Below are positions 1 to 64,000 of a DNA stretch of 64,000 nt, in pieces (positions within the stretch are counted from its first letter, which is position 1; each line of letters starts with the position of its first letter). The notes below the pieces were generated by a model. It had not been told where the DNA came from, did not search any database, and worked only from the letters and a program-made list of their open reading frames with translations. The position numbers and the translations under genes were made by a program. This stretch comes from Candidatus Zipacnadum vermilionense (GTDB lineage: Bacteria; Armatimonadota; Zipacnadia; Zipacnadales; Zipacnadaceae), in NCBI GenBank assembly GCA_029821755.1, contig JALGSV010000004.1, forward strand, positions 124,001-188,000. The letters run 5' to 3'.

Positions 1-294
1 TTCTACGGCATGCCAGACCTACGCGCCGGCATCGGTATCGCCACCGGTGAGGAGATCCTCGGCGACATCGGCTCCCCCGACCGGATGCAGTACACCCTGA
101 TTGGTCCGGAAGTCAATCTTGCGGCGCGTTTGGTGGAGTTGACTAAAACCGCCGGAGCCGACATAATAATGGACCAACGAACATGCGATTTATCCAAAGA
201 TTATACGCGGGCCCGCTGCCTGGGTCCGGTCGACATTCACGGCCTGACCGAACCCCAGGTAGTCTACGAGGCCCTGCCTGACGATGACGCCTAA
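1..294 (+). CDS. Class III adenylate/guanylate cyclase, C-terminal part (cut by window edge)
   Basis: The reading frame is open from the left edge (F-Y-G before the first Met at 10) and stops at 292-294, so only the last ~97 residues are present. GIGIATGEEILGDIGS followed by GPEVNLAARL is the class III nucleotide cyclase catalytic core; the Asn and Arg of VNLAARL correspond to the transition-state-stabilising residues of the family. The product would make cAMP or cGMP; substrate-specifying residues lie outside the window or cannot be judged. It precedes, on the same strand and with ~90 bases between, a Ser/Thr kinase, so the pair may be one signalling unit. Family call is secure, specificity is not. 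Confidence 0.85.
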   Translation, partial: FYGMPDLRAGIGIATGEEILGDIGSPDRMQYTLIGPEVNLAARLVELTKTAGADIIMDQRTCDLSKDYTRARCLGPVDIHGLTEPQVVYEALPDDDA

Positions 295-302
295 CCGTCC
301 CA

Positions 303-334
303 CCGCCCTCCTCGGCAAGAGGAGGAGGGTGAGG
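303..334. repeat. Dispersed palindromic repeat, family A, short copy
   Basis: A hairpin with arms CCTCCTC (307-313) and GAGGAGG (319-325) followed by GGGTGAGG, the tail shared by the other family A copies in this window. It sits between the cyclase stop and the kinase start. Confidence 0.5.
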
Positions 335-384
335 CATCTGCCGTGGCCCTGCCTGTGAGCCTGCCGCTGTGCCTGGAGTAACCC

Positions 385-2652
<2,268 letters not shown>

Positions 2653-2708
2653 CCTGTTTCCCATTCCTGTCTCCCACCGCCATTTCTTCGGCCTTTTCGC
2701 CCCGGGTA

Positions 2709-2736
2709 TTGCATTGTCTGACGATTCGAGTATAAT
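2709..2736 (+). promoter_or_regulatory. Sigma-70-type promoter for the sugar transferase
   Basis: TTGCAT at 2709-2714 and a perfect TATAAT at 2731-2736, 16 bases apart, about 40 bases before the start at 2779. This makes the transferase a separate transcription unit from the kinase. Confidence 0.65.
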
Positions 2737-2778
2737 GTCCCCTGCGTAAACCCCGGGGGGAACAAGGCCGGGTACCGC

Positions 2779-3384
2779 ATGACCCTTTACGAGATCTGCA
2801 AGCGCGCCCTCGATATCGTCGCTGCCTTCTTTGGACTGCTGCTCGCCCTCCCTCTGATGATGGTGAGCGCGATCATCATCAAGTTCGACAGCTCCGGTCC
2901 CCTCCTCTTCCGCCAGCCGCGCCTCGGCAAGGACGGCCGTCCCTTCGTGATGTTCAAGCTGCGTTCCATGACCCAGGACGCCGCTGAACTCCGCGCTCTA
3001 GTGGCTGCCGGCAACGAGATGGCTGGTCCCGTCTTCAAGATCCGCTCTGACCCCCGCGTAACCCGAGTCGGCCGCTTCCTCCGCAAAGCCAGCATTGACG
3101 AATTGCCCCAACTCTGGCACGTCCTGATCGGTGACATGAGCCTGGTCGGCCCGCGCCCGCCCATCCCCGACGAGGTCGCCCGCTACGAGCCCTGGCAGCG
3201 CGAACGCCTGGCGGCCAAGCCCGGCCTCACCTGTACCTGGCAAGTCAGCGGCCGCTCGGACATCCCCTTCGACCGCTGGGTCCAGATGGACATCGACTAC
3301 ATCCGTCACCGCAGCCTGGCGCTCGACCTGAAGATCCTTCTCCAGACCATCCCGGCCGTTATCACTGGCCGTGGCGCCTACTAG
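2779..3384 (+). CDS. Undecaprenyl-phosphate sugar phosphotransferase (exopolysaccharide priming enzyme)
   Basis: 201 residues. It transfers a sugar-1-phosphate from a nucleotide sugar to undecaprenyl phosphate, the first step of exopolysaccharide or O-antigen repeat synthesis at the inner membrane. One hydrophobic segment (~11-35) precedes the bacterial sugar transferase core: GPLLFRQPRLGKDGRPF, FKLRSM, RKASIDELPQLWHVLIGDMSLVGPRP and KPGLTCTWQVSGR are all family signatures. It is the short form, lacking the N-terminal four-helix and Rossmann region of WcaJ/WbaP, as in PglC-like or monotopic enzymes. No other polysaccharide gene adjoins it, so the sugar cannot be inferred. Confidence 0.92.
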   Translation: MTLYEICKRALDIVAAFFGLLLALPLMMVSAIIIKFDSSGPLLFRQPRLGKDGRPFVMFKLRSMTQDAAELRALVAAGNEMAGPVFKIRSDPRVTRVGRFLRKASIDELPQLWHVLIGDMSLVGPRPPIPDEVARYEPWQRERLAAKPGLTCTWQVSGRSDIPFDRWVQMDIDYIRHRSLALDLKILLQTIPAVITGRGAY

Positions 3385-3833
3385 CTCCGCCAGAGGACAG
3401 GCGGCCCTCTCGTGTGCTCCCCAGACCGAGCTGTCCGCTTGCACGTGCTTACTACCAGCCCGCGACGTAGCACAACCGTATCAGATGGTAGGCTGAAGGG
3501 TGCCCTGTCGGCGGTCCGCATCCGCGAAGCGGCATGGTCCAGTTATGGCCCTGGCGCTCCAGACCGTCGGTGGGCTGGCGTGCCGTGGGACCGCCTGCTG
3601 GGTCTGTGTAACGCGAGGGGATACCTCGTGGGTGGCCTGGGTGTAACCCGTGTCCCGCGCGCCCCTGAACGCTTCGTCGGGGGCAGAGCCGCGCAATTGT
3701 GGAGGAAAGGGCGCTCGGGTTCCGGAGAGGTAGCCTGTGCGGTGCTCATAGGCCCTTTCACATAAGATGTATTATGCGCACCTGCTGCTCCTGCCAACCG
3801 ACGCGGGACTTCCCTTCCGCTACCTGCCCGCCC
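3385..3833. other. Gene-free block, possibly encoding a structured RNA
   Basis: 449 bases without a convincing ORF between the sugar transferase and the binding-protein gene. From about 3490 to 3762 the sequence is rich in short inverted pairs: GGTCC/GGACC (3535/3584 area), GAGG/CCTC around 3616-3628, GGGAC/GTCCC flanking 3585-3657, and a perfect GAAAGGGC (3705-3712) with GCCCTTTC (3752-3759). I compared it by eye with RNase P, tmRNA, SRP, 6S and common riboswitch motifs and found no full match; GAGGAAAG at 3703-3709 recalls P4 of RNase P but the partner motif is missing. Could equally be decayed DNA. Confidence 0.25.
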
Positions 3834-4958
3834 CTACTCCCCCTCTGCCCCCACCAGATCGGAAAACTCCCTCCGCAGCAGGTCCCGCTTGTCCGCATAG
3901 TCGGTCCAGCCGGCCGTCGGCAGGATCAAGCGCAGTTCCTCCAGCGGGAGCCGTCCACGCGGTGGCTCGCTGTTCGGCCACAGTGAGTAGTCCCCCAGTT
4001 GCTGGACCACCAACTGCTGGCCCGTAGCGCTCAGCAGGAAATCCTCAAACAGGCGCGCACAGTTCGGATGCGGCGCAGCGGCCATGATTGCCACGGGCCC
4101 TACCATCATCGGCACGCCGTCCCCGGGCCAGACGAAAGCCAACTCGGGCGAGGCGGCTTCCTCCTCACCCACACTCAGCCCCACATCGCCCGCCGCCACC
4201 GCGATTTCGCCTCGCCGCAGAGCATCCTGCATTTGCGAGACTGTCTTGTAGATCTTCGGGCGCTGCGTCCCCAGCCCTTCTAGAAACGCCGTCCCATAGC
4301 GCTCCCGTAGCAAGAAAACCAGCGCATAGGCCGCGCCCGCCGTCTCTGCGTCCTTGATGCCCAGCTTGCCCCGGAAGCGCGGATGCAGCAGGTCCGGCCA
4401 GCGCTGCGGCGCCTCCTGCTTCTTCAGACGCCGCGGGTCATACGCCATCCCCAGCGTCACCGCCCGCATTGCCGCCCAGTACCCCGTATCCTTGTATCGC
4501 GCCGGAATATTTCGCGTTGCCGGGCTATCGTAGTACAGTAACGCCGCCTGGTTGCGCAGTCCCACGAAGGTCGTCGGGTCGAGCACATGTAACACATCGG
4601 CCTGCACGCGCCCTGAAGTGGTCTCCGAGGTCACCTTCTCCGCGATGGTGAAGCTGCCGCCCCGTTCTAGCTCCGTGCGGATGAATGGATATTTCTGACG
4701 AAACTGTGACAGAAACTCCTCGGCGTCGCCTTCCGATAGCGAGGTATACCAATACAGCGCCCCCTCGGCCTTGGCGAGTTCCAATACCTCCTCGGGTGTC
4801 CGCGGCCGCCCGCCGTTACCGGGGTTGATCGACACTCGAATCGGCTGCTGTTCCTCCGGCGGGCAGCCGCACAGGGAAGCCAGCATCCCTATCCCGGCCA
4901 GGACTGTCGCCAGCCGCGCCGCTTTGCCCCAGTTTCTACTCGTCCATTGCCCGCTCAA
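3834..4958 (-). CDS. Extracellular solute-binding lipoprotein, iron(III)/AfuA-PgtC-like family
   Basis: 374 residues with an N-terminal hydrophobic stretch ending in a lipobox-like LASLCGC (Cys ~32), then a periplasmic-binding fold of the SBP_bac_6/8 type: EGALYWYTSLSEGDAEEFLSQF, ADVLHVLDPTTF, GYWAAMRAVTLGMAYD, RGKLGIKDAETAGAAY, ending with LPLEELRLILPTAGWTDY. Family members bind Fe3+, thiamine, 2-aminoethylphosphonate or sugar phosphates. No ABC permease or ATPase gene lies beside it. Instead its start lies inside the end of the upstream permease-HAMP gene (23-base overlap), so the two are translationally coupled. That context suggests it delivers a ligand signal or substrate to that protein, in the manner of PgtC with PgtB. 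Ligand unknown. Confidence 0.8.
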   Translation of the reverse strand: MSGQWTSRNWGKAARLATVLAGIGMLASLCGCPPEEQQPIRVSINPGNGGRPRTPEEVLELAKAEGALYWYTSLSEGDAEEFLSQFRQKYPFIRTELERGGSFTIAEKVTSETTSGRVQADVLHVLDPTTFVGLRNQAALLYYDSPATRNIPARYKDTGYWAAMRAVTLGMAYDPRRLKKQEAPQRWPDLLHPRFRGKLGIKDAETAGAAYALVFLLRERYGTAFLEGLGTQRPKIYKTVSQMQDALRRGEIAVAAGDVGLSVGEEEAASPELAFVWPGDGVPMMVGPVAIMAAAPHPNCARLFEDFLLSATGQQLVVQQLGDYSLWPNSEPPRGRLPLEELRLILPTAGWTDYADKRDLLRREFSDLVGAEGE

Positions 4959-7230
4959 GTAGCTCCTCCTCCTCCTCGATCACCCGGACCACCGCCAGCC
5001 ACCGGCGGCTCGTCTTGGTCTCGCCCACCACCACGAATTCCCCCGCCTCCAGCGCCGGTTCGATCGCGTCCCGGTCCCGCGCCTCGATCCACACGCACGG
5101 CCCTGGCGCGTCGGTCAGTTGCCCCGGAGGAGCCTCCTCCGCTACGGCCACCGCACTATGGGACACTGTCGGGTAGGGGCCTCCCCTCTCCCCCACCTCG
5201 GCGGCCAGGATCCAGCCTACCACCAACGCCCGTAGATAGTCGTCCTGCTCCACTCCGCCCCGGCCCCAACTTACCAGCGCGCGCCCCCGCGCGGTTCCCT
5301 CGACGGTCCCCTCCTCCTCCAACACTTCCTCCAACAGAGTTGCCCAACCCGTCCCCTGCTCCTCTCCTTCTCCCGCCGCCTCCGCCGGCACCGACACCCC
5401 CAGGTACGCCAGCCCTTCCGGCAGTGCCCTCACCTCCACCGGCGCCACCTCCAGCAGCCTCAGCGCCACTGACCGCCATTGCCGTCCCCGCAGCAGGGCC
5501 AAGCGGATCTGGTCCACCGCCTGCGCCATCTGCCCGACCTCGTCCGGCGTCCGCGCCACCACCGGGTAGCGGAGGCTTCCGCGCGAAACATGCCCCACCG
5601 CTCGAATCACCGCCGACAGCGGCTGCGTCGCCCGTCCCAGCGCCACCCACAGGCTCCCCAGCGCCGCCACGATGATGAGCAGCGCCACCACCACATGCCG
5701 CGCCAGGATCTGCGCCACCAGCCGCCCTGCGGTCTCCCGTTTGCACCCTATCGTCACCGTCAGCGGGTTCTCCACGTCCTCCATAGTCGCCTGGACCACG
5801 ATCAACCCGTAGCGCGCCGCCTGGGCGCTGTCCCGGCTCAACTCCAGCAACGGCGTCAGAACCTGCTCCCGCCTCACCGGTGTTCCCGGCGGCCCCGCGA
5901 CCGCCAGCGCCTGCGGGTCATACGCCGCCGCCACCGGTATCCCCCGATAGTCCTGCACCAGCGCGAACACCACATCCACCGAGTATGACTCGTCCTGGAG
6001 CTTCGCGTTCACTAGGTTGTAGAGGAATCGCTCCTGCGCGGCGGGCCCAGCTCCCGGCTGCACGGTAAGCGCGTTTAGCACGGTCGCTGCCACATTGCTC
6101 ATCGCCAGTCTGGTCTCCTGCCGCACCAGGCCGGTGGCATGGGTTGCCATCAGGTACGTCGCCGGCACTACCACTGCCACGATGACCAGGCCCGCCGTCG
6201 CCGTCAGCCGCACGCGCAGCGCCCGCGCCGGTCGCACTGGTCGTGCCGGTTGCGCCGGCCGTGCATGGGGCACGTGGGGCGGCGTATGGACGACCAGCAA
6301 GTACGCGCCTACCAACAGCACCACTATCCCGGTCAGGTGGAAGAGATTCAGCGCTTCCCCCAGCCAGAACCACGCCACCACCACCGTCACGATCACGCTC
6401 AGCAGCTTCAGCGCTACGGCCACATGTACGGGAGTATGGCTTAGGCCGCGGTAGTACAGGGCCAGCGATCCGGTCGTCGAGACCAGCGCCAGCGCCACCA
6501 GCACCGCCCAACCCCACCCGGGCAGGTGCGCGAGTTGCCCCACCCCCCCGGTCAGCGGGGCCACTGCCGCCGCCAACACGAAGCCGGACACCACCCGCCA
6601 AGTCCCCACTGCTGTGGGCGTAAACCGGCGCAAGGCTCCCTTGGCCAGCACCTCCGCCAGCGCTCGGCACACCCCGGCGCCCAGGGCCAACAGGTCGCCG
6701 GTTAGTCGCAGCCGCGCCTCCGGCCCGCCTAACGTCATGTCCCCCGCTCCCATCAGCAAGACCGCCAGCACCATCCCCCCTACCAGCGTTGCCCTCCCCA
6801 GAGTTACTCCCTCATGCAACGCCAGGTAGGCCAGCACCGCCACAAACAGTGGCGCCGTCTTAGAGATGGCCAGTGCCACCCCGGCGGTGGTGTAGGTCAG
6901 CGCCCACGTAAACAGCAGCGCCGCCACGCCCGACCCCAGCAGTCCCGCTGCGATCACCGCCACCCAGTCCCGCCGACGCGGCCGCAGCATCTGCCCTGGT
7001 CGCCGGTCCAGCGGCAGCAGTGGCAGGAAGAACGCCGCGGCCAGCAGGTAGCGCGCCGCCACGATGGTAGCCTGCGCCAGGTCCGCTCGCAGCAGCACCT
7101 TGGTGAACACGGGCGAAAGCCCCTGCAGCAGCACCCCCGCCAGCAGGAACCCATACACCGCCGTGTGAGCACTCAATCTACGCACGTTGATTCCCCAGGA
7201 AGCCGCCGCCATGCGGCACGGGCGAGTCAC
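4936..7230 (-). CDS. DMT/EamA permease fused to a membrane sensor module with HAMP domain
   Basis: About 764 residues. The N-terminal ~300 residues form ten hydrophobic helices with two EamA repeats (LSPVFTKVLLRADLAQATIVAARYLL; GLSHTPVHVAVALKLLSVIV, ending at VVLLVGAYLLVVHTP). A Pro/Arg-rich linker follows, then a further helix (TAGLVIVAVVVPATYLMATH), an extracytoplasmic region of ~150 residues, another helix (HVVVALLIIVAALGSLWVAL), a HAMP domain (TQPLSAVIRAVGHVSRGSLR, DEVGQMAQAVDQIRLAL) and an acidic ~170-residue tail with no kinase, cyclase or methyl-acceptor motif. GTG at 7230 is chosen because GGGGAGGGG lies nine bases upstream; GTG 7257 and ATG 7212 are alternatives. DMT proteins export or import metabolites; coupling to a HAMP sensor is unusual. 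The gene overlaps the binding-lipoprotein gene downstream. Confidence 0.75.
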   Translation of the reverse strand: MTRPCRMAAASWGINVRRLSAHTAVYGFLLAGVLLQGLSPVFTKVLLRADLAQATIVAARYLLAAAFFLPLLPLDRRPGQMLRPRRRDWVAVIAAGLLGSGVAALLFTWALTYTTAGVALAISKTAPLFVAVLAYLALHEGVTLGRATLVGGMVLAVLLMGAGDMTLGGPEARLRLTGDLLALGAGVCRALAEVLAKGALRRFTPTAVGTWRVVSGFVLAAAVAPLTGGVGQLAHLPGWGWAVLVALALVSTTGSLALYYRGLSHTPVHVAVALKLLSVIVTVVVAWFWLGEALNLFHLTGIVVLLVGAYLLVVHTPPHVPHARPAQPARPVRPARALRVRLTATAGLVIVAVVVPATYLMATHATGLVRQETRLAMSNVAATVLNALTVQPGAGPAAQERFLYNLVNAKLQDESYSVDVVFALVQDYRGIPVAAAYDPQALAVAGPPGTPVRREQVLTPLLELSRDSAQAARYGLIVVQATMEDVENPLTVTIGCKRETAGRLVAQILARHVVVALLIIVAALGSLWVALGRATQPLSAVIRAVGHVSRGSLRYPVVARTPDEVGQMAQAVDQIRLALLRGRQWRSVALRLLEVAPVEVRALPEGLAYLGVSVPAEAAGEGEEQGTGWATLLEEVLEEEGTVEGTARGRALVSWGRGGVEQDDYLRALVVGWILAAEVGERGGPYPTVSHSAVAVAEEAPPGQLTDAPGPCVWIEARDRDAIEPALEAGEFVVVGETKTSRRWLAVVRVIEEEEELLERAMDE

Positions 7231-7335
7231 CCCATGCCGCCCCTCCCCAACTGACACTGTCCACTGTCCACTGACACTTCCCCCTACACCAACCGGCTAA
7301 TCGGCTCCTCCCCTCGGAAGGACCTCACGAGGTTT

Positions 7336-7611
7336 TCACACGTCTGCCACCGCGTCTCCAACAATGTTCTCCACGCCGATCCCGTTGCGCGATATGGCCC
7401 GGCAGCGCCCGGCCCGTGTCATCACCGTCCCTGTCACCGGCGCTCACTGCGTGATCATCGCATCGCACTCCCCCAGCGCTTCCAGCACCTTTGCCTCTGT
7501 ACGGCACTGCGCGATCACCAGTTCCGCCCCCGCCTCCGCCAGGATCTCCGCCTCCAGGTCCAGCTCCTCCGCCAGCGTGTAGTCAGTTACAAACACAGTC
7601 AGCTTGGCCAT
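7336..7611 (-). pseudogene. Decayed D-2-hydroxyacid (3-phosphoglycerate-type) dehydrogenase, N-terminal remnant
   Basis: An ATG at 7611 with a good ribosome site (GGGAGGAA) opens a frame that reads MAKLTVFVTDYTL, then AEAGAELVIAQCRTEAKV, LGECDAMITQ and stops at 7444-7446 (TGA). In the same frame past the stop it continues APVTG, then GRCRAISRNGIGVENIV, and stops again at 7336-7338. These segments follow the order of the N-terminal domain of D-isomer hydroxyacid dehydrogenases (QYAPVT...RCRVIARYGIGVDNVD), with the Tyr codon before APVT replaced by TGA. The NAD-binding domain and catalytic Arg/Glu/His are absent. The translation start is intact, so a 55-residue peptide could still be made, but the enzyme is lost. 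Confidence 0.75.
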
Positions 7612-7769
7612 GGTTCCTCCCTGCTGCGATTGGCGTCTTCGCCCGTAGCGTAGTTGCACGGGGGCAGACTGTTGCCGCCCTCCTCAGCAGGTGTCTCGCT
7701 GGTTCGCGCCGAATACTTTCTCATCACCTCGCGGCCTGTTGCGCCGGGCCGCCAAAGGAGATCGTCACA

Positions 7770-8834
7770 ATGACCCGCACCGAACGCTTCCTTGCCGCTC
7801 TCAAGGTCCAGCAGCCCGACCGTGTACCGCTGTTTGACTTCCTCTTCCAGCAGCCGCTTTACGAGGCCCTCATCGGCCACCGCCCGGGAACCTACAACGG
7901 CCCCGACGCCGTCCTCACCGCTCTAGCCCTCGACCACGATGGCGTATGGCTCCCCTTCGTCGGCTTCACCGGCTTGCAGCCGACGGTCCTGAGCGAGAAC
8001 GTCTACCAGGACGAGTGGGGCACCACCTTCCAGAAGAACGAGGCCTCCTGGCCGATCGACGCCCCCATCGCTTACCCCATCCAGAGCCGCGAGGACCTGG
8101 CCAAGTACCAGTTGCCGGACCCCACCGCTCCGGGCCGCGACACCGAGATCCGCGCCGCCGCGGCATTGGACAACGACGACATTGCCCTGGTCGGTGGGGT
8201 CAATGGGCCCCTGACCACCGCCTGGTTGCTGATGGGCTACGAGACCATCGCTCTAGCCATGTACGACGACCCGGGGCTCGTGGAGGCTGTATTTGCCCTC
8301 TCCAACGAGTTCTTCAAGGAGGCCTCCCGGCGCTCCGTGGAGGCCGGCTGCGTGGCCGTCTTTGTTAGCGAGGACTTGGGCTCCTCCACCGGCGGCTTCT
8401 TCAAGCCGGACCACTACCGTAAGTACCTGCTGCCGCCCTTCGCGGAGCTGGTTGACTACATTGACGCGCTGGGGGTCCCCGTGCTTCTGCATGCCTGCGG
8501 CCACCTGCACGACTACCTCGACGACTTGGCCCAGACCAAGATCTCCGCCCTCCATCCGCTGCAGCGCACCGCGGACATGGACTTGCGTGCGATCAAAGAG
8601 CAGTACGGCCAGCGCTGGTGCATTATCGGCAATATCGACTCTTCGCGTACTCTCCCCTTCGGGACGCCCGAGCAGGTGGCGGCCGAGGTCCGCGAGGCCA
8701 TAGACATTGCCGCCCCCGGTGGCGGCTACATCCTGGCCTCCGACCATTCCCTGCACGACGGCATCCCGATCCCGAACATCGTCGAAATGTTCCGCGTGGG
8801 AGCGGAGTACGGGAGGAAGGCGTATGGCGGTTAG
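7770..8834 (+). CDS. Uroporphyrinogen decarboxylase-like protein (MtaA/CmuA-type)
   Basis: 354 residues from ATG 7770, with AAAGGAG at 7754-7760; the frame is open further upstream, but that part translates the promoter region. MTRTERFLAALKVQQPDRVP is the typical start of the URO-D superfamily branch that acts as corrinoid methyltransferases. HACGHLHDYLDDLAQ carries the His-x-Cys pair used for zinc in methylcobamide:CoM methyltransferases, and GNIDSSRTLPFGTPEQVAAE and GGGYILASDHSLHDGIP complete the barrel. The heme-pathway enzyme is unlikely because its substrate-binding Arg/Asp N-terminus is not seen. A second paralogue lies at 27557-28687. Such genes are often next to sugar-catabolism genes and their substrates are mostly unknown. 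Confidence 0.8.
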   Translation: MTRTERFLAALKVQQPDRVPLFDFLFQQPLYEALIGHRPGTYNGPDAVLTALALDHDGVWLPFVGFTGLQPTVLSENVYQDEWGTTFQKNEASWPIDAPIAYPIQSREDLAKYQLPDPTAPGRDTEIRAAAALDNDDIALVGGVNGPLTTAWLLMGYETIALAMYDDPGLVEAVFALSNEFFKEASRRSVEAGCVAVFVSEDLGSSTGGFFKPDHYRKYLLPPFAELVDYIDALGVPVLLHACGHLHDYLDDLAQTKISALHPLQRTADMDLRAIKEQYGQRWCIIGNIDSSRTLPFGTPEQVAAEVREAIDIAAPGGGYILASDHSLHDGIPIPNIVEMFRVGAEYGRKAYGG

Positions 8835-8855
8835 GCGAGTGCGGTGAGCGCGCCC

Positions 8856-8902
8856 AGGAGGGGCCGGATGAGCGGCGCACGAAGTGCGCGGGGAATCCGG
8901 CC
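8856..8902. repeat. Dispersed palindromic repeat, family B, copy 1
   Basis: A 47-base element beginning AGGAGGGGCCGGATGAG, with a central hairpin CGCGCACTTCGTGCGCG-like core (GCGCAC/GTGCGC) and ending GGGAATCCGGCC. GGCCGGAT near the left end pairs with ATCCGGCC at the right end, so the element folds on itself. Nearly the same sequence recurs at 26565-26611, 58571-58626 and 60407-60454. Confidence 0.8.
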
Positions 8903-8932
8903 CGCTCCGCGATCGCCGACGGGCCTGACCGA

Positions 8933-9817
8933 TCACCCCACCAACTCCACAATCCTCTCTAGCGCCCGCCGAGCCTCCACTTCCGTCGCCCACTCCACGT
9001 TCGGCTTCGCGTCCCCAATTATGCAGTTCCCGTGTCGGTCTATCTCTAGCCTGCGCGGCACGGTCCGCAGCACCTCCGGCTCGGCGATCGCCAGCGCAGC
9101 CAGCGGGTCATGCAGCGTCGGCAAGGGCGGGTCGGCCGCGTTGCAGTGCTCCTGCCACAGGCGCGTCATCGCACTCAGCGCCGCCGACAGCGGTGTTCGG
9201 GCGGCCCGCACCTGATCCAGGTCGTCATTACTCATCCGACATTTAAGCGTGACATCCAGCCCCACCATCAGTATAGGCTTGCCCGCGCCCAGCACGATCT
9301 GCGCCGCTCGCGGGTCGCACCTGATGTTCCACTCGGGATAGTCCAGGGCCGGATCCAGATGTCCCCCCATGATCACTAACCGGCTGAGCAGACCGAACTC
9401 CTGGGGGAACTCTACGGCAAATCGCCCCGCATTGGTCAGGGGCCCAATGGTCAGCAGGATGGCTCCGGGATGCGCCGTCGACCATTCCGCCAGCGCCCGC
9501 ACCGCGTCGTGCCGCCCCGCCCGCCAGCGCTCCTCCTCGTGGCTCGGCACTACGCCCGCCTGGCAGTTGCGCGCGACCGGCACCAGACTATCTAGCGCAT
9601 CGCGGTTTCCGGCCGCCACCGGGATCTCTGGTTGGCCCTCTAGGGCCAGCAGGTATCGCGCCTGCGCCGCCCGCAGCTCCGTATCCCCACGGACGGTGCT
9701 CACCCCCAGCAGTTGCAGATCCGGGTGTCGCAAGCACACCGCCAGCGCATAGGCATCGTCAATATCGTCCCCGATGTCGGTATCCAGCAGCACAGGAAGA
9801 CAAGGCTCGGAAGGCAT
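8933..9817 (-). CDS. Inosine/uridine-preferring nucleoside hydrolase
   Basis: 294 residues from ATG 9817 (GAGGAG five bases upstream). It hydrolyses the N-glycosidic bond of ribonucleosides, giving base and ribose. LLDTDIGDDIDDAYAL is the calcium-binding DxDxxxDD signature of the family; ILLTIGPLTNAGRF, LVIMGGHLDP, NIRCDPRAAQIVLGAGKPILMVGLDVT and the closing PLPTLHDPLAALAI with His-Asp follow in the expected order. Full family length (~300). It is followed by the regulator gene group and by a hairpin terminator at 10008-10037, so it is its own unit. Base preference cannot be read from sequence. Salvage is consistent with the hpt and guaA genes further along. Confidence 0.9.
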   Translation of the reverse strand: MPSEPCLPVLLDTDIGDDIDDAYALAVCLRHPDLQLLGVSTVRGDTELRAAQARYLLALEGQPEIPVAAGNRDALDSLVPVARNCQAGVVPSHEEERWRAGRHDAVRALAEWSTAHPGAILLTIGPLTNAGRFAVEFPQEFGLLSRLVIMGGHLDPALDYPEWNIRCDPRAAQIVLGAGKPILMVGLDVTLKCRMSNDDLDQVRAARTPLSAALSAMTRLWQEHCNAADPPLPTLHDPLAALAIAEPEVLRTVPRRLEIDRHGNCIIGDAKPNVEWATEVEARRALERIVELVG

Positions 9818-10007
9818 GGCCACTCCTCAAGTACGGAGAATCGCCGGGAGCCAGCGTACTGGCAGTGGTTTCGTGGCAACGAGGCCAGAAACCTCCTACC
9901 CGGCGCTTGGGGTAGCCTCGAGCGAGGCAACTCATTCCCGTGAGCGCCCGGAACGTGCGCAGGTGGGGGGGGGTGAGGTGCAGCTCTTCCTCCTGCACTC
10001 GCCAAAA

Positions 10008-10037
10008 CGCCGGCACTGGTTCCTACCAGTGCCGGCG
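10008..10037 (-). terminator. Rho-independent terminator of the first GntR-LacI regulator
   Basis: A perfect 13-base stem (10008-10020 with 10025-10037) and a four-base loop. On the minus strand the hairpin is followed by TTTTGG, about 30 bases after the regulator stop at 10069. Confidence 0.85.
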
Positions 10038-10068
10038 CGTCACACGGCCCCATCCTATCAGCGTCAGA

Positions 10069-11145
10069 CTACTCCGGTGGCGGCCCCGTCGTCTGCCCGG
10101 GCAGCAGCGACCCTGGCAGCACGGTCTCCTCCGGGACCTTCTCGCCCTTGGCCAGCTTTAGCAGCATCCTCCCCATTTCCGTTCCCATCCGGCGCTTGGG
10201 CACCTCCACCGTCGAGATGGAGAACTCCGGCTCCAACCCGAGGTCCACGCCGCCGTAGCCCATGACACTCAAGTCGGCGGGTATCCGCAAGCCCACGTCC
10301 AGTGCCGCCTGGCACGCCACATGTGCCGCCACCTCGTAGGTGCAGACGATAGCTGTAGGACATGGCGAGAGTGAGAGCAGGGCCCGCACCGCGCGGTAGA
10401 TGTCCAACTCTTCTATTGTCTCCGCATATACGCCCGCCGTCGGCCAGGGCGATAGCCCCGCGGCTACCAAGGCATCGCGGTAGCCTGTGAACACCGCTTG
10501 CGATAGGGATTGCGGCGGCTGGCTCAAGAAGGCAATTCGCTTGTGTCCCAGGTCGAGCAGGTACTCGGCGCTGATGCGGCCATCATGGTACAGATCGCAC
10601 AGCACGCGCGGGGCCGTGATGTTCGCCGGGAACTCCCCGCCACAGACGTACGGGAATTTCCTCTCGGTCAGCTCCAGCAGCGAGGCCGGGTCTAGCGGAC
10701 GTCGCATCGAAGGCAATACTGCGAGCGCCTGAATGCCCATCGCTACGGCCCGGCGAATGCTGTCGCCAGGATACTCGTCTAGGTCAGTGCTGAAGACAAC
10801 GACCTGCGCCTGGGCCGCCGCCGCCACCTCCTCCAGACCTTCAGCGATCTGCGGGTACCACAGATCACACAGCGAGGGGACGGAAAGACCCCACATGGCC
10901 CGGTGGGTGCTCGGGCGCAGGTGGCGCACGAAGGTCCCGCTCCCCTGCACCTTCTCCACGTACCCCTCCCGCGCCAGCAACTCCACCGCCTGCCGGATGG
11001 TGATAATACTTACGGCATACGCCGTGGCCAAATCCTTTTCGCTCGGCAGTCTCTCGCCGAGCGCGTAGCTACCGCTCTCGATCTTTCGAGCGATTCTGTC
11101 CTTCACGTCTCGGTACTTAATAATGCGCGAGGACTTGGGGGCCAT
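10069..11145 (-). CDS. GntR-type DNA-binding domain fused to LacI/periplasmic-binding-protein sensor domain (regulator 1)
   Basis: 358 residues. ATG 11145 is chosen over an upstream frame extension because AAAGGAAA precedes it and MAPKSSRIIKYRDVKDRIAR begins the winged helix. Residues ~8-75 are a GntR helix-turn-helix (LPSEKDLATAYAVSIITIRQAVELLAREGYVEKVQGSGTFV in pieces); ~85-350 is a Peripla_BP_3-type sugar-binding domain (GHKRIAFLS, GYRDALVAAGL, LSVMGYGGVD). This AraR-like arrangement binds DNA as a dimer and is released by a sugar. It is clearly paralogous to the next gene upstream and both are transcribed away from the isomerase-mannosidase genes, which they may control. Confidence 0.88.
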   Translation of the reverse strand: MAPKSSRIIKYRDVKDRIARKIESGSYALGERLPSEKDLATAYAVSIITIRQAVELLAREGYVEKVQGSGTFVRHLRPSTHRAMWGLSVPSLCDLWYPQIAEGLEEVAAAAQAQVVVFSTDLDEYPGDSIRRAVAMGIQALAVLPSMRRPLDPASLLELTERKFPYVCGGEFPANITAPRVLCDLYHDGRISAEYLLDLGHKRIAFLSQPPQSLSQAVFTGYRDALVAAGLSPWPTAGVYAETIEELDIYRAVRALLSLSPCPTAIVCTYEVAAHVACQAALDVGLRIPADLSVMGYGGVDLGLEPEFSISTVEVPKRRMGTEMGRMLLKLAKGEKVPEETVLPGSLLPGQTTGPPPE

Positions 11146-11197
11146 AGTGTGTGTTTCCTTTGCAGGTACTACTGAGCCAGTCCTGATCCGCCCTCGG

Positions 11198-11204
11198 ACA
11201 TACT
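11198..11204. promoter_or_regulatory. ACATACT heptamer, possible operator shared by the two regulators
   Basis: ACATACT preceded by TCGG lies ~50 bases before regulator 1. The same heptamer preceded by TCCGAT lies at 12469-12475, overlapping the -10 region of regulator 2. Two occurrences upstream of two paralogous regulators make an operator possible but not proved. Confidence 0.25.
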
Positions 11205-11292
11205 GCAACTGGCTGGTGTTGTCTACTTCCCGGGGGGTGTGTGGTCGGTGGGCTCTGCTGCCGCGCCGTCCCTAGTCATATGGAGAGTAGGG

Positions 11293-12414
11293 CTATCCCC
11301 GGTCGGGCGGAGAATCCGGGGGCGTGACTCGCACCGGCTCACCCGCCGGTGGCGGGGCGGTCGTTCGCCCTAGGCGTAGACTCGAGGGTAGCACGACCTC
11401 TGGCGTGATGGAGCCGCCCATGATCAGGCGCAGGAGCAGCTTGCCCGCCTCTTGCCCCATGTCGTACCGCGGCACCGTAACCGCTGTGAGTCCGCAATCT
11501 GCGAACGAATCCTGCCCGAAGGCGAACCCGACGACGCTCAGTTCCTCGGGCAGAGCCAAGCCGGCATCAGCCGCCGCCTTCAGGAGGTACCGCCCCATGA
11601 TGTCGTGCGTGAAGAACACACCTGTTGGTCGCGGCCACAGCGCCAGCAGGTCCCGGGCCACACGGTACAGATCCGTCTCTGAGTAGCTGTCGGCATGTAG
11701 CCCCCGGGGAGGCCAGGGCTCCACGCCTGCCGCCGCCAGCGCCTCTCGGTACCCCGTCCACATCCGCTCGCTCGTGTGCGTCGACGGGTGGCTCAGGAAG
11801 GCGATGCGCCGGTGGCCGTACGACAGCAGGTGCTCCGTCCCCAGCCGCGCCCCGCCCTCATAGTCCCACACCACCCGCGAAGCCTGCACGTCATCCAGGT
11901 AGTCGCTGACAAAAACAAAGGGCACTCCGGCCATGGACAACTCCAGCAGCGGCGTGGGATCGGAGCGCTTCTCATAGCTCGGGGCCACGGCAAAGGCCTC
12001 CGCTCCCATCGACACCAGCCGCCGGATGGTCTCCCCCGGCTCCTCCTCCAGGTCCGTGCCCGCTACTGTCAACTGAATTCCCGCGGCCCGCGCTACTTCC
12101 TCGATGCCCTGCGCCACCGGCGGGTACCACGCGTGCTTAAGGTTGGGTACTACGAAAGACCAGACGGTCCGCTGGATAGTCGGACGCAGGTGCCGGACGT
12201 ACGTCCCGCTCCCCTGGATCTTCTCTACATAGCCCTCCCGGGCCAGCACCTCCACCGCTTGGCGGATTGTGATAATGCTGACCTCGAATTCCTCCGCCAG
12301 CTGCTTCTCGCTGGGCAGCCGACCTCCTAGGCCGTACTTGCCCTTCTCAATCTCGCCGGCGAGGATTTCCTTGACCTTCTGGTACTTAACAACGCGAGAG
12401 GACCGTGATGCCAC
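11293..12414 (-). CDS. GntR-type DNA-binding domain fused to LacI/periplasmic-binding-protein sensor domain (regulator 2)
   Basis: 373 residues from GTG 12414, which has AGAAGGAGA six bases upstream; a TTG at 12447 is possible but lacks such a site. Same design as regulator 1: winged helix (LPSEKQLAEEFEVSIITIRQ, QGSGTYVRHLRP) and sugar-binding domain (GHRRIAFLSHPSTHTSERMW, GYREALAAAGVEPWP, ELSVVGFAFGQDSFADCGLT). The two proteins share most of the DNA-binding residues, pointing to tandem duplication with diverged ligand pockets. Its own promoter is divergent from the isomerase gene at 12723, so repression of that gene and autoregulation are plausible. Confidence 0.88.
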   Translation of the reverse strand: MASRSSRVVKYQKVKEILAGEIEKGKYGLGGRLPSEKQLAEEFEVSIITIRQAVEVLAREGYVEKIQGSGTYVRHLRPTIQRTVWSFVVPNLKHAWYPPVAQGIEEVARAAGIQLTVAGTDLEEEPGETIRRLVSMGAEAFAVAPSYEKRSDPTPLLELSMAGVPFVFVSDYLDDVQASRVVWDYEGGARLGTEHLLSYGHRRIAFLSHPSTHTSERMWTGYREALAAAGVEPWPPRGLHADSYSETDLYRVARDLLALWPRPTGVFFTHDIMGRYLLKAAADAGLALPEELSVVGFAFGQDSFADCGLTAVTVPRYDMGQEAGKLLLRLIMGGSITPEVVLPSSLRLGRTTAPPPAGEPVRVTPPDSPPDRG

Positions 12415-12472
12415 TGGTGGTCTCCTTCTTTCCGCAGGTGTAGCCAAGCGTGTGATTATCTATCCGATACAT

Positions 12473-12500
12473 ACTATATTGATTGTAACCCGGATGTCAA
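12473..12500 (-). promoter_or_regulatory. Sigma-70 promoter of regulator 2
   Basis: Read on the minus strand: TTGACA (12500-12495), 16 bases, TATAGT (12478-12473). The ACATACT/AGTATGT motif overlaps the -10 element. The surrounding ~90 bases are AT-rich against the GC-rich background. The rest of 12501-12722 shows no gene and no clear plus-strand promoter. Confidence 0.75.
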
Positions 12501-12722
12501 GCGCGTATAAGGAAGATTTTTTCTCTCATTAGAATCTCTAGGGGGCAGGTTCCGACCGGACAACACAAATCCCCGCACCCACAACTGGTCGCGCCTCGGG
12601 GCCCTTAAGGAGCCTAGTCAATTCATTAGCTGCAAGAAGGATAACGCTGGGATGTGGGGGAAGTTCCCCAGTGCCCGATGAAGGCATGGGGTATCCGCCG
12701 TCCGCCCGGAGGAACTCACCAC

Positions 12723-14198
12723 TTGTTAAGCCGACTAAACTGCGTAAAGCTCGGTTTCGCTCCGACTCGCCGCACCGTCTTCAGCCGGGAGGAGGCAGTC
12801 CGCTTCCGGCAGATGACCGAGGCCCGGCTCACTGAACTCGGCGCTGACTTCGTTGGCTTGGCTGGACTCAACGAAGACGAACTTCTCTACGATCCCGCTG
12901 ACGTCCCGGAGGTCCTCCGCCGCTTCCGGGCTGAGGGAGTAGACGCGCTGTTCATACCTCACTGCAATTTCGGCACCGAACTGGCAGTGACCGCCCTGGC
13001 GCGCAGGCTCGGCGTCCCTGTCCTCCTCTGGGGCCCTCGCGACGACGCCCCCCTGCCCGACGGAAGGCGACTGCGTGACACTCAGTGCGGCCTCTTCGCC
13101 ACCGGCAAGGATCTCCGCCGCGCTGGCGTTCCTTTCTCATATATTGTTAACTGTCGTCTCAGTGACGAGGTCTTCGCCCGCGGAGTTTGCAACTTCCTCG
13201 CCGCCGCCAATGTCGTCAAAACCTTCCGCTCCCTGCGCATCGGCCAGGTGGGCACCCGTCCCGCGCCCTTCGCCTCGGTAATCTCCTCCGAGGGCGCCTT
13301 GATGGAGCGCTTCGGCATAGAGGTTGTCCCTCTCGAACTGGGCCGCCTCCTAGACGACGCTCGACGCCGCGCCGCTACCCCTGATACGGGCGTTGATGAC
13401 GCCCGCGAGATCATCACCAACGCCTACGTCCTCGGCCCGGGGCTCGATGCCGCGGCCCTCACCACCATGGCGGCTTTGTTCGCGGCGCTTGAGGAATGGG
13501 TCTCTGGGGAGGGTCTCAGTGCTCTCGGCTTCCAGTGCTGGGACTACCTGCAGGCTGCCCTGGAGATCTGCCCCTGTTACCTGGTCGGACTGCTCGCGCA
13601 GCGCGGTGTGCACGTCGCCTGCGAGACCGACCTGCACGGCGCGATCACCTCGTCTCTGCTGGCCGCGGCTACCTGTGGCGAGCAGCCGCCCTTCTTCGCC
13701 GACCTGACCGTGCGCCACCCGACCAACAACAACGCGGAGCTTCTCTGGCACTGCGGCCCCTTCCCGCCCAGCCTCGCCGCCCCCGGCGAGCGCCCCACAC
13801 TCGTCGGCAACTACATCACACCGGAAGCCTGCCCCGGTTTGGGCGAGTTCCGCCTGAAGGACGGTGACATCACCCTCGCCCGCTTCGACGGCGACCATGA
13901 CGAGTATTACCTTCTGGCTGGCGAGGGCCGCACCACCGACGGCCCGCGCGTCCGCGGCTCCTACGTCTGGTTCGAGGTCAACGATTGGCCGACCTGGGAG
14001 GAGCGCCTGGTCCGAGGCCCCTACATTCACCACGTCAGCGGCGCTTACGGCCGCTACGCCCCGGTCCTCTATGAGGCCACCCGCTACCTTCCCGGCGTCC
14101 AACCGGACCTCGTCGACCCGACCGCCGCCGAGGTAGAGGCCTGGCTCCGCGGCGCCGACTACCCCGCAGAACCGGGAGGCGAGTGGGTGTCAGCCTAG
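12723..14198 (+). CDS. L-fucose/L-arabinose isomerase-like protein
   Basis: About 491 residues. TTG 12723 is proposed as start because CGGAGGAA lies eight bases upstream and the family N-terminus (VKLGFAPTRRTVFSREEAVR) follows within ten residues; the frame is open up to ATG 12654. The first half shows the Rossmann-like isomerase layers (GADFVGLAGLNEDELLYDP, VDALFIPHCNFGTELAVTAL), the second half the C-terminal barrel (CWDYLQAALEICPCYLVGLL, ACETDLHGAITS, LTVRHPTNNNAELLWHCGPF). Members interconvert aldoses and ketoses with a divalent metal; E and D of CETDLHG and H of LWHCG are likely ligands. It begins a run with a GH38 mannosidase and an oxidoreductase on the same strand. Substrate is not known. 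Confidence 0.8.
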   Translation: MLSRLNCVKLGFAPTRRTVFSREEAVRFRQMTEARLTELGADFVGLAGLNEDELLYDPADVPEVLRRFRAEGVDALFIPHCNFGTELAVTALARRLGVPVLLWGPRDDAPLPDGRRLRDTQCGLFATGKDLRRAGVPFSYIVNCRLSDEVFARGVCNFLAAANVVKTFRSLRIGQVGTRPAPFASVISSEGALMERFGIEVVPLELGRLLDDARRRAATPDTGVDDAREIITNAYVLGPGLDAAALTTMAALFAALEEWVSGEGLSALGFQCWDYLQAALEICPCYLVGLLAQRGVHVACETDLHGAITSSLLAAATCGEQPPFFADLTVRHPTNNNAELLWHCGPFPPSLAAPGERPTLVGNYITPEACPGLGEFRLKDGDITLARFDGDHDEYYLLAGEGRTTDGPRVRGSYVWFEVNDWPTWEERLVRGPYIHHVSGAYGRYAPVLYEATRYLPGVQPDLVDPTAAEVEAWLRGADYPAEPGGEWVSA

Positions 14199-14253
14199 CC
14201 GCGCGAAACCGTCTGATTCGAATCCATTTCCCGTCTCGGAACCCCTTCTCTCT

Positions 14254-14293
14254 TCCCCCTCCCCTGCCATCGGAGGAGGCAGGGGGTGAGGCT
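14254..14293. repeat. Dispersed palindromic repeat, family A
   Basis: CCCCTGCC (14261-14268) pairs with GGCAGGGG (14278-14285), followed by the GGTGAGGCT tail. It lies between the isomerase stop and the mannosidase start; the longer open frame before the mannosidase start is simply translation of this element. Confidence 0.7.
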
Positions 14294-14332
14294 CCCATCC
14301 CACCGCACCTCATCACAACGGAGATTCCTCAA

Positions 14333-16693
14333 GTGCCCAACCCCAAAGACTACACGCTGCACATGATCGGTAACGCCCATCTCGATCCCGTCTGGCTGTG
14401 GGACTGGCGCGAGGGCTTGCAGGAGGCGCTCGACACCTGTTGGTCCGCGGTGGAGCGCCTGCGCGAGACCGAGGAATTTGTCTTCACCCGCTCCAGCGCC
14501 GCCATCTACCAGTGGATCGAGGAGGCCGACTCCGCCCTCTTCGAGGAAATCCGCAAGTATGTCTCCGAGGGCCGCTGGGAGATCGTCGGCGGCTGGTGGG
14601 AGCAGCCTGACTGCAACCTCCCCGGTGGCGAGAGCCTGGTCCGCCACTGCCTGTACGGCAAGCGCTACTTCCTGGACCGCTTCGGCATCGAGGTCCGTGT
14701 CGGCTACAACCCCGACAGCTTCGGCCACAACGCCGGTATCCCGCAGATCCTCCGCCAGGCGGGCTATGACTCCTACCTCTTCTGCCGCCCCGACCCCCAG
14801 GAGAAGTACCTGCCCGATTTGCTCTTCACCTGGGAGGGCCCCGCCGGGGACCGGGTTGTGGCCTACCGCCCCCCTTTGCACTACGCCTCCTGGGGCAACT
14901 CGCTGCAGGACAAGATCGCCGTCGGCACGATGCTCCTGGGCGCCTACTCTGCCTCCGGCAGCCCCCGCTGTGACCTCGCCCTGATGTATGGCGTCGGCAA
15001 CCACGGTGGCGGCCCCACTCGCGAGAACCTCGCCACCATCCAGCGCCACGAGGCCAACCCCCAGATGCCCCGCCTCAAGTTCGCGCGTCTGGAGGACTTC
15101 TTCGATGCTGTCGCTCCCGAGGCCGATGCCCTCCCCGTCGTCACGGGAGACCTGCAACACCACGCCCGCGGCTGCTACACCTCCCTCTCCCAGGTCAAAT
15201 GGTACAACCGCGCCTGCGAGATGCGCCTGATGGCCGCCGAGCGCATGGTCGCCCTGCTCGGCCGCCTCACCCCCCTGGAGATCGCGCCCGCCGATTTCGA
15301 GTCAGCCTGGCGCCGCCTGCTCTTCAACCAGTTCCACGACGTTCTCGGCGGCTGCTCGATCCGTCGCGCCTACTTCGACGTCTTCGGTTGGCACGAGGAG
15401 GCCCTGGCCACCGCCGATCGCGCCACCGAACTGGCCCTGGAGGCCCTCTGCCCCCGTGTGCCCACGGAGGGTCTGGCTCAGCCTGTGCTAGTCTTCAACC
15501 CACTCCCCTGGCCGCGCTCCGAGGCCGTAGACCTCGCCGAGGACCAGCCCCCGCATCTCGTGGATATGCCTGCCCTGGGCTGGACCGTCGTAGACGCCGC
15601 GGCAGACAGTGGCGCCGCCGCCCTTACCGCTGGCCCCGTCCTCGTCTCCCCCACCTCCCTCGAGAACGACCTGCTCCGCGTCGAAATCGGTCCGGGAGGC
15701 GTCCTGCTCTCCCTCGTGGATAAGCGCACCGGCGCGGAACTCCTCGCCGCCCCGGCCAACGTCCTCGTCGTGGTTGACGACCCTTGGGACACCTGGGGCC
15801 ACGACGTCATCTCCTTCCGCGACGACCTTGGCCCCATGGAGCCCGACAGCCCCGGCGAGGTCCTGGAGGAGGGTCCCGTCCGCGGCCGCCTCGGCTTCCG
15901 CCTACGCTGGGGCGACTCGTCGGCGCTACTCAACGTCTCCCTCACCGCCGGCAGCCCCCGCCTCGACTTCGACCTGGTGGTGGACTGGCATGAGCGGCTC
16001 AAGCTCCTCAAGGTCTCCTTCCCCCTGGCGGTCGAGGACCCCGTCGCCACCTTCGAGCAGTCCTACACCGCCCTCGTCTGCCCGGCCGACGGCGGCGAGC
16101 GCCCCGCCCAGACCTGGATCGACGTCACTGGCACCCAGGACGGGCGGCCCCTCGGCGCCGCCCTGCTCAACGACTGCAAGTACGGCTTCGACGTGCTGGA
16201 CGCCGAGATGCGCATGACTATCCTGCGCAGCCCGGCCTACGCCTGGCACATGCCGCGCGAGCTGGACCCTGACAAGCACTACTGGTTCATGGACCAGGGC
16301 GAGATCCCGGTCAGCTACTCCCTGCTCCCGCACGCTGGCCCTTGGCAGGAGGCCGCCGTCGCCCGCCACGCCTGGGCGCTCAACATTTCGCCGGTCATGG
16401 TAGCCCTCGACCAGCCCGGCAGCGGCGAGTGGCCCGCCTCCGCCGCGCTCGCCGAGGTCGGCCCCGAGTCGGTGATAGCCTCAGTCTTCAAGCTGGCCGA
16501 GGACGGCACCGGCACCATCGTCCGCGTCTACGAGACCACCGGCACCGCTACCCGCGCCTGGCTCACTCTCCCCCGGGAGAACCAGCGCTGGGAGTTCGAC
16601 CTAACTCCCTTCCAGATCAAGACTTTCCTCCTGCCCGAAGCAGGGCTTGTGGGGGAGTTGGTCGAAACCGACCTGCTGGAACGACCCGTTTAG
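14333..16693 (+). CDS. Alpha-mannosidase, glycoside hydrolase family 38
   Basis: 786 residues from GTG 14333 (ACGGAGA upstream); the open frame extends further 5' only through a repeat. YTLHMIGNAHLDPVWLWDW is the GH38 zinc-binding HxD start; VGYNPDSFGHNAGIPQIL contains the catalytic nucleophile Asp (PDSFGHN). The three-helix linker domain (FESAWRRLLFNQFHDVLGGC) and the C-terminal beta-sandwich (VLVFNPLPWPR, WDTWGHDVISF) follow. The enzyme removes alpha-linked mannose from glycans. No signal peptide is visible, so it should act in the cytoplasm on imported oligosaccharides. It lies between the isomerase-like and the Gfo/Idh/MocA genes, probably one operon. Confidence 0.93.
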   Translation: MPNPKDYTLHMIGNAHLDPVWLWDWREGLQEALDTCWSAVERLRETEEFVFTRSSAAIYQWIEEADSALFEEIRKYVSEGRWEIVGGWWEQPDCNLPGGESLVRHCLYGKRYFLDRFGIEVRVGYNPDSFGHNAGIPQILRQAGYDSYLFCRPDPQEKYLPDLLFTWEGPAGDRVVAYRPPLHYASWGNSLQDKIAVGTMLLGAYSASGSPRCDLALMYGVGNHGGGPTRENLATIQRHEANPQMPRLKFARLEDFFDAVAPEADALPVVTGDLQHHARGCYTSLSQVKWYNRACEMRLMAAERMVALLGRLTPLEIAPADFESAWRRLLFNQFHDVLGGCSIRRAYFDVFGWHEEALATADRATELALEALCPRVPTEGLAQPVLVFNPLPWPRSEAVDLAEDQPPHLVDMPALGWTVVDAAADSGAAALTAGPVLVSPTSLENDLLRVEIGPGGVLLSLVDKRTGAELLAAPANVLVVVDDPWDTWGHDVISFRDDLGPMEPDSPGEVLEEGPVRGRLGFRLRWGDSSALLNVSLTAGSPRLDFDLVVDWHERLKLLKVSFPLAVEDPVATFEQSYTALVCPADGGERPAQTWIDVTGTQDGRPLGAALLNDCKYGFDVLDAEMRMTILRSPAYAWHMPRELDPDKHYWFMDQGEIPVSYSLLPHAGPWQEAAVARHAWALNISPVMVALDQPGSGEWPASAALAEVGPESVIASVFKLAEDGTGTIVRVYETTGTATRAWLTLPRENQRWEFDLTPFQIKTFLLPEAGLVGELVETDLLERPV

Positions 16694-16782
16694 AACCACG
16701 GAAGGGCCGCAGGGGTGGCGGCATTTGCCTGAATACGCACCGACGGCACCCCTCCGTCCCTTTCCCACCAAGGAGACTCACC

Positions 16783-17985
16783 ATGCCCAATCAGGTAAAC
16801 GTCGCCCTAGTCGGTTGCGGTGGAATTGCCGGCGCTCATCTTGCCGGCTACGAGAAGTTGCTGCAGGCAGGCTATGACCAGTTCCGCCTCACCGCCATGG
16901 TCGACTCCGACCTCGCCCGCGCCCGCGCCATGGCCGAGCGCTGGGCCGCCTGTTCCGGCGAAAGCGCGGCGGTCTACCCCAGCGTCGAGGAGATGCTGAA
17001 GGTCGACCCGCCCGACGCCGCCGACATCTGCACGCCGCACGCCTTTCACCACACCGCCGCCCTCCCCTGCCTCAAGCGGGGCATCTCGGTCATGATCGAG
17101 AAGCCCTGCGGCCTCACGGTCCGCGCCTCGCACAAGCTCCTCGCCGCCGCGGAGAAAAGCGGCGCCTGGATCGCCACCGCCGAGCAGATCCGCCGTTGCA
17201 AGGGCGCTCGCGCCATGGAGTGGGCCATCAACCGCAAGAAGTTGATCGGGGCTCCTCGTTTCTTCACCATGGAGGTCTTCGGCCACAGCGAATTCGACTG
17301 GAAGTCCTACGCCTTCGCCTGGCGCGGCCTCCGCCTGCTTACCGGCGGCGGCATGTTGCTCGACGCCGGCGCGCACTTTGCCGACATGATGCTCCACGTC
17401 TTCGGCCCCGTTGCCGAGGTCTTCTGCGATATGCGCACCTTCTTCACCCCCACCCTCAACGGCCCCGCCGGCCTGGGCAAGTGCAAGCTCGACGTCGAGG
17501 ACACCTGGCTCGCCACCCTCCGCTTCGAGAGCGGCCTAGTCGGCCATTGGGCCTGGTCCCGCGAGGCCCGCGGCCACGCCGTCAACTGCTCCGGCTACTA
17601 CGGCGCTAAAGGCTCCCTGCAGGACCGCCAGAAGTGGATGCACCCCTTCCAGAACGGCGCCGATCTTACCCTCGCCGACGGCACGGAAATACTCTACGAA
17701 GAAGTGGAGAAGCAATACCTGGCCAGCCTCAGCCCCCGCCGAGCCGCACAGCTATTCCCCTACGGCCTGGATGACGGCATCAGCAACGAGTGTTGGGACT
17801 TCGTGGAGTCAGTCGCGAGGAATCGCGCGCCGGAGGTGGACGGTCTGGCGGGGCTGAAGGCCAAGTCGCTTTGCTATGCTTTCTACGAATCCAACCTCTC
17901 CGGCCGACCGGTTAGCCCGGCGGACGTCGAGAGCGGCAAGATCCGAGCCTATCAAAAGGATCTAGACAAGTACTGGAAGATCTAA
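16783..17985 (+). CDS. Gfo/Idh/MocA family oxidoreductase
   Basis: 400 residues from ATG 16783 with AAGGAG upstream. NVALVGCGGIAGAHL is the Rossmann dinucleotide-binding loop, VMIEKPCGLTVRASHKLL holds the catalytic Lys of the EKP motif, and LLTGGGMLLDAGAHFADMML the C-terminal domain's conserved Gly/His region. These enzymes oxidise or reduce sugars, inositols or related polyols with NAD(P). It follows the mannosidase by 90 bases on the same strand, so it likely acts on a sugar released by that pathway. A hairpin at 18001-18024 closes the unit. Confidence 0.9.
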   Translation: MPNQVNVALVGCGGIAGAHLAGYEKLLQAGYDQFRLTAMVDSDLARARAMAERWAACSGESAAVYPSVEEMLKVDPPDAADICTPHAFHHTAALPCLKRGISVMIEKPCGLTVRASHKLLAAAEKSGAWIATAEQIRRCKGARAMEWAINRKKLIGAPRFFTMEVFGHSEFDWKSYAFAWRGLRLLTGGGMLLDAGAHFADMMLHVFGPVAEVFCDMRTFFTPTLNGPAGLGKCKLDVEDTWLATLRFESGLVGHWAWSREARGHAVNCSGYYGAKGSLQDRQKWMHPFQNGADLTLADGTEILYEEVEKQYLASLSPRRAAQLFPYGLDDGISNECWDFVESVARNRAPEVDGLAGLKAKSLCYAFYESNLSGRPVSPADVESGKIRAYQKDLDKYWKI

Positions 17986-18000
17986 CGAGGAGCCACGTAG

Positions 18001-18024
18001 GGCGGGGGCGCTGTCGCTCCCGCC
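18001..18024 (+). terminator. Hairpin after the isomerase-mannosidase-oxidoreductase run
   Basis: GGCGGGGGCG (18001-18010), loop CTGT, CGCTCCCGCC (18015-18024), about 15 bases after the stop. There is no T-tract, so it may be a 3' end stabiliser or need Rho. Confidence 0.5.
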
Positions 18025-18107
18025 TCTGGCCTAGCGTCACTCTCCATAGGCCTCGACTCGCGCGAGAGCCCCTCAAGCTGGGTAGAAACCAATCGAACGA
18101 CCAAGAG

Positions 18108-18377
18108 GTGAAGGTAACTGGCGGGACCGCATGGGTGGCCGCGGACAGTACCGCCTGTGCACAGGCGGGCTGGTCCTCCTTCTACGTGGTCTATTTGCCC
18201 GCCGAAGACGCATACGCCGTGCGCTGCCGGCCGCACGGCGGAGAACCGCTACGTGTTGAAGGGGCAGCCGGTGAGGTCGTAGGCCAGCTCGAAGGCGGCC
18301 TCGTCCACTCTCTACCCCACGACGGCGAGATCCCGCTCAAAGCTGCTCACGCCATCCGCTTCCACGCCGCCACCTGA
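18108..18377 (+). CDS. Small hypothetical protein
   Basis: 89 residues from GTG 18108, with AGAGG four to eight bases before it. No family is recognised. The composition (AVRCRPHGGEPLRVEGAAG, GEIPLKAAHAIRF) is that of a beta-strand-rich domain such as the C-terminal sandwich of glycosidases, so it could be a remnant of a larger carbohydrate-active gene. Convergent with the M48 protease gene. Whether it is expressed is uncertain. Confidence 0.35.
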   Translation: MKVTGGTAWVAADSTACAQAGWSSFYVVYLPAEDAYAVRCRPHGGEPLRVEGAAGEVVGQLEGGLVHSLPHDGEIPLKAAHAIRFHAAT

Positions 18378-18422
18378 AGCCCGGCGTTCTCCGCAACCCC
18401 TCTGTCCGCCCCCACCCCTGCC

Positions 18423-20417
18423 TTACCCCACCGCGTCGATCTGCTTCGCTATCTCCACCTCTTCGGCCATCGCCTTGCTCAGGAACTTGACCATCACCTT
18501 CAGTCCGTTGGCCCCATCACGCTTGAGATCCACAACCTCCAGCGGTGCTGGCCCGGCCGCTACCCTATCCGCCTCCATCCCGATCGGGCTCCCTGCCCCC
18601 CGCGCCGAGGTCACGATCACCGGGATCTCCCCGTAGCCGAAACCTCGCTCCCGCAGCGAAGCCACCTGGCCAATGCTCATCCGCAAGTAATGCGCCACCA
18701 TCCGGTCCAGTCCGGGCAGCATCTCCGCCCCAGCCGTTGCTTGCGCCAACTGCAGCGTCGCCAGCATCCCCCGCACCGTCCCCAGCCGCGTCTTGTTGCC
18801 CGCCTCCTGCGCCTGCTTGTTGGCCGCCTGCGCCCGGTCCTTCGTCTCCCGGGTCAGCATCTTCGCCAGTGTGAGGTCGCTCTGCCGCACTCGCCGACGG
18901 TCAAAGAGCCGCCCCACGTACAGACTGGTCTGTCGCGCGGAGATCTGCGCCTCCTGGACCGGCCCCAGCGCCACCTGAGCGGCCTGACTCCCCGCCAGTA
19001 GCAGGCCATTCGACTTGTCCAGTTCGTACATTGCGCTCTGCACCAGCCTCAGCGCCCCGCTGCGTCCCCTGCCCTGCGCCAGGCTCTGCAGCAGCGCCTG
19101 CGCCTGCCGTCCCACCTCCACGTTGCACCCCGCCGCTTGCGCCGACTGCTGTTGGCACAGGTCCAACGTGTACATCACATCCGCCGCCGCCGCTACCGCC
19201 GCATTGGCATTGATCGCGATTTTCTGCGTCTGCGGGGGCATCTCGTCATCCACCTGGGCGAGCTTCTCCAGCGAGGCCATCGCCGCGGTGCTGTCCCCCT
19301 GCGCGCCCTTGAGCTGCCCCGCCATCGCCTGCCGTGCCCCGGCCAACGAGGTGCCGATGTTCTCGGTACTCGCCACCAGCGCCTGCGCCGACCCGGCCAA
19401 GGCCAGCGCCTGCCCCTGCTCCTGTGCCGTCGGCGCCACCGACACCGGCGCCGGATTCTTCATCATCTGCACCAGGGCGTACCTGGGATAGTTGCTGGTT
19501 ACCTCTGCCTGGGCCATCTCATAGTGCCCTCGCGCTTTGCTCTCCGAGCCCCGCCCCGCCAGCGCGTCCGCCAGCATCAGCGCCAGTTGCGGATTGTCAG
19601 GCGCCTGCGCCGCCTGCGCCCTCAACAGCTTCAGCGCATGACCATAGTGCCCCCGGGTTAGATACCCCTGCGAAATCCGCATCGCCGAGGGCACCGTCGC
19701 CCCGCGCACCCACGGGCGAGCTGCCTGCCGCGCCCGGCGATTGGGGGTATAGGGGTGTGTGGACAGCAGCGCCTCCAGGAAGCTCGACGGTCGTCCCTTC
19801 TCCAAGTCCGTGTGCAGCTTGGTGAAGAAGTCCAGCAGCCCCTGCGGGTTGTATCCGGCCGCGTAGGCCATGGCCGTCCCGGTGTCGTCCGCCGCGTACT
19901 CCTGCTCCCGGCTGTAGCGTAGGCTCAGCAGCCCCAGACCGATGGCCGTGACCTCCCCGAGCGTCTCGCTCTTGCTGCTGATCAGGCCCGCCGCCAGGTT
20001 GAAGAGGAGGCTCCGTTTGAAGGCCTTGATGCCGTCCCGGTGTACGACATGCCCGATCTCGTGGCCGACGACCGCCACCACCTCATCCTCGCTATCGACA
20101 AAGTCCAGGAACCCCTGGGTGACGTACACATACCCCCAGGGCGCCGCGAAGGCGTTGACCATGTCGGTGTCCACGACCTTGAACTTGTACGGCACCTGCT
20201 GGCGCACGCTGAAGGCGGTCAGGGTGCGCCCGATGTTCTGGTTCCAGTCGTTGAGCAGCGGATCGCGGTTCACGCGATAGGTCGCCTCTACCGACGCGGC
20301 TGTCGCGCTCCCAATCTGCCTCTCCACGCTATCCTCATTGCACCCCGCCACCAGCAAGGCCAGCGCCGGCAGCAGCGCCATTCCCACCCACCGGCCGATA
20401 GAGCTAAGCCCGGCCAT
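18423..20417 (-). CDS. M48 family zinc metalloprotease, lipoprotein (BepA/LoiP-like)
   Basis: About 664 residues. From ATG 20417 the protein has a lipoprotein signal (MALLPALALLVAGC); a GTG at 20465 would add 16 residues. VVAVVGHEIGHVVHRD is the HExxH zinc site and EQEYAADDTGTAMAYAAGY supplies the third ligand Glu, with the membrane-facing segment between. Residues ~250-330 look like tetratricopeptide repeats (GHYGHALKLLRAQAAQAPDN), and the C-terminal half is helical and Ala/Gln-rich. BepA-like enzymes degrade misfolded outer-membrane or periplasmic proteins; the C-terminal extension is longer than usual. It stands alone on the minus strand. Confidence 0.87.
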   Translation of the reverse strand: MAGLSSIGRWVGMALLPALALLVAGCNEDSVERQIGSATAASVEATYRVNRDPLLNDWNQNIGRTLTAFSVRQQVPYKFKVVDTDMVNAFAAPWGYVYVTQGFLDFVDSEDEVVAVVGHEIGHVVHRDGIKAFKRSLLFNLAAGLISSKSETLGEVTAIGLGLLSLRYSREQEYAADDTGTAMAYAAGYNPQGLLDFFTKLHTDLEKGRPSSFLEALLSTHPYTPNRRARQAARPWVRGATVPSAMRISQGYLTRGHYGHALKLLRAQAAQAPDNPQLALMLADALAGRGSESKARGHYEMAQAEVTSNYPRYALVQMMKNPAPVSVAPTAQEQGQALALAGSAQALVASTENIGTSLAGARQAMAGQLKGAQGDSTAAMASLEKLAQVDDEMPPQTQKIAINANAAVAAAADVMYTLDLCQQQSAQAAGCNVEVGRQAQALLQSLAQGRGRSGALRLVQSAMYELDKSNGLLLAGSQAAQVALGPVQEAQISARQTSLYVGRLFDRRRVRQSDLTLAKMLTRETKDRAQAANKQAQEAGNKTRLGTVRGMLATLQLAQATAGAEMLPGLDRMVAHYLRMSIGQVASLRERGFGYGEIPVIVTSARGAGSPIGMEADRVAAGPAPLEVVDLKRDGANGLKVMVKFLSKAMAEEVEIAKQIDAVG

Positions 20418-20525
20418 CCCGGTCACCGCCTTTGTACCGACGTACCCCTCATTGCCTACAACCACTACCCCGTGTAGTTAGACGCGCCGCATCCCGCGAA
20501 GGTTGCGGTCTCCCGCCCTTCGGAG

Positions 20526-20587
20526 CCCCTCGCCCGAGCGTGCGCACGTCTGCGTGCGCCCGAGGGAGAGGGGGTAGGGGGTGAGGT
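20526..20587. repeat. Dispersed palindromic repeat, family A, long form
   Basis: CCCCTCGCCC...GAGGGAGAGGGGGTAGGGGGTGAGG with an inner hairpin GCGCACG/CGTGCGC. It occupies most of the gap between the glycosyltransferase stop and the protease start. Confidence 0.7.
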
Positions 20588-20611
20588 CGCCGCCGGGCGG
20601 GTGAGACTCCC

Positions 20612-21781
20612 CTAAATGGGCTCCTCCGACGCATGCATCCGCGCCCGGTGATAGATCGCCTCCAGCTTCTCCGCCACCCGCGCTACGTCAAACTGCTTCA
20701 CCCATTCTCGCGCGAAGGTCCCCATCTCGCGCCGCCGCGCGTCATCCTCCGCCAGCGCCGCAATCTGCTCCGCCAGTCCCTCGGCCCCGCCCTCCGCGGG
20801 TGCGAGCAGGCCGTTTTGACCCGGCAGAATCATATCCTGTGCTCCCGGCGCCGTCAACGCTACCACGGGCTTTCCGGAGGCCATCGCCTCCGTGTAGGCC
20901 AGCGGCTGGGTCTCGCTGAGGCTCGCGGTGATGAACAGGTCGAATGCCGCCTGGAACCCCGGTACCCGCTCATGGGGCATGGCCCCCGCGAACACCACCC
21001 GGTCGGCCAGCCCCTCCCGGCGCGCCCGTCCCTCCAGGTCCGCCCGCTCCGGACCATCTCCCACGAGCAGGAAGTAGACCTCCGGTTGCCGATGCATAAC
21101 CCGCGCCGCCGCCTCGAGCAGGAACGGCAGGTTCTTTTCCGGGGAGAGCCGTCCCACGAACCCGAGCAGCAGCGCCGTCTCGGGAATTCCGTAGGTCCGC
21201 CGCACCTGGTCTCCACTCACGTCGGTGAAGGCCTCGATTTCCGTGGGGTTAGCCAGTATCTCAATTGGCCGCCGCACCCCCTCTTCGCGCAGCAGGCGTC
21301 GCATGGAGGGCACCGGCGTCGTGATGAGCTCGCACTTGTTGCAGTAGCGGGACACCTGCATCCGTAGGTACGCTTGCACTAGCGGCTCGGGCAGGGGCAT
21401 CAGGTGGGCGAAGAGGCGGTACTCAGTGTGCACAGTGGTCACTAGAGGCACATCCGCCCAGCGCGCATACCACGCCCCCCAGGCTCCGACCCAGATGGGG
21501 TGCTGGGTGTGGATGATATCGAAGTCGAGGTGCCGCAGGGCCTTCACCACCCCGCGCCCATACGGCGCGGCGATGGAGTAATCCATATCCAGGGGAATCG
21601 GCAGAGCGGGGAACCGATACACGAAGGGGGAATCCAGGCTAACGTCGTAGCCCTCGGGCGCCGGGGCGAAGATGACCACCTCATGTCCCCGCTCCCGCAG
21701 CCCACGTTCGTAATACTCAACGCATTTGGCCACGCCGTTGACGGTAGGCCGGTAGGTGTTGGTGAAGATGCCAATGCGCAT
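20612..21781 (-). CDS. GT4 family glycosyltransferase
   Basis: 389 residues. MRIGIFTNTYRPTVNGVAKC is the start typical of the 1,2-diacylglycerol 3-glucosyltransferase / PimB-like branch; DIIHTQHPIWVGAWG and VTTVHTEYRLFAH follow in the N-terminal domain, and LGFVGRLSPEKNLPFLLEA, LLVGDGPERADLE and ASLSETQPLAYTEAMASGKPVVA (with the EX7E motif) in the nucleotide-sugar-binding C-terminal domain. It is a retaining GT-B enzyme acting at the cytoplasmic face of the membrane, most likely on a lipid acceptor. Donor and acceptor cannot be read. It lies downstream of the lipoprotein gene on the same strand. Confidence 0.9.
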   Translation of the reverse strand: MRIGIFTNTYRPTVNGVAKCVEYYERGLRERGHEVVIFAPAPEGYDVSLDSPFVYRFPALPIPLDMDYSIAAPYGRGVVKALRHLDFDIIHTQHPIWVGAWGAWYARWADVPLVTTVHTEYRLFAHLMPLPEPLVQAYLRMQVSRYCNKCELITTPVPSMRRLLREEGVRRPIEILANPTEIEAFTDVSGDQVRRTYGIPETALLLGFVGRLSPEKNLPFLLEAAARVMHRQPEVYFLLVGDGPERADLEGRARREGLADRVVFAGAMPHERVPGFQAAFDLFITASLSETQPLAYTEAMASGKPVVALTAPGAQDMILPGQNGLLAPAEGGAEGLAEQIAALAEDDARRREMGTFAREWVKQFDVARVAEKLEAIYHRARMHASEEPI

Positions 21782-21823
21782 GGATAACCCCAGCGCGCGA
21801 CCTGGGAGGGGCCGGGGGCGAGG

Positions 21824-22645
21824 CTATGGCGCCTCGTCACCGATGACCTTCAGCTTGCCTCGCAGCAGGTCCGCCATGTGCGGATGGGAGAAAGCTCCAG
21901 CGATCTGCAGGTTCTCCTCGTCCTCGGACGCCCCGTACAGGGGGGACAACTGCTTGGCGTAGTCGTTCCGTTCCTTCTCGTAATCCGCTACCGACAGTTT
22001 TCGCACCGTCTGGAAGAGCTTCACCAGCGCCTCCTGGGTAAAGCCTCCGTCGGGATTGGCCAGGCCCTCGGCGTTGGCTGCGGATTCATAGCCAAAGTCG
22101 GTATCCGACAGCCCCCGCAGCCAGTCCAGTAGCTCCTGCGCCTGCAGTTGCGCCTCATACTGGCCTGTCACGATGTCCAGTTGCTCCGGGGTGAACAAGG
22201 CCCGGACCGCCTTGGCGCTCGTCCCCAGCTTGCTCGCGGCCTGCTCCCGCGCGGCCTCCTCGTTTCTCTGCAGCGTCTGGAGCAGCTGGCCCAAGCCCTC
22301 CGGGACAGGCTTGTCCTCCAGCAGCAGCCGCCGCTTCTGGGCCAGGGCCTTTTCCACGTCTCCCTCCATCGCGACCAATTCCGCCTGCGCGGCCGCCCGC
22401 TGCTGCTGCAGCTTCTCAGTAGCCGGCAGGAGGCGGTTAATCTGCTCTGCGCTCAGCTGCAGCCGGTTGAGCATACCCAGCAGACGGATGTCGTCGTGCA
22501 GCCCCGCCAGCTTGGCATTCTCCCGCGTCACCGTAACCATCGGGTACGCGCTCTCCGCCTGCACCTGCCCCACGCTCCGCTGGCAAGCCAGCCCTGTACA
22601 CAGAACGACCATCCCGATCAGTCCCACCGCGAAGCGGCTACTCAT
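21824..22645 (-). CDS. Hypothetical lipoprotein with coiled-coil
   Basis: 273 residues from ATG 22645; this start gives a clean lipoprotein signal, MSSRFAVGLIGMVVLCTGLAC, whereas ATG 22672 would bury it. The mature part has a long Gln/Ala/Glu-rich helix (LPATEKLQQQRAAAQAELVA, ALAQKRRLLLEDKPVPEGLG) likely to coil, and VRALFTPEQLDIVTGQYEAQ, which recalls heavy-metal-resistance/CpxP-like Spy-type helices. No named family is certain. It probably sits in the periplasm anchored to the membrane. Confidence 0.6.
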   Translation of the reverse strand: MSSRFAVGLIGMVVLCTGLACQRSVGQVQAESAYPMVTVTRENAKLAGLHDDIRLLGMLNRLQLSAEQINRLLPATEKLQQQRAAAQAELVAMEGDVEKALAQKRRLLLEDKPVPEGLGQLLQTLQRNEEAAREQAASKLGTSAKAVRALFTPEQLDIVTGQYEAQLQAQELLDWLRGLSDTDFGYESAANAEGLANPDGGFTQEALVKLFQTVRKLSVADYEKERNDYAKQLSPLYGASEDEENLQIAGAFSHPHMADLLRGKLKVIGDEAP

Positions 22646-22788
22646 GATCTCTACCGGACCTTTCCGAGGCATCTGATGACTACCTAGCTAGCTGCTACGA
22701 CAATCGAGCCGAGTGGAAGGTTCCGTCGGCACGTCGGCGGCTCTGTCAGGGCTGCGCCCAGAGAAGAGGCAAAGGGTGAGGGGCTCGC

Positions 22789-24051
22789 CTATCTCCGGAA
22801 GCTCTGCGCGGCCAGGGCCAGGAACTCCAGATTCGTCTTCGTCTTCCGGAGCCCCGAGATCAGCGTCTCGGTGGCGTCCATCGGGTCCATGGCGTGTAGC
22901 GCCTTCCGCAGTTGCCAGATCGACTGCAACTCCTCATCCGAAAAGAGCAGTTCCTGGTGCCGCGTGCTTGATTGGGCGATATCCACGGCCGGGAAGATGC
23001 CCCGGTCAGCCAGTTCTCGTGACAGCTTCAGGTCCAGATTGCCGGTAGCCTTGAACTCCTCGTAGATCATCTCGTCCATGCGGCTGCCCGTCTCGACCAG
23101 GATCGTCGCCATGATGGTCAGGCTCCCACCGTTCTCGATGTTCCGCGCCGCCCCCAGTAGCCGCTTGGGCCGGTACAGCGCCGCCGGGTCCAGACCGCCT
23201 GACAGCGTGCGCCCCGAGGGGTCGATCGTCAGGTTGCTCGCCCGCGCCAGCCGCGTGATCGAGTCCATCAGGATCACCACGTCCATACCCATCTCCACCA
23301 GGCGCTTGGATCGGTTCAGGCACAACTCCGCCACCTTCATGTGGTTTTCCGGCATCTCATCGAAGGTAGAGGCGATGACCTCCCCGTCGACCGACCGGTC
23401 GATGTCGGTGACCTCTTCCGGCCGTTCGTCAACCAACAGCACCATCAGGTGTATGTCGTTGTAGTTACTGGTCAGGGAGTTGGCGATTTCCTTGATGATG
23501 GTGGTCTTGCCGGCTTTGGGCGGCGAGATGACGAGGCCGCGTTGTCCCCGCCCCACTGGCGAGATCAGGTCCAGCGTCCGTCCCGTGAGATTCCCCGGGT
23601 TATCCGTCTCCAGCCGCAGTCGCTGGTCGGGGTAGACCGGAGTGAGGTCCTCGAACTGCGGCCGGGGCCCCACCTCTTGCGGCGATTTCCCGTTGATGGT
23701 CTGCACCCGCAGCAGCGACCAGTAACGCTCGCTGTCCTTGGGCGGCCGCACGGGGCCACTGACCAGGTCACCGGTGCGCAGGTCAAAGCGCCGGATCTGG
23801 CTGTCGGCCACGTACACGTCATTCTGCAGGTCGTTGCCATAGCCGCTCACCCGCAGATACCCGCGCCCGTCGCCAGTGAGCTCCAGGATACCTTCCCGGT
23901 AGCTCAGGCCCTCCCGTTCGCTTTGCTTGGCCAGGATCTTCATACACAGATCCGGTTTCTTCGCCCCCGAGATCCCGGGTAGCTCCATCTCCTGGGCGAT
24001 CTGCCGCAGTTCATCTACCGTCTTTTCTTCCAGTTCCGACAACTCGAGCAT
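22789..24051 (-). CDS. rho: Transcription termination factor Rho
   Basis: 420 residues from ATG 24051 (AAGAGGTG upstream); the frame is open further but without similarity. The N-terminal Rho domain (MLELSELEEKTVDELRQIAQ...GAKKPDLCMKIL), the cold-shock RNA-binding fold (GILELTGDGRGYLRVSGYG), and the RecA-like ATPase with Walker A SPPKAGKTT, Walker B MDVVILMDSITRLARASN, the Q-loop/R-loop region and the final LRKALHAMDPMDATETLISG are all present. Rho is a hexameric RNA helicase that ends transcription. All essential motifs are intact. Its gene stands downstream of hpt with ~170 bases between, containing no clear attenuator. Confidence 0.97.
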   Translation of the reverse strand: MLELSELEEKTVDELRQIAQEMELPGISGAKKPDLCMKILAKQSEREGLSYREGILELTGDGRGYLRVSGYGNDLQNDVYVADSQIRRFDLRTGDLVSGPVRPPKDSERYWSLLRVQTINGKSPQEVGPRPQFEDLTPVYPDQRLRLETDNPGNLTGRTLDLISPVGRGQRGLVISPPKAGKTTIIKEIANSLTSNYNDIHLMVLLVDERPEEVTDIDRSVDGEVIASTFDEMPENHMKVAELCLNRSKRLVEMGMDVVILMDSITRLARASNLTIDPSGRTLSGGLDPAALYRPKRLLGAARNIENGGSLTIMATILVETGSRMDEMIYEEFKATGNLDLKLSRELADRGIFPAVDIAQSSTRHQELLFSDEELQSIWQLRKALHAMDPMDATETLISGLRKTKTNLEFLALAAQSFRR

Positions 24052-24220
24052 GTCACACCTCTTCAGATTCCGCAGTCCTACCCCACGCCGCCCACCGCAC
24101 AACGCCTTTCCCCTGCAACTCCGGTGGAGGAAACAACAAGTCCAGGTAAGGGCACGCCCTCCGCCGGAGGCATCCACGTAGGGTCGCCTCTACCTGGCTT
24201 CTTGCCGGCGCTGGCGGAAC

Positions 24221-24808
24221 TTATTCTCCGCCTACTACCTGGTAGGTTTCGGGCTTCAGCACCGCCACATATGGCAGATTCCGGTACGCTTGGGCGAAGT
24301 CCAGCCCGTACCCGACCACGAAATGGTCCGGAATCTCAAAGCCCACGTAGTCCAACCCCACCGGCGTCACCCGTCGCGAGGGCTTGTCCAGCAAGCAGCA
24401 CACCCGCACTTCCTCCGCCTGCGGTCGTAGCCACTCCACCAGCCACGCCAGCGTCCGCCCCGTGTCCACGATGTCTTCCACCACCAGCACGCACTCCCCG
24501 GCAATCGGCAGCGCAGGCTCCTTAACCAGGGACACCTCCCCGTTGGACTCGGCGCAGTCGCCGTAGCTGCACAGGGTGACGAAGTCTAGTCGGCAGGGCA
24601 GGTCCAGATGCCGCAGCAGATCGGCCAGGAACACCACGACGCCGTTGAGCACTCCCAACACCGTCACCGACCGGTCGGCATAGTCGCGGGTGATCTCCTC
24701 CCCCAACGCGGCCACCCGCGCCTCGATCTGTTCCTGCGTGAGAAGGACCCCCTCCAACTGCCTCAAGCAGTAGCGGGGCCGATTAGGCAAGGGTTGGCAG
24801 CTACTCAT
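24221..24808 (-). CDS. hpt: Hypoxanthine/guanine phosphoribosyltransferase
   Basis: 195 residues if ATG 24808 is used; no good ribosome site is seen there and the frame opens up to 24868, so the start is uncertain. GVLNGVVVFLADLLRHLDL, LCSYGDCAESNGEV and the PRPP-binding loop LVVEDIVDTGRTLAWL are diagnostic, and LDYVGFEIPDHFVVGYGLDF closes the active site. It salvages hypoxanthine or guanine to IMP or GMP using PRPP. Adjacent guaA (upstream, 50 bases) makes GMP, so the two form a purine unit. Confidence 0.93.
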   Translation of the reverse strand: MSSCQPLPNRPRYCLRQLEGVLLTQEQIEARVAALGEEITRDYADRSVTVLGVLNGVVVFLADLLRHLDLPCRLDFVTLCSYGDCAESNGEVSLVKEPALPIAGECVLVVEDIVDTGRTLAWLVEWLRPQAEEVRVCCLLDKPSRRVTPVGLDYVGFEIPDHFVVGYGLDFAQAYRNLPYVAVLKPETYQVVGGE

Positions 24809-24858
24809 GGGAGGAACGGCCTTCACAATCGATGATGGATATCCGGTTCCCCATCCCC

Positions 24859-26418
24859 CTACTCCCACTCCACCGTCCCCGGAGGTTTGGAGGTGATGTC
24901 GTAGAGGACTCGGTTGATGTCTTTGACCTCGTTGACGATACGGTTGGCCACCCGCGCCAGTACCTCTTGCGGGATGCGGGCCCAGTCCGCCGTCATGAAG
25001 TCCTCGGTAACCACTGCTCGCAGGATAATGGGGTGTACATAGCTGCGGTCATCCCCCATCACTCCTACCGAGCGGATGTCAGCGATGGCCGCGAAGAACT
25101 GAGAGATGCTCTGGTCCAGGTCCGCCCGTGCCAGCTCCTCCCGGAAGATGTGGTCCGCTTCCCGCACCTGCGCCAGCTTCTCCCGCGTGAGGCCGCCGAT
25201 GACCCGCACCGCCAGCCCCGGCCCCGGGAAAGGCTGCCGTTCGGTCAGCGCCACGGGCAGCCCCAACTGCCGCCCCAGTTCCCGTACCTGGTCCTTGAAG
25301 AGACGGCGCAACGGCTCGACCAGTTCGTAGTCCATGTCCTCCGGCAGCCCGCCCACATTGTGGTGCGACTTGATCTTCGCCGTCTGCCCTCCGCCGCTCT
25401 CGATCACGTCCGGGTAGATTGTCCCCTGCGCCAAGTAGTGGAACTCCCCGATCTTGCACGCCTCCGCCTCGAAGGTGCGGATGAAGGTCTCGCCGATGAT
25501 CCGCCGCTTCTCCTCCGGATCCACCACGCCTTCCAGCTTGGACAGGAAGGCTTCGGACGCATCCACCGCCACAAACCGCTTCCCCAACAACTCGCCGAAG
25601 AACTCCTTGACCTCCTCCGGTTCGTTCTTGCGCATCAATCCGTGGTCGATGAACATGCAGGTAACCTGCTCCGGTATCGCCTGCACCAGCAGCGCCGCGA
25701 CCACTGATGAGTCCACCCCGCCCGATAACCCGCACAACACCCGCCCCTCCCCCACCTGCGCGCGAATCTCGGCCACCGATTCCTCGACGAAATCAGCCGG
25801 CTGCCAGCTCGATACGCACCCGCAGGCCTTCCGGATGAAGTTGCGCAGCACCGTCGGCCCGCAGATGGTATGCCGCACCTCGGGATGGAACTGCACCCCA
25901 AACAGCTTCCGCTCACTGTCCCCCATCACCGCCACCGGCGTATATCCACTGGTCGCCAGCACCTGGAACCCCGGCGGCACCGCCTCCACCCGATCTCCGT
26001 GGCTCATCCACGTCTGCGAGGGCGAGTTGACCCCTTCCAGCAGCAAGTCCGGCTCCACCACCTCGATCTCCGTAAACCCATACTCCCGCCGCTCCCCTGG
26101 CTCCACCTTCCCGCCCAGCAGGTGCGCCATGAGCTGGTGCCCATAGCAGATGCCCAGCACGGGAATCCCCGTTTCCAGCACCCGCCGGTCCATGGTGGGC
26201 GCGTCTTCTCCGTACACCGAGGCCGGCCCCCCGCTGAGGATCAACCCGCTGGGCTTCTCCGGCAGCAACTCCTCCACACTGATATCCGCCGGGCGGCTCT
26301 CCGCTCGCACGCCTTGCTCCTGTACCTTACGGATAATGAGCTGGAGGTATTGGGCGCCGAAATCAAGTACAAAGATGCATTCGCCGGATGTCTGGCCGAC
26401 CTGGTCAGGGGTACTCAT
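24859..26418 (-). CDS. guaA: GMP synthase (glutamine-hydrolysing)
   Basis: 519 residues from ATG 26418 (TTG 26424 is also in frame). The class I glutamine amidotransferase domain (VLDFGAQYLQLIIRKVQEQG, GICYGHQLMAHLLGG with the catalytic Cys, GVQFHPEV with the His) is followed by the ATP pyrophosphatase domain (VLCGLSGGVDSSVVAALL) and the dimerisation domain ending KPPGTVEWE. It converts XMP to GMP with ATP and glutamine. Complete and typical in length. Confidence 0.97.
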   Translation of the reverse strand: MSTPDQVGQTSGECIFVLDFGAQYLQLIIRKVQEQGVRAESRPADISVEELLPEKPSGLILSGGPASVYGEDAPTMDRRVLETGIPVLGICYGHQLMAHLLGGKVEPGERREYGFTEIEVVEPDLLLEGVNSPSQTWMSHGDRVEAVPPGFQVLATSGYTPVAVMGDSERKLFGVQFHPEVRHTICGPTVLRNFIRKACGCVSSWQPADFVEESVAEIRAQVGEGRVLCGLSGGVDSSVVAALLVQAIPEQVTCMFIDHGLMRKNEPEEVKEFFGELLGKRFVAVDASEAFLSKLEGVVDPEEKRRIIGETFIRTFEAEACKIGEFHYLAQGTIYPDVIESGGGQTAKIKSHHNVGGLPEDMDYELVEPLRRLFKDQVRELGRQLGLPVALTERQPFPGPGLAVRVIGGLTREKLAQVREADHIFREELARADLDQSISQFFAAIADIRSVGVMGDDRSYVHPIILRAVVTEDFMTADWARIPQEVLARVANRIVNEVKDINRVLYDITSKPPGTVEWE

Positions 26419-26564
26419 GAGCAATCAGAGGATATGCAAGTTAGGCTTCGCAGGAAGACAAGTGGTGGGAAGAACAACTCGTGGGAGGCTAGCGAACCGA
26501 TGCAACCATGTTTAGTATAGCGGCTGTCCACAACTCTGTCAACTACTCATGCAACAAAACGTCC

Positions 26565-26611
26565 CGGAGGGGCCGGATGAGCTGCGCCCAGAGGGTGCGG
26601 GGAATCCGGCC
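26565..26611. repeat. Dispersed palindromic repeat, family B, copy 2
   Basis: CGGAGGGGCCGGATGAG, a central CTGCGCCCAGAGGGTGCGG hairpin, then GGAATCCGGCC. It matches 8856-8902 outside the loop and fills the gap between the ThyA-like stop and guaA. Confidence 0.75.
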
Positions 26612-26668
26612 CCCGCCCTATCGCCCGCGCCGCCCTACCTCTCCCCACTCGCGTCCCGCGTCTCGCGA

Positions 26669-27490
26669 CTATCCCCTCTCCAACCCCGCCCGGATCTTCT
26701 CCCGCGCCTCCTCAAACAACGGCGCCACCTGCGCTGTCGTATACGTCCGCTGCTCAAAGCTGCGCGTCTTCAGCGTCTCCAGGAAGCCCCGGAAATCCTC
26801 GAAATACGACCCGTAGATGTGGAAAGAGTCGGCAATGTGGTTGTACTGCCCGCACCCAATCGGTCTTCCCGTCCGCTCCGCCAGTCGCTGCGCGATCCGC
26901 GCCTGCAGTTCCGTGAAGGCGAACATGTTCATGAACGCCGCCTTGAAGGCGTCGTTGCTGCGCATGTGCGCCGCCATCACCAGCCGATCCTCAATCAGCC
27001 GGAACCACATCCGCTGCAGGCAGGCGGGATGGTCGGTCTTACCGTCTTCCCCCGGCTTCCACAACGTCGCCTGCGCCCGGCGGCTCTCCCCCGCCTCGGC
27101 CAGCGTCTCCACCACATACTCCAGTTGGTCCACCGGCTCGGGGGCGCCCGGCACGCTGTACGCGGTCATGCGCTCGTGATAGGTGTATTGCCACTTCCCC
27201 GCCGCCGGGTCAATCCAGTGGTCATGGATGCCGTCGATGACCTCCTGGGAATAGACCTCCAGATCATACATCCCCCCCGGCAGCGCCCGGTGAATCCGCG
27301 GCTCGGCAAAGGGCTCCGCCACCGCCAGGCACAGTGTCACATCGCGGCTGGGGGGGTCGCCCGGCTTGTCATACTGCGTCTGAATCTGCGCCCCCCGCTC
27401 CCAGCATTCCAACACCGCCCTCTCCCACCCCTCGGGAAGGGTCCGCGCGGTGATACAGACAAGCGGCAGATCAAGCGTTATCTCGGCCAT
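26669..27490 (-). CDS. Thymidylate synthase family protein, archaeal-type
   Basis: 273 residues. The C-terminal half carries the ThyA core in order: PACLQRMWFRLIEDRLVMAA (catalytic Cys157 expected), MRSNDAFKAAFMNMFAFTEL (equivalent to the RSxD...FN region that binds phosphate and base) and NHIADSFHIYGSYF (the conserved H-x-Y of the nucleotide site). PACLQ and HIY in this form resemble the short archaeal/methanogen thymidylate synthases rather than the bacterial PPCH type. The N-terminal ~140 residues (PRIHRALPGGMYDLEVYSQE) match the looser front half of that group. It would methylate dUMP, or hydroxymethylate dCMP, using a folate. It lies upstream of the purine genes on the same strand. Confidence 0.75.
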   Translation of the reverse strand: MAEITLDLPLVCITARTLPEGWERAVLECWERGAQIQTQYDKPGDPPSRDVTLCLAVAEPFAEPRIHRALPGGMYDLEVYSQEVIDGIHDHWIDPAAGKWQYTYHERMTAYSVPGAPEPVDQLEYVVETLAEAGESRRAQATLWKPGEDGKTDHPACLQRMWFRLIEDRLVMAAHMRSNDAFKAAFMNMFAFTELQARIAQRLAERTGRPIGCGQYNHIADSFHIYGSYFEDFRGFLETLKTRSFEQRTYTTAQVAPLFEEAREKIRAGLERG

Positions 27491-27510
27491 AGCTATGGGT
27501 TGGGCATTGC

Positions 27511-27548
27511 CTCCTTTCCTGCCAGAAGAAGGGGCAGCGGGTGAGGCT
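27511..27548. repeat. Dispersed palindromic repeat, family A, diverged copy
   Basis: CTTTCCTGCC...GGGGCAGCGGGTGAGGCT between two minus-strand genes; the arms TGCC/GGCA and the GGGTGAGGCT tail are kept. Confidence 0.5.
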
Positions 27549-27556
27549 CCCCTCCC

Positions 27557-28687
27557 CTATCCCCACCTCTCCTCATAGTACTCGTCCATCCTCCGCCGCA
27601 TCTCCACGATCCGCGGCTTGTCCTCTTCTTGCCACTTCATCCCACTGTACCCGAACATCTGCAGCGGATGGTCCTCCAGGCGCGCCAGGTCGTTCTTGAT
27701 TGTGGCCTCGAAGTCTCCCTCCCACAGCTCCCGCCCGCCGGTGATGATGATGGGCCGATCCCCGATCTCCTCCAGCGCCTCCTCCAGGTGGATCTCCGGC
27801 GCAAAGGCCGTGGGCACGTCCGACCACTCGGAGTACCGCACGTTCGGCAGCCCCCGCAGCGTCTCCTCGAACACGTGCTTGCCGCCGCAGGTGTGAATCC
27901 CGATTTCGCCGTGGAACTCCGCGATCTGCCGGTCATACGGCAGCCCAAACTCCCGATAGCTCTCCCGCGTAATCAGGTTTACCGAGCACTCCGCGATGCG
28001 TTTGCTCGTGCCCACGTAGTTAACCATCCGCTCCGGACCAATCCACACCGGCAGCGTCCGATGTGCCTCCAGCAGGAAGTCAGTGATCATTTGCAGGAGG
28101 TGGTGCAGCCGCGCCGCGTCCAGCTTCATCGCGTAGAACAGCTCCGTCCCCAAGATCATGTGCGCGATGTTGATCGGCCCCTGCAGGTCCGGGTAGCCTA
28201 TCTTGATCTCCGGCGGCGTCTGGGCCTTGTAGACGTCAATCAGCTCTCTGATGCGCGGCCAGACCCCGGCGCTGTTGATGTCCGGCGCCGGGTAGTCGTC
28301 GAAGGTCGCCAGCGGCTGGTAGCCGGTCACGCCGCCGGTGTTGCGCGGGTTGCCGATATCAATCGGCGCCCCAAACGCACTCGCCACCGTTGCCGTCCCG
28401 AAGCATACCCCCAGCGCCGGCGTGAAAGGGTTGTTCATCTCCAGCGGACCGGGAATCCCGCGCAGCCCATCCAGCAGCCGCTTCTCCGGCGCCTCGAACC
28501 GCCCCCGCCTCTCCGCGTCGGTTTCCGGCACTTCCCGCCAGTGCTGCACCCTCCCCAGCGACAACGGGCATCCCCGCGGCCGCCTCCCCGCCTCCAGGTC
28601 CGCGTAAGTATTCAGGGTATTCTTCTCCGGGCGCTCTTCCATCACCTGAAGAACGCGCTCCACAGCCGTTTCAATTTCTGCAGTCAC
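27557..28687 (-). CDS. Uroporphyrinogen decarboxylase-like protein
   Basis: 376 residues from GTG 28687, with AGGAGG eight bases before. No N-terminal URO-D substrate motif is seen; GPLEMNNPFTPALGVCFGTA, GYPDLQGPINIAHMILGTEL and GEIGIHTCGGKHVFEETLRG (His-x-Cys as in corrinoid methyltransferases) mark it as a distant member. It diverges from the Gfo/Idh/MocA gene at 28873, a pairing often seen in carbohydrate loci. Function not known; decarboxylation of uroporphyrinogen is unlikely. Confidence 0.7.
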   Translation of the reverse strand: MTAEIETAVERVLQVMEERPEKNTLNTYADLEAGRRPRGCPLSLGRVQHWREVPETDAERRGRFEAPEKRLLDGLRGIPGPLEMNNPFTPALGVCFGTATVASAFGAPIDIGNPRNTGGVTGYQPLATFDDYPAPDINSAGVWPRIRELIDVYKAQTPPEIKIGYPDLQGPINIAHMILGTELFYAMKLDAARLHHLLQMITDFLLEAHRTLPVWIGPERMVNYVGTSKRIAECSVNLITRESYREFGLPYDRQIAEFHGEIGIHTCGGKHVFEETLRGLPNVRYSEWSDVPTAFAPEIHLEEALEEIGDRPIIITGGRELWEGDFEATIKNDLARLEDHPLQMFGYSGMKWQEEDKPRIVEMRRRMDEYYEERWG

Positions 28688-28872
28688 GACGATGCCTCCT
28701 AACAGCGATCACAGGTCCCGTAGGGGCGAATATCCGCCCGCGCCTGTTGACAGCCTTGCGTCGGAGCTCCAGGAAGGTCTCCCGCCTTCCCCGTCGAATC
28801 ATGGGCCCGGTGCCCTGGCGCGCATTGTAAAGCCTGCACTCACCTACGTCAACGAGAAGGGAAGTACCGTCC

Positions 28873-29883
28873 ATGTCCATCCGCATCGCCGTAGTCGGTC
28901 TCGGCGGCCAAGGCCGCAACCAGATGGAACTCGTCCAGAACCTCGGCCCCTATGAGGTCGTCGGTGGCAGTGACCCCTCTCCTCAGGCCCGAGAGGCGGC
29001 GGTCCCGCAGCTCGGCGTCCCCGTCTTCGAGACCATCGAGGAACTCCTCGACAAGACCAAGCCCGACGCCGTCTACGTCGCCACTGCCACCTTCGCCCAC
29101 GTCGAGCCCACCGTTACCGCCCTGGCGGCCGGCTCCAACGTCATCCTGGACAAGCCCATGGGCGTGGACCTGGCTGAGGCCGGACAGATGGTCGCCGCCG
29201 CCAACGCCTCCTCCGGCAGCCTCTACGTCTTCCACAACCGCCGGGGTGATGGCGACTTCCTCACTCTTGAGAAGCTCGTGCAGGACGGCGCCCTTGGCGA
29301 CCTGGTCATGCTCCAGTCGCGGCTTATGGCCAACGCCAAACAGCCCGCCGCGACTCCGGAGAACTGGCGTGCCGACCCCGCCCGCGGCGGCGGTATGCTC
29401 CTCGACTGGGGCCCGCACCTGACCGACCATGTCCTCGCTCTCATGCCCGGCAAGGCCACCCGTGTCCTTGCCGAGGTCCGCACGGTCAGTTGGACCCTCC
29501 CGGTGGAGAACTATTTCCGCCTTGATCTGTGGTTCGACGACGGCGCCCGCGCCCAAATCGAATACAACAACGCCTCCCCGCTGGACATGCCGCGCTTCTA
29601 CGCCCTGGGCGACAAGGCCTGCGCGGTCAAGCACGGCATGGAGGGCTGCGTTAGCGTCCCCTCGGTCATCCGCTCCGAGTTCCTGGTCCGCGACTACGAG
29701 ACAGGACGGATCGACATGGTCCAGTCCGCGCGCCCTGACCACATGCTGCTCTGGCGTAACCTCGCCGACGTCTTCCACGGCGAGGCCGAGCCCCTGGTCC
29801 CCCTGGACCACGCCTTCCAGGTCATGGCCGTCCTCGACGCCGCCCGCCGCTCGGCCCAGACGGGGTCATTCGTGGACCTGTAG
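28873..29883 (+). CDS. Gfo/Idh/MocA family oxidoreductase
   Basis: 336 residues from ATG 28873 (AAGGGAAG upstream). IAVVGLGGQGRNQMELVQNL is the NAD(P) loop; VILDKPMGVDLAEAGQMV has the catalytic Lys in a DKP variant of EKP; RGGGMLLDWGPHLTDHVLAL the C-terminal signature. Dehydrogenase of a sugar or cyclitol. Transcribed divergently from the UroD-like gene and closed by two hairpins at 29940-30025. Confidence 0.9.
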   Translation: MSIRIAVVGLGGQGRNQMELVQNLGPYEVVGGSDPSPQAREAAVPQLGVPVFETIEELLDKTKPDAVYVATATFAHVEPTVTALAAGSNVILDKPMGVDLAEAGQMVAAANASSGSLYVFHNRRGDGDFLTLEKLVQDGALGDLVMLQSRLMANAKQPAATPENWRADPARGGGMLLDWGPHLTDHVLALMPGKATRVLAEVRTVSWTLPVENYFRLDLWFDDGARAQIEYNNASPLDMPRFYALGDKACAVKHGMEGCVSVPSVIRSEFLVRDYETGRIDMVQSARPDHMLLWRNLADVFHGEAEPLVPLDHAFQVMAVLDAARRSAQTGSFVDL

Positions 29884-29939
29884 AGCCACCACACCAGGAG
29901 GGGCCGTGTCTAGCTGTGTTCAACCCCAACAAACGTAGG

Positions 29940-30025
29940 CCGACAGGCTCCTGGGCCTGTCGGGCCGTGAACGGCGCCGCACCGGCCCCCACGACAGCGC
30001 CCAGCCCCGGATGGGGGCTGGGCGC
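29940..30025. terminator. Two successive hairpins between convergent genes
   Basis: First hairpin CCGACAGGC (29940-29948) with GCCTGTCGG (29955-29963); second GCGCCCAGCCCC (29997-30008) with GGGGCTGGGCGC (30014-30025). They lie between the converging Gfo/Idh/MocA gene and the glutamate synthase operon. Neither has a T-tract on either strand. Confidence 0.6.
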
Positions 30026-30055
30026 GTCGGTGTACTGTTGAGTTGGCCGGATTAC

Positions 30056-30790
30056 TCAATAAGCGTATAGCTGCCCGTGCGGCCGGGTCGACGTAGCCCG
30101 CAGCTTCTGGAACGGCGCCCCCATGATCTCCTCCACCCCCAGCCCCAGAGCCTCGCAGTAGGGCTTCAGCGTCGCCCGCAGCATCTCCTGATCCTCCGCC
30201 GTAATCTCCTCGACCGACACGCCCTTGCCGATGTGCGCCTCCGGGACCTCCCCGCGCACGTACATGGCTCCCCCGTGCATCCCGCTCCCGCAGTACCGCC
30301 CCGCCAGCGGCTCCCCGCTCGGCGTGTCCAATCCCAGGATGATCAGCTTCCCGCCCGCCATGTACTCCCCGGCGAAGTCCTTCGCTCGCCCGCCGATGAT
30401 GATCGTCGGCTCCTGGTTCAGGTACGACTTCATGTGGATCCCGATGCGATACCCCGCGTTCTCTCGCACGTACACGCGCCCCCCACGCATCGAGTACCCC
30501 AGCACATCCCCGGCATGCCCCGGCACCACCACCAGCCCCCCGTTCATGGTATTGGCCACACTGTCCTGGACGCTCCCGGAGCAGTGGATACGCGGCCCGC
30601 TCATGAAAGCGGCCAGGTCATTCCCCGGGATACCCTCGATGCGGATGTCGACCTCCTGGTCTATCCCGCACCCGATATACCGGGTCCCGCAGACGTTGGC
30701 GAGATCGAATTCGGTCTCGCCCGCGGCAATGGCGGTCTTGATCTGCTCGTTCAGTGTCCTATGATCCAGGCCGGTGGCGTCTATTCTCAT
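30056..30790 (-). CDS. Glutamate synthase GXGXG (C-terminal) domain protein
   Basis: 244 residues forming the right-handed beta-helix that is the last domain of GltB in most bacteria. Repeated Gly-rich turns are visible: GDVLGYSMRGGRVYVRENAG, IIIGGRAKDFAGEYMAGGKL, YCGSGMHGGAMYVRGEVP. Here it is a separate subunit, as in archaeal-type glutamate synthases. The domain positions the channel that carries ammonia from the amidotransferase to the FMN site. It overlaps the flavoprotein gene by four bases (ATGA), last gene of the five-gene operon. Confidence 0.9.
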   Translation of the reverse strand: MRIDATGLDHRTLNEQIKTAIAAGETEFDLANVCGTRYIGCGIDQEVDIRIEGIPGNDLAAFMSGPRIHCSGSVQDSVANTMNGGLVVVPGHAGDVLGYSMRGGRVYVRENAGYRIGIHMKSYLNQEPTIIIGGRAKDFAGEYMAGGKLIILGLDTPSGEPLAGRYCGSGMHGGAMYVRGEVPEAHIGKGVSVEEITAEDQEMLRATLKPYCEALGLGVEEIMGAPFQKLRATSTRPHGQLYAY

Positions 30791-32103
30791 ACTTCCATCC
30801 CCGGCCCCATGACTTTGTGCTTGCGGTACTCCTTGGGCAGCGACAGCAGCCCCAGCTCCCGCCCGATCAGCTTCTGCTTGAACTCACTGACGTCGATCTC
30901 TTCGCGGATCAACCCGGTGATAATTCCCGCCCGGTCAATATCCCCCACAAACACCGCCCCGATGATCCGGTTGTCGCGCAGGAACAGCCGCCGGTAATTC
31001 TGCCCGTCTGGCGAGTTGTACTCGAGCACTTCCTCCGCCCGCGCGGGCTCGGTGAGCCCCACCGAGATGGTCGGCAGCCCGCACACCTGGATCGAGTTCA
31101 TCGCCACGCTGCCGTGGAAGGGCTGGTCGCCTCCCGCCATGTTCGTCCCCGCCACCTCCCCTTGCAGATACGCACTCGGCCAAATGGCAATGGGCCGGCT
31201 TTCGCCCAGCAGCATGTCATACCCCTCGGCCACGTCGCCTGCCGCGTAGACATCAGGGAGCGAGGTACGCATGTGGTCGTCAACCAGCACCCCGCGGTTC
31301 ACCGCCACTCCCGCTTCCGCCGCCAGGGAGGTATTGGGTAGCACCCCGATAGCCACGATCACCATCTGCGCCGGCAGCAGCGCCCCCGTGTCCAGTCGCA
31401 CCCCGTTCACCCGCCCCTCCTCGCCCGGCAAAGAGGCCGCGCCCCGCGAGGTCAGCACCCGCACCCCCGCCGTCTCTAGCGCCCGCTGTGCCAAGACCGA
31501 GCCCCGCTCATCCAGCGCCTGGGCCAGAATGCGGTCCAGCAGTTCCACCATCGTCGTCCGCAGCTCCAGGTGCTGCAGCGCCTCGGCCGCCTTGACGCCG
31601 ATCATCCCGCCGCCGATGACCACCGCCTCCTGCACCCCGTGCTCCTGGACCCCGTGCTCCTGGACCCACGACCGCACCCGCGCCACATCGGCATACCGCG
31701 TAAAGGTGAAGACGCCCCCCAGGTCCGCCCCCGGCAGATCGGGGACAATCGGCGCCCCCCCGCAGGCCAGCAGCAGCTTCCCATACCCCAGCGCCGCCCC
31801 GTCGTCCAGGACGACCTCATGCTCCTCCGGCCGCACCTCGGTAACCGCATGCCCCAGGTGCGTGGTCACCCGCATCTTCTGGTAGAAGTCAGCCCTGCGG
31901 TAGTTCATCCGGCTCTCGGGAATCTTCCCCGCCAGCACGTACGAGATCAGCGGCGTGCAGTAAGCCGGGTACGGCTCCCCGGAGACTACGGCGAGGTTCC
32001 CCGCCTGATCCTGGCGCCGAATCGCCTCCACGGCGGAGATAGCCGCCGTCGAGTTGCCGACGATGAGGTAGTCGTAAGAGCTCCGACTCAGCTTCTCACT
32101 CAT
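30787..32103 (-). CDS. FAD-dependent NAD(P)H oxidoreductase subunit of split glutamate synthase
   Basis: 438 residues. YDYLIVGNSTAAISAVEAIR is the FAD dinucleotide-binding start and QEAVVIGGGMIGVKAAEALQ the NAD(P)H site of the pyridine nucleotide-disulfide oxidoreductase fold; DVYAAGDVAEGYDMLLGES is the C-terminal FAD motif. There is no redox-active CxxxxC pair, so it resembles NADH oxidase/nitrite-reductase-type flavoproteins. Next to the ferredoxin and GltB pieces it should feed electrons from NAD(P)H. Overlaps the ferredoxin gene by eight bases. Confidence 0.9.
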   Translation of the reverse strand: MSEKLSRSSYDYLIVGNSTAAISAVEAIRRQDQAGNLAVVSGEPYPAYCTPLISYVLAGKIPESRMNYRRADFYQKMRVTTHLGHAVTEVRPEEHEVVLDDGAALGYGKLLLACGGAPIVPDLPGADLGGVFTFTRYADVARVRSWVQEHGVQEHGVQEAVVIGGGMIGVKAAEALQHLELRTTMVELLDRILAQALDERGSVLAQRALETAGVRVLTSRGAASLPGEEGRVNGVRLDTGALLPAQMVIVAIGVLPNTSLAAEAGVAVNRGVLVDDHMRTSLPDVYAAGDVAEGYDMLLGESRPIAIWPSAYLQGEVAGTNMAGGDQPFHGSVAMNSIQVCGLPTISVGLTEPARAEEVLEYNSPDGQNYRRLFLRDNRIIGAVFVGDIDRAGIITGLIREEIDVSEFKQKLIGRELGLLSLPKEYRKHKVMGPGMEV

Positions 32104-32530
32104 AGACTAACGCCTCATTCGGGCAGTGTAGAACGCACGCCGGTATTCCTTCCTCACCGCACAGATCACACTTGGACACGACCTTGCCTTCCTCCAGGTC
32201 AATGTGGATCCCCCCGAAGGGGCACATCATCACGCAACTCCAGCAGCCCACGCACTTCTCCGCGTCGTGGTGAACCACGCCCGTCTCCGGGTCCCGGGTC
32301 ATCGCACCCGCGATGCACGCCGCCACACACGGTGCGTCCTCGCAGTGCCGACATTGCAGCGCAAACGAGATCGGCCCCTCCTCCTCCACCATCACGGCCG
32401 GCTCCGGCAGGTTCTCCTCATCTCGGAAGGCCTTAACCAGCGTCTGGTGCCCGGAGTGTTCGAAGATGCAGTAGATCTCGCACAACCGGCACCCGATGCA
32501 GTACTCCTCTTTGGTGTAGATGCGTTTCAT
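32096..32530 (-). CDS. Polyferredoxin (HycB-type, several [4Fe-4S] clusters)
   Basis: 144 residues with four cysteine groups: CIGCRLCEIYC, CRHCEDAPCVAACIAGAM, CVGCWSCVMMCPFGGI and CDLCGEEGIPACVLHCPNEA. This pattern binds up to four [4Fe-4S] clusters, as in HycB/DMSO-reductase electron-transfer subunits. Its place between the flavoprotein and the FMN subunit fits electron transfer between them. The 68-base gap upstream holds a four-unit heptamer repeat. Confidence 0.9.
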   Translation of the reverse strand: MKRIYTKEEYCIGCRLCEIYCIFEHSGHQTLVKAFRDEENLPEPAVMVEEEGPISFALQCRHCEDAPCVAACIAGAMTRDPETGVVHHDAEKCVGCWSCVMMCPFGGIHIDLEEGKVVSKCDLCGEEGIPACVLHCPNEALVYE

Positions 32531-32535
32531 AGGAA

Positions 32536-32563
32536 GACTTCAGACCTCAGACTTCAGACTTCA
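32536..32563. repeat. Four tandem heptamers in the ferredoxin 5' region
   Basis: GACTTCA, GACCTCA, GACTTCA, GACTTCA in a row, ending six bases before the ferredoxin start on the minus strand, where no ribosome site is otherwise evident. Confidence 0.7.
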
Positions 32564-32598
32564 AACGCGAGTCGCGAGTGGGAACGGGCCGGTAGGCG

Positions 32599-34104
32599 TC
32601 ACCGGCCGGCGGGCAAGACGCCCAGAATCTCCAGCTCTTGCTCCGTCATGTCGATGCCGCGCAGCATCTCCCGGTTCCCCCGCAGGCTATCTATGGAGTT
32701 CATCCCCATCCCGCCCAGCATTTCCTTCATCTCCAAGCCCCAGGCGCGCAGCAGGTTCTTCAGCCGCCGCACCCCGATCTCGGGATTCAGCCGCTTGGTC
32801 AGATACGGGTCCTGCGTCGCTATCCCCCAGGTGCACTTGCCTGTGTAGCACTTCTGGCACATGTGGCACCCCAGCCCTATCAGCGCCGCCGTCCCGATGT
32901 ACACTGCATCCGCCCCCAACGCGATCGCCTTCATCACATCCGCGCTGTTGCGGAAGCCCCCGGCCACCACCAGCGAGGCCCGGTGCCGGATGCCGTCCTT
33001 GCGCAGTTGCGCATCCACCGCTCCCAGCGCCAGCTCAATCGGGATCCCTACGTTGTCCCGGATCATGGTCGGCGTCGCCCCCGACCCGCCTCGCACCCCG
33101 TCCATCGCCACGATATCCGCCCCCGCTCGCACCGCTCCGCTGGCGATAGGCACCACGTTGTGCACCGCCGCGATCTTCACCGAGATCGGCTTGCTGTATC
33201 CCGTCGCTTCCTTCAGCGCGTAGATTAGCTGCTTCAGGTCCTCGATGGAGTAGATGTCATGGTGCGGCGCCGGCGAGATCGCGTCCGCCCCCTGCGGAAT
33301 CATTCGCGTCGCCGATACGTCCGCCGAGACCTTCTCGCCCGGCAGGTGCCCGCCGATCCCCGGCTTAGCCCCCTGCCCAATCTTGATCTCCACTGCCGCC
33401 GAGTTCTCCAGGTACGCCGGCGTCACCCCGAACCGTCCCGAGGCGACCTGCACGATCGCATTGCTCCCATACTGGGCCAGCGACCGATGCAGCCCGCCCT
33501 CGCCGGTGTTGAAATACGTCCCCGATTCCGCCGCCGCCCGCGCCAGTGACATCGCCGCACTCAGGCTGATTGACCCGTACGACATCGCCGAGAAGATTAC
33601 CGGAATCTCCAACTCGAGTTGCGGTGAGAGCTTGGTCAGCGGCTTCCCCTGCTGGTCAAACTCGATCTTGTCGGGCTTGGCCCCCAGGAAGGTCCGCAGC
33701 TCCATCGGCTCCCGCAGCGGGTCAATCGAGGGGTTGGTCACCTGCGAGGCATTCAGGAACAGCCGGTCCCAGTACAGTGGGAAAGGCTTGTCAGCGCCCA
33801 TGCCGGTCAGCAGCATGCCCCCGCTCTCCGCCTGTCGCGCAATCGCCCGCCGCGCCCCCGTGTTCCACACCGCATGGTAGCGCCCCTGCTCGGCCCGCTG
33901 GACTACCTGCAGCGCCCCCGTCGGACACAACGTCACGCAGCGCTGGCAGCCGACGCACAGCTTTTCGTCGCTGCTTACGCTGCCGTCCTCCGGGTCGATG
34001 TTCTGGCAGCCGTGCGCGCACTGCCGCGTACACACGCCGCACTCAATGCATAGGTCCGCATCGCGCTGGACGTTGAATTCAGCAGGAATGAGCGAGAGAG
34101 GCAA
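32599..34104 (-). CDS. gltB: Glutamate synthase FMN-binding central domain with N-terminal ferredoxin domain
   Basis: 501 residues. Residues ~14-65 hold two [4Fe-4S] motifs (CIECGVCTRQCAHGC, CVGCQRCVTLCPTGAL). The remainder is the GltB synthase barrel: KIGQGAKPGIGGHLPGEKVS, ISVKIAAVHNVVPIASGAV, ADIVAMDGVRGGSGATPTMI, with CHMCQKCYTGKC for the [3Fe-4S] cluster. It makes two glutamates from 2-oxoglutarate and ammonia using FMN. This is the archaeal/Thermotoga-type arrangement, not the 1500-residue GltB of proteobacteria. It overlaps the end of the amidotransferase gene by 26 bases. Confidence 0.93.
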   Translation of the reverse strand: MPLSLIPAEFNVQRDADLCIECGVCTRQCAHGCQNIDPEDGSVSSDEKLCVGCQRCVTLCPTGALQVVQRAEQGRYHAVWNTGARRAIARQAESGGMLLTGMGADKPFPLYWDRLFLNASQVTNPSIDPLREPMELRTFLGAKPDKIEFDQQGKPLTKLSPQLELEIPVIFSAMSYGSISLSAAMSLARAAAESGTYFNTGEGGLHRSLAQYGSNAIVQVASGRFGVTPAYLENSAAVEIKIGQGAKPGIGGHLPGEKVSADVSATRMIPQGADAISPAPHHDIYSIEDLKQLIYALKEATGYSKPISVKIAAVHNVVPIASGAVRAGADIVAMDGVRGGSGATPTMIRDNVGIPIELALGAVDAQLRKDGIRHRASLVVAGGFRNSADVMKAIALGADAVYIGTAALIGLGCHMCQKCYTGKCTWGIATQDPYLTKRLNPEIGVRRLKNLLRAWGLEMKEMLGGMGMNSIDSLRGNREMLRGIDMTEQELEILGVLPAGR

Positions 34105-35197
34105 CTTTCTCCTCCTCTAGTGTAAAGACCACCGGCTTGCCCGCATCTATCGGCCACGACTCCTCCGGCTCGCCATCCACCGCCCAGATAGCCGCTTCCT
34201 CACTGGCCAGGTATGACCGGTCTCCCTTGATTGCCGCGGCTAACGGCCGCAGCTTGAGCCGATCGCAGAACCCCACCATTCCCCCGTCGTACCCCGCGAT
34301 AACCGCGAAAGGCCCGTTGAGCAGCGCCCCGGCATACGTCTGCCTCATCAGCGTCAGCAGATGCTTCCGCGTCAGGTCCGGCTCCCGGTCGATGTCCTCC
34401 CACTCCGGGCAGGCCATGGCCAGGCACGCCATCTCGATGCTCAGCTTGTGCCGCCGGCACAGCAGGTCAAACATGTAACTGATGACTTCCGAATCCGTGA
34501 ATAACGTACAGGGATACCCATTGGACTCCACATACCGCTTGTTCACCCCATACGAGGACAGCTCCCCGTTGTGGACAATCGACCACTCCAGCACATCAAA
34601 GGGATGCGCCCCCCCCCACCAGCCGCCGGTGTTGGTCGGGAAGCGCGTGTGCGACACCCACAGGTGCCCCAGGTACTCCTCCAGCCGGTAGAACTCGGCG
34701 ATAGGCTCAGGGTATCCGACGCCTTTGAACACCCCCATGTTCTTTCCGCTGGAGGCCACGTAGGCTCCCTCCACCTCCTGGTTGATGAACATGATGGTGG
34801 AGACCAGGTAGTCCCTCTCGTCCCGCGGTTCCACCCCCACCAGTCGCTTCTCCGGCACTCGCACGAAGAACCGCCACAGCACCGGCTCGTCATGGATAGT
34901 CGGCGTAGGCCGCGTGGGGATCTCCTCGTCGTGCACGACCTCCAGGGCCGTAGGCAGATACTCGCGCAGCCGGTCCAATCCCGCCTGATCCATGGCCATG
35001 ATGTGCAGCGCGTACTCCTCGGCGTGCTCCGGGTAGATGCCGTAGACTACGAAGCCCGCGCCCAGCCCGTTCCCTCGCTCGCGCATCACGCTCATGGCAC
35101 GCACGACGTCCTCAGAGTTGAAGCGGCGGCCGGTGCGGTCGAGGATGCCCGCGGTGCCGCAAGCGGCCGGAATCTTGAAGTCAGGTAGTCTATGCAT
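34079..35197 (-). CDS. Class II glutamine amidotransferase subunit of split glutamate synthase
   Basis: 372 residues. The Ntn-hydrolase fold is visible in CGTAGILDRTGRRFNSEDVV (putative catalytic Cys13 after a 12-residue leader that would have to be removed), LWVSHTRFPTNTGGWWGGAH, SIVHNGELSSYGVNKRYVES and LFTDSEVISYMFDLLCRR. It releases ammonia from glutamine for the synthase subunit. First gene of the operon, downstream of a recognisable promoter. Compared with GltB residue 1 Cys, the leader is longer, so the start could also be further in, but no other ATG fits. Confidence 0.9.
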   Translation of the reverse strand: MHRLPDFKIPAACGTAGILDRTGRRFNSEDVVRAMSVMRERGNGLGAGFVVYGIYPEHAEEYALHIMAMDQAGLDRLREYLPTALEVVHDEEIPTRPTPTIHDEPVLWRFFVRVPEKRLVGVEPRDERDYLVSTIMFINQEVEGAYVASSGKNMGVFKGVGYPEPIAEFYRLEEYLGHLWVSHTRFPTNTGGWWGGAHPFDVLEWSIVHNGELSSYGVNKRYVESNGYPCTLFTDSEVISYMFDLLCRRHKLSIEMACLAMACPEWEDIDREPDLTRKHLLTLMRQTYAGALLNGPFAVIAGYDGGMVGFCDRLKLRPLAAAIKGDRSYLASEEAAIWAVDGEPEESWPIDAGKPVVFTLEEEKVASLAHSC

Positions 35198-35263
35198 AGC
35201 CGGATATACCGAACCGCCGCGGCCTCCCGGGACACGCCGCGCCTGGATGGAACTGCTGCGTAT

Positions 35264-35293
35264 ATGCTATCGCGTCTTCGCTACCGTTGTCAA
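35264..35293 (-). promoter_or_regulatory. Promoter of the split glutamate synthase operon
   Basis: On the minus strand TTGACA (35293-35288), 18 bases, TAGCAT (35269-35264), about 65 bases before the first gene. No riboswitch-like structure was noticed in the leader. Confidence 0.65.
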
Positions 35294-35764
35294 TACTGCC
35301 GACCGGAAATATTTCGGCTATCCTTCCGCCCTCAGTTTTGCCGCTGGGCCTCCAGGTCCCTATTTTGATGGGTCTAGGCCCTCGCTCAGGCGGAGCACCG
35401 GCATATCTCTTCCGGCAACGGCTATCCTCCGACGCCGTCCTAGTCCGAGGTATGCGTCTCATCTCCCGGTGGCGCTCGGCTATCCGCGCAGGAGAGACCA
35501 CGCACCTGACTCGCGCAGAGCACACCTCTCTGCCACTCACGACTCCCATCACTCCTTCGCCCTCGCCTCCCGGCACTACTACTCCCGCCACGATCATCCC
35601 GACTGCTGGGCACGTACCCCGTCCTGCGCTAGCTTCCGCGTCCGTCGGTATGAGCCGCGCGCCGTTCCTCTTACTTCAGCCGCCTGTCCCTAGGGCCCTT
35701 CCCCCCTTGGTCCTCCCCAAACACTTCACTTATGGTTGACTCAACATTTACGCAATTCCACCTA
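35294..35764. other. Gene-free stretch between divergent promoters
   Basis: About 470 bases between the glutamate synthase promoter and the sigma-factor promoter. The open frames on either strand have no family-like segments and are interrupted or biased in composition; no repeat copy or strong hairpin was found. I see nothing I can name in it. Confidence 0.5.
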
Positions 35765-35793
35765 TAGACAAAAGAAAGTCCTGTATTCATAAT
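35765..35793 (+). promoter_or_regulatory. Promoter of the FliA-type sigma gene
   Basis: TAGACA (35765-35770), 17 bases, CATAAT (35788-35793): each element differs from the sigma-70 consensus by one base, in a locally AT-rich stretch 67 bases before the start codon. Confidence 0.7.
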
Positions 35794-35860
35794 CTCGTCA
35801 CTAAAGGCGAGAAGGGGAAGGGGCAGCAACCAACGAGTCTACCATCGCGGGAGGAAATCT

Positions 35861-36550
35861 ATGAGTGACATAAAGTACATCGTGAGTCGCATGGCGGCAG
35901 AGATGCCCGTTTCCGTCGATCGCGAGGACTTGATGAGCACCGGGACCCTGGGCCTGATCAAAGCGGTGGATCGCTTTGATCCCCAGCGCGGAGTGAAGTT
36001 CGAGACTTACGCGAGCTGTCTAATCCGGGGGGAGATCATGGAATCTCTCCGCGAACGCGACCCGGCTCCCCGATCCCTCCGCAAGCGCAGCCGGGAGATG
36101 AACCGGGTCGTCGCCGACCTGTCCGTGCAGTTACAGAGGATCCCCCGCACTGAGGAGGTGGCGCAGGCCATGGGAATAAGCGTGGCTGACTGTCAGTCGA
36201 TTCAGCATCGCCTGCGCACCACCGACGTGGTCTCGCTGGAGGAAAGCATCGAGGCGGATCCACAGGTCGAGTCCCGCGCCATGTTCGCCGAGGACCTGTC
36301 CGCTCTACGTGCGAGCGACCCCGCCGCAGCCCTGGAGCACAAGGAGTTCCTGCAGATGATTAGCGACGGCTTGGAGAAACTACCGGAGCGAGAGCAGGTC
36401 ATCCTGGCCCTTTACTACGGCCAGGACCTAACCCTGAAAGAGATCGGGGGCATCTTCGGTATCACCGAGTCGCGTGTCTGCCAGCTCCACGCCCAGGCTC
36501 TCAAGCGCCTTCGGGCCAGCATGGAGCAGGAGTACGCCCGGGCCGCCTGA
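35861..36550 (+). CDS. RNA polymerase sigma factor, sigma-28 (FliA/WhiG) type
   Basis: 229 residues from ATG 35861 with GGGAGGAAA. KYIVSRMAAEMPVSVDREDL and GTLGLIKAVDRFDPQRGVKFETYASCLIRGEIMES (in two parts) form region 2; LSVQLQRIPRTEEVAQAMGI region 3; LPEREQVILALYYGQDLTLK and IFGITESRVCQLHAQALKRL region 4. FliA family members direct flagellar, sporulation or stress genes. The first ~10 residues of the usual region 2.1 (PLVKYIA) are shortened to MSDIKYI. No flagellar gene is in the window. Followed by a large hairpin. Confidence 0.9.
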   Translation: MSDIKYIVSRMAAEMPVSVDREDLMSTGTLGLIKAVDRFDPQRGVKFETYASCLIRGEIMESLRERDPAPRSLRKRSREMNRVVADLSVQLQRIPRTEEVAQAMGISVADCQSIQHRLRTTDVVSLEESIEADPQVESRAMFAEDLSALRASDPAAALEHKEFLQMISDGLEKLPEREQVILALYYGQDLTLKEIGGIFGITESRVCQLHAQALKRLRASMEQEYARAA

Positions 36551-36657
36551 CGGGGGGTCTCCACGGGAATCGGATTCCCTCGTACAAACCGGAAAGAGCC
36601 GGGTACAGGTCGGCCGCAGTCGTATCGCAGGCTGCCCTCTATCCGGCCCCCGTCGCC

Positions 36658-36696
36658 TCACCCGCCGCTGCGCGCCCTCTGCGTGCGGCGAGGTGA
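36658..36696 (+). terminator. Large hairpin downstream of the sigma gene
   Basis: TCACC (36658-36662) and GGTGA (36692-36696) enclose CGCCGC/GCGGCG (36663-36668, 36685-36690). It lies about 110 bases after the sigma stop and just before the end of the convergent gene. No T-tract. Confidence 0.45.
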
Positions 36697-36705
36697 GCTG
36701 GTCCC

Positions 36706-37515
36706 CTACCCCGCCTCCCTGATCACATCCACCTCACGATTCGGAGCCTGGCGGCTCGCCCCTTCCGCCAGGCTCCCATAGAGAATATTGGCTGCCACCA
36801 GCACGATCACGCCAATGCTGATCCAGATCATCGTCCCCCCGAATCCGGCTATGTCGCTGTCCTTGCTCAGCTTCAAGATAATCCCGATGATCAGCCCGGC
36901 CGGCGGGCAGAATACCGCGAGCAGGAGCAGGCCAACCTGCAGCGCCCCATTGAGCCCCACGATCTCCGGCTTCTCCCCGGCTGCCACGCTCCGCACCGCC
37001 GCCCCGGCCCTCCCCCACCGGATGAACATCCCCACAGCGATCAGCACTCCACCCAGCCCCAGCCCCACGAGCACAATCGCGATGAGTCGTGCGTCCACGA
37101 GCCCGCCGAACGACTGCAGGTCTTTCGGTCGGACGCTGAAAACCTCGCCCCAGCCCCCCGTCTTCATCCGCATCAACCCCAGCGCGAGCAGGGCCAATCC
37201 GACCACGGCGGCAATGATCGCCAGCACCAGCGCCGCTCCCGCCTCGCTCTTGAGCACCTCCGCCTCTTGTTTGTCGAACACGCGCAGCCGCGTGTCCTTG
37301 CTGCTCTCCCCGGGCAGGGCCCGCCCCGCCGACGCAGCCGTCCGCGCCACCACCTTCGGCTCGTCACTCGACCCGGTCCGCCCCGCCACCGACTCCTGCC
37401 GCAACTGCTCGCGCGTCTTCCGCCGCGTCTCGGCCAGGTCCGCCCCACAGTCCATGCACTGCATATCGGTCGGACTGACGGGTGAACCGCATTTCGGGCA
37501 AGTATTACTGGCCAT
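36706..37515 (-). CDS. Zinc-ribbon membrane protein of unknown function
   Basis: 269 residues. MASNTCPKCGSPVSPTDMQC and CMDCGADL form an N-terminal CxxC-x11-CxxC zinc ribbon; a charged linker (~25-90) follows; then four hydrophobic helices (AALVLAIIAAVVGLALLALG, LIAIVLVGLGLGGVLIAVGM, ALQVGLLLLAVFCPPAGLII, MIWISIGVIVLVAANILYGS). Such proteins are membrane-bound with the ribbon in the cytoplasm. No catalytic motif is visible and no family name can be given. Convergent with the sigma gene. Confidence 0.7.
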   Translation of the reverse strand: MASNTCPKCGSPVSPTDMQCMDCGADLAETRRKTREQLRQESVAGRTGSSDEPKVVARTAASAGRALPGESSKDTRLRVFDKQEAEVLKSEAGAALVLAIIAAVVGLALLALGLMRMKTGGWGEVFSVRPKDLQSFGGLVDARLIAIVLVGLGLGGVLIAVGMFIRWGRAGAAVRSVAAGEKPEIVGLNGALQVGLLLLAVFCPPAGLIIGIILKLSKDSDIAGFGGTMIWISIGVIVLVAANILYGSLAEGASRQAPNREVDVIREAG

Positions 37516-37806
37516 GATTGCGTACTCCCTCAGGGAAATGGCCCGCCGCAGGCGGGCCGAGCGCTACAACACCCAGGATATGATACCTCAGTTCCCGCCC
37601 GAGGCGCAAGCTTTTCCGCCCCCGCCACGCCGCCCCTCTACCGGCATACGGCCCGCTGTGAGCCCGTCCTGACGCCGGCTTCCGCCTCGCCCCCGCTCGC
37701 CCCAGCCCTCGTACCGCGCGGGCGCAGGAAAGAGAGGCCTCGCGAGCAGGAATCCTCCCCTGCCCGGCGAATCTTTCCTCGCAAACTTGCCCTACGGAGG
37801 TCCGCT

Positions 37807-39915
37807 ATGCCCTCTCGCCTGCTGCTCGCCGCCGTCCTCCTTGCCCTCGCCCTCGCCGCCGCTGCCGACCCACCCGCTCCGGTTACTCTCGCCCCTCTGC
37901 CCCCCGAGGCCGACCTGGGTGACTTCCTGGCAGAGAACCACTCCGTCTTCCTCCCCAACGGCGCCTACAACCTCGCCGAACCCCTGGTCCTCGATGGCTG
38001 GCAGGACGGCTTGATCATGGGAGCTGGCCGCCTCGACTACGGCACCCAGCTCCATTTCGGCCCCGCCGGCAAGCTCCGTATCCAGAACTGCAAGCGCCTC
38101 ACCCTCTGCAACCTCTGGATCGGCCTCCAGCCCGGCGCCGACGTGGCAGGGATCGAGATCGTCGGCGACGAGCCCTGCGACGTACGCTTCCTCAACTGCA
38201 TGATCGGCGTCAGCGGTCAGGACCGTGGCACCGGCCTGGCCATGCGCGCCCCCGGCCAGCTCCTGCTCCAGTCCTGCCATTTCTTCGGCGGCAACCCCGG
38301 CTTGCTGATCGACCATCCTCAGGCCGAGGTGACGGTCCTGGGCGGAAACTACCAGGCCGAGACCATCCACATCCGTCAGCAGGCCGGCTGGCTCCAGGCC
38401 TATGCCATCGGCTTCCAGATCGCCTCCGGGGGGGCCGACGTCGAGATCACCGGCCAGACCCCGAAACCCATCATCATCGCCGCCTGTCGCAGCGAGGGAC
38501 CCCAGTATATCCTCCGCGCTCCCGACACGGACGAACAGATTGACGTCATCATGAAAGCCTGCGGTGGCGCGGTGACCGAGCCTCAGCCTCTGGCTCGCTA
38601 CGGCGCTGCCGGTACCTTGATCGCCCTCGGCAACAACGCCGTGGGTGGCTTCGAGGCCCCCGCTAGCACCGGCACCATCGTCTCCGCCGGGAACACGTTC
38701 CGCCGTGGTCCGCAGGAACGCAACCCTTACGAAATCGGCCCCCAGACCCATCTGTACTCCGCCGGGGACCTCTGGTACATGCTCGGCCCCCAGGAGGAAT
38801 TCCGCGTTCCCGCCGGCGGCCTGATGGACGCCGCAGCCATGCAGCAACTCGGCTATCCCATCCCCGAGAACCTCCAGTTCCTCCCCTCCGGCGCCGACTT
38901 CCCGGCTCTCACTCAAGTCGCCTCGCCCCTGTGGGGCACGGTGCCCCTCATCGCTAATATCGCCGACCTCATCCCCTCCGTGAAGCAATGGGGTGCTGTT
39001 GGCGACGGAGAAACTGACGACACCGACGCCCTTCAGAAGGCCCTCGATGAGAGCCGCCACGGCCCGCTCTACTTCCCCGAGGGCAAGTACAAACTCACCC
39101 GCGCCCTGTTCGTCGACCACCGCAATGGCGGCTGGTTCGTCGGCGCCGGCCCGGATAAGACCGTCCTGACCAACACCGCCGGCGGTGGCGTTCTGCGCAC
39201 CGACGGCTGCGGCTACTCCGCCTGGCAAGACCTCGCCTTCGTCGCCTCGCCCGACGCCCCCGACCCCGCTTTCGACCTCAGTTGGGACCAGAGGAACCCC
39301 GCCCCCCCGGACTTCCTCGGCTCAGCCCTACAGGCCAACGTCTTCTACCGCTGCCGCTTCGAGGGAGGCGCGGCTGGCCTCTGCATTGGCCGCGAGGGCT
39401 ACATGGGCTCGGAAACGCTGGCAGTAGACTCCACCTTCAGCAACTCCGGTGAGGGGTTCGCCGTCCGTAACTACAACGCCCTCACGAACAACGCCGTCGG
39501 CTGCACCTTCCGCGACAACGGCATTCACATGTCTCAGATCGCCGGCTCCTTCAACGCCGTGGAGTGCACGTTCGAGAATGCCCGCCAGAGCGACCTGAAG
39601 ATGCAGAATTCCGCCGCCGACGCCTTCTACTTCGCCAATTGCACCAGCAACGGCCCCCAGCCCATCTTCGGCACCCAGCAGACCGGCGCCACCGTCAACG
39701 CCTTCTTCGACGGCTGCACCTTCACCGCCCCCGCCCAGGCCCTCGTGTCCTACGCTGCCGGCGGCAGTGTGACTTTCGTCAACAGTGATCTCACCGCCGG
39801 CTCTCTCTCCGGCGGCAGCGGCATCTCCGTCAGCAGCCTTTTCCTGATCCACTCCCAGACCACCGCCGAGAAGCCGATTAACGCTGGCGGCAGGAGCGTG
39901 GGGTACGTGTTCTGA
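37807..39915 (+). CDS. Secreted right-handed beta-helix protein (pectate lyase superfamily)
   Basis: 702 residues from ATG 37807, with GGAGG upstream. A Sec signal peptide (RLLLAAVLLALALAAAA, cleaved near residue 21) leads into two repetitive halves. The second (from ~390) begins SVKQWGAVGDGETDDTDALQ and LYFPEGKYKLTRALFVD, the recognised start of the pectate-lyase/Pectate_lyase_3 fold; Gly/Asn-rich coils follow (NYNALTNNAVGCTFRDNGIH, SFNAVECTFENARQSDLKMQ). The first half is a related helix without that start. Likely binds or cleaves a polysaccharide outside the cell; catalytic residues are not identifiable. Confidence 0.85.
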   Translation: MPSRLLLAAVLLALALAAAADPPAPVTLAPLPPEADLGDFLAENHSVFLPNGAYNLAEPLVLDGWQDGLIMGAGRLDYGTQLHFGPAGKLRIQNCKRLTLCNLWIGLQPGADVAGIEIVGDEPCDVRFLNCMIGVSGQDRGTGLAMRAPGQLLLQSCHFFGGNPGLLIDHPQAEVTVLGGNYQAETIHIRQQAGWLQAYAIGFQIASGGADVEITGQTPKPIIIAACRSEGPQYILRAPDTDEQIDVIMKACGGAVTEPQPLARYGAAGTLIALGNNAVGGFEAPASTGTIVSAGNTFRRGPQERNPYEIGPQTHLYSAGDLWYMLGPQEEFRVPAGGLMDAAAMQQLGYPIPENLQFLPSGADFPALTQVASPLWGTVPLIANIADLIPSVKQWGAVGDGETDDTDALQKALDESRHGPLYFPEGKYKLTRALFVDHRNGGWFVGAGPDKTVLTNTAGGGVLRTDGCGYSAWQDLAFVASPDAPDPAFDLSWDQRNPAPPDFLGSALQANVFYRCRFEGGAAGLCIGREGYMGSETLAVDSTFSNSGEGFAVRNYNALTNNAVGCTFRDNGIHMSQIAGSFNAVECTFENARQSDLKMQNSAADAFYFANCTSNGPQPIFGTQQTGATVNAFFDGCTFTAPAQALVSYAAGGSVTFVNSDLTAGSLSGGSGISVSSLFLIHSQTTAEKPINAGGRSVGYVF

Positions 39916-39999
39916 CACTAGCGCGAGGCATAACGCCTTGGACCTCTATCGCCTCCGCGACCGTCTCTAGCCCGGCCATACTAGCGGGCCGCTCTGCCT

Positions 40000-40039
40000 C
40001 CCCCTCTCCTGCAAGGAGAGGGGGCCGGGGGGTGAGGCT
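40000..40039. repeat. Dispersed palindromic repeat, family A, type copy
   Basis: CCCCTCTCCT (40001-40010), GCA, AGGAGAGGGG (40014-40023), then CCGGGGGGTGAGGCTT. The perfect 10-base stem makes this the clearest copy. Confidence 0.85.
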
Positions 40040-40094
40040 TCCCCGCCCGCCGCCTAACACGCCTTTCCTATCACCAGACTTAGGAGGTCCCACC

Positions 40095-42119
40095 ATGAAA
40101 CGCATCCCTCTCCTCGTCGTAGCTTTTCTAGCCTTGGCCGCCCTCACCGCCTCCGCCGCCGACCTCCCTCTCAGCCGCGTGGTCCTCTTCTCCACCGGCG
40201 TCGGCTACTTCCAGCACGACGGCACGGTGGACGGCGACGCCACCGTCCCCCTCTCCTTCCGCGTGGACCAGATCAACGACATCCTCAAGTCGCTGGTCCT
40301 CATGGACCAGGGCGGGACGGTCGGGCCGGTGACCTACGCCTCCCGCGAGCCCCTGTCGAAAGCCCTCGCCGCCTTCTCCATCAACCTGGGCGACAACCCC
40401 TCTCTCTACCAGTTGCTCCTGCGCTTGCGCGGCAGCGAAGCCCAGATTAGCCTCGGCCGCGATAGCCTGCGCGGGCTTATCCTGGGGGTGGAATCACAAC
40501 AGGTTACCGTCAAGGACACCACCGAGACTCTCCAGTACCTCAACCTGCTCACCGACAAAGGCCTGCACAGCCTCCCCCTCAATAAGGTCACCGCCGTCAA
40601 GCTGACCGATACCCAGCTCAACGGGGAGCTCAACGCCGCCCTCGCGGCCCTCGCCGCCGCCCGTGATACCACCAAGCGCGAGGTCAGCCTCAGCTTCCTC
40701 GGTGAGGGCCAGCGCCTCGTCAGCGCCGCCTACCTGCTGGAGACGCCGGTATGGAAGACCACCTACCGCCTGGTTGTGGATGGGAAGGCGCCCTATCTCC
40801 AGGGCTGGGCCCTGGTCGAGAACACCAGCGACAGCGACTGGACCGACGTGGAGATGGCCCTGGTCTCCGGCCGCCCGGTGAGTTTCACCCAGAACCTCTA
40901 CGAGCCGCTTTACGCCTACCGCCCCAACGTCCCCGTCGCCCTGCCCATACCCGTCGCCCCCCGCATCGCCGAGGGCACGCTGGAGGCGGAGCAACAGCTT
41001 GCTTTCGGGCCCGACAAGTTTGACAACCTCACGGCGAAGATCGGCCCCGCTGGCGCCGCTGGCGCTATGGCCCCCGGCATGGCGCGCGCCGAGCGAAAGC
41101 GCGCGGCCGAGTTCAGCGTCGACGATTCCGGCGTCCTGGCCGCCGCCTCCGGAGAACGCGTCGGCGAGCTCTTCCAATACGACATCACCCAACCCGTCAC
41201 CATCCCCCGCCAGAAGTCGGCCATGATCCCCATCATCGCCACGGACAAGCTCAGCGGCGAGAAGGTGGACCTCTACAACGCCCAGAGCAACGCCCAGCAC
41301 CCGCTGAGCGCCTTCCGGCTCAAGAACACCTCCGGCCTGCATCTCATGGCCGGAGCCCTCACCGTCTTCGACGGCGGCGCCTACGCCGGCGACGCGCTCC
41401 TCGACGACCTCGCGCCGGGCGACGAGCGCCTGGTTACCTACGCCCTGGACTTAGGGACCGAGGTAGCCACCGACCGCACCGACGAGAGCGCTGAGGTCGG
41501 CTTCCGCATCGACGGGGGCGTGGTCTTCTTCAGCCTCCGTCGCACTTTCACCCTCACCTACACCCTCAAGAACCGCACCGAGCAGCCCAAGACAGTGCTG
41601 GTCGAGCAACCAATCATGTCCGGCTGGAAGCTACTCGCTCCCGAGAAGCCCGCCGAGATCACCGCCAGCTACTACCGCTTCCGGGTAGCCCTTGCCCCCG
41701 GCGCGGCCGAGAAGCTGGTGGTCAAGTTCGAGCAACCGGTCGTGCAGACCGCCGCTCTTCTGGAGGAGAACGTCACCCCGAAGATCACCATGTACCTGCA
41801 GTCCAAGGTGATCAGCCCCGAGGTCAAGGCGGCCCTGCAGGAGATCATCAAGCGCCGCGCCGCGATCGCCGACGTAGTCGAGCAGCGCACTCGGAAGCAG
41901 GCCCGCCTGGCCGAGATCGGCAAGGAGCAGGAACGCATCCGCCAGAACATGGCCCAATTGGACCGCAACAGCGACCTGTACAAGAAGTACGTGGAGAAAC
42001 TGACGGCCCAGGAGGACGAGTTTGACGCCACCCGGGCCGACATCGCCCAACTCCAGGACCAGGAGAAGAAACTGAGCGAGCACCTCGACCAGTACATCCG
42101 GGGCCTGAAGATCGGCTAG
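40095..42119 (+). CDS. Secreted DUF4139-like protein with C-terminal coiled coil
   Basis: 674 residues from ATG 40095 with TAGGAGGT; upstream open frame is repeat DNA. Signal peptide MKRIPLLVVAFLALAALTASAA. LPLSRVVLFSTGVGYFQHDG and WKTTYRLVVDGKAPYLQGWALVENTSDSDW (in parts) are the typical DUF4139 start and core; SFTLTYTLKNRTEQPKTVLV-like beta strands continue to ~590; the last ~85 residues are a charged coiled coil (RIRQNMAQLDRNSDLYKKYV). Such proteins are exported, with unknown biochemical role, possibly cell-surface scaffolds. Confidence 0.75.
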   Translation: MKRIPLLVVAFLALAALTASAADLPLSRVVLFSTGVGYFQHDGTVDGDATVPLSFRVDQINDILKSLVLMDQGGTVGPVTYASREPLSKALAAFSINLGDNPSLYQLLLRLRGSEAQISLGRDSLRGLILGVESQQVTVKDTTETLQYLNLLTDKGLHSLPLNKVTAVKLTDTQLNGELNAALAALAAARDTTKREVSLSFLGEGQRLVSAAYLLETPVWKTTYRLVVDGKAPYLQGWALVENTSDSDWTDVEMALVSGRPVSFTQNLYEPLYAYRPNVPVALPIPVAPRIAEGTLEAEQQLAFGPDKFDNLTAKIGPAGAAGAMAPGMARAERKRAAEFSVDDSGVLAAASGERVGELFQYDITQPVTIPRQKSAMIPIIATDKLSGEKVDLYNAQSNAQHPLSAFRLKNTSGLHLMAGALTVFDGGAYAGDALLDDLAPGDERLVTYALDLGTEVATDRTDESAEVGFRIDGGVVFFSLRRTFTLTYTLKNRTEQPKTVLVEQPIMSGWKLLAPEKPAEITASYYRFRVALAPGAAEKLVVKFEQPVVQTAALLEENVTPKITMYLQSKVISPEVKAALQEIIKRRAAIADVVEQRTRKQARLAEIGKEQERIRQNMAQLDRNSDLYKKYVEKLTAQEDEFDATRADIAQLQDQEKKLSEHLDQYIRGLKIG

Positions 42120-42139
42120 CGCCGGCCGCCCCTCCCATA

Positions 42140-42189
42140 CCCCCCTCTCCCAAGCGAAGCGCGGGAGAGGGGGGCAGGGGGGTGAGGTA
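42140..42189. repeat. Dispersed palindromic repeat, family A
   Basis: CCCCCCTCTCCC (42140-42151) with GGGAGAGGGGGG (42163-42174), then CAGGGGGGTGAGGT, between the DUF4139-like and amidohydrolase genes. Confidence 0.85.
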
Positions 42190-42235
42190 TCACCCGCCGT
42201 CCGGCAATCGCATATCACGCTCCAGGAGAGAACCC

Positions 42236-43135
42236 ATGTTCATCGACATCCACGCCCATGCCTACCGCCGGCCCGTACCCTTCGTCGTGCAGTTCCCCAC
42301 CGCGGAGGAGGTCCTCCAGCGCTACGACGAGGCGGGGATCGAGAAGGGGGTGCTGCTGCCCATCGTGAGTCCCGAGATCTACTTCCCGCAGGCCAATGAG
42401 GACATTCTGGACATGGCGGCGCAGTACCCCGACCGTTTCATCCCCTTCTGCAACGTCGACCCGCGCGCCCTGACCAATTCCGCCGACGCCCCCCTCGACA
42501 CCGTCCTGCGCTACTACCGCGACCAGGGCTGCAAGGGTCTCGGCGAGGTCATGCTCAATGTGCCAGTCATGCACCCGCTAGTCCAGAACCTCTTCAAACA
42601 CGCCCAGACGGTGGGCTTCCCGGTCACCTTCGACGGCTCGGATCAGGTCAGCGGCGATTTCGGCCTCTACGACGACCCCGGGCTGCCGCAACTGGAGCAC
42701 ACCCTACAGAAGTTCCCCGAGCTGGTCATACTCGGCCACGGCCCGCTCTTCTGGTCGGAGATCGGCCGCCTCGAGACTCCCGGCGAGCGCGCCAGCGTCT
42801 TTGGCCCCGACGGCAAGCAAGTCGGCTGCCGGCCCCAGGGCCCCATCCAGGAGGAGGGCGTCATGCCCAAGCTCCTCCGCCGGTACTCCAACCTGTACGG
42901 CGACCTCTCCGACGGCAACCCCTGTCTCGCGCTGTCCCGCGATCTCGACTACGGCCCCCGCTTCCTGGAGGAGTTCCAGGACCGTCTCCTCTTCGGCACC
43001 GACATCTGCCACGCGGACATGCCCTTCCCGATGGTGGACCTGCTCCGTGACTGGCTTGACGCGGGGAAGATCAGCGAGCAGGTCTTCGCCAAAGTATCCC
43101 GCAACAACGCCGTCAAGCTTCTGCAGTTGGGGTGA
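42236..43135 (+). CDS. Amidohydrolase (Amidohydro_2 family)
   Basis: 299 residues from ATG 42236 (CAGGAGAGA). MFIDIHAHAYRRP is the metal-binding HxH start of the TIM-barrel amidohydrolases; LVILGHGPLFWSEIG supplies a barrel His and RLLFGTDICHADMPFPMVDL the Asp near the C-terminus. This subgroup (PF04909) contains decarboxylases such as ACMSD and lactone hydrolases. Transcribed alone. Substrate unknown. Confidence 0.85.
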   Translation: MFIDIHAHAYRRPVPFVVQFPTAEEVLQRYDEAGIEKGVLLPIVSPEIYFPQANEDILDMAAQYPDRFIPFCNVDPRALTNSADAPLDTVLRYYRDQGCKGLGEVMLNVPVMHPLVQNLFKHAQTVGFPVTFDGSDQVSGDFGLYDDPGLPQLEHTLQKFPELVILGHGPLFWSEIGRLETPGERASVFGPDGKQVGCRPQGPIQEEGVMPKLLRRYSNLYGDLSDGNPCLALSRDLDYGPRFLEEFQDRLLFGTDICHADMPFPMVDLLRDWLDAGKISEQVFAKVSRNNAVKLLQLG

Positions 43136-43244
43136 GATTACGGGGAGATTCCTAAGGGACACTCGGAGGGGTATAGACACTCGCCTCGCCGACGGGGAGA
43201 GTGTCCGTCCCCGTCGTTCGCCTGCCCTGGGCGGTCCTTGCCCC

Positions 43245-44381
43245 CTACCACTCCCGCGAGTCCGGCACCTCCAGCCACGCGCCCGCCTGCTGTATCGACT
43301 GCTGAGAGACCAGGCCCGGCAGCGTCATGTCCATGGCCTCGTCTATCCCGATGGGGCAGGGCGCCTCGCCGCGGATCGCCCGCACGAAATCGAGCACCTC
43401 GAAGAAATCCCCGCCCCCGTGCCCGGCCTGCCGTGCCTCCTCCGGGGGGTTGCGCCAGATCTCCGGCAGGAACCGCTCGGCCAGCGAGTCGATTTCCATC
43501 AGCGCCTCCAGCGCCACCCACTTCGGCTCGGCGCTCAGTTCCCGCAGCCAGATCTTGCCCATGTCGCCCGGCCCGCCCCGCGCCGATTCGTACGCCCCGT
43601 CGGCGCCCTGGAGCTGGTAGTTGGTCATGGCGTGCGGCCGGTCGGAGACCATGTCCACCCGCACCTTCAGCAGCCCGCCGCGCGCCGTCCGGCAGAGCAT
43701 CACCGGCGTCTGCTGACCGTACAGGTCGCCCCGCGGGTCCCGATAGCGGCAGTCAGCATCGGCGCAGCAGACGCTGGTCACGCGGTCGCCGGGCATCCAC
43801 TGCAACAGCGGTCCCAGGCTGTGCGTCCCATAGGTCACCCCCGCGATCCCCGTCTGCCACTGCCGTCGCCAGGTGGTGATCTCATTGAGCCCCTTCAGGT
43901 CATGCAGGTACTCCCCCTCGCCGTAGTACACCTCCCCGAACAGCCCCTGTCGTGCTAGCTCCCGCACCAGCACGTTCGGCCGCATGTAGGTGTAGTTCTC
44001 AGCCATCATGAAGACCGCCGTGGATTGCCGGCAGGCGGTCACCAGCTCCCGGCACTCCTCGACAGACACAGCGGCGGGTACCTCGCTCAGCACATGCAGG
44101 CCCCGCTCCAGCGCCGCGATGGCCTGCGGCACGTGCCACGACATCGGCGTGCCAATGACCACCGCGTCGAGTTCCGACCGCTCCAGCATCTCGGCGTAGT
44201 CGGTGTACTGCTCCTCCGCCCCCATCGCCGCCGCGCAGGCGGCCAGCCGCTCCGCCTCCAGGTCGCACACTGCGTAAATGCGTGCCCCATTGGCCTCCAG
44301 CGCCGCCCGGAAGCTCCCGCCACGGCCCGCCGCGCCGACCAGTCCGACTTTGAGTTGCTCGCTCGAACTCACACTAGTCAC
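43245..44381 (-). CDS. Gfo/Idh/MocA-like protein lacking the catalytic lysine
   Basis: 378 residues. LKVGLVGAAGRGGSFRAALE is the NAD-binding loop and LDAVVIGTPMSWHVPQAIAA the helix after it. Where relatives have EKP this protein has HVLSEVPAAVSVEECRELV, Glu-Val-Pro, so the Lys is missing. EVP is seen in GH109-like NAD-dependent glycosidases, so a hydrolytic or epimerising role is possible; I infer this only from the motif. The C-terminal half (YGTHSLGPLLQWMPGDRVTS) is otherwise normal. The start overlaps the FGGY kinase stop by eight bases, last gene of the catabolic operon. Confidence 0.82.
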   Translation of the reverse strand: MTSVSSSEQLKVGLVGAAGRGGSFRAALEANGARIYAVCDLEAERLAACAAAMGAEEQYTDYAEMLERSELDAVVIGTPMSWHVPQAIAALERGLHVLSEVPAAVSVEECRELVTACRQSTAVFMMAENYTYMRPNVLVRELARQGLFGEVYYGEGEYLHDLKGLNEITTWRRQWQTGIAGVTYGTHSLGPLLQWMPGDRVTSVCCADADCRYRDPRGDLYGQQTPVMLCRTARGGLLKVRVDMVSDRPHAMTNYQLQGADGAYESARGGPGDMGKIWLRELSAEPKWVALEALMEIDSLAERFLPEIWRNPPEEARQAGHGGGDFFEVLDFVRAIRGEAPCPIGIDEAMDMTLPGLVSQQSIQQAGAWLEVPDSREW

Positions 44382-45864
44382 CTCCGTGTGGCGCGGGCCT
44401 TACAGCTCGCGCTCCTTGCATCCGCTCCCGCACCTCACGCCACGCCTCGTAGGCCGTCCGGTACGCTGCCTCCGCCCGTGGTTCCCAGACGCGGTCGGCG
44501 CGATACCAAGCTTGGGCGGCCTCCCGAATCGTGGTGAACTCCCCCGCCCCTGTGGCTGCTAGTAGCGCCGCCCCGGCGGTGGCCGCCTCCGGGACGGTCG
44601 GGCGCTCCACCGGCAGGCCCGTCACGTCCGCTTTCATTTGCAGCCACAGGTCACTGCGCGCGCCGCCGCCGATGCAGCGGATCATGCGGAGCGGCAGCCC
44701 CGCCTCCTCCAGCAGCGCCAGCATGTCCCGGAGCGTGAAGGCCAGCGACTCCAGCAGCGCCCGGTACATGTCCCCCAGCCCATGCCCCAGCCCCAGTCCG
44801 GCCAGTATCCCCCGGGCGGCCACGTCGGGCGGTGTGACCTGGCCGTCGAAATGCGACAGAGCCTTCACGCCCAGACTACCCGGTGGTACCTTGTCCGCCA
44901 GGGCCTCCAGCTCGGCCAGACTCCGGCCTCCGGCGAAGGTACGGCTGAACCACTCCAGCACCAGACCCGCGGTCTTGGCGTAGGCCAGGGCGAAATGATA
45001 CTCGGGCAGCGGGAAGCGCCCGCCGAACACGCCCGGCGGCAGGGGCTCCGGCAGGCGCTGGGCCAGCGTTACCACCGCCAGGCAGGTCCCGCTCATCTCC
45101 GAGGCGATCCCTGGCTCGCAGTTCCCCGCCCCCAACGCCCCGGCGTACTGGTCGTTGGAGCCCGTCATCAGCACCGTCCCCGGCGCCAGACCCCATTCCT
45201 CCGCCACGCCTGGACGCACCGCTCCCACCGGCGTCGCCGGCTGTTGGATGCGCGCCAGCGTCTCCCGCACGACTCCCGCCGCCGCGAGCGCCGGCGCCGA
45301 CCAGTCGGGCGCGTCGTAGGCGTACAGGCCCGTACTGACCGCGGCGTCCGGATCGGTGACGGCCTCCCCGGTCAGGCGGTAGGCAAGATACTCCGGCAGC
45401 AGCAGGTGCCGCCGCGCCCGCGCCATCCTCTCCGGGAAGCGCTCCCGGAGCCACATGATCTTCGGCCCCGAGCAGATATCGAGCAGGCACAACTGCGCCG
45501 CCTCGGGTATTCCGGCCACTGCCTGCTGCAGCCGCTCGGCCTGCTCCCCCGCCCGCGCGTCGTACCACAGGAGGGCCGGGTGCAGGGGCCGGTCCTGTGC
45601 GTCCAGGGAGACGAACGTCTCGCCCTGGGAGCAGATAGCCAGCGCGCGCACGGGAAGCGCGGCCTCGGCGAGCGCCTGGCGTGCTGCCTGGCGCGCTGCC
45701 TCGTAGACGACCTCGATGGGAATCTCGGTGTGCCCCTCGGGGGTGGTGGTAGGGGTGCAAGCCGCCCGGCCGCTGCCCAATAGTTGTCCCGAGTTGTCGA
45801 AAACTCCAGCCTTGGCGCCAGTACCGCCTAGATCGAGACCGAGGAAGGCCTGCACCTCACCCAA
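44374..45864 (-). CDS. FGGY family carbohydrate kinase (xylulokinase-like)
   Basis: 496 residues. AFLGLDLGGTGAKAGVFDNS is the ATPase phosphate-1 motif; TGSNDQYAGALGAGNCEPG holds the catalytic Asp; IRCIGGGARSDLWLQMKADV and PEAATAGAALLAATGAGEF form the second FGGY half. It phosphorylates a ketose or polyol such as xylulose, ribulose, rhamnulose or fuculose. The isomerase and aldolase genes upstream in the same run suggest the second step of an isomerase-kinase-aldolase pathway. It overlaps both neighbours by eight bases. Confidence 0.9.
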   Translation of the reverse strand: MGEVQAFLGLDLGGTGAKAGVFDNSGQLLGSGRAACTPTTTPEGHTEIPIEVVYEAARQAARQALAEAALPVRALAICSQGETFVSLDAQDRPLHPALLWYDARAGEQAERLQQAVAGIPEAAQLCLLDICSGPKIMWLRERFPERMARARRHLLLPEYLAYRLTGEAVTDPDAAVSTGLYAYDAPDWSAPALAAAGVVRETLARIQQPATPVGAVRPGVAEEWGLAPGTVLMTGSNDQYAGALGAGNCEPGIASEMSGTCLAVVTLAQRLPEPLPPGVFGGRFPLPEYHFALAYAKTAGLVLEWFSRTFAGGRSLAELEALADKVPPGSLGVKALSHFDGQVTPPDVAARGILAGLGLGHGLGDMYRALLESLAFTLRDMLALLEEAGLPLRMIRCIGGGARSDLWLQMKADVTGLPVERPTVPEAATAGAALLAATGAGEFTTIREAAQAWYRADRVWEPRAEAAYRTAYEAWREVRERMQGARAVRPAPHGGD

Positions 45865-46906
45865 GGCCTCTCACCCCCGCCAGCAGCGCCGCCCCGTTGT
45901 GGTAGAACAGCCCCTCCCTCTCCCCCGCCGACAGCCCCACGCGCTCGGCGGCGCGGTGCAGGGCGAGGATGATCTCGTAGACCATGAAGGTGGCGCGAAT
46001 ATCGTGGCCGCCGACGGCCGGGGCTGCAACGCGATACGGCCCGCTGGGCGGGTAGCCGGGCAGGACCACGTCCATCCAGTGGTCCATTACATAGACTCGC
46101 CGCCCGCGCATGGCGGCGATGGGCAGATCGGTGGCGTAGACCACGCGTTGCGGGCCCACGGCCTCCAGCGCTATCTGCAGCACCGTGGGGTCCATGACCA
46201 TGGCGGTGTCCAGGTAGACGTTCTCCAGATCGGCGACGGCACCAACCGCCTCCCGCATCTCGTCGGGGAGGTAGCAGCGCCCGCAATGGGCCAGCACGAA
46301 CCGGGCCCCCGGATAGCGGCGGGCGTAGTCGCGCACCCCCGCCTGCACGACGGGATCGGCCAGCCGCCCGGCGCGGGGCACGTGCAGCAGGACTAGCAGC
46401 CCCAGCTCTTCCGCCAGCGCCATCTCCGCCGGCCCCAGCATGTCCGAGACGGCGATATCGCCGTAGTCGTCCCCGTACCAGTTGAGCAAGACCTTGTAGC
46501 CGAAGAACCCACCCTCCCGCACCTGCCGGCGTAGTTCCTCAGGCGACTGCACACCCTTCCCGGCGATGAGCAGCGGATACCGCCCCGGCGTAGCGCCCAG
46601 GCGCGCGGTGTCGGCGTTGGTCCGCGCGAGGTCTACCGCGGGAGAGGGGAAGCCGAAGCAGACCGCCTCGCAGGGCCGGTCGGGGAACATCCGCCCCAGA
46701 TCCGCGTCCAGCGCCTCCGGCGGGTACTCCTCCTGCACCACCATGTACTTCCCGCCATCCGCGTCCGTCTCCCAGGGCTTCTCCCGCCAGTGCTCGCGCC
46801 GCCAGATGTGCACATGGAAGTCCAGCACCCGCGGCGGCAGCAGGGGGGCAATCTCGTCGCGGTAGAAGGGGAGGTCGATTTCGTGGTAGCGCTCTGCTTC
46901 GTTCAT
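45857..46906 (-). CDS. Amidohydrolase (Amidohydro_2 family)
   Basis: 349 residues from ATG 46906; a GTG at 46945 would add 13 residues, and neither has a clear ribosome site. RVLDFHVHIWRREHWREKPW has the HxH metal site; GLLVLLHVPRAGRLADP and RFVLAHCGRCYLPDEMREAV the barrel histidines; RVVYATDLPIAAMRGR the Asp. The stop overlaps the kinase start by eight bases, so it belongs to the same operon. May act on a lactone or a decarboxylation step of the sugar pathway. Confidence 0.83.
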   Translation of the reverse strand: MNEAERYHEIDLPFYRDEIAPLLPPRVLDFHVHIWRREHWREKPWETDADGGKYMVVQEEYPPEALDADLGRMFPDRPCEAVCFGFPSPAVDLARTNADTARLGATPGRYPLLIAGKGVQSPEELRRQVREGGFFGYKVLLNWYGDDYGDIAVSDMLGPAEMALAEELGLLVLLHVPRAGRLADPVVQAGVRDYARRYPGARFVLAHCGRCYLPDEMREAVGAVADLENVYLDTAMVMDPTVLQIALEAVGPQRVVYATDLPIAAMRGRRVYVMDHWMDVVLPGYPPSGPYRVAAPAVGGHDIRATFMVYEIILALHRAAERVGLSAGEREGLFYHNGAALLAGVRGLG

Positions 46907-46956
46907 GGGAGGTCGTGCCTCGCTCGATGCAGGGCCGGTGCGCACCTCCGGCCGAT

Positions 46957-47105
46957 ACTCACCTCACCCCTGCGCTCGCTTCGTTCGCGCTGTCCCCTCT
47001 CCCGCGCCTGCGGCTTGGGCGAGGGGACGCCGAAGGAATCCCGACTCACCCTGCTCCCGAGCGTAAGCGAGGGAGAGGGTCGGCGGGTCCGCGCGCCGGG
47101 GTAAG
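46957..47105. repeat. Two family A repeat copies back to back in the operon
   Basis: From 46964: CTCACCCCTGCGCTCGC, then CTGTCCCCTCTCCCGCG and GGGCGAGGGGACG, and a second part ACCCTGCTCCCGAGCG with GCGAGGGAGAGGGT. The first part closely matches 63481-63540 including the TGCGC-CGCG inner hairpin. It lies close to where strand composition changes. Confidence 0.7.
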
Positions 47106-47154
47106 GGGCAAGCAACGCGCCGGCAATCCGCTCAGCCCACGCCTGCACAACTGT

Positions 47155-48555
47155 CTAGAGCTCGCAGTACTCAGCTCCGATCATCTCCGCCAACCGCCGC
47201 AGGCGAGGGCGGGCGTCGCCGCAGCAGACAGCGCAGTGGTGAGGGCCGCCGGCCTGGGCGTAGGCGGTGAGGAAGTCGCGCACGTCGCCAGCCGGAGTCA
47301 TCTTCCAGTGAGGCGCCTCCTGCGCGGGGAGGGGGCCGAAGTCGGGGATGGACATGGGCGCGACTACCAGCCGCCAGCGCTGCCTCGGGCCGAGGGTCAA
47401 CGCGCAGAGCGTGGTGGGGCCCGGCTCCAAACTGACGACGAGCGCCAACTGTCGGTCCCTCGTCCGCGTGATAGGCGCGGCGCGTGCGACCAGCGGGACC
47501 GGGCGGTCGGTCCGGGCCATGGCGACGTTGGCCTCGCCCATATGACTCATGAGGACGCTGTTGCCCCCGAAGTCAATGGTGAACATCTCGGCGAAGGTGG
47601 CGGGGGGCTGCAGCCAGCCGAGCAGAACGCTGCCCGCGGCGGCAATCAAGTCGCCCTCGCCGCCGAAGCCGACTCCCTCCGCCATCAGGCGGCTGGTCGC
47701 CACAAACGGCACTGTCGGTGTGCGCTCGTCCTCCCCGAAGGCAAGGAACTGGTAGCTAAGGGCGTCCAGCGTGTATTCCTCCACCATTCCCCGTAGGGCC
47801 AACTCCACGCGTGCCGTAGTGGCCAGGTCCGCGTCGGTTACGTCGGGAGCCACGGCATATTGGCGGCGATAGTCGACCACCAGAGTCTCCACCCCACCTG
47901 TCGGCGCCTCAGCGGCGCGGCGGACATACTCCTCCAAGGGCAGCGCCGTCCACTCGCAGCCGAGCGTGGCCGCCAGGTGCGTGGTATCCAAGGCGAAGTC
48001 GCCCATGCCGGGGAAGGGGTAACCAAGTAGGCCGAGGCGGGCGCGGCGCAGGCGGCGGGCAGCAGCCGCGGCGGCCAGGCAATCCCCCAACTCCGCCAAG
48101 CCGTCGCGCAGATGGGAGGTCACGTACTGGAAGGGCACACCACTGCGCAAGAGGACGTTGCACAGGTCCTGGGTGCCGTGGACGCCGTGGTTGTCGACCA
48201 TCTCCTGCCCAGTGAAGGAATCGTCCACCGCCCAGAGTTCCTGCGTGTTCCAGACGATGATCGGCAGGTCCGCACGCTGCAAGGCGGGGAGCGCGAGCTG
48301 GCTGGGCGAGTAGGTGAGGCAGACGACGAGGAGGGCGTCCGCTCCGGCGGTCACCAGGGCGGAGACAGCGGCCTCGAGCTCCGAGCGCCGGTAGACGGCG
48401 CGGTCGAAGATTACGTCGGCCTGGAGCTGCAGGAGGGGGATGACCTGCTCGCGCAGCCACTGCTCGCGCCGTTCACGCAGGCCGGGGGCGAGGGTCTCGT
48501 ACAGTTTCAGCGTGAGGGCCAGGAGGCCGACTCTCGGGCGGAGCGGCTCAGGCAT
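47155..48555 (-). CDS. L-fucose/L-arabinose isomerase-like protein
   Basis: 466 residues from ATG 48555 with AAGGGGA; the frame is open further upstream, into the next gene. PRVGLLALTLKLYETLAPGL, VTAGADALLVVCLTYSPSQL, PIIVWNTQELWAVDDSFTGQ and DNHGVHGTQDLCNVLLRSGV are the N-terminal domains of the isomerase fold; LAFGEDERTPTVPFVATSRL and GEGDLIAAAGSVLLGWLQP the C-terminal metal-site region (Glu of GVGFGGEGDL is a likely ligand). Converts an aldose to a ketose. Only distantly related to the protein at 12723-14198. Same strand and 11 bases from the aldolase gene. Confidence 0.82.
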   Translation of the reverse strand: MPEPLRPRVGLLALTLKLYETLAPGLRERREQWLREQVIPLLQLQADVIFDRAVYRRSELEAAVSALVTAGADALLVVCLTYSPSQLALPALQRADLPIIVWNTQELWAVDDSFTGQEMVDNHGVHGTQDLCNVLLRSGVPFQYVTSHLRDGLAELGDCLAAAAAARRLRRARLGLLGYPFPGMGDFALDTTHLAATLGCEWTALPLEEYVRRAAEAPTGGVETLVVDYRRQYAVAPDVTDADLATTARVELALRGMVEEYTLDALSYQFLAFGEDERTPTVPFVATSRLMAEGVGFGGEGDLIAAAGSVLLGWLQPPATFAEMFTIDFGGNSVLMSHMGEANVAMARTDRPVPLVARAAPITRTRDRQLALVVSLEPGPTTLCALTLGPRQRWRLVVAPMSIPDFGPLPAQEAPHWKMTPAGDVRDFLTAYAQAGGPHHCAVCCGDARPRLRRLAEMIGAEYCEL

Positions 48556-48566
48556 GGCGGGTCCCC

Positions 48567-49379
48567 TTATTCCAGATGGTGCGCCAGAGCGGCTTCTTCG
48601 GCCGTGGCGCCGTGCTTGACGACCTCGAGCAACGCGGACTGGAAGCACTGCGGGTCGGGGACCTGCAGCGCGTTGCGGCCGAAGATTACGCCGCCCGCGC
48701 CGGCGGCGACGATGGACTGGGCCAGGCCCAGGGCCTCGAGGGGCGTGGGGAGCTTCTCTGCGCCTAGCCCCAGGACGGGTACCGGGCAGGTGCTGGTGAC
48801 CGCGGCGAAGTCGTGGGTGGAGAAGGTCTTGATGGCGTCGGCGCCCAGTTCGGCGGCGACGCGGCTGCCGATACGGACGTTGTCATGCAGCTCTTGCGGG
48901 GACATCTCCAGGTGGCCGGTGGGGAAGTACTCACCGATCACGGGTAGGCCCAGGGCGTGGGCCTCGGCGGTGAGGCGGGAGAAGATGGCGACGTTCTGCG
49001 CGTCACGTTCCTCACTGCCGGTGTGGAGGGTCAGCGAGACCAGAGCCAGGTCCATGCCCTCGCGGAGCGCGTCCTCGACACCGTAGCACTCGGCGCTGAC
49101 CGCGGCGCGACAGTCCCAGTCGAAGCAGTAGACCGTGTTCCAGTTGAGCCGGACCACGGCCAGGGGGCGGCGGGGGGCCGCGAAGAAGGAGCCGCAGTGG
49201 CGCAGCATCCCGGGGGCCAGCAGCACGGCGTCCACCGCCGGATTGATCCCGGCCACCGTGGCAGGGAGGTTCTCCAGGCCGGGCAGAGGGCCGTCGAACA
49301 TGCCGTGGTCCACGGCGATGATGACCGCCCGTCCCTCCCCAAAGAGTCGCCCCCAGCGGATAGCGCGTCCATCGAGCAT
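48567..49379 (-). CDS. Class I aldolase of the DeoC/FbaB (DhnA/LacD-like) family
   Basis: 270 residues from ATG 49379 with AAGGAGA. AVIIAVDHGMFDGPLPGLEN is the start of the DhnA barrel; LALVSLTLHTGSEERDAQNV and LGADAIKTFSTHDFAAVTST (Schiff-base Lys) and VPVLGLGAEKLPTPLEALGL follow. It would cleave a ketose phosphate to dihydroxyacetone phosphate plus an aldehyde. The classical FucA/RhaD step uses a class II enzyme, so this would be a non-homologous replacement if the pathway is of that type. Confidence 0.87.
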   Translation of the reverse strand: MLDGRAIRWGRLFGEGRAVIIAVDHGMFDGPLPGLENLPATVAGINPAVDAVLLAPGMLRHCGSFFAAPRRPLAVVRLNWNTVYCFDWDCRAAVSAECYGVEDALREGMDLALVSLTLHTGSEERDAQNVAIFSRLTAEAHALGLPVIGEYFPTGHLEMSPQELHDNVRIGSRVAAELGADAIKTFSTHDFAAVTSTCPVPVLGLGAEKLPTPLEALGLAQSIVAAGAGGVIFGRNALQVPDPQCFQSALLEVVKHGATAEEAALAHHLE

Positions 49380-49408
49380 GATTGGGTCTCCTTGTGGCGC
49401 GGCCGGGC

Positions 49409-49939
49409 CTAGGGCGTCCAACCCAACGCGGCGTATACCTTCTCCCAGCGCTCTGCCATGTCCTCCGCATAAAGAAGCGGGAGGAAACCCATGCGGAGGT
49501 AGACCTTGAGCGCCGGGAGGCGCCAGTCGTCGGTCTTGAGGTAGAGGCGGCGGTAGCCGGCGGCCAGGAGGCGGACGACTACGGCACTGCAGACCGCCTG
49601 GCCCAGGCCGTGGCCACTGTGGGCCGGGTCCCCGGCGACCCAGCCGAGCTCGCCGCCGTAGGGGTGCAGATCGTCGGGGTTGTGGGTGGCCATGGCGGTG
49701 GCTACCACCTGATTGGTAGGATTATGGAGGGTCAGGAAGAACCCGTCCGGGAGGATGGCGGGGATCATCCCGGCCAGGCGTTCGTGGTCCCAGCCCTCGA
49801 AGCCGGCGAGGGCCATGAGGGCCAGCCAGGCGGGCTCGTCCTGCGGCGTGAAGCAGCGGAGGGAGTAGTCCGGCTCCAGCTCTACGGGAGGTGGGTCGGC
49901 GAGGCGGGATGCGGGCCATATCATGTGCAGTTGGGGCAT
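49409..49939 (-). CDS. GNAT family N-acetyltransferase
   Basis: 176 residues from ATG 49939 (AAAGGA ten bases upstream). YSLRCFTPQDEPAWLALMAL is the N-terminal strand-helix; GELGWVAGDPAHSGHGLGQA contains the acetyl-CoA pyrophosphate loop (HGLGQA); LYLKTDDWRLPALKVYLRMG completes motif B, as in mycothiol-synthase-like GNATs. Transfers an acetyl group to an unknown amine. Sits inside the operon between the aldolase and the tandem amidohydrolase. Confidence 0.87.
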   Translation of the reverse strand: MPQLHMIWPASRLADPPPVELEPDYSLRCFTPQDEPAWLALMALAGFEGWDHERLAGMIPAILPDGFFLTLHNPTNQVVATAMATHNPDDLHPYGGELGWVAGDPAHSGHGLGQAVCSAVVVRLLAAGYRRLYLKTDDWRLPALKVYLRMGFLPLLYAEDMAERWEKVYAALGWTP

Positions 49940-49998
49940 GGCGGTGATGTCCTTTCTGGCTGGCAAAGTGAAGCGCGCTCCGAGCGCGCAGCCGATGC

Positions 49999-51588
49999 CT
50001 ACCGGCGGCGGGCCAGTATGCCCCGCATGTTCGCGCCCAGGATGGCGGTGAGCTGGTCCTCGGGCACATCCTGGGAGAGCAGGCGGCCTAGCTCCCAGTA
50101 GATATCATGAGCGATGGCGTCACTGCCGAAGACTACCCGGTCAGCGCCAACGCGGGCGATGGTGCGCTCCCAGGAGTCCGGGACGGTGAAGCTGCCGCAG
50201 AACTCCAGGTAGACGTTGGGATTTGCCACGGCCAGGTCCTCGGCCTCGGAGCGGACGCTGCCGCCGGCATGCCCCAGGAGGAAGATGGCGTCGGGGTAGG
50301 CGGGAGCGATATCCGCTAGCAAGGAAGGCGCGTCGTAGGAGCCGCCCCAGGTGTGCACCAGGATGGGCAGGCGGTGCGCGTGGGCATACTCCCACACCGG
50401 CTGGTAGCGTCCATCGGTCATGGGGACGCGGTGGTAGTCGCCCAAGACCTTGAAGCCCAGGAAGAAGGAGCGGGAGAAGAATTCGTCAAAGCGCGTCTCC
50501 AGCTCGGGCGCGTAGAAGGGGTTGAAGCCGAGGTAGCCACGGAAGCGCCCCTCGTACGGAGTGAGGAGTTCCTCCAGGGCCAGATTGCCCTCAATCGGCT
50601 CGCAGAAGAGGGCCTGCTCACCGGAGACCAGGGTAAGGTTGAGGCCGAGGCGGTCCATCCAGTCGAGCATGATCTGCGCTTGGCGAGCCGGGTCGGCCTC
50701 CTCCCACAGCCACATGCCCATGGGGCCGTTATGGGCGTGGGCGTCAATAATGTCCACGTCGAGCGGCTCGCGGCGCATCAGACGCGACCAGAGAGCGTTG
50801 CGGTCCAGAGGGTACTCCGCCGGTGGCGCGGCGAGGGGCGACAGGCGCAGCAACCGCTCAGCGTTGCCGTGGGCGACGGCCTCGCGCTCGGCGTCAGCCA
50901 TGCTCGTCTGCGCCAGGCCGGCGAGGGCCGCGCCCTGGTGGGAGCGGGGCCCGGTGCCGAAGACTACGCGCTCGGCGCCGAAGGTGCGGACCAGCAGGTC
51001 CAGCGTGCCGTGGGAGTGGATCCAGGAGGTCTCCAGCAGGAAGTTGTCGCAGCGGCGCAGCAGGTCGAAGGCCTTGACCATGTCTGGCCACATGCCCTGG
51101 GTGAGGATGACAGGCATTTCGGGGAAGCGCTGCGCCAGGCCGAGATAGGCGGGCTTGGGGAAGGGCTCGCGCAGGTCCAGGAGCAGCACTGGGTCCAGGT
51201 CAAGCACCTGCTCGAGGACCGGGTAGATCTCGTCCAGGGACCACTCGCCCCGGAGCAGGGAGAAGCGCAGGGCGCGGACGTGATGCGCCTGCAGGGCGGT
51301 GCGGAGCCAGTCGAGCGCGCCACGCTCGTAGAGCATAGTGGGCGTGAGGACGAAAGAAGGGAACACGCGACCGGGGGCACCGGGGGTAGAGGCGATTTCG
51401 CTGAGCAGCCGCTCGTTCCCGAAGCGGCCGTGGAAGTCACGGGCGGCGACATGCCAGGCCAGGGCGCGGGCGATCCCTAAGCGGTCCATATGGGCCAGCA
51501 GGTCGCTGACGTGCGGGAAGTCGGGTTCGGCGGCGGAGCTGTAGCCGACCACGGCGTTGAGGTCGAAAAGGTTGGTGAGGGCGGGCAT
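49999..51588 (-). CDS. Tandem amidohydrolase, first domain without metal ligands
   Basis: 529 residues from ATG 51588 with AAGGAG. Two Amidohydro_2 barrels are joined. The C-terminal one (~275-529) begins VDIIDAHAHNGPMGMWL with Asp282, His284 and His286, and has PILVHTWGGSYDAPSL, AIFLLGHAGGSVRSEAEDLA and RVVFGSDAIAHDIYWELGRL, so it looks active. The N-terminal one (1-265) begins LFDLNAVVGYSSAAEPDFPH, where Asn and Val replace both His; LETSWIHSHGTLDLLVRTFG and RVVFGTGPRSHQGAALAGL keep the fold. It is likely a structural or regulatory pseudo-domain. First gene of the catabolic operon. Confidence 0.88.
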   Translation of the reverse strand: MPALTNLFDLNAVVGYSSAAEPDFPHVSDLLAHMDRLGIARALAWHVAARDFHGRFGNERLLSEIASTPGAPGRVFPSFVLTPTMLYERGALDWLRTALQAHHVRALRFSLLRGEWSLDEIYPVLEQVLDLDPVLLLDLREPFPKPAYLGLAQRFPEMPVILTQGMWPDMVKAFDLLRRCDNFLLETSWIHSHGTLDLLVRTFGAERVVFGTGPRSHQGAALAGLAQTSMADAEREAVAHGNAERLLRLSPLAAPPAEYPLDRNALWSRLMRREPLDVDIIDAHAHNGPMGMWLWEEADPARQAQIMLDWMDRLGLNLTLVSGEQALFCEPIEGNLALEELLTPYEGRFRGYLGFNPFYAPELETRFDEFFSRSFFLGFKVLGDYHRVPMTDGRYQPVWEYAHAHRLPILVHTWGGSYDAPSLLADIAPAYPDAIFLLGHAGGSVRSEAEDLAVANPNVYLEFCGSFTVPDSWERTIARVGADRVVFGSDAIAHDIYWELGRLLSQDVPEDQLTAILGANMRGILARRR

Positions 51589-51813
51589 GGCGGGAACTCC
51601 TTGCAGCTAGCGATAGATTTGCATGTCTGGCAGGCGGCCGTGAGACGCAGAAGCGCCAACATCGCTCGAAGGCGGCGAGGTGTGCGCACTGGCCTCGGGC
51701 CATCGGCCGGCTGGTTGCGGGTATCTTCGGCGGGCGGGACCCAATTCCCTTTGGGCCCTACACAACAGGAATGCCCTTCCGACCCATGGGTGAAGGGGAG
51801 CGCCAAGGGCGCG
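51589..51813. other. Intergenic region between the divergent amidohydrolase and glycosidase genes
   Basis: About 225 bases; the ribosome site of the minus-strand gene is at 51596-51602. No ORF, repeat copy or clear hairpin seen. A shared operator for both divergent genes could lie here, but no dyad stands out. Confidence 0.5.
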
Positions 51814-51841
51814 TTGACACTGGGAGGGGCGGAGATATAAT
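51814..51841 (+). promoter_or_regulatory. Consensus sigma-70 promoter of the large glycosidase
   Basis: TTGACA (51814-51819), 16 bases, TATAAT (51836-51841): both hexamers are perfect. The start codon is 52 bases downstream. Confidence 0.9.
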
Positions 51842-51892
51842 GCAGGAGACCCGGCGCGAGACCCCGGGAACCCACGGTAGGAGCGTGTCCCC

Positions 51893-54800
51893 ATGAATTA
51901 CCCGACACTCTTGAGCAAGCTCATTCTGACAGCGGCGCTGGCCGCGCTGGCCGTGGGGGCGGGAGCCGATGGCAAATGGCGGGCGGCGGGAACCGAGACG
52001 CTCCCGGCGCGGTCGGCGCTGCGGGCCTATGGGCACGTCACGGCTACCACGACGCGCTATGAGGCGGACGGCAAGGCCCCGGTGTCGGTGACGCGGTTTG
52101 CCTGTCAAGGGCGCGAGCAGGCGCAGACGGTGGTGGGCAAGTTCCTGGCCGACCTGGCCCTGTCGCCCGAGGTCAAGACGGTGACGCTGACTATCGCTGG
52201 GCGGCGGGTGCCGGTCACGGTTACACCGGCGGGGGCGGGGTTTGTCGGGTGTGTGGTGGGGAGCGAGGCGCGGGTACTGAGCAGCGGGACTGCCGCGGCG
52301 CTAGTAGCCTGGGGTGGGAGCCATCGGGAGCTACTGATGGGGGCGAGGCGGCGAGCGCCCTATCCGGCCTACCTGGACCGCTTCGACCGCTACGGTTGGG
52401 GCTGCTACGGGATGGGGGGGTTCAACGACTTCCACGGCTGGCGGAGCAAGAGCGAGGCCAACCCTACGGAGGATGTGGATTTCATGGTCGAGCACGGCTT
52501 GCGCTTTGAGCCGTGGCTAGACCCGGCCAACTTCGACAACAGCGACGGGATCATCAAGAACACGGAGAGCGAGTGGATGTTCAAGCGCGCGGCCGAGGGC
52601 GGGTTGGATGTGGCCTTCCGGCTGTATGGCGACGCGGGCGGGGCAGACTGGACGCAGCGCCGCTTCCCCGAATATGCCGAGCAGCCCGCGAGTTTCCTGA
52701 TGAGTGGGTGGCACGGGCCGAGCGAGTTCTGGAAGGCCCAGCCGCACCTGACGTGGTATGACCCGGATATCCAGCGGTACATGGCCGTCAAGGCGCAGGA
52801 TATGATCAAGGAGTACGGAGACGCGCCAACGGCCATGGGGTGGATGCATCCGCAGGGGGAGCTTGCGCATGACCCGTGGTATGACGTCCACGACGACTAC
52901 TCGGCCACGGCGGCGCGGAGCTGGCGAGAGTACCTGCAGCAAGACGGGGTGAGCTTGGCAGAGGCGCGACGGATGTACAAGCGGGCGCAGCCTTTCGCCA
53001 ACTGGAGCCAGGTGCCCATACCCGAGTATGCGACCTTCGCCGGGCTGGGGGGTAGCTTCCTGGACCTGGGGGGGCAGTGGCACTATCGCATGGAGAACAG
53101 CAGCAACCAAGCGCCGGCGGCGACATGGTATGACCTGCCGGAGGAGCAGAAGTACGCGGGGGTGGCGGGTCAGTGGTGGGTGGGGTCGCTGGAGACCGAC
53201 TGGCAGACGCTGAACATGCCGGGCAGCGACATGATCTTCAAGGTCTTCCCGGCCACCAACCTTTACGCCTCGTCGTGGTGGCGCCGGGAGTTGGCGCTGA
53301 CCGCTGCGCAGGCGGGCCAGGCGAAGGTGTATCTGTACTGGTTCCCTATCAGCTACCGCGGTATCCACACCGGGGAGCGCGCCCGCTACCACGGGGTATG
53401 GCTCAACGGCGAGAAGGTAGGAGAGATAGGCGAGTGGGGAGCGCTGGACGTAACCGGGAAGCTGCGGGAAGGGCAGAACGAGATTGCTCTGCACCTGCTG
53501 GGGTCGGTCTGGGACGGGCGGGTCTTCCTCTCCACGGAGGCGCCGGCGATCTACCCCTACCTGGGCGAGGACATGAACCGACTGTGGGTGCTGTGGAAAG
53601 GCTGGCATAACGATAGCAAGTCCGCGGCGTGGTGGGATATTCTGGATGGGATGCGCCAGGCGGATCCGAACCGGCCGATCAAGTTCATGGCTCCCATCGC
53701 CATGGGCGCCGACCGCTGGCTGAAGCTGGCTACGCGCTGGGGCGGGTTCGGGCACTTCACCGGGGAGGGGATGTGGTACTTCCCCTGGTACAAGCGCTAC
53801 GGCTGGCTGTACGAGGTGCCGGGCTCCAGCGAGACCGCAGGGCCGGCCAACAGCGTGGCGGACCAGTTCGACTCCTTCCGGCGCACCTTCCTGGCCGGGC
53901 TCAATGGACACGATCCGGTCTTTCTGGCGCAGACCTACACGCGCAACCCCGACCTGCGCCAGTGGTGGTTGGATCATGACCCGGTGCTCAAGCGCATGGG
54001 CAAGGCGGACATCTATGGGCCGCAGGTGTTGATATACCGAAGTACGCGGCAGGAGGGAGAGCTGTCGCCGCAGTGGCAGCCCTACCCGGAACTGGGCTTG
54101 GCGACACGGGAGGTGCAGAGCCCGTGGAACTGGGACATCGGTCGGGGGACGCTACAGACGCTGGGACAGTCGTACCTGTACCTGGATGACGACGGGGTTA
54201 CGGACGGCAAGATGAACGGCTTCCCCCTGATCATCGATGGCGGCAACGAGGCACTGCCGCCGGCGGTGGGGAAAGCGCTGGCGGCGTGGGTGCGGGCCGG
54301 AGGGACGTATGTGACGCTGCCCTTCACCGGGCGCAATACCTACGAGTCGCCGGATGGGTGGCCGGTGCGGGCACTGACCGGATGCGAGATCGGTAAGCTG
54401 CGCAAGCCCGGCGCGGGTATGGTGACCATCAGGGCCAACCAGACGGTCTTCCAGGCGCTGGCGGGAAAGACGTTCCCGGATGCGGGGCGGTCGGTGGATT
54501 TCCAGGGCGGCAATCATGACATCCTGGGTGTGGAGTTGATACCGGGCGCGGACTGCGAGGTCCTGGCGACCTTCGAGAACGGGGCGCCGGCGATGCTGAA
54601 GCGCCAGTTGGGTAGGGGGACGGTCATTGCGCTGGGGACGGCCTTCTGGCGCAGCAGCCAGGACATCATGGGGATCTGGTGGCCGCAGCCGATTGAGACG
54701 GACTTCATCGGAGCCTTGCTCAACGGAGTGAACTTTCCGAAGGCCTCCTGCACCACGGACGACCGGCTAGTGTGGGCGCAGCCGTACCGAACCAACAACG

Positions 54801-55996
54801 GCCTGGCCTACTCGACGACCGTGGTGTCGTGGCATGACGACGAGGCGGCGGAGGTAACGCTCGCCCTGCGCCTGCCGCGCGAGCCGGAACGGCTGGTCTG
54901 CTACGGCGTGGATGGGGTCAACAGTCTGCCCTTCACCTGGGACGACGGCGTGGCGACGGCGAAGCTGCATATGCCCGCCAAGGAGGTTAAGGTGGTGGAT
55001 GCGGAGGTGTTCGGGCCGGAGTCGGCGGTGGAGCACTGGTGGGGATACCAGCAGCGGATGTGGCACCAGTTGGAGACGCCCAAGGTGGACTTCCGGCCGT
55101 ACCGGGAGGGCAAGTGGCTGGATCCGACGGTGGACCTGCGCTTTGGGGCCGAGCTCACCAACGAGCCGCAGAGCGGCGAGGCGTGGGCCCAGCCTCACTC
55201 CCTGCCCCCTCTCCTGGCAGGAGAGGGGGAAACGCGGCCGGGAGCGGACGAGGCGGGGTGGAAGCCCTGCAGCCTAGGGGTGCTGAACTTCGAGGGCGCC
55301 CTACCAGGCCAGCCGGTGTGGGTGCGACGGAGCTTCACGGTGCCCGCCGCCTGGCTCACCGAGGGCGGGCAGACGCTCTTGCTGAGCTCCTCCTGGGCGG
55401 GGCCGCACTACCTGGGGTCGGCCCAGATGTACCTCAACGGGAAGAGGTTGCACGACTGGACCACCCGCACGTACAACGAGTTCGACGTGAGCGAGGCGCT
55501 ACTGCCGGGAGAGAACGTGGTGGGGTTCGCCTTCCGAGGCGACGCGGAATACCAGGGCTTCAGCGGGAACGTATGGCTATATCACCGGACGCGGCCGCTG
55601 CAGTCGGTGGAGTTGGCGGGAGAGTGGTCGGGAGCCGACGACGAGGAGCAGCCGGTGACGGTGACGCTGCCGGGCCAGGGGAAGGCCAAGTGGCCCACGC
55701 GGACGATCTTGATCCCGAAGGAGTGGGAGGGGAAATACCAGGTGCGGCTGTACATGATCGGGGCGCGGGAATCGGTGCTGGGAGCGTGGGTGAATGAGCG
55801 GCTGGTCCGGCGGCACCATCACCTGCTGGGCACGCGGGCCGACGTGGATATCACCAACCACCTGGAGTTCGGCGAGGAGAACACGTTGACGCTGGCATAT
55901 GGGAATGAGAGCAACGGACCGGACGTGCGGCCGGAGACGGTGCCGAACTGGGATCTGTCGGTGTTGAGGCTGGACTTGTACCCGGCGCAGGAGTAG
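51893..55996 (+). CDS. Large secreted glycoside hydrolase (beta-galactosidase-like) with embedded repeat
   Basis: 1367 residues from ATG 51893 (TAGGAGC). Residues 1-25 are a signal peptide (KLILTAALAALAVGAGA). The region ~150-600 looks like a TIM barrel of GH42 or related type (DVDFMVEHGLRFEPWLDPAN, TAMGWMHPQGELAHDPWYD) interrupted by a jelly-roll segment (KVYLYWFPISYRG, DVTGKLREGQNEIALHLLG); ~780-960 resembles the trimerisation/glutamine-amidotransferase-like domain of beta-galactosidases (LPPAVGKALAAWVRAGGTYV, GRGTVIALGTAFWRSS); the C-terminal ~250 residues are beta-sandwiches that resemble the sugar-binding domain of GH2 enzymes (FEGALPGQPVWVRRSFTVP). Residues ~1100-1118 are an inserted repeat. 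Catalytic Glu residues not assigned. Substrate unknown. Confidence 0.8.
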   Translation: MNYPTLLSKLILTAALAALAVGAGADGKWRAAGTETLPARSALRAYGHVTATTTRYEADGKAPVSVTRFACQGREQAQTVVGKFLADLALSPEVKTVTLTIAGRRVPVTVTPAGAGFVGCVVGSEARVLSSGTAAALVAWGGSHRELLMGARRRAPYPAYLDRFDRYGWGCYGMGGFNDFHGWRSKSEANPTEDVDFMVEHGLRFEPWLDPANFDNSDGIIKNTESEWMFKRAAEGGLDVAFRLYGDAGGADWTQRRFPEYAEQPASFLMSGWHGPSEFWKAQPHLTWYDPDIQRYMAVKAQDMIKEYGDAPTAMGWMHPQGELAHDPWYDVHDDYSATAARSWREYLQQDGVSLAEARRMYKRAQPFANWSQVPIPEYATFAGLGGSFLDLGGQWHYRMENSSNQAPAATWYDLPEEQKYAGVAGQWWVGSLETDWQTLNMPGSDMIFKVFPATNLYASSWWRRELALTAAQAGQAKVYLYWFPISYRGIHTGERARYHGVWLNGEKVGEIGEWGALDVTGKLREGQNEIALHLLGSVWDGRVFLSTEAPAIYPYLGEDMNRLWVLWKGWHNDSKSAAWWDILDGMRQADPNRPIKFMAPIAMGADRWLKLATRWGGFGHFTGEGMWYFPWYKRYGWLYEVPGSSETAGPANSVADQFDSFRRTFLAGLNGHDPVFLAQTYTRNPDLRQWWLDHDPVLKRMGKADIYGPQVLIYRSTRQEGELSPQWQPYPELGLATREVQSPWNWDIGRGTLQTLGQSYLYLDDDGVTDGKMNGFPLIIDGGNEALPPAVGKALAAWVRAGGTYVTLPFTGRNTYESPDGWPVRALTGCEIGKLRKPGAGMVTIRANQTVFQALAGKTFPDAGRSVDFQGGNHDILGVELIPGADCEVLATFENGAPAMLKRQLGRGTVIALGTAFWRSSQDIMGIWWPQPIETDFIGALLNGVNFPKASCTTDDRLVWAQPYRTNNGLAYSTTVVSWHDDEAAEVTLALRLPREPERLVCYGVDGVNSLPFTWDDGVATAKLHMPAKEVKVVDAEVFGPESAVEHWWGYQQRMWHQLETPKVDFRPYREGKWLDPTVDLRFGAELTNEPQSGEAWAQPHSLPPLLAGEGETRPGADEAGWKPCSLGVLNFEGALPGQPVWVRRSFTVPAAWLTEGGQTLLLSSSWAGPHYLGSAQMYLNGKRLHDWTTRTYNEFDVSEALLPGENVVGFAFRGDAEYQGFSGNVWLYHRTRPLQSVELAGEWSGADDEEQPVTVTLPGQGKAKWPTRTILIPKEWEGKYQVRLYMIGARESVLGAWVNERLVRRHHHLLGTRADVDITNHLEFGEENTLTLAYGNESNGPDVRPETVPNWDLSVLRLDLYPAQE
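55193..55240. repeat. Family A repeat copy inside the glycosidase coding sequence
   Basis: CCTCACTCCCTGCCCCCTCT, CCTGG, CAGGAGAGGGGGAAACGCGG: the same as the 40000-40039 copy read on the opposite strand. It is in frame and translates to a Pro/Gly-rich loop (PHSLPPLLAGEGETRPG) at residues ~1102-1118. Confidence 0.85.
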
Positions 55997-56013
55997 GCGG
56001 CAGCAGGCCCCTG

Positions 56014-56036
56014 CCCGTAGCGGAAACCTCTACGGG
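56014..56036. terminator. Hairpin shared by convergent genes
   Basis: CCCGTAG (56014-56020) and CTACGGG (56030-56036) lie between the glycosidase stop and the end of the RseB-like gene, whose stop codon overlaps the right arm. No T-tract on either strand. Confidence 0.5.
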
Positions 56037-57244
56037 ATAGAGGCGGCGATGCGCTGGAGGGTGTCGTCGGGCAGGGGGCCGAAGACGAGATAGACTGCGT
56101 CACCGCGGACGGCCATGGCGAAGCTGCCGCGGGGTCGCTGGACCACGGCCGCTCCCCCGGCCGCCTCCGCGTCGGTCGGAAGCCGCTGGCGGATGTCCTG
56201 GCGGCGGCCGACCATCACGGTCAGGGCGGTCACGTCGTCACTGAAGTGCAGAATGCCGCGGGTACCCCGGCCGCCCTCCCGGGTCAGCATAGTGCGGCGG
56301 AGAGTGAAGCCCTCCGGGACGAAGCTCGGGGGCGTGACGGTGAAGCCCAGGACCTGGCCAAGCTGCTCCGGGGAGACGACCCGGCCGTGAGGACGCTGCC
56401 CGTCAGGCTGACCGGGCGTGTCGCGGCGGGCGGGCAGGCGAGGGCGCAGCTTGCGCGGCTCGGCACCGGGACGCGCTCCCGACGGGGGCGGCGCCGTTTC
56501 CGGCTGTCCGCCGGGAGCAGGAGCCGGGGCGCCGGCGGGCGGACGCGGCGTCTGGATGCCCGCCGGCGGCGAGTCCGAGGGGGCGGGGGGCCTAGCGCCA
56601 GGCGCCGAGGGAACCGCCGCGACCTGAGGCGGAGCCGACGTGGTTGGGGAGGACGCTCCCGGGCCGTACTTGACCCGCAGGTAGCGCACGGAGTAAACCA
56701 CGCGGCCAAAGGCGTCCCGCCGCTCGCGGCCCAGCGGAAAGCCTGTCTCCACGTCAATCCACAGACTTACGGACTGGCCGCTACGCCCCTTGCGTGGGTG
56801 GATCGTCACCTGGCGCACGCGCCGTCCAGCAATATCGGTCTCCGGCCCCAGTTCCACCTTATAGTTCTTGGTCAATCTCCCCAGGGGGGGCACCTCAGTC
56901 ATCATCCCCAATAGGGGGCGGGCCTTGGGATGCGTGGGGTCTCTCTGCTGGTAGCCCTTCCCCGCCTCGCGCACGATCTCTTTGCCTTTGGCCGGACCTT
57001 CCGTGAACTTCACCACCGTACGCTGCGGGGTATGCTTAACTTGCGCCTGGGCCTGGACGATGCCCTCGGGGCGCGCGAGTCGGGTCTCGACCTGCCCCTC
57101 GAGCGTGACGTTCTTCTCCGCCTGCCGCGCGCGGGCGAGAAGCTCGAGCGCCTGTTGCTCGTCTTGCGGCTGACAGCCGGTCAGCAAGTAGGTGCTGACC
57201 AGGCCGAGGACCGCGGCAACTTTGGCCAAGGCAGGGAGTCTCAT
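56030..57244 (-). CDS. RseB/MucB-like sigma-regulatory lipoprotein
   Basis: 404 residues from ATG 57244; GTG 57259 would add five. Lipoprotein signal MRLPALAKVAAVLGLVSTYL-LTGC. The N-terminal domain (TLEGQVETRLARPEGIVQAQ, TVVKFTEGPAKGKEIVREAG, SVSLWIDVETGFPLGRERRD) is the MucB/RseB LolA-like fold; a ~100-residue Pro/Ala/Gly-rich linker follows (~200-300); the C-terminal domain (VTPPSFVPEGFTLRRTMLTR, HFSDDVTALTVMVGRRQDIR, VRGDAVYLVFGPLPDDTLQR) is MucB/RseB_C. RseB shields the anti-sigma factor until lipid or stress signals arrive. It follows the ECF sigma and anti-sigma genes, so the three are a cell-envelope stress unit. Confidence 0.85.
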   Translation of the reverse strand: MRLPALAKVAAVLGLVSTYLLTGCQPQDEQQALELLARARQAEKNVTLEGQVETRLARPEGIVQAQAQVKHTPQRTVVKFTEGPAKGKEIVREAGKGYQQRDPTHPKARPLLGMMTEVPPLGRLTKNYKVELGPETDIAGRRVRQVTIHPRKGRSGQSVSLWIDVETGFPLGRERRDAFGRVVYSVRYLRVKYGPGASSPTTSAPPQVAAVPSAPGARPPAPSDSPPAGIQTPRPPAGAPAPAPGGQPETAPPPSGARPGAEPRKLRPRLPARRDTPGQPDGQRPHGRVVSPEQLGQVLGFTVTPPSFVPEGFTLRRTMLTREGGRGTRGILHFSDDVTALTVMVGRRQDIRQRLPTDAEAAGGAAVVQRPRGSFAMAVRGDAVYLVFGPLPDDTLQRIAASIP

Positions 57245-57289
57245 GGTTGTTTGGAGCACACGCTATTCCGGCCTGTGCTTGACGCCCTT

Positions 57290-57313
57290 AGCACAGGTTG
57301 GAGAGCCTGCGCT
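57290..57313. repeat. Hairpin of the CAGG/CCTG type (family C)
   Basis: AGCACAGG (57290-57297), TTGGAGAG loop, CCTGCGCT (57306-57313) in the gap between the anti-sigma and RseB-like genes. The tail GCCTGCGCTACCC recurs exactly at 63587-63599 after a similar hairpin. Confidence 0.6.
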
Positions 57314-57321
57314 ACCCAAAG

Positions 57322-57774
57322 CTAGGCATCCTGCGAAAGAACGATGTCGAGAGCGCGGGCGACCTCACCGGCCCAGGGGTCCTCGGACACGACTCGCGCA
57401 TTGACCGGCATGAGCTGAGGCCCCAGGTCGCCGGGATGCGAGGTGGGCTGTAGCCGCGCCATGAAGGTCAGGGCCAGGCCCACGGCCGCGACCATGGTGG
57501 TCAGAGCCAAGGCGGGGCGCCAGGCGCGGCGCACCACCGACTGGCGGCGCGACTGGGGCGCGACCAGGCGCGCAGCCACCGCCGGCCACAGGCCACGGCG
57601 GGGGGTGGCGGGCGGAGCGGTGCCCAGCAGGCCCCGCAGACGCTCGCCCTGACGTAGGGCCTCCCGGCAGCGCGGGCAGCGCTGCAGGTGGCGCTCCACC
57701 GCCGGCCAACGCCGGGCGGGAAGCTCTCCCGCTTCGTGCAGAATCAGCAGTTTTTCGCAAGTTCTACATCGCAT
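57322..57774 (-). CDS. Zinc-binding anti-sigma factor (zf-HC2)
   Basis: 150 residues from ATG 57774, which overlaps the sigma stop by 11 bases and has GGGGAG inside the sigma gene, giving coupled translation. MRCRTCEKLLILHEAGELPA and VERHLQRCPRCREALRQGER form the H-x3-C-x2-C anti-sigma domain; one helix (ALALTTMVAAVGLALTFMA) anchors it in the inner membrane; a ~40-residue periplasmic tail would meet RseB. It holds the ECF sigma inactive. Confidence 0.88.
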   Translation of the reverse strand: MRCRTCEKLLILHEAGELPARRWPAVERHLQRCPRCREALRQGERLRGLLGTAPPATPRRGLWPAVAARLVAPQSRRQSVVRRAWRPALALTTMVAAVGLALTFMARLQPTSHPGDLGPQLMPVNARVVSEDPWAGEVARALDIVLSQDA

Positions 57775-58375
57775 GAGATGTCTCCCCCGAGGCCTCCAGG
57801 GCCGGTCCCAGCCGCCGACGCAAGGCCTCCCGACCCCGCGCCAAGCGCGAAATGACAGTGCCGCGAGCAATCCCCAGATCCCGTGCAATGTCGTTAACCG
57901 GCATGTCCTCCCAGTAGAACATCGCCACCACCAAGCGCTGGTGTTGGGGCAGCGTCATGACCGCGGTCTGGACCTTCCGCGCCAGGCCCTTGCCGGCAAG
58001 AACCTCCTCCGTCGGGGCCTCCTGGTCGGGCCAAGTCTCGGCGTCGGTATCGGTGATCTCCTCGGTCACTTGCCGCCGGCGGATGTGGTCCCAGATCAGG
58101 TTGAGAGCGATGCGCCGCAACCAGCCGCCGAAGGCCTGCTCGTGGCGGAGGCGGCCCAGGTTCTCCCACGCCCGCACGAAGCTGTCCTGAGTCAGGTCCT
58201 CAGCCACCGCCATGTCCCCGACCATGTGCAGAGCCAACCCGTAGATTCGCTGCTCGTGCGTGCGAAACAACTGCTCGAACGCCTGGCGGGAGCCGCCCTG
58301 GGCCTGTCGTACCAGCGAGGTGTGTTCCTGGGCCATCGCTTGCCTATTATATATTGTCTCGGCCACTGAGGCCAC
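57764..58375 (-). CDS. ECF RNA polymerase sigma factor (SigE/RpoE-like)
   Basis: 203 residues from GTG 58375, chosen because GGAGGG lies six bases before it; ATG 58336 would give 190 residues with MAQEHTSLVRQAQGGSRQAF as N-terminus, and TATAAT lies nine bases before that, so a leaderless short form is also possible. Region 2 (FEQLFRTHEQRIYGLALHMV, AEDLTQDSFVRAWENLGRL) and region 4 (LPQHQRLVVAMFYWEDMPVN, LGIARGTVISRLARGREALR) are intact. It controls envelope-stress genes, with its anti-sigma downstream. Confidence 0.92.
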   Translation of the reverse strand: MASVAETIYNRQAMAQEHTSLVRQAQGGSRQAFEQLFRTHEQRIYGLALHMVGDMAVAEDLTQDSFVRAWENLGRLRHEQAFGGWLRRIALNLIWDHIRRRQVTEEITDTDAETWPDQEAPTEEVLAGKGLARKVQTAVMTLPQHQRLVVAMFYWEDMPVNDIARDLGIARGTVISRLARGREALRRRLGPALEASGETSHAM

Positions 58376-58570
58376 TGCAGGCCCTCCGCGAGGCGCATAT
58401 TTCTAATTACTTAGACGGAACGGGAGGGTAGATGATTCCGAGATTCTGAGGGGGGGAAGGGGCGGGAGGGGCGAGAAGCATACCTGGAGACGCCGGTAGA
58501 TGTCGGCCCGCGCCGTTTGCGCGACGACAGATTCTACCCGGCCCGCCCAGGAGGTTCGACGCGCCTGGTG

Positions 58571-58626
58571 GGCCGGATAGGTTCCGTCTCGCGCGTTCCG
58601 CGCGAGCCACCTACCCGGCCCCTCCT
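58571..58626. repeat. Dispersed palindromic repeat, family B, copy 3 (inverted)
   Basis: GGCCGGATAGGTTCCGTCTC, CGCGCGTTCCGCGCG hairpin, CACCTACCCGGCCCCTCCT; the reverse complement matches 8856-8902. A second partial set (TTTGCGCGACGACAG, ACCCGGCCCGCCCAGGAGG) lies just left, so 58505-58626 is compound and fills the gap between trpB2 and the ECF sigma gene. The rest of 58376-58504 shows nothing further. Confidence 0.75.
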
Positions 58627-58672
58627 GGCTTGTTCTGGAGGTATCCGGGCCCTCCGTCTGTGTCGGTCCCGG

Positions 58673-60034
58673 CTACTCCTTGATCGGGGGGAGGTCGCCG
58701 AGGGCCTTGTCGATGTTCTCCTGGGGCAGCGAGTAGTCTACCAACTGTCCCGCGAAGTAGGCCTCGTAGCCCGACAGGTCCAGCAAGCCGTGGCCGCTGA
58801 GGTTAAACAGGATCACGCGCTCCTCGCCAGCCTCCTTGGCTTTTTCGGCCTCGATGATGACCTGGCGAACGGCATGGGCGCTCTCTGGCGCCGGAATCCA
58901 GCCCTCCGACCGGGCGAAGGTCACCGCGGCGTCGAAGCACTCCACCTGGTTGAGCGCGGCGGCCTCGATGACCCCGGTGTCCACCAGCAGCGCGACCTCC
59001 GGCGCCACGCCGTGGTAGCGCAAGCCGCCGGCGTGCAAGGGAGCGGGCATGAAGGTGTGGCCCAGCGTGTACATAAACAGCATCGGGGTCATGCCGTTGG
59101 TGTCGCCGAAATCGTAGCGATACGGCGCCCGGGTGAGCGTCGGGCAGGCGGTCGGCTCCACCCCGACGAGACGCGGGTTGGTGGTACCGGCAAGCTTGTC
59201 CGCGGCGAAGGGGAAGGCCAGGCCGGCGAAGTTGCTGCCCCCACCCACGCAGCCGATGACCACGTCGGGGTACTCTCCGGCGATCTCCATCTGTTGTTTC
59301 GCCTCCAGGCCGATGATGCTCTGGTGGATCATGACGTGGTTGAGCACGCTGCCCAGCGAGTAGCGGGAATCGTCGCGCTGCACACAGTCTTCCAGGGCTT
59401 CGGAGATGGCGATGCCCAGGCTGCCGGGGGTGTCGGGGTCCTGGGCGAGGATGCTGCGACCGAACTCCGTCACGTCGCTGGGGCTGGGGATGAAGTCAGC
59501 GCCCCAGACCTGGCCCGTGATGCGGCGGCCGGGCTTGGCGTCGTAGCTCACGCGGACCATGTAGACGGTCAGTTCCATGTCGAAGATGGAGCAGGCCCAG
59601 GCCAGGGCGCTGCCCCACTGGCCGGCGCCGGTCTCGGTGGTCAGGCGCTTGACGCCCTCCTGCTTGTTGTAGTAGGCCTGGGCCAGGGCGGTGTTGGGCT
59701 TGTGGCTGCCGGCGGGACTGACGCCCTCGTACTTGTAGTAGACGTGGGCCGGGGTGTCGAGCGCCTGCTCCAGCCGGTAAGCGCGGTAGAGGGGCGAGGG
59801 CCGGTAGCGGCGATAGGCGTCGATGACCTCGTCAGGGATCTCGATCCAGCGGTCCGAGCTCATCTCCTGCATGATCAGGCCCATGGGGAAGATGGGGGCC
59901 AGGTCGTCGGGCCCAATCGGCTCGCCGGTGCCGGGATGCAGGGGCGGGGCCAAAGGGCGGGGCAGGTCGGGAGCGATGTTGTACCACTTGTCCGGCATGG
60001 CGTCGTGAGGCAGGTCAATGCGGTAGTCTTTCAT
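58673..60034 (-). CDS. trpB2: Tryptophan synthase beta chain, TrpB2 type
   Basis: 453 residues from ATG 60034 with AAGGAGGA. TrpB2 signatures: [40 protein letters not shown] (PLP-binding Lys in SHKPN), [40 protein letters not shown] and the C-terminal [15 protein letters not shown]. TrpB2 is longer than TrpB1 by insertions near the N-terminus and does not need TrpA. It makes tryptophan from indole and serine. The leader upstream (60124-60331) has a Trp-codon attenuator, which supports a real role in tryptophan supply. Confidence 0.95.
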
Positions 60035-60123
60035 GGCGGGTCCTCCTTGGGATGTAACGCACACTTCGTGTTGACGGACGGGATAACCTTCCGGCGGAAG
60101 GGGCGGGGTGGCCCCGGGCAAAG

Positions 60124-60149
60124 AAAAAAGGGCCGGACAAGCCGGCCCT
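60124..60149 (-). terminator. Attenuator terminator in the trpB2 leader
   Basis: On the minus strand AGGGCCGG (60149-60142), loop CTTGT, CCGGCCCT (60136-60129), then TTTTTTCTTTG. A textbook intrinsic terminator, 90 bases before the trpB2 start and after the Trp leader peptide. The left arm can also pair with an upstream segment. Confidence 0.93.
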
Positions 60150-60233
60150 GGAGTGGTGCGAGACACAGATTGTAGAAGCTCAAGACACGCTCAGGCCGGC
60201 CCACGTTATCCCCCAGGTCGCCAGACCCAAGCG
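60141..60233 (-). promoter_or_regulatory. Tryptophan attenuator: alternative RNA pairings 1:2, 2:3, 3:4
   Basis: Segment 1 CGCTTGGGTC (60233-60224, over the first Trp codon) can pair with segment 2 GGCCTGAGCG (60197-60188) in ten base pairs including three G-U. Segment 2 GCCGGCCTG (60200-60192) can instead pair with segment 3 CAGGGCCGGC (60150-60141) with one bulged G. Segment 3 forms the terminator with segment 4. Stalling at the Trp codons would mask segment 1 and free 2 to pair with 3 (read-through); a ribosome at the stop codon (60208-60206) would cover segment 2 and leave the terminator. Pairings were worked out by hand. Confidence 0.85.
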
Positions 60234-60289
60234 GTTCGGATCTCCTGCGCGCACGTGCGCTGAGCAAAGATGACGAAGGTGTCACACAT
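60206..60289 (-). CDS. Trp leader peptide of trpB2
   Basis: 27 residues: MCDTFVIFAQRTCAQ then EIRTAWVWRPGG, with two Trp codons (21 and 23) four codons before the stop. The start codon is only ~7 bases after the predicted transcription start, so translation is nearly leaderless. Function would be to sense charged tRNA-Trp, not to make a product. Confidence 0.85.
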   Translation of the reverse strand: MCDTFVIFAQRTCAQEIRTAWVWRPGG

Positions 60290-60302
60290 AGTACGTGGCA
60301 AG

Positions 60303-60331
60303 TTTATAGCGGAATTGGGGGAGGATGTCAA
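60303..60331 (-). promoter_or_regulatory. Promoter of the trp leader/trpB2 unit
   Basis: On the minus strand TTGACA (60331-60326), 17 bases, TATAAA (60308-60303): one mismatch from the sigma-70 consensus. The region between it and the cysS stop is a family B repeat, so transcription of trpB2 is independent of cysS. Confidence 0.9.
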
Positions 60332-60406
60332 GTGGGAACCTGCGGCTAGCCGGGCGGGCCCGGAAGGAGCGAAGCGAATCCGGCCGGTTCTCCTCAACAG
60401 CCGGAG

Positions 60407-60454
60407 GGCCGGACTCCCCGCGCACTTCGTGCGCGACTCATCGCGGCCCCTCCT
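60407..60454. repeat. Dispersed palindromic repeat, family B, copy 4 (inverted)
   Basis: GGCCGGACTCCCCGCGCACT, TCGTGCGCGAC, then CGCGGCCCCTCCT; the reverse complement matches 8856-8902 closely, including the GCGCACGAAGTGCGC hairpin. Its last two bases overlap the cysS stop codon. A partial copy (GCGAATCCGGCC) lies just to the left at 60374-60385. Confidence 0.8.
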
Positions 60455-61871
60455 AGGCTCTCCGCCACACCGTCCCTCCCGCTGTGTCCTCCAGGATGAT
60501 CCCCTGTTCCGTCAGTTCGTCCCGGATTTGGTCGGCCTTGGCCCAGTCGCGGGCCGCGCGGGCGGCGGTGCGGGCGGCTACCAGGGCGTCTATCTTGTCA
60601 TCGTCGCTCGTCTGGGGGGCAGCGACCTCGGCGAGGGTGACGGTGAGCAGGCCCAGGACCTGGTCGGTGTCGCGGAGGAAGTCCAGGACGCGGTCGCGGT
60701 CGCCGGTGTGGAATTGGCCGCCCTCGATCAGGGGGTTAGTCTCGGCGAGGACCTCGAAGACCACGCCCAGGGCGCCGGGGACGTTGAGGTCATCGTCCAG
60801 AGCCTCGCGGAACTTGGCGTGGGCACGAGTAAGGATCTCCCCCACCTGAGCGGACTCACCCTCGGGGAGCGGCAGGCGCGGGAGGCGGCTGACGTAGGTG
60901 GTCAGACGGTCGAGAGCCGACTCGCTCTGCTGCAGGCCGTCGAGGGTGAAGTTAAGCTGCTTGCGGTAGTGGGCGGTCATGAGCTGGTGCCGGACGGCCA
61001 TGGGGCGGTGGCCCTTGGCCAGCAGGTCGCCGAGGGTGTAGTAGTTGCCCAGGGACTTGGACATCTTGTGCCCGTCGACGATGAGGAACTCGACGTGGGT
61101 CCAGAAGCGGGAGAAAGGTTGGCCGGTGGCCGCCTCGCTCTGCGCAATCTCGTTCTCGTGGTGCGGAAAGAGCAAGTCCACCGCGCCGGCGTGCAGGTCC
61201 ATGGTCTCGCCGAGGTATTGCATGGACATGGCGGAGCACTCGATATGCCAGCCGGGGCGGCCAGGGCCCCAGGGGCTGTCCCAGGTCGGCTCGCCGGGCT
61301 TGGCCGCCTTCCACAGCACGAAATCGGCGACGGCCTCGCGCTCGTACTCGTCCTCCTGCAAGCGCCCAAACTCGCGGACGTCGGCGGCCTCCTCCGGGCG
61401 GACACCGGAGAGGCGACCGTACTGGGGGAAGGAGGAGATGTCGAAGTAGACCGAGCCGTCGCGGACGTAGGCGTGCCCCTTGTCGAGGAGGGTCTGGATG
61501 AGGGCCAGCATCTGCGGGATGTGCTCGGTGGCGCGGGGGTACTTCCAGGCGGGTGCGATGTTGAGTGTGCACAGGTCCTGGAAGAACAGCTCGGCGTAAC
61601 GCCCAGTGAATTCGGACAGGGGGACGCCCTCGCTCTGGCAGCCGGCGATGGTCTTGTCGTCCACATCGGTGAGGTTCATCACCTGGTGGACCTCCCAGCC
61701 CAGGTAGCGTAGGTAGCGGCAGAGGAGATCGGCGGCCAAGAAGAACCGCAGGTTGCCGATCGTCACGACGTTGTAGACAGTCGGGCCGCAGGTGTAGAGG
61801 CGGACGGTGTGCCCGTCCGCGGGGGCGAAGTCTTCCTCGCGACGGGCTAAGGAGTTGTGGAGGCGGAGCAC
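60453..61871 (-). CDS. cysS: Cysteinyl-tRNA synthetase
   Basis: 472 residues. RLYTCGPTVYNVV carries the zinc Cys; the HIGH motif is replaced by TIGNLRFF; VHQVMNLTDVDDKTI, WHIECSAMSMQYLGETMDLH (second zinc Cys), FPHHENEIAQSEA and the KMSKS loop GHKMSKSLGNYYT follow, and the C-terminal DALR-like helical domain ends KADQIRDELTEQGIILED. It charges tRNA-Cys. All motifs are in place except the first His of HIGH, which is Thr. No start problem: ATG/TTG at 61871 begins the conserved LRLHNSLARREE. Confidence 0.95.
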   Translation of the reverse strand: MLRLHNSLARREEDFAPADGHTVRLYTCGPTVYNVVTIGNLRFFLAADLLCRYLRYLGWEVHQVMNLTDVDDKTIAGCQSEGVPLSEFTGRYAELFFQDLCTLNIAPAWKYPRATEHIPQMLALIQTLLDKGHAYVRDGSVYFDISSFPQYGRLSGVRPEEAADVREFGRLQEDEYEREAVADFVLWKAAKPGEPTWDSPWGPGRPGWHIECSAMSMQYLGETMDLHAGAVDLLFPHHENEIAQSEAATGQPFSRFWTHVEFLIVDGHKMSKSLGNYYTLGDLLAKGHRPMAVRHQLMTAHYRKQLNFTLDGLQQSESALDRLTTYVSRLPRLPLPEGESAQVGEILTRAHAKFREALDDDLNVPGALGVVFEVLAETNPLIEGGQFHTGDRDRVLDFLRDTDQVLGLLTVTLAEVAAPQTSDDDKIDALVAARTAARAARDWAKADQIRDELTEQGIILEDTAGGTVWRRA

Positions 61872-61908
61872 AGGCGGACCCTCCCTGAAGCAGCGGGCAG
61901 ATATGAGA

Positions 61909-61940
61909 GAGCGGAGACCCTCGGCGCAGGGCCTCCGCTC
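61909..61940. terminator. Strong hairpin between tatA and cysS
   Basis: GAGCGGAGACCCT (61909-61921) pairs with AGGGCCTCCGCTC (61928-61940), one G-T pair, loop of six. No T-tract; could end tatA transcripts or protect the cysS leader. No T-box consensus seen. Confidence 0.5.
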
Positions 61941-61995
61941 GCAGGCAGATTGTGCTGAGGCAACCGTCAGGCTGACCCAGGCTTGGAGGCCGGCG

Positions 61996-62328
61996 CTACT
62001 CGGGACCCGAGTTACGCTGGCTGTCGCCGGTAGACTCCTCCGCGGGCTCGGTGCCGGTAGCAGGGGCCGGGCCCGTGGGGGAGGCGCCTACGGGGGGCGG
62101 GACGGTGGCAGTCTCCACGGGGGAGGCGGGGGTCGGCTCCGACTCCGGCTCAACCGAGGTCAGCCGCCCGAATTCGTCCGTGGCCTCCCGGGTGGCGCGC
62201 TTGAACTCGCGCATTCCTGTGCCCAGACCGCGCATCATCTCCGGGATCTTCTTCGCTCCGAACAGGAGCAGGATCACCAGGATTATCAGGATTATCTCGC
62301 CAGTACCCAGACTGCCAAACATGGTCAT
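61996..62328 (-). CDS. tatA: Twin-arginine translocase subunit TatA
   Basis: 110 residues from ATG 62328 with [31 protein letters not shown] is the transmembrane helix and hinge ([20 protein letters not shown]), followed by the amphipathic helix and a Pro/Thr/Glu-rich tail that is longer than usual. TatA oligomerises to make the pore for folded proteins. The start codon overlaps the stop of a short upstream TatA-like frame by four bases (ATGA). Confidence 0.92.
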
Positions 62329-62444
62329 CTTCCCTTCTTAGCCACTGGTAGAACGACGTAGATTGCCGCGGCGCCGGGGGTAAGCCAGACGAAGCTCATG
62401 GCCATGATCATCAAGATCTCGCCAGTGCCCAGACTGTCGGATAT
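62325..62444 (-). pseudogene. TatA-like truncated paralogue, start codon ATA
   Basis: Reads ISDSLGTGEILMIMAMSFVWLTP and [16 protein letters not shown], then stops overlapping the tatA start. The stretch ACGATATCCGACAGTCTGGG aligns with tatA ACCATGTTTGGCAGTCTGGG, with ATA where tatA has ATG, so it is a duplicated TatA front half that lost its start and the amphipathic helix. It may still be translated from upstream TTG 62546 or ATA, keeping coupling to tatA. Confidence 0.6.
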
Positions 62445-62529
62445 CGTTACCTTGCCCTGTTGGCTTGGCCGACGCAGAGCGGTAATGTAGTCCCTGGTAG
62501 TTAGACGGTCCCCAGCCTGGCTCCGTACC

Positions 62530-63465
62530 CTACTCCAGCGGCTCAACGGTGACCCGGGGGAGCAGTTCCTCGAGTCGCTCCCGGGTACAGCTGGCGGCCG
62601 AGAGGGCTGCGCAGTTGGCGGCGCCGGCGGCCATGGCCCAGCGGGCGCGCTCGGCTAGCGGGTGGCCCTCCTGCCAGGCCGCCAGGAACCCCGCTAGGGA
62701 GGCATCGCCGGCGCCCACGGAGTTAACCATCTCCATCTCCGGCGCCGTCACCAGCAGCGCCGGGCCCTCGCGGCCCACCAGGATGGCGCCTTGCTTGCCC
62801 AGAGTGGCAAGCACCGTCCCCACGCCCTGACGGAGGAGCTCGCGGCTGAAGCTGACCACTCCGTCGGGTACGTCTAGAGGACGCTTGGCCAGCCAACTGA
62901 GTTCTCGCAGGTTGGGCTTGAGCAGTTGGGGGTGGCCGACAAGGGATTCCTGCAGGAAATCCTCATGGGCGTCCAGGGCAGTGGGGACGTTCTCGCGAGC
63001 GGCGTATTGCAGGAAGTGAGCGTAGAGGCCACGGGGGACGCCGCGGGGGGGATTGCCGGAGATGACGGCGAGCTCGGCACCAGGGAGGGCGGCGATCCAC
63101 TGGCGGCGCAGCGTCTCGATCTCATTCGGACTGACGAGAGGGCCCGCCTCGTCCAGCCGAGTGATCCGGCGGTTGCGCGGATCGATGATGCTTATGGTGG
63201 TGCGGGGCTCCTCCCGGATCTGGGTGAGGGAAGTGCGGATCCCCGCGCTCCGCATATCGGCGGCCGCAAAGGATCCGGAACGCCCACCGGCAAAGCCGGC
63301 GACCGTCGCCGACTGGCCAAGGCTGACGAGCACGCGGGCGACATTGACCCCCTTGCCCCCGGCAGCCACCAGCACATGCTCAGGACGGTGGTAGTGTCCC
63401 GCCGAGAACTCAGGGACCGAGTAAGTCCGGTCCACCCCAGCATTTGCGCAGAGGATGAGGATCAT
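62530..63465 (-). CDS. PfkB family sugar kinase (1-phosphofructokinase-like)
   Basis: 311 residues from ATG 63465. ILCANAGVDRTYSVPEF and VLVAAGGKGVNVARVLVSLG (substrate-binding GGKGxNxA) are the start typical of FruK/LacC; LLKPNLRELSWLAKR and the PfkB motif VNSVGAGDASLAGFLAAWQE with the catalytic Asp (GAGD) end it. It would phosphorylate fructose-1-phosphate or tagatose-6-phosphate. Separated from the aminotransferase by a repeat-filled gap, but on the same strand. Confidence 0.9.
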   Translation of the reverse strand: MILILCANAGVDRTYSVPEFSAGHYHRPEHVLVAAGGKGVNVARVLVSLGQSATVAGFAGGRSGSFAAADMRSAGIRTSLTQIREEPRTTISIIDPRNRRITRLDEAGPLVSPNEIETLRRQWIAALPGAELAVISGNPPRGVPRGLYAHFLQYAARENVPTALDAHEDFLQESLVGHPQLLKPNLRELSWLAKRPLDVPDGVVSFSRELLRQGVGTVLATLGKQGAILVGREGPALLVTAPEMEMVNSVGAGDASLAGFLAAWQEGHPLAERARWAMAAGAANCAALSAASCTRERLEELLPRVTVEPLE

Positions 63466-63480
63466 GGGTGTGTTCTAGCC

Positions 63481-63540
63481 CACCCCTGCGCACGCTAACG
63501 CGTGCCCTGTCCCCTCCGCGACGGGAGGGGACGGGGGGAG
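63481..63540. repeat. Dispersed palindromic repeat, family A (A2 subtype)
   Basis: CACCCCTGCGCACGC, GCGTGCCCTGTCCCCTCCGC, then GGGAGGGGACGGGG; GTCCCCTCC (63509-63517) pairs with GGAGGGGAC (63524-63532). The first 40 bases match 46966-47010. Confidence 0.75.
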
Positions 63541-63544
63541 GGGA

Positions 63545-63593
63545 GGGCGGGCTGGGAAGCCCGCCCCACGCGGACGCAGGCCGGGAGCCTGCG
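63545..63593. repeat. Two hairpins, family C
   Basis: GGGCGGGCT, loop GGGA, AGCCCGCCC (63545-63566), followed by CGCAGGC, CGGGA, GCCTGCG (63575-63593). Both stems are perfect. They directly follow the aminotransferase stop (minus strand), so they may also act as its 3' end. Confidence 0.7.
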
Positions 63594-64000
63594 CTACCCG
63601 GTGAGCATTTCTCGCATTTGCTCGATGGCTTTCTCGATGTTCTCTACCGAATTGGCGTAGGACAACCGCAGGTAGCCCTCGCCGTACGCGCCGAAGGCGG
63701 TCCCCGCCAGGACAGCGACGCCGGCCTCTTCCATGCAGCACTCGGCCAGAGTGCGGCAGTCTATGCCGGTGTCGGTGATGTTCGGGAAGACGTAGAAAGC
63801 GCCGTGCGGCCTCAGGCAAGAGACGCCGGGCAGGGAGTTGAGGCCCGCCACGACGACGTCGCGGCGGCGCTTGAACTCGGCGACCATGGCCTGCGTGGGC
63901 TCCACCGGCCCTTTGAGCGCGGCGATGCCGGCGCGCTGGGTGAAGGAGGAGGTGCAGGAGGTGCAGTTGGTCTGCAGGCGGGCGACCATGGCTGCCAGGT
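63594..64000 (-). CDS. Class I/II aminotransferase, C-terminal part (cut by window edge)
   Basis: The frame is open to the right edge; the last ~135 residues are seen. QTNCTSCTSSFTQRAGIAAL is the segment after the PLP Lys (which lies outside), RRRDVVVAGLNSLPGVSCLR and PHGAFYVFPNITDTGID the small domain, and GTAFGAYGEGYLRLSYANS the substrate-carboxylate-binding Arg. Aspartate/aromatic aminotransferase type. The ATG at 63989 is internal. Confidence 0.88.
   Translation of the reverse strand, partial: LAAMVARLQTNCTSCTSSFTQRAGIAALKGPVEPTQAMVAEFKRRRDVVVAGLNSLPGVSCLRPHGAFYVFPNITDTGIDCRTLAECCMEEAGVAVLAGTAFGAYGEGYLRLSYANSVENIEKAIEQMREMLTG

Follow-up and report, generated by a model that had tools for sequence, protein, structure and literature searches.

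Our analysis points with high confidence to a ribosome-mediated transcription attenuator, sensing charged tRNA-Trp, as the device that controls the trpB2 gene in the window (the whole 64-kb stretch of DNA analysed here), as the original prediction had proposed. Judged from sequence and from folding models, the leader and its terminator would very probably switch trpB2 on when tryptophan is low. This reading is supported by the conservation of promoter, Trp codons and pairings among relatives, by leaders on trpS and trpE, and by folding calculations in which a ribosome was modelled.

In the proposed mechanism, transcription would begin near position 60296, so that the leader ATG would be preceded by a predicted 5' UTR of only about 6-7 nt. 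With abundant Trp-tRNA, the ribosome would reach the leader stop codon and cover segment 2, segments 3 and 4 would pair, and RNA polymerase would halt at a tract of six T residues. When Trp-tRNA is scarce, the ribosome would stall at Trp21 or Trp23, segment 2 would pair with the emerging segment 3, the terminator would not form, and trpB2 would be transcribed. Within this scheme we infer the translation of the leader, the stalling of the ribosome, and both the direction and the size of the response.

Architecture of the trpB2 leader

The near-consensus promoter, the 27-residue ORF with Trp-Val-Trp and the stem with a T6 tract that had been described ahead of trpB2 are all present, on the minus strand, with cysS (60453-61871) lying upstream of the leader. 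As read from the sequence, the promoter combines a -35 element TTGACA (60326..60331) with a -10 element TATAAA (60303..60308) after a 17-nt spacer; our promoter scan passed over this pair solely because it requires a T at position 6 of the -10 element. The leader ATG, at 60289 and 13 nt past the -10 element, opens an ORF of 27 codons (MCDTFVIFAQRTCAQEIRTAWVWRPGG, then stop; 60206..60289) that was found in the same frame in the sequence and in the ORF list and that has no Shine-Dalgarno. Its peptide ends in ...TAWVWRPGG-stop, and the regulatory codons TGG-GTC-TGG (60221..60229) encode Trp21, Val22 and Trp23, with the two TGG codons at 60229-60227 and 60223-60221; TGG-NNN-TGG is invariant in alignment A1. 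An Arg directly follows the Trp codons, as it does in E. coli TrpL.

Segment 1 (60220..60235, minus strand, as are all features that follow) overlaps the Trp codons and pairs with segment 2 in the minimum free energy (MFE) structure. Segment 2 (60192..60202), the 5' arm of the antiterminator, occupies the same position in the other five family leaders tested, and segment 3 (60142..60150), supported by duplex and pairing-retention tests, is both the 5' arm of the terminator and the 3' arm of the antiterminator. The predicted intrinsic terminator (60124..60149) has a G+C stem of 8 bp (60149-60142 with 60136-60129; AGGGCCGG-CTTGT-CCGGCCCT, loop CTTGT) followed by T6 (60129-60124), and stands about 90 nt before the trpB2 ATG. 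A short ORF with W-x(0-2)-W and a strong terminator at most 170 nt further on was found at this single site on both strands of the window, and the same scan returned 0 sites in 15 first-order-Markov random sequences of window length, which resembled the window in dinucleotide make-up.

The trpB2 gene itself (58673..60034, 453 aa) starts at ATG 60034 with the Shine-Dalgarno AAGGAGG upstream, and is apparently monocistronic. Its product belongs to TIGR01415 (trpB_rel; 653 bits, cut-off 519) and scores under the cut-off of TIGR00263 (trpB; 158 vs 392). TrpB1, 36% identical to TrpB2, is encoded elsewhere, and a separate trp cluster on another contig holds trpE, trpG, trpD, trpC, trpB1 and trpA, where trpA was assigned by PF00290 and the others were named from their translations. 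The earlier guess of an Armatimonadota-like genome fits the uncultured, WS1/Armatimonadota-like lineage in which we place it.

Mutually exclusive pairings

Of the three alternative pairings proposed for the leader, 2:3 and the terminator held up and 1:2 did so only in part. The 2:3 pairing of the window is better than in shuffled sequences (p=0.012), and the 2:3 duplex surpasses dinucleotide shuffles of the spacer in every leader tested (7/7, p 0.0005-0.026). In six family members segment 2 ends at a fixed place, 27-32 nt past the final Trp codon. In alignment A1 the antiterminator has 95.5% of its cells paired, compared with no more than 56% after a shift of one to three columns, and the terminator, which is kept in relatives, has 93.9%, compared with at most 48.5% when slid. 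Base changes in both structures are mostly one-sided (GC/GU/AU), with few two-sided ones; covariation counts over six sequences, too few for strong statistics, gave no strong excess over column shuffles. The 1:2 pairing is present in the MFE structure and exceeds shuffles in the window (p=0.028), whereas it is inconsistent among the relatives, reaching significance in one. Judged by its sequence, the leader shows all the other features of a classical ribosome-mediated Trp attenuator, and this hairpin is its weakest part.

Folding of the window leader around a modelled ribosome shifted the terminator in the way attenuation predicts. The terminator probability was 0.98 both in free RNA and for a ribosome positioned on the stop codon, and fell to 0.00 with the ribosome stalled at Trp21 and to 0.02 at Trp23. 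The duplex, pairing and modelled-ribosome tests together show that antiterminator and terminator are mutually exclusive and that the antiterminator remains available when the modelled ribosome halts on the Trp codons. Among the trpB2 leaders, an equilibrium switch on the full RNA was clear for the window, G013 and G009 (first-Trp stall) and partial for G002; the automatic equilibrium test, run on 28 leaders, picked incorrect stems for some of them and takes no account of kinetics, and we rely on it for the window, G013 and G009 only. The remaining trpB2 leaders would need a kinetic form of the attenuation model. The MFE of the whole leader was not unusual relative to shuffles (z -0.14), which is what one would expect of a switching RNA; for such RNAs the test is uninformative.

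Conservation among relatives

A promoter, a WxWR leader and a terminator precede trpB2 in the same order in six family relatives from three genera, namely G013 (same genus), G001, G002 and G003 (genus g2), and G008 and G009 (genus g3), and in six related trpB2 leaders the -35 element, in the matching position, is TTGACA or TTGACG. The Trp codons and terminator, whose loss in relatives would have spoken against the prediction, are thus kept across these six species. The leader peptide of G013 is MRCATAHVTRELHTAWVWRPPD (then stop), and the C-terminus TAWVWRP is identical in the same-genus relative L003; the five leaders from g2 and g3 carry ...RCKWAWRxF, and all have a strong promoter together with a stem resembling CATGGGCCGG-CTCGT-CCGGCCCATGAC-TTTT. 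The leader is gone before trpB2 in three other g2 species (G005, G006, G007), two of which show terminator remnants, and is absent before trpB2 in two g4 species (G011, G012). Phylum-wide, in about 120 genomes with trpB2, G274 alone among those examined beyond the family has a comparable leader (MTVLKAAISRLWWWQAHSVCP, then stop). A residue-by-residue motif control on 194 trpB2 upstream regions was weak, as common residues match too.

Other conserved elements occur around these loci. In four of them (L006, L008, L011 and L016, genera g2 and g3) the first terminator is followed at a short distance by another conserved hairpin that looks like a terminator, GGTCGTGGGCC...ACGCGACC TTTTGCTTTTT, and parts of this second hairpin remain in species that have lost the leader (L004, L005, L007). 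A cobalamin riboswitch lies near the trpB2 locus of G009 (L006:3045-3219).

The pattern of conservation bears on whether the leader also yields a trans-acting micropeptide like the peTrpL of Sinorhizobium meliloti (PMC7298713). Besides this precedent, the identity of the TAWVWRP C-terminus in two species and its near identity in one trpS leader would be consistent with such a function. However, the N-terminal halves of the peptides diverge freely and conservation falls on the RNA segments with the regulatory codons, for which attenuation alone accounts; we therefore regard an additional peptide function as improbable.

A proposed regulon including trpS and trpE

A covariance model built from six trpB2 leaders and searched against 291 genomes of the phylum retrieved the family trpB2 leaders together with leaders before trpS. 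The trpS leader of G013 (MKREVTCTSGEIRAAWVWRPWR, then stop) matched with E 2e-10 and precedes a gene encoding tryptophan--tRNA ligase (TIGR00233), and weaker trpS-leader matches came from G268, G269, G277, G278 and G247. By direct inspection, W-x-W(-R) leaders precede 13/15 of the orthologues in this trpS clade of the order, compared with 1/15 for the second clade of trpS (Fisher p=2e-5). Most of these leaders are followed by a stem CCGTGGGC...GCCCACGG and a T tract, and most trpS leaders retain WxWR, as do the family's remaining trpB2 leaders. Trp-rich leaders of the MKSDTPGRVWFSWWYWFT-stop type, with terminators, also precede trpE in five relatives.

These findings weigh on the possibility that the stem is a constitutive terminator of the upstream cysS, next to a Trp-containing ORF that arose by chance, with trpB2 transcribed from its own start below the stem. 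The stem does sit in the intergenic region below cysS, and a weaker start below the terminator is compatible with the sequence. Against this stand the near-consensus promoter between cysS and the leader, the absence of such a site from the random controls, and the conservation of WxWR and the pairings over three genera with recurrence before trpS, which leave a merely constitutive cysS terminator very unlikely. The remaining candidate, Trp control by another sensor such as a T-box, a TRAP-like protein or a riboswitch, has the UGG-specifier T-boxes before four trpB2 genes of other phyla in its favour, but is the least probable of all given that at gathering threshold the window has no T-box (the RF00230 covariance model did not match the leader), no riboswitch and no member of any further Rfam family, that sub-threshold T-box and riboswitch matches are at chance level, and that conservation extends to the Trp codons and to the spacing between them and segment 2.

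Within the genome to which the window belongs, the covariance model finds the trpB2 site only, and trpE and trpS were seen on inspection to have no such leaders. Going by that model and by the inspection of these two genes, trpB2 seems to be the sole gene of the genome to have kept the attenuator. The trpS gene of this genome (L285, G000:C71:95495) has a TTGACA-TATCTT-like promoter that ends about 6 nt before the ATG and no attenuator, unlike 13/15 orthologues; the device has apparently been lost there, and trpS itself is possibly leaderless.

The original prediction was right that the trpB2 leader is almost leaderless. Where the promoter of a trpB2, trpS or trpE leader is clear, the ATG mostly lies 9-23 nt past the -10 element, and the 5' UTR is therefore often just a few nucleotides; a Shine-Dalgarno is usually lacking. 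A near-leaderless start is common to most of the leaders and not peculiar to the window, and a leaderless trpL is also known in Sinorhizobium meliloti (PMC7298713).

Taken together, these results make it somewhat probable that a hitherto undescribed family of sequence-related WxWR attenuators with near-leaderless ORFs forms a Trp regulon of trpS, trpB2 and a more diverged trpE leader across the Armatimonadota/WS1-type lineage, and that TrpB2, wired in unrelated phyla as well to Trp-tRNA charging, has Trp supply as its physiological role. The role of TrpB2 has been debated between Trp synthesis, indole scavenging and other reactions such as serine deamination (PMC1854888, PMC2700814, PMC11917138). 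The trpB2 attenuator, the trpS device, the trpE leaders and the Trp-specifier T-boxes elsewhere all suggest that, for the cell, TrpB2 is a supplier of Trp that is needed at low Trp-tRNA. What makes the case interesting is the proposed regulon, together with the Trp wiring that trpB2 shows repeatedly in other phyla. Leader-peptide attenuation with near-leaderless ORFs is also extended to an uncultured lineage.

Comparison with known systems

Like the classical trp attenuators (E. coli trpL, and the trp leaders of Corynebacterium and Streptomyces, PMC1262725), the window leader has a short ORF in which Trp codons cluster, an antiterminator that overlaps the terminator, a T tract and a Trp gene behind it. 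Unlike them, it controls a stand-alone gene of the TrpB2 subfamily, spaces its Trp residues as W-x-W followed by R, has a poorly conserved protector hairpin and begins with an almost leaderless ORF.

Attenuators have been predicted in Actinobacteria before trp operons, trpS and 'trpB2A' (PMC1262725), and T-boxes on trpE and trpB-like genes have been reported in Dehalococcoides (PMC2494555); control of TrpB2 by Trp is consequently not wholly unprecedented, while the attenuator is new for the TrpB2 subfamily and for this lineage. The Corynebacterium diphtheriae trpB2A likewise has a predicted leader attenuator before a gene named trpB2, but it is paired with trpA and comes from another phylum, and TIGR01415 membership is not evident from the available text of that source. 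The Dehalococcoides T-boxes also tie trpB-like expression to Trp-tRNA status. We found T-box leaders (RF00230, 105-109 bits) before trpB2 in four Chloroflexi/Dehalococcoidia MAGs (L068, L085, L090 and L108), and in 4/4 the GAA in the specifier loop is followed by UGG; unlike the window leader, these T-boxes and those of Dehalococcoides bind tRNA directly and have no leader peptide.

Short W-rich ORFs also occur before trpB2 in L073 (NNWWWRVL-stop, Zixibacteria), L069 (NWWWSS-stop, Acidimicrobium MAG), L083 (SYWWCTFT-stop, Latescibacterota), L044 (EWNWRFQTR-stop, Neomarinimicrobiota), L097 (LWWTWQL-stop, unclassified MAG) and L087 (Neomarinimicrobiota). Going by their sequences, the first five may be independent Trp leaders, and we offer all six as leads.

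The trpS leaders resemble the candidate attenuators of Streptomyces trpS (PMC1262725), where leader-peptide attenuation is likewise proposed for tryptophanyl-tRNA synthetase, but belong to another phylum, and here the trpS and trpB2 leaders are related in sequence (E 2e-10 for the R1 match). The S. meliloti trpL (PMC7298713) shares with the window a leader ORF at or near the 5' end of the transcript and the lack of a Shine-Dalgarno, whereas it controls trpE(G) in another phylum. None of the papers covered by our search reports attenuation in Armatimonadetes. The mechanism is classical; what is new is its TrpB2-subfamily target, its WS1/Armatimonadota-like lineage, the proposed trpS-trpB2-trpE regulon and the nearly leaderless leader ORFs.
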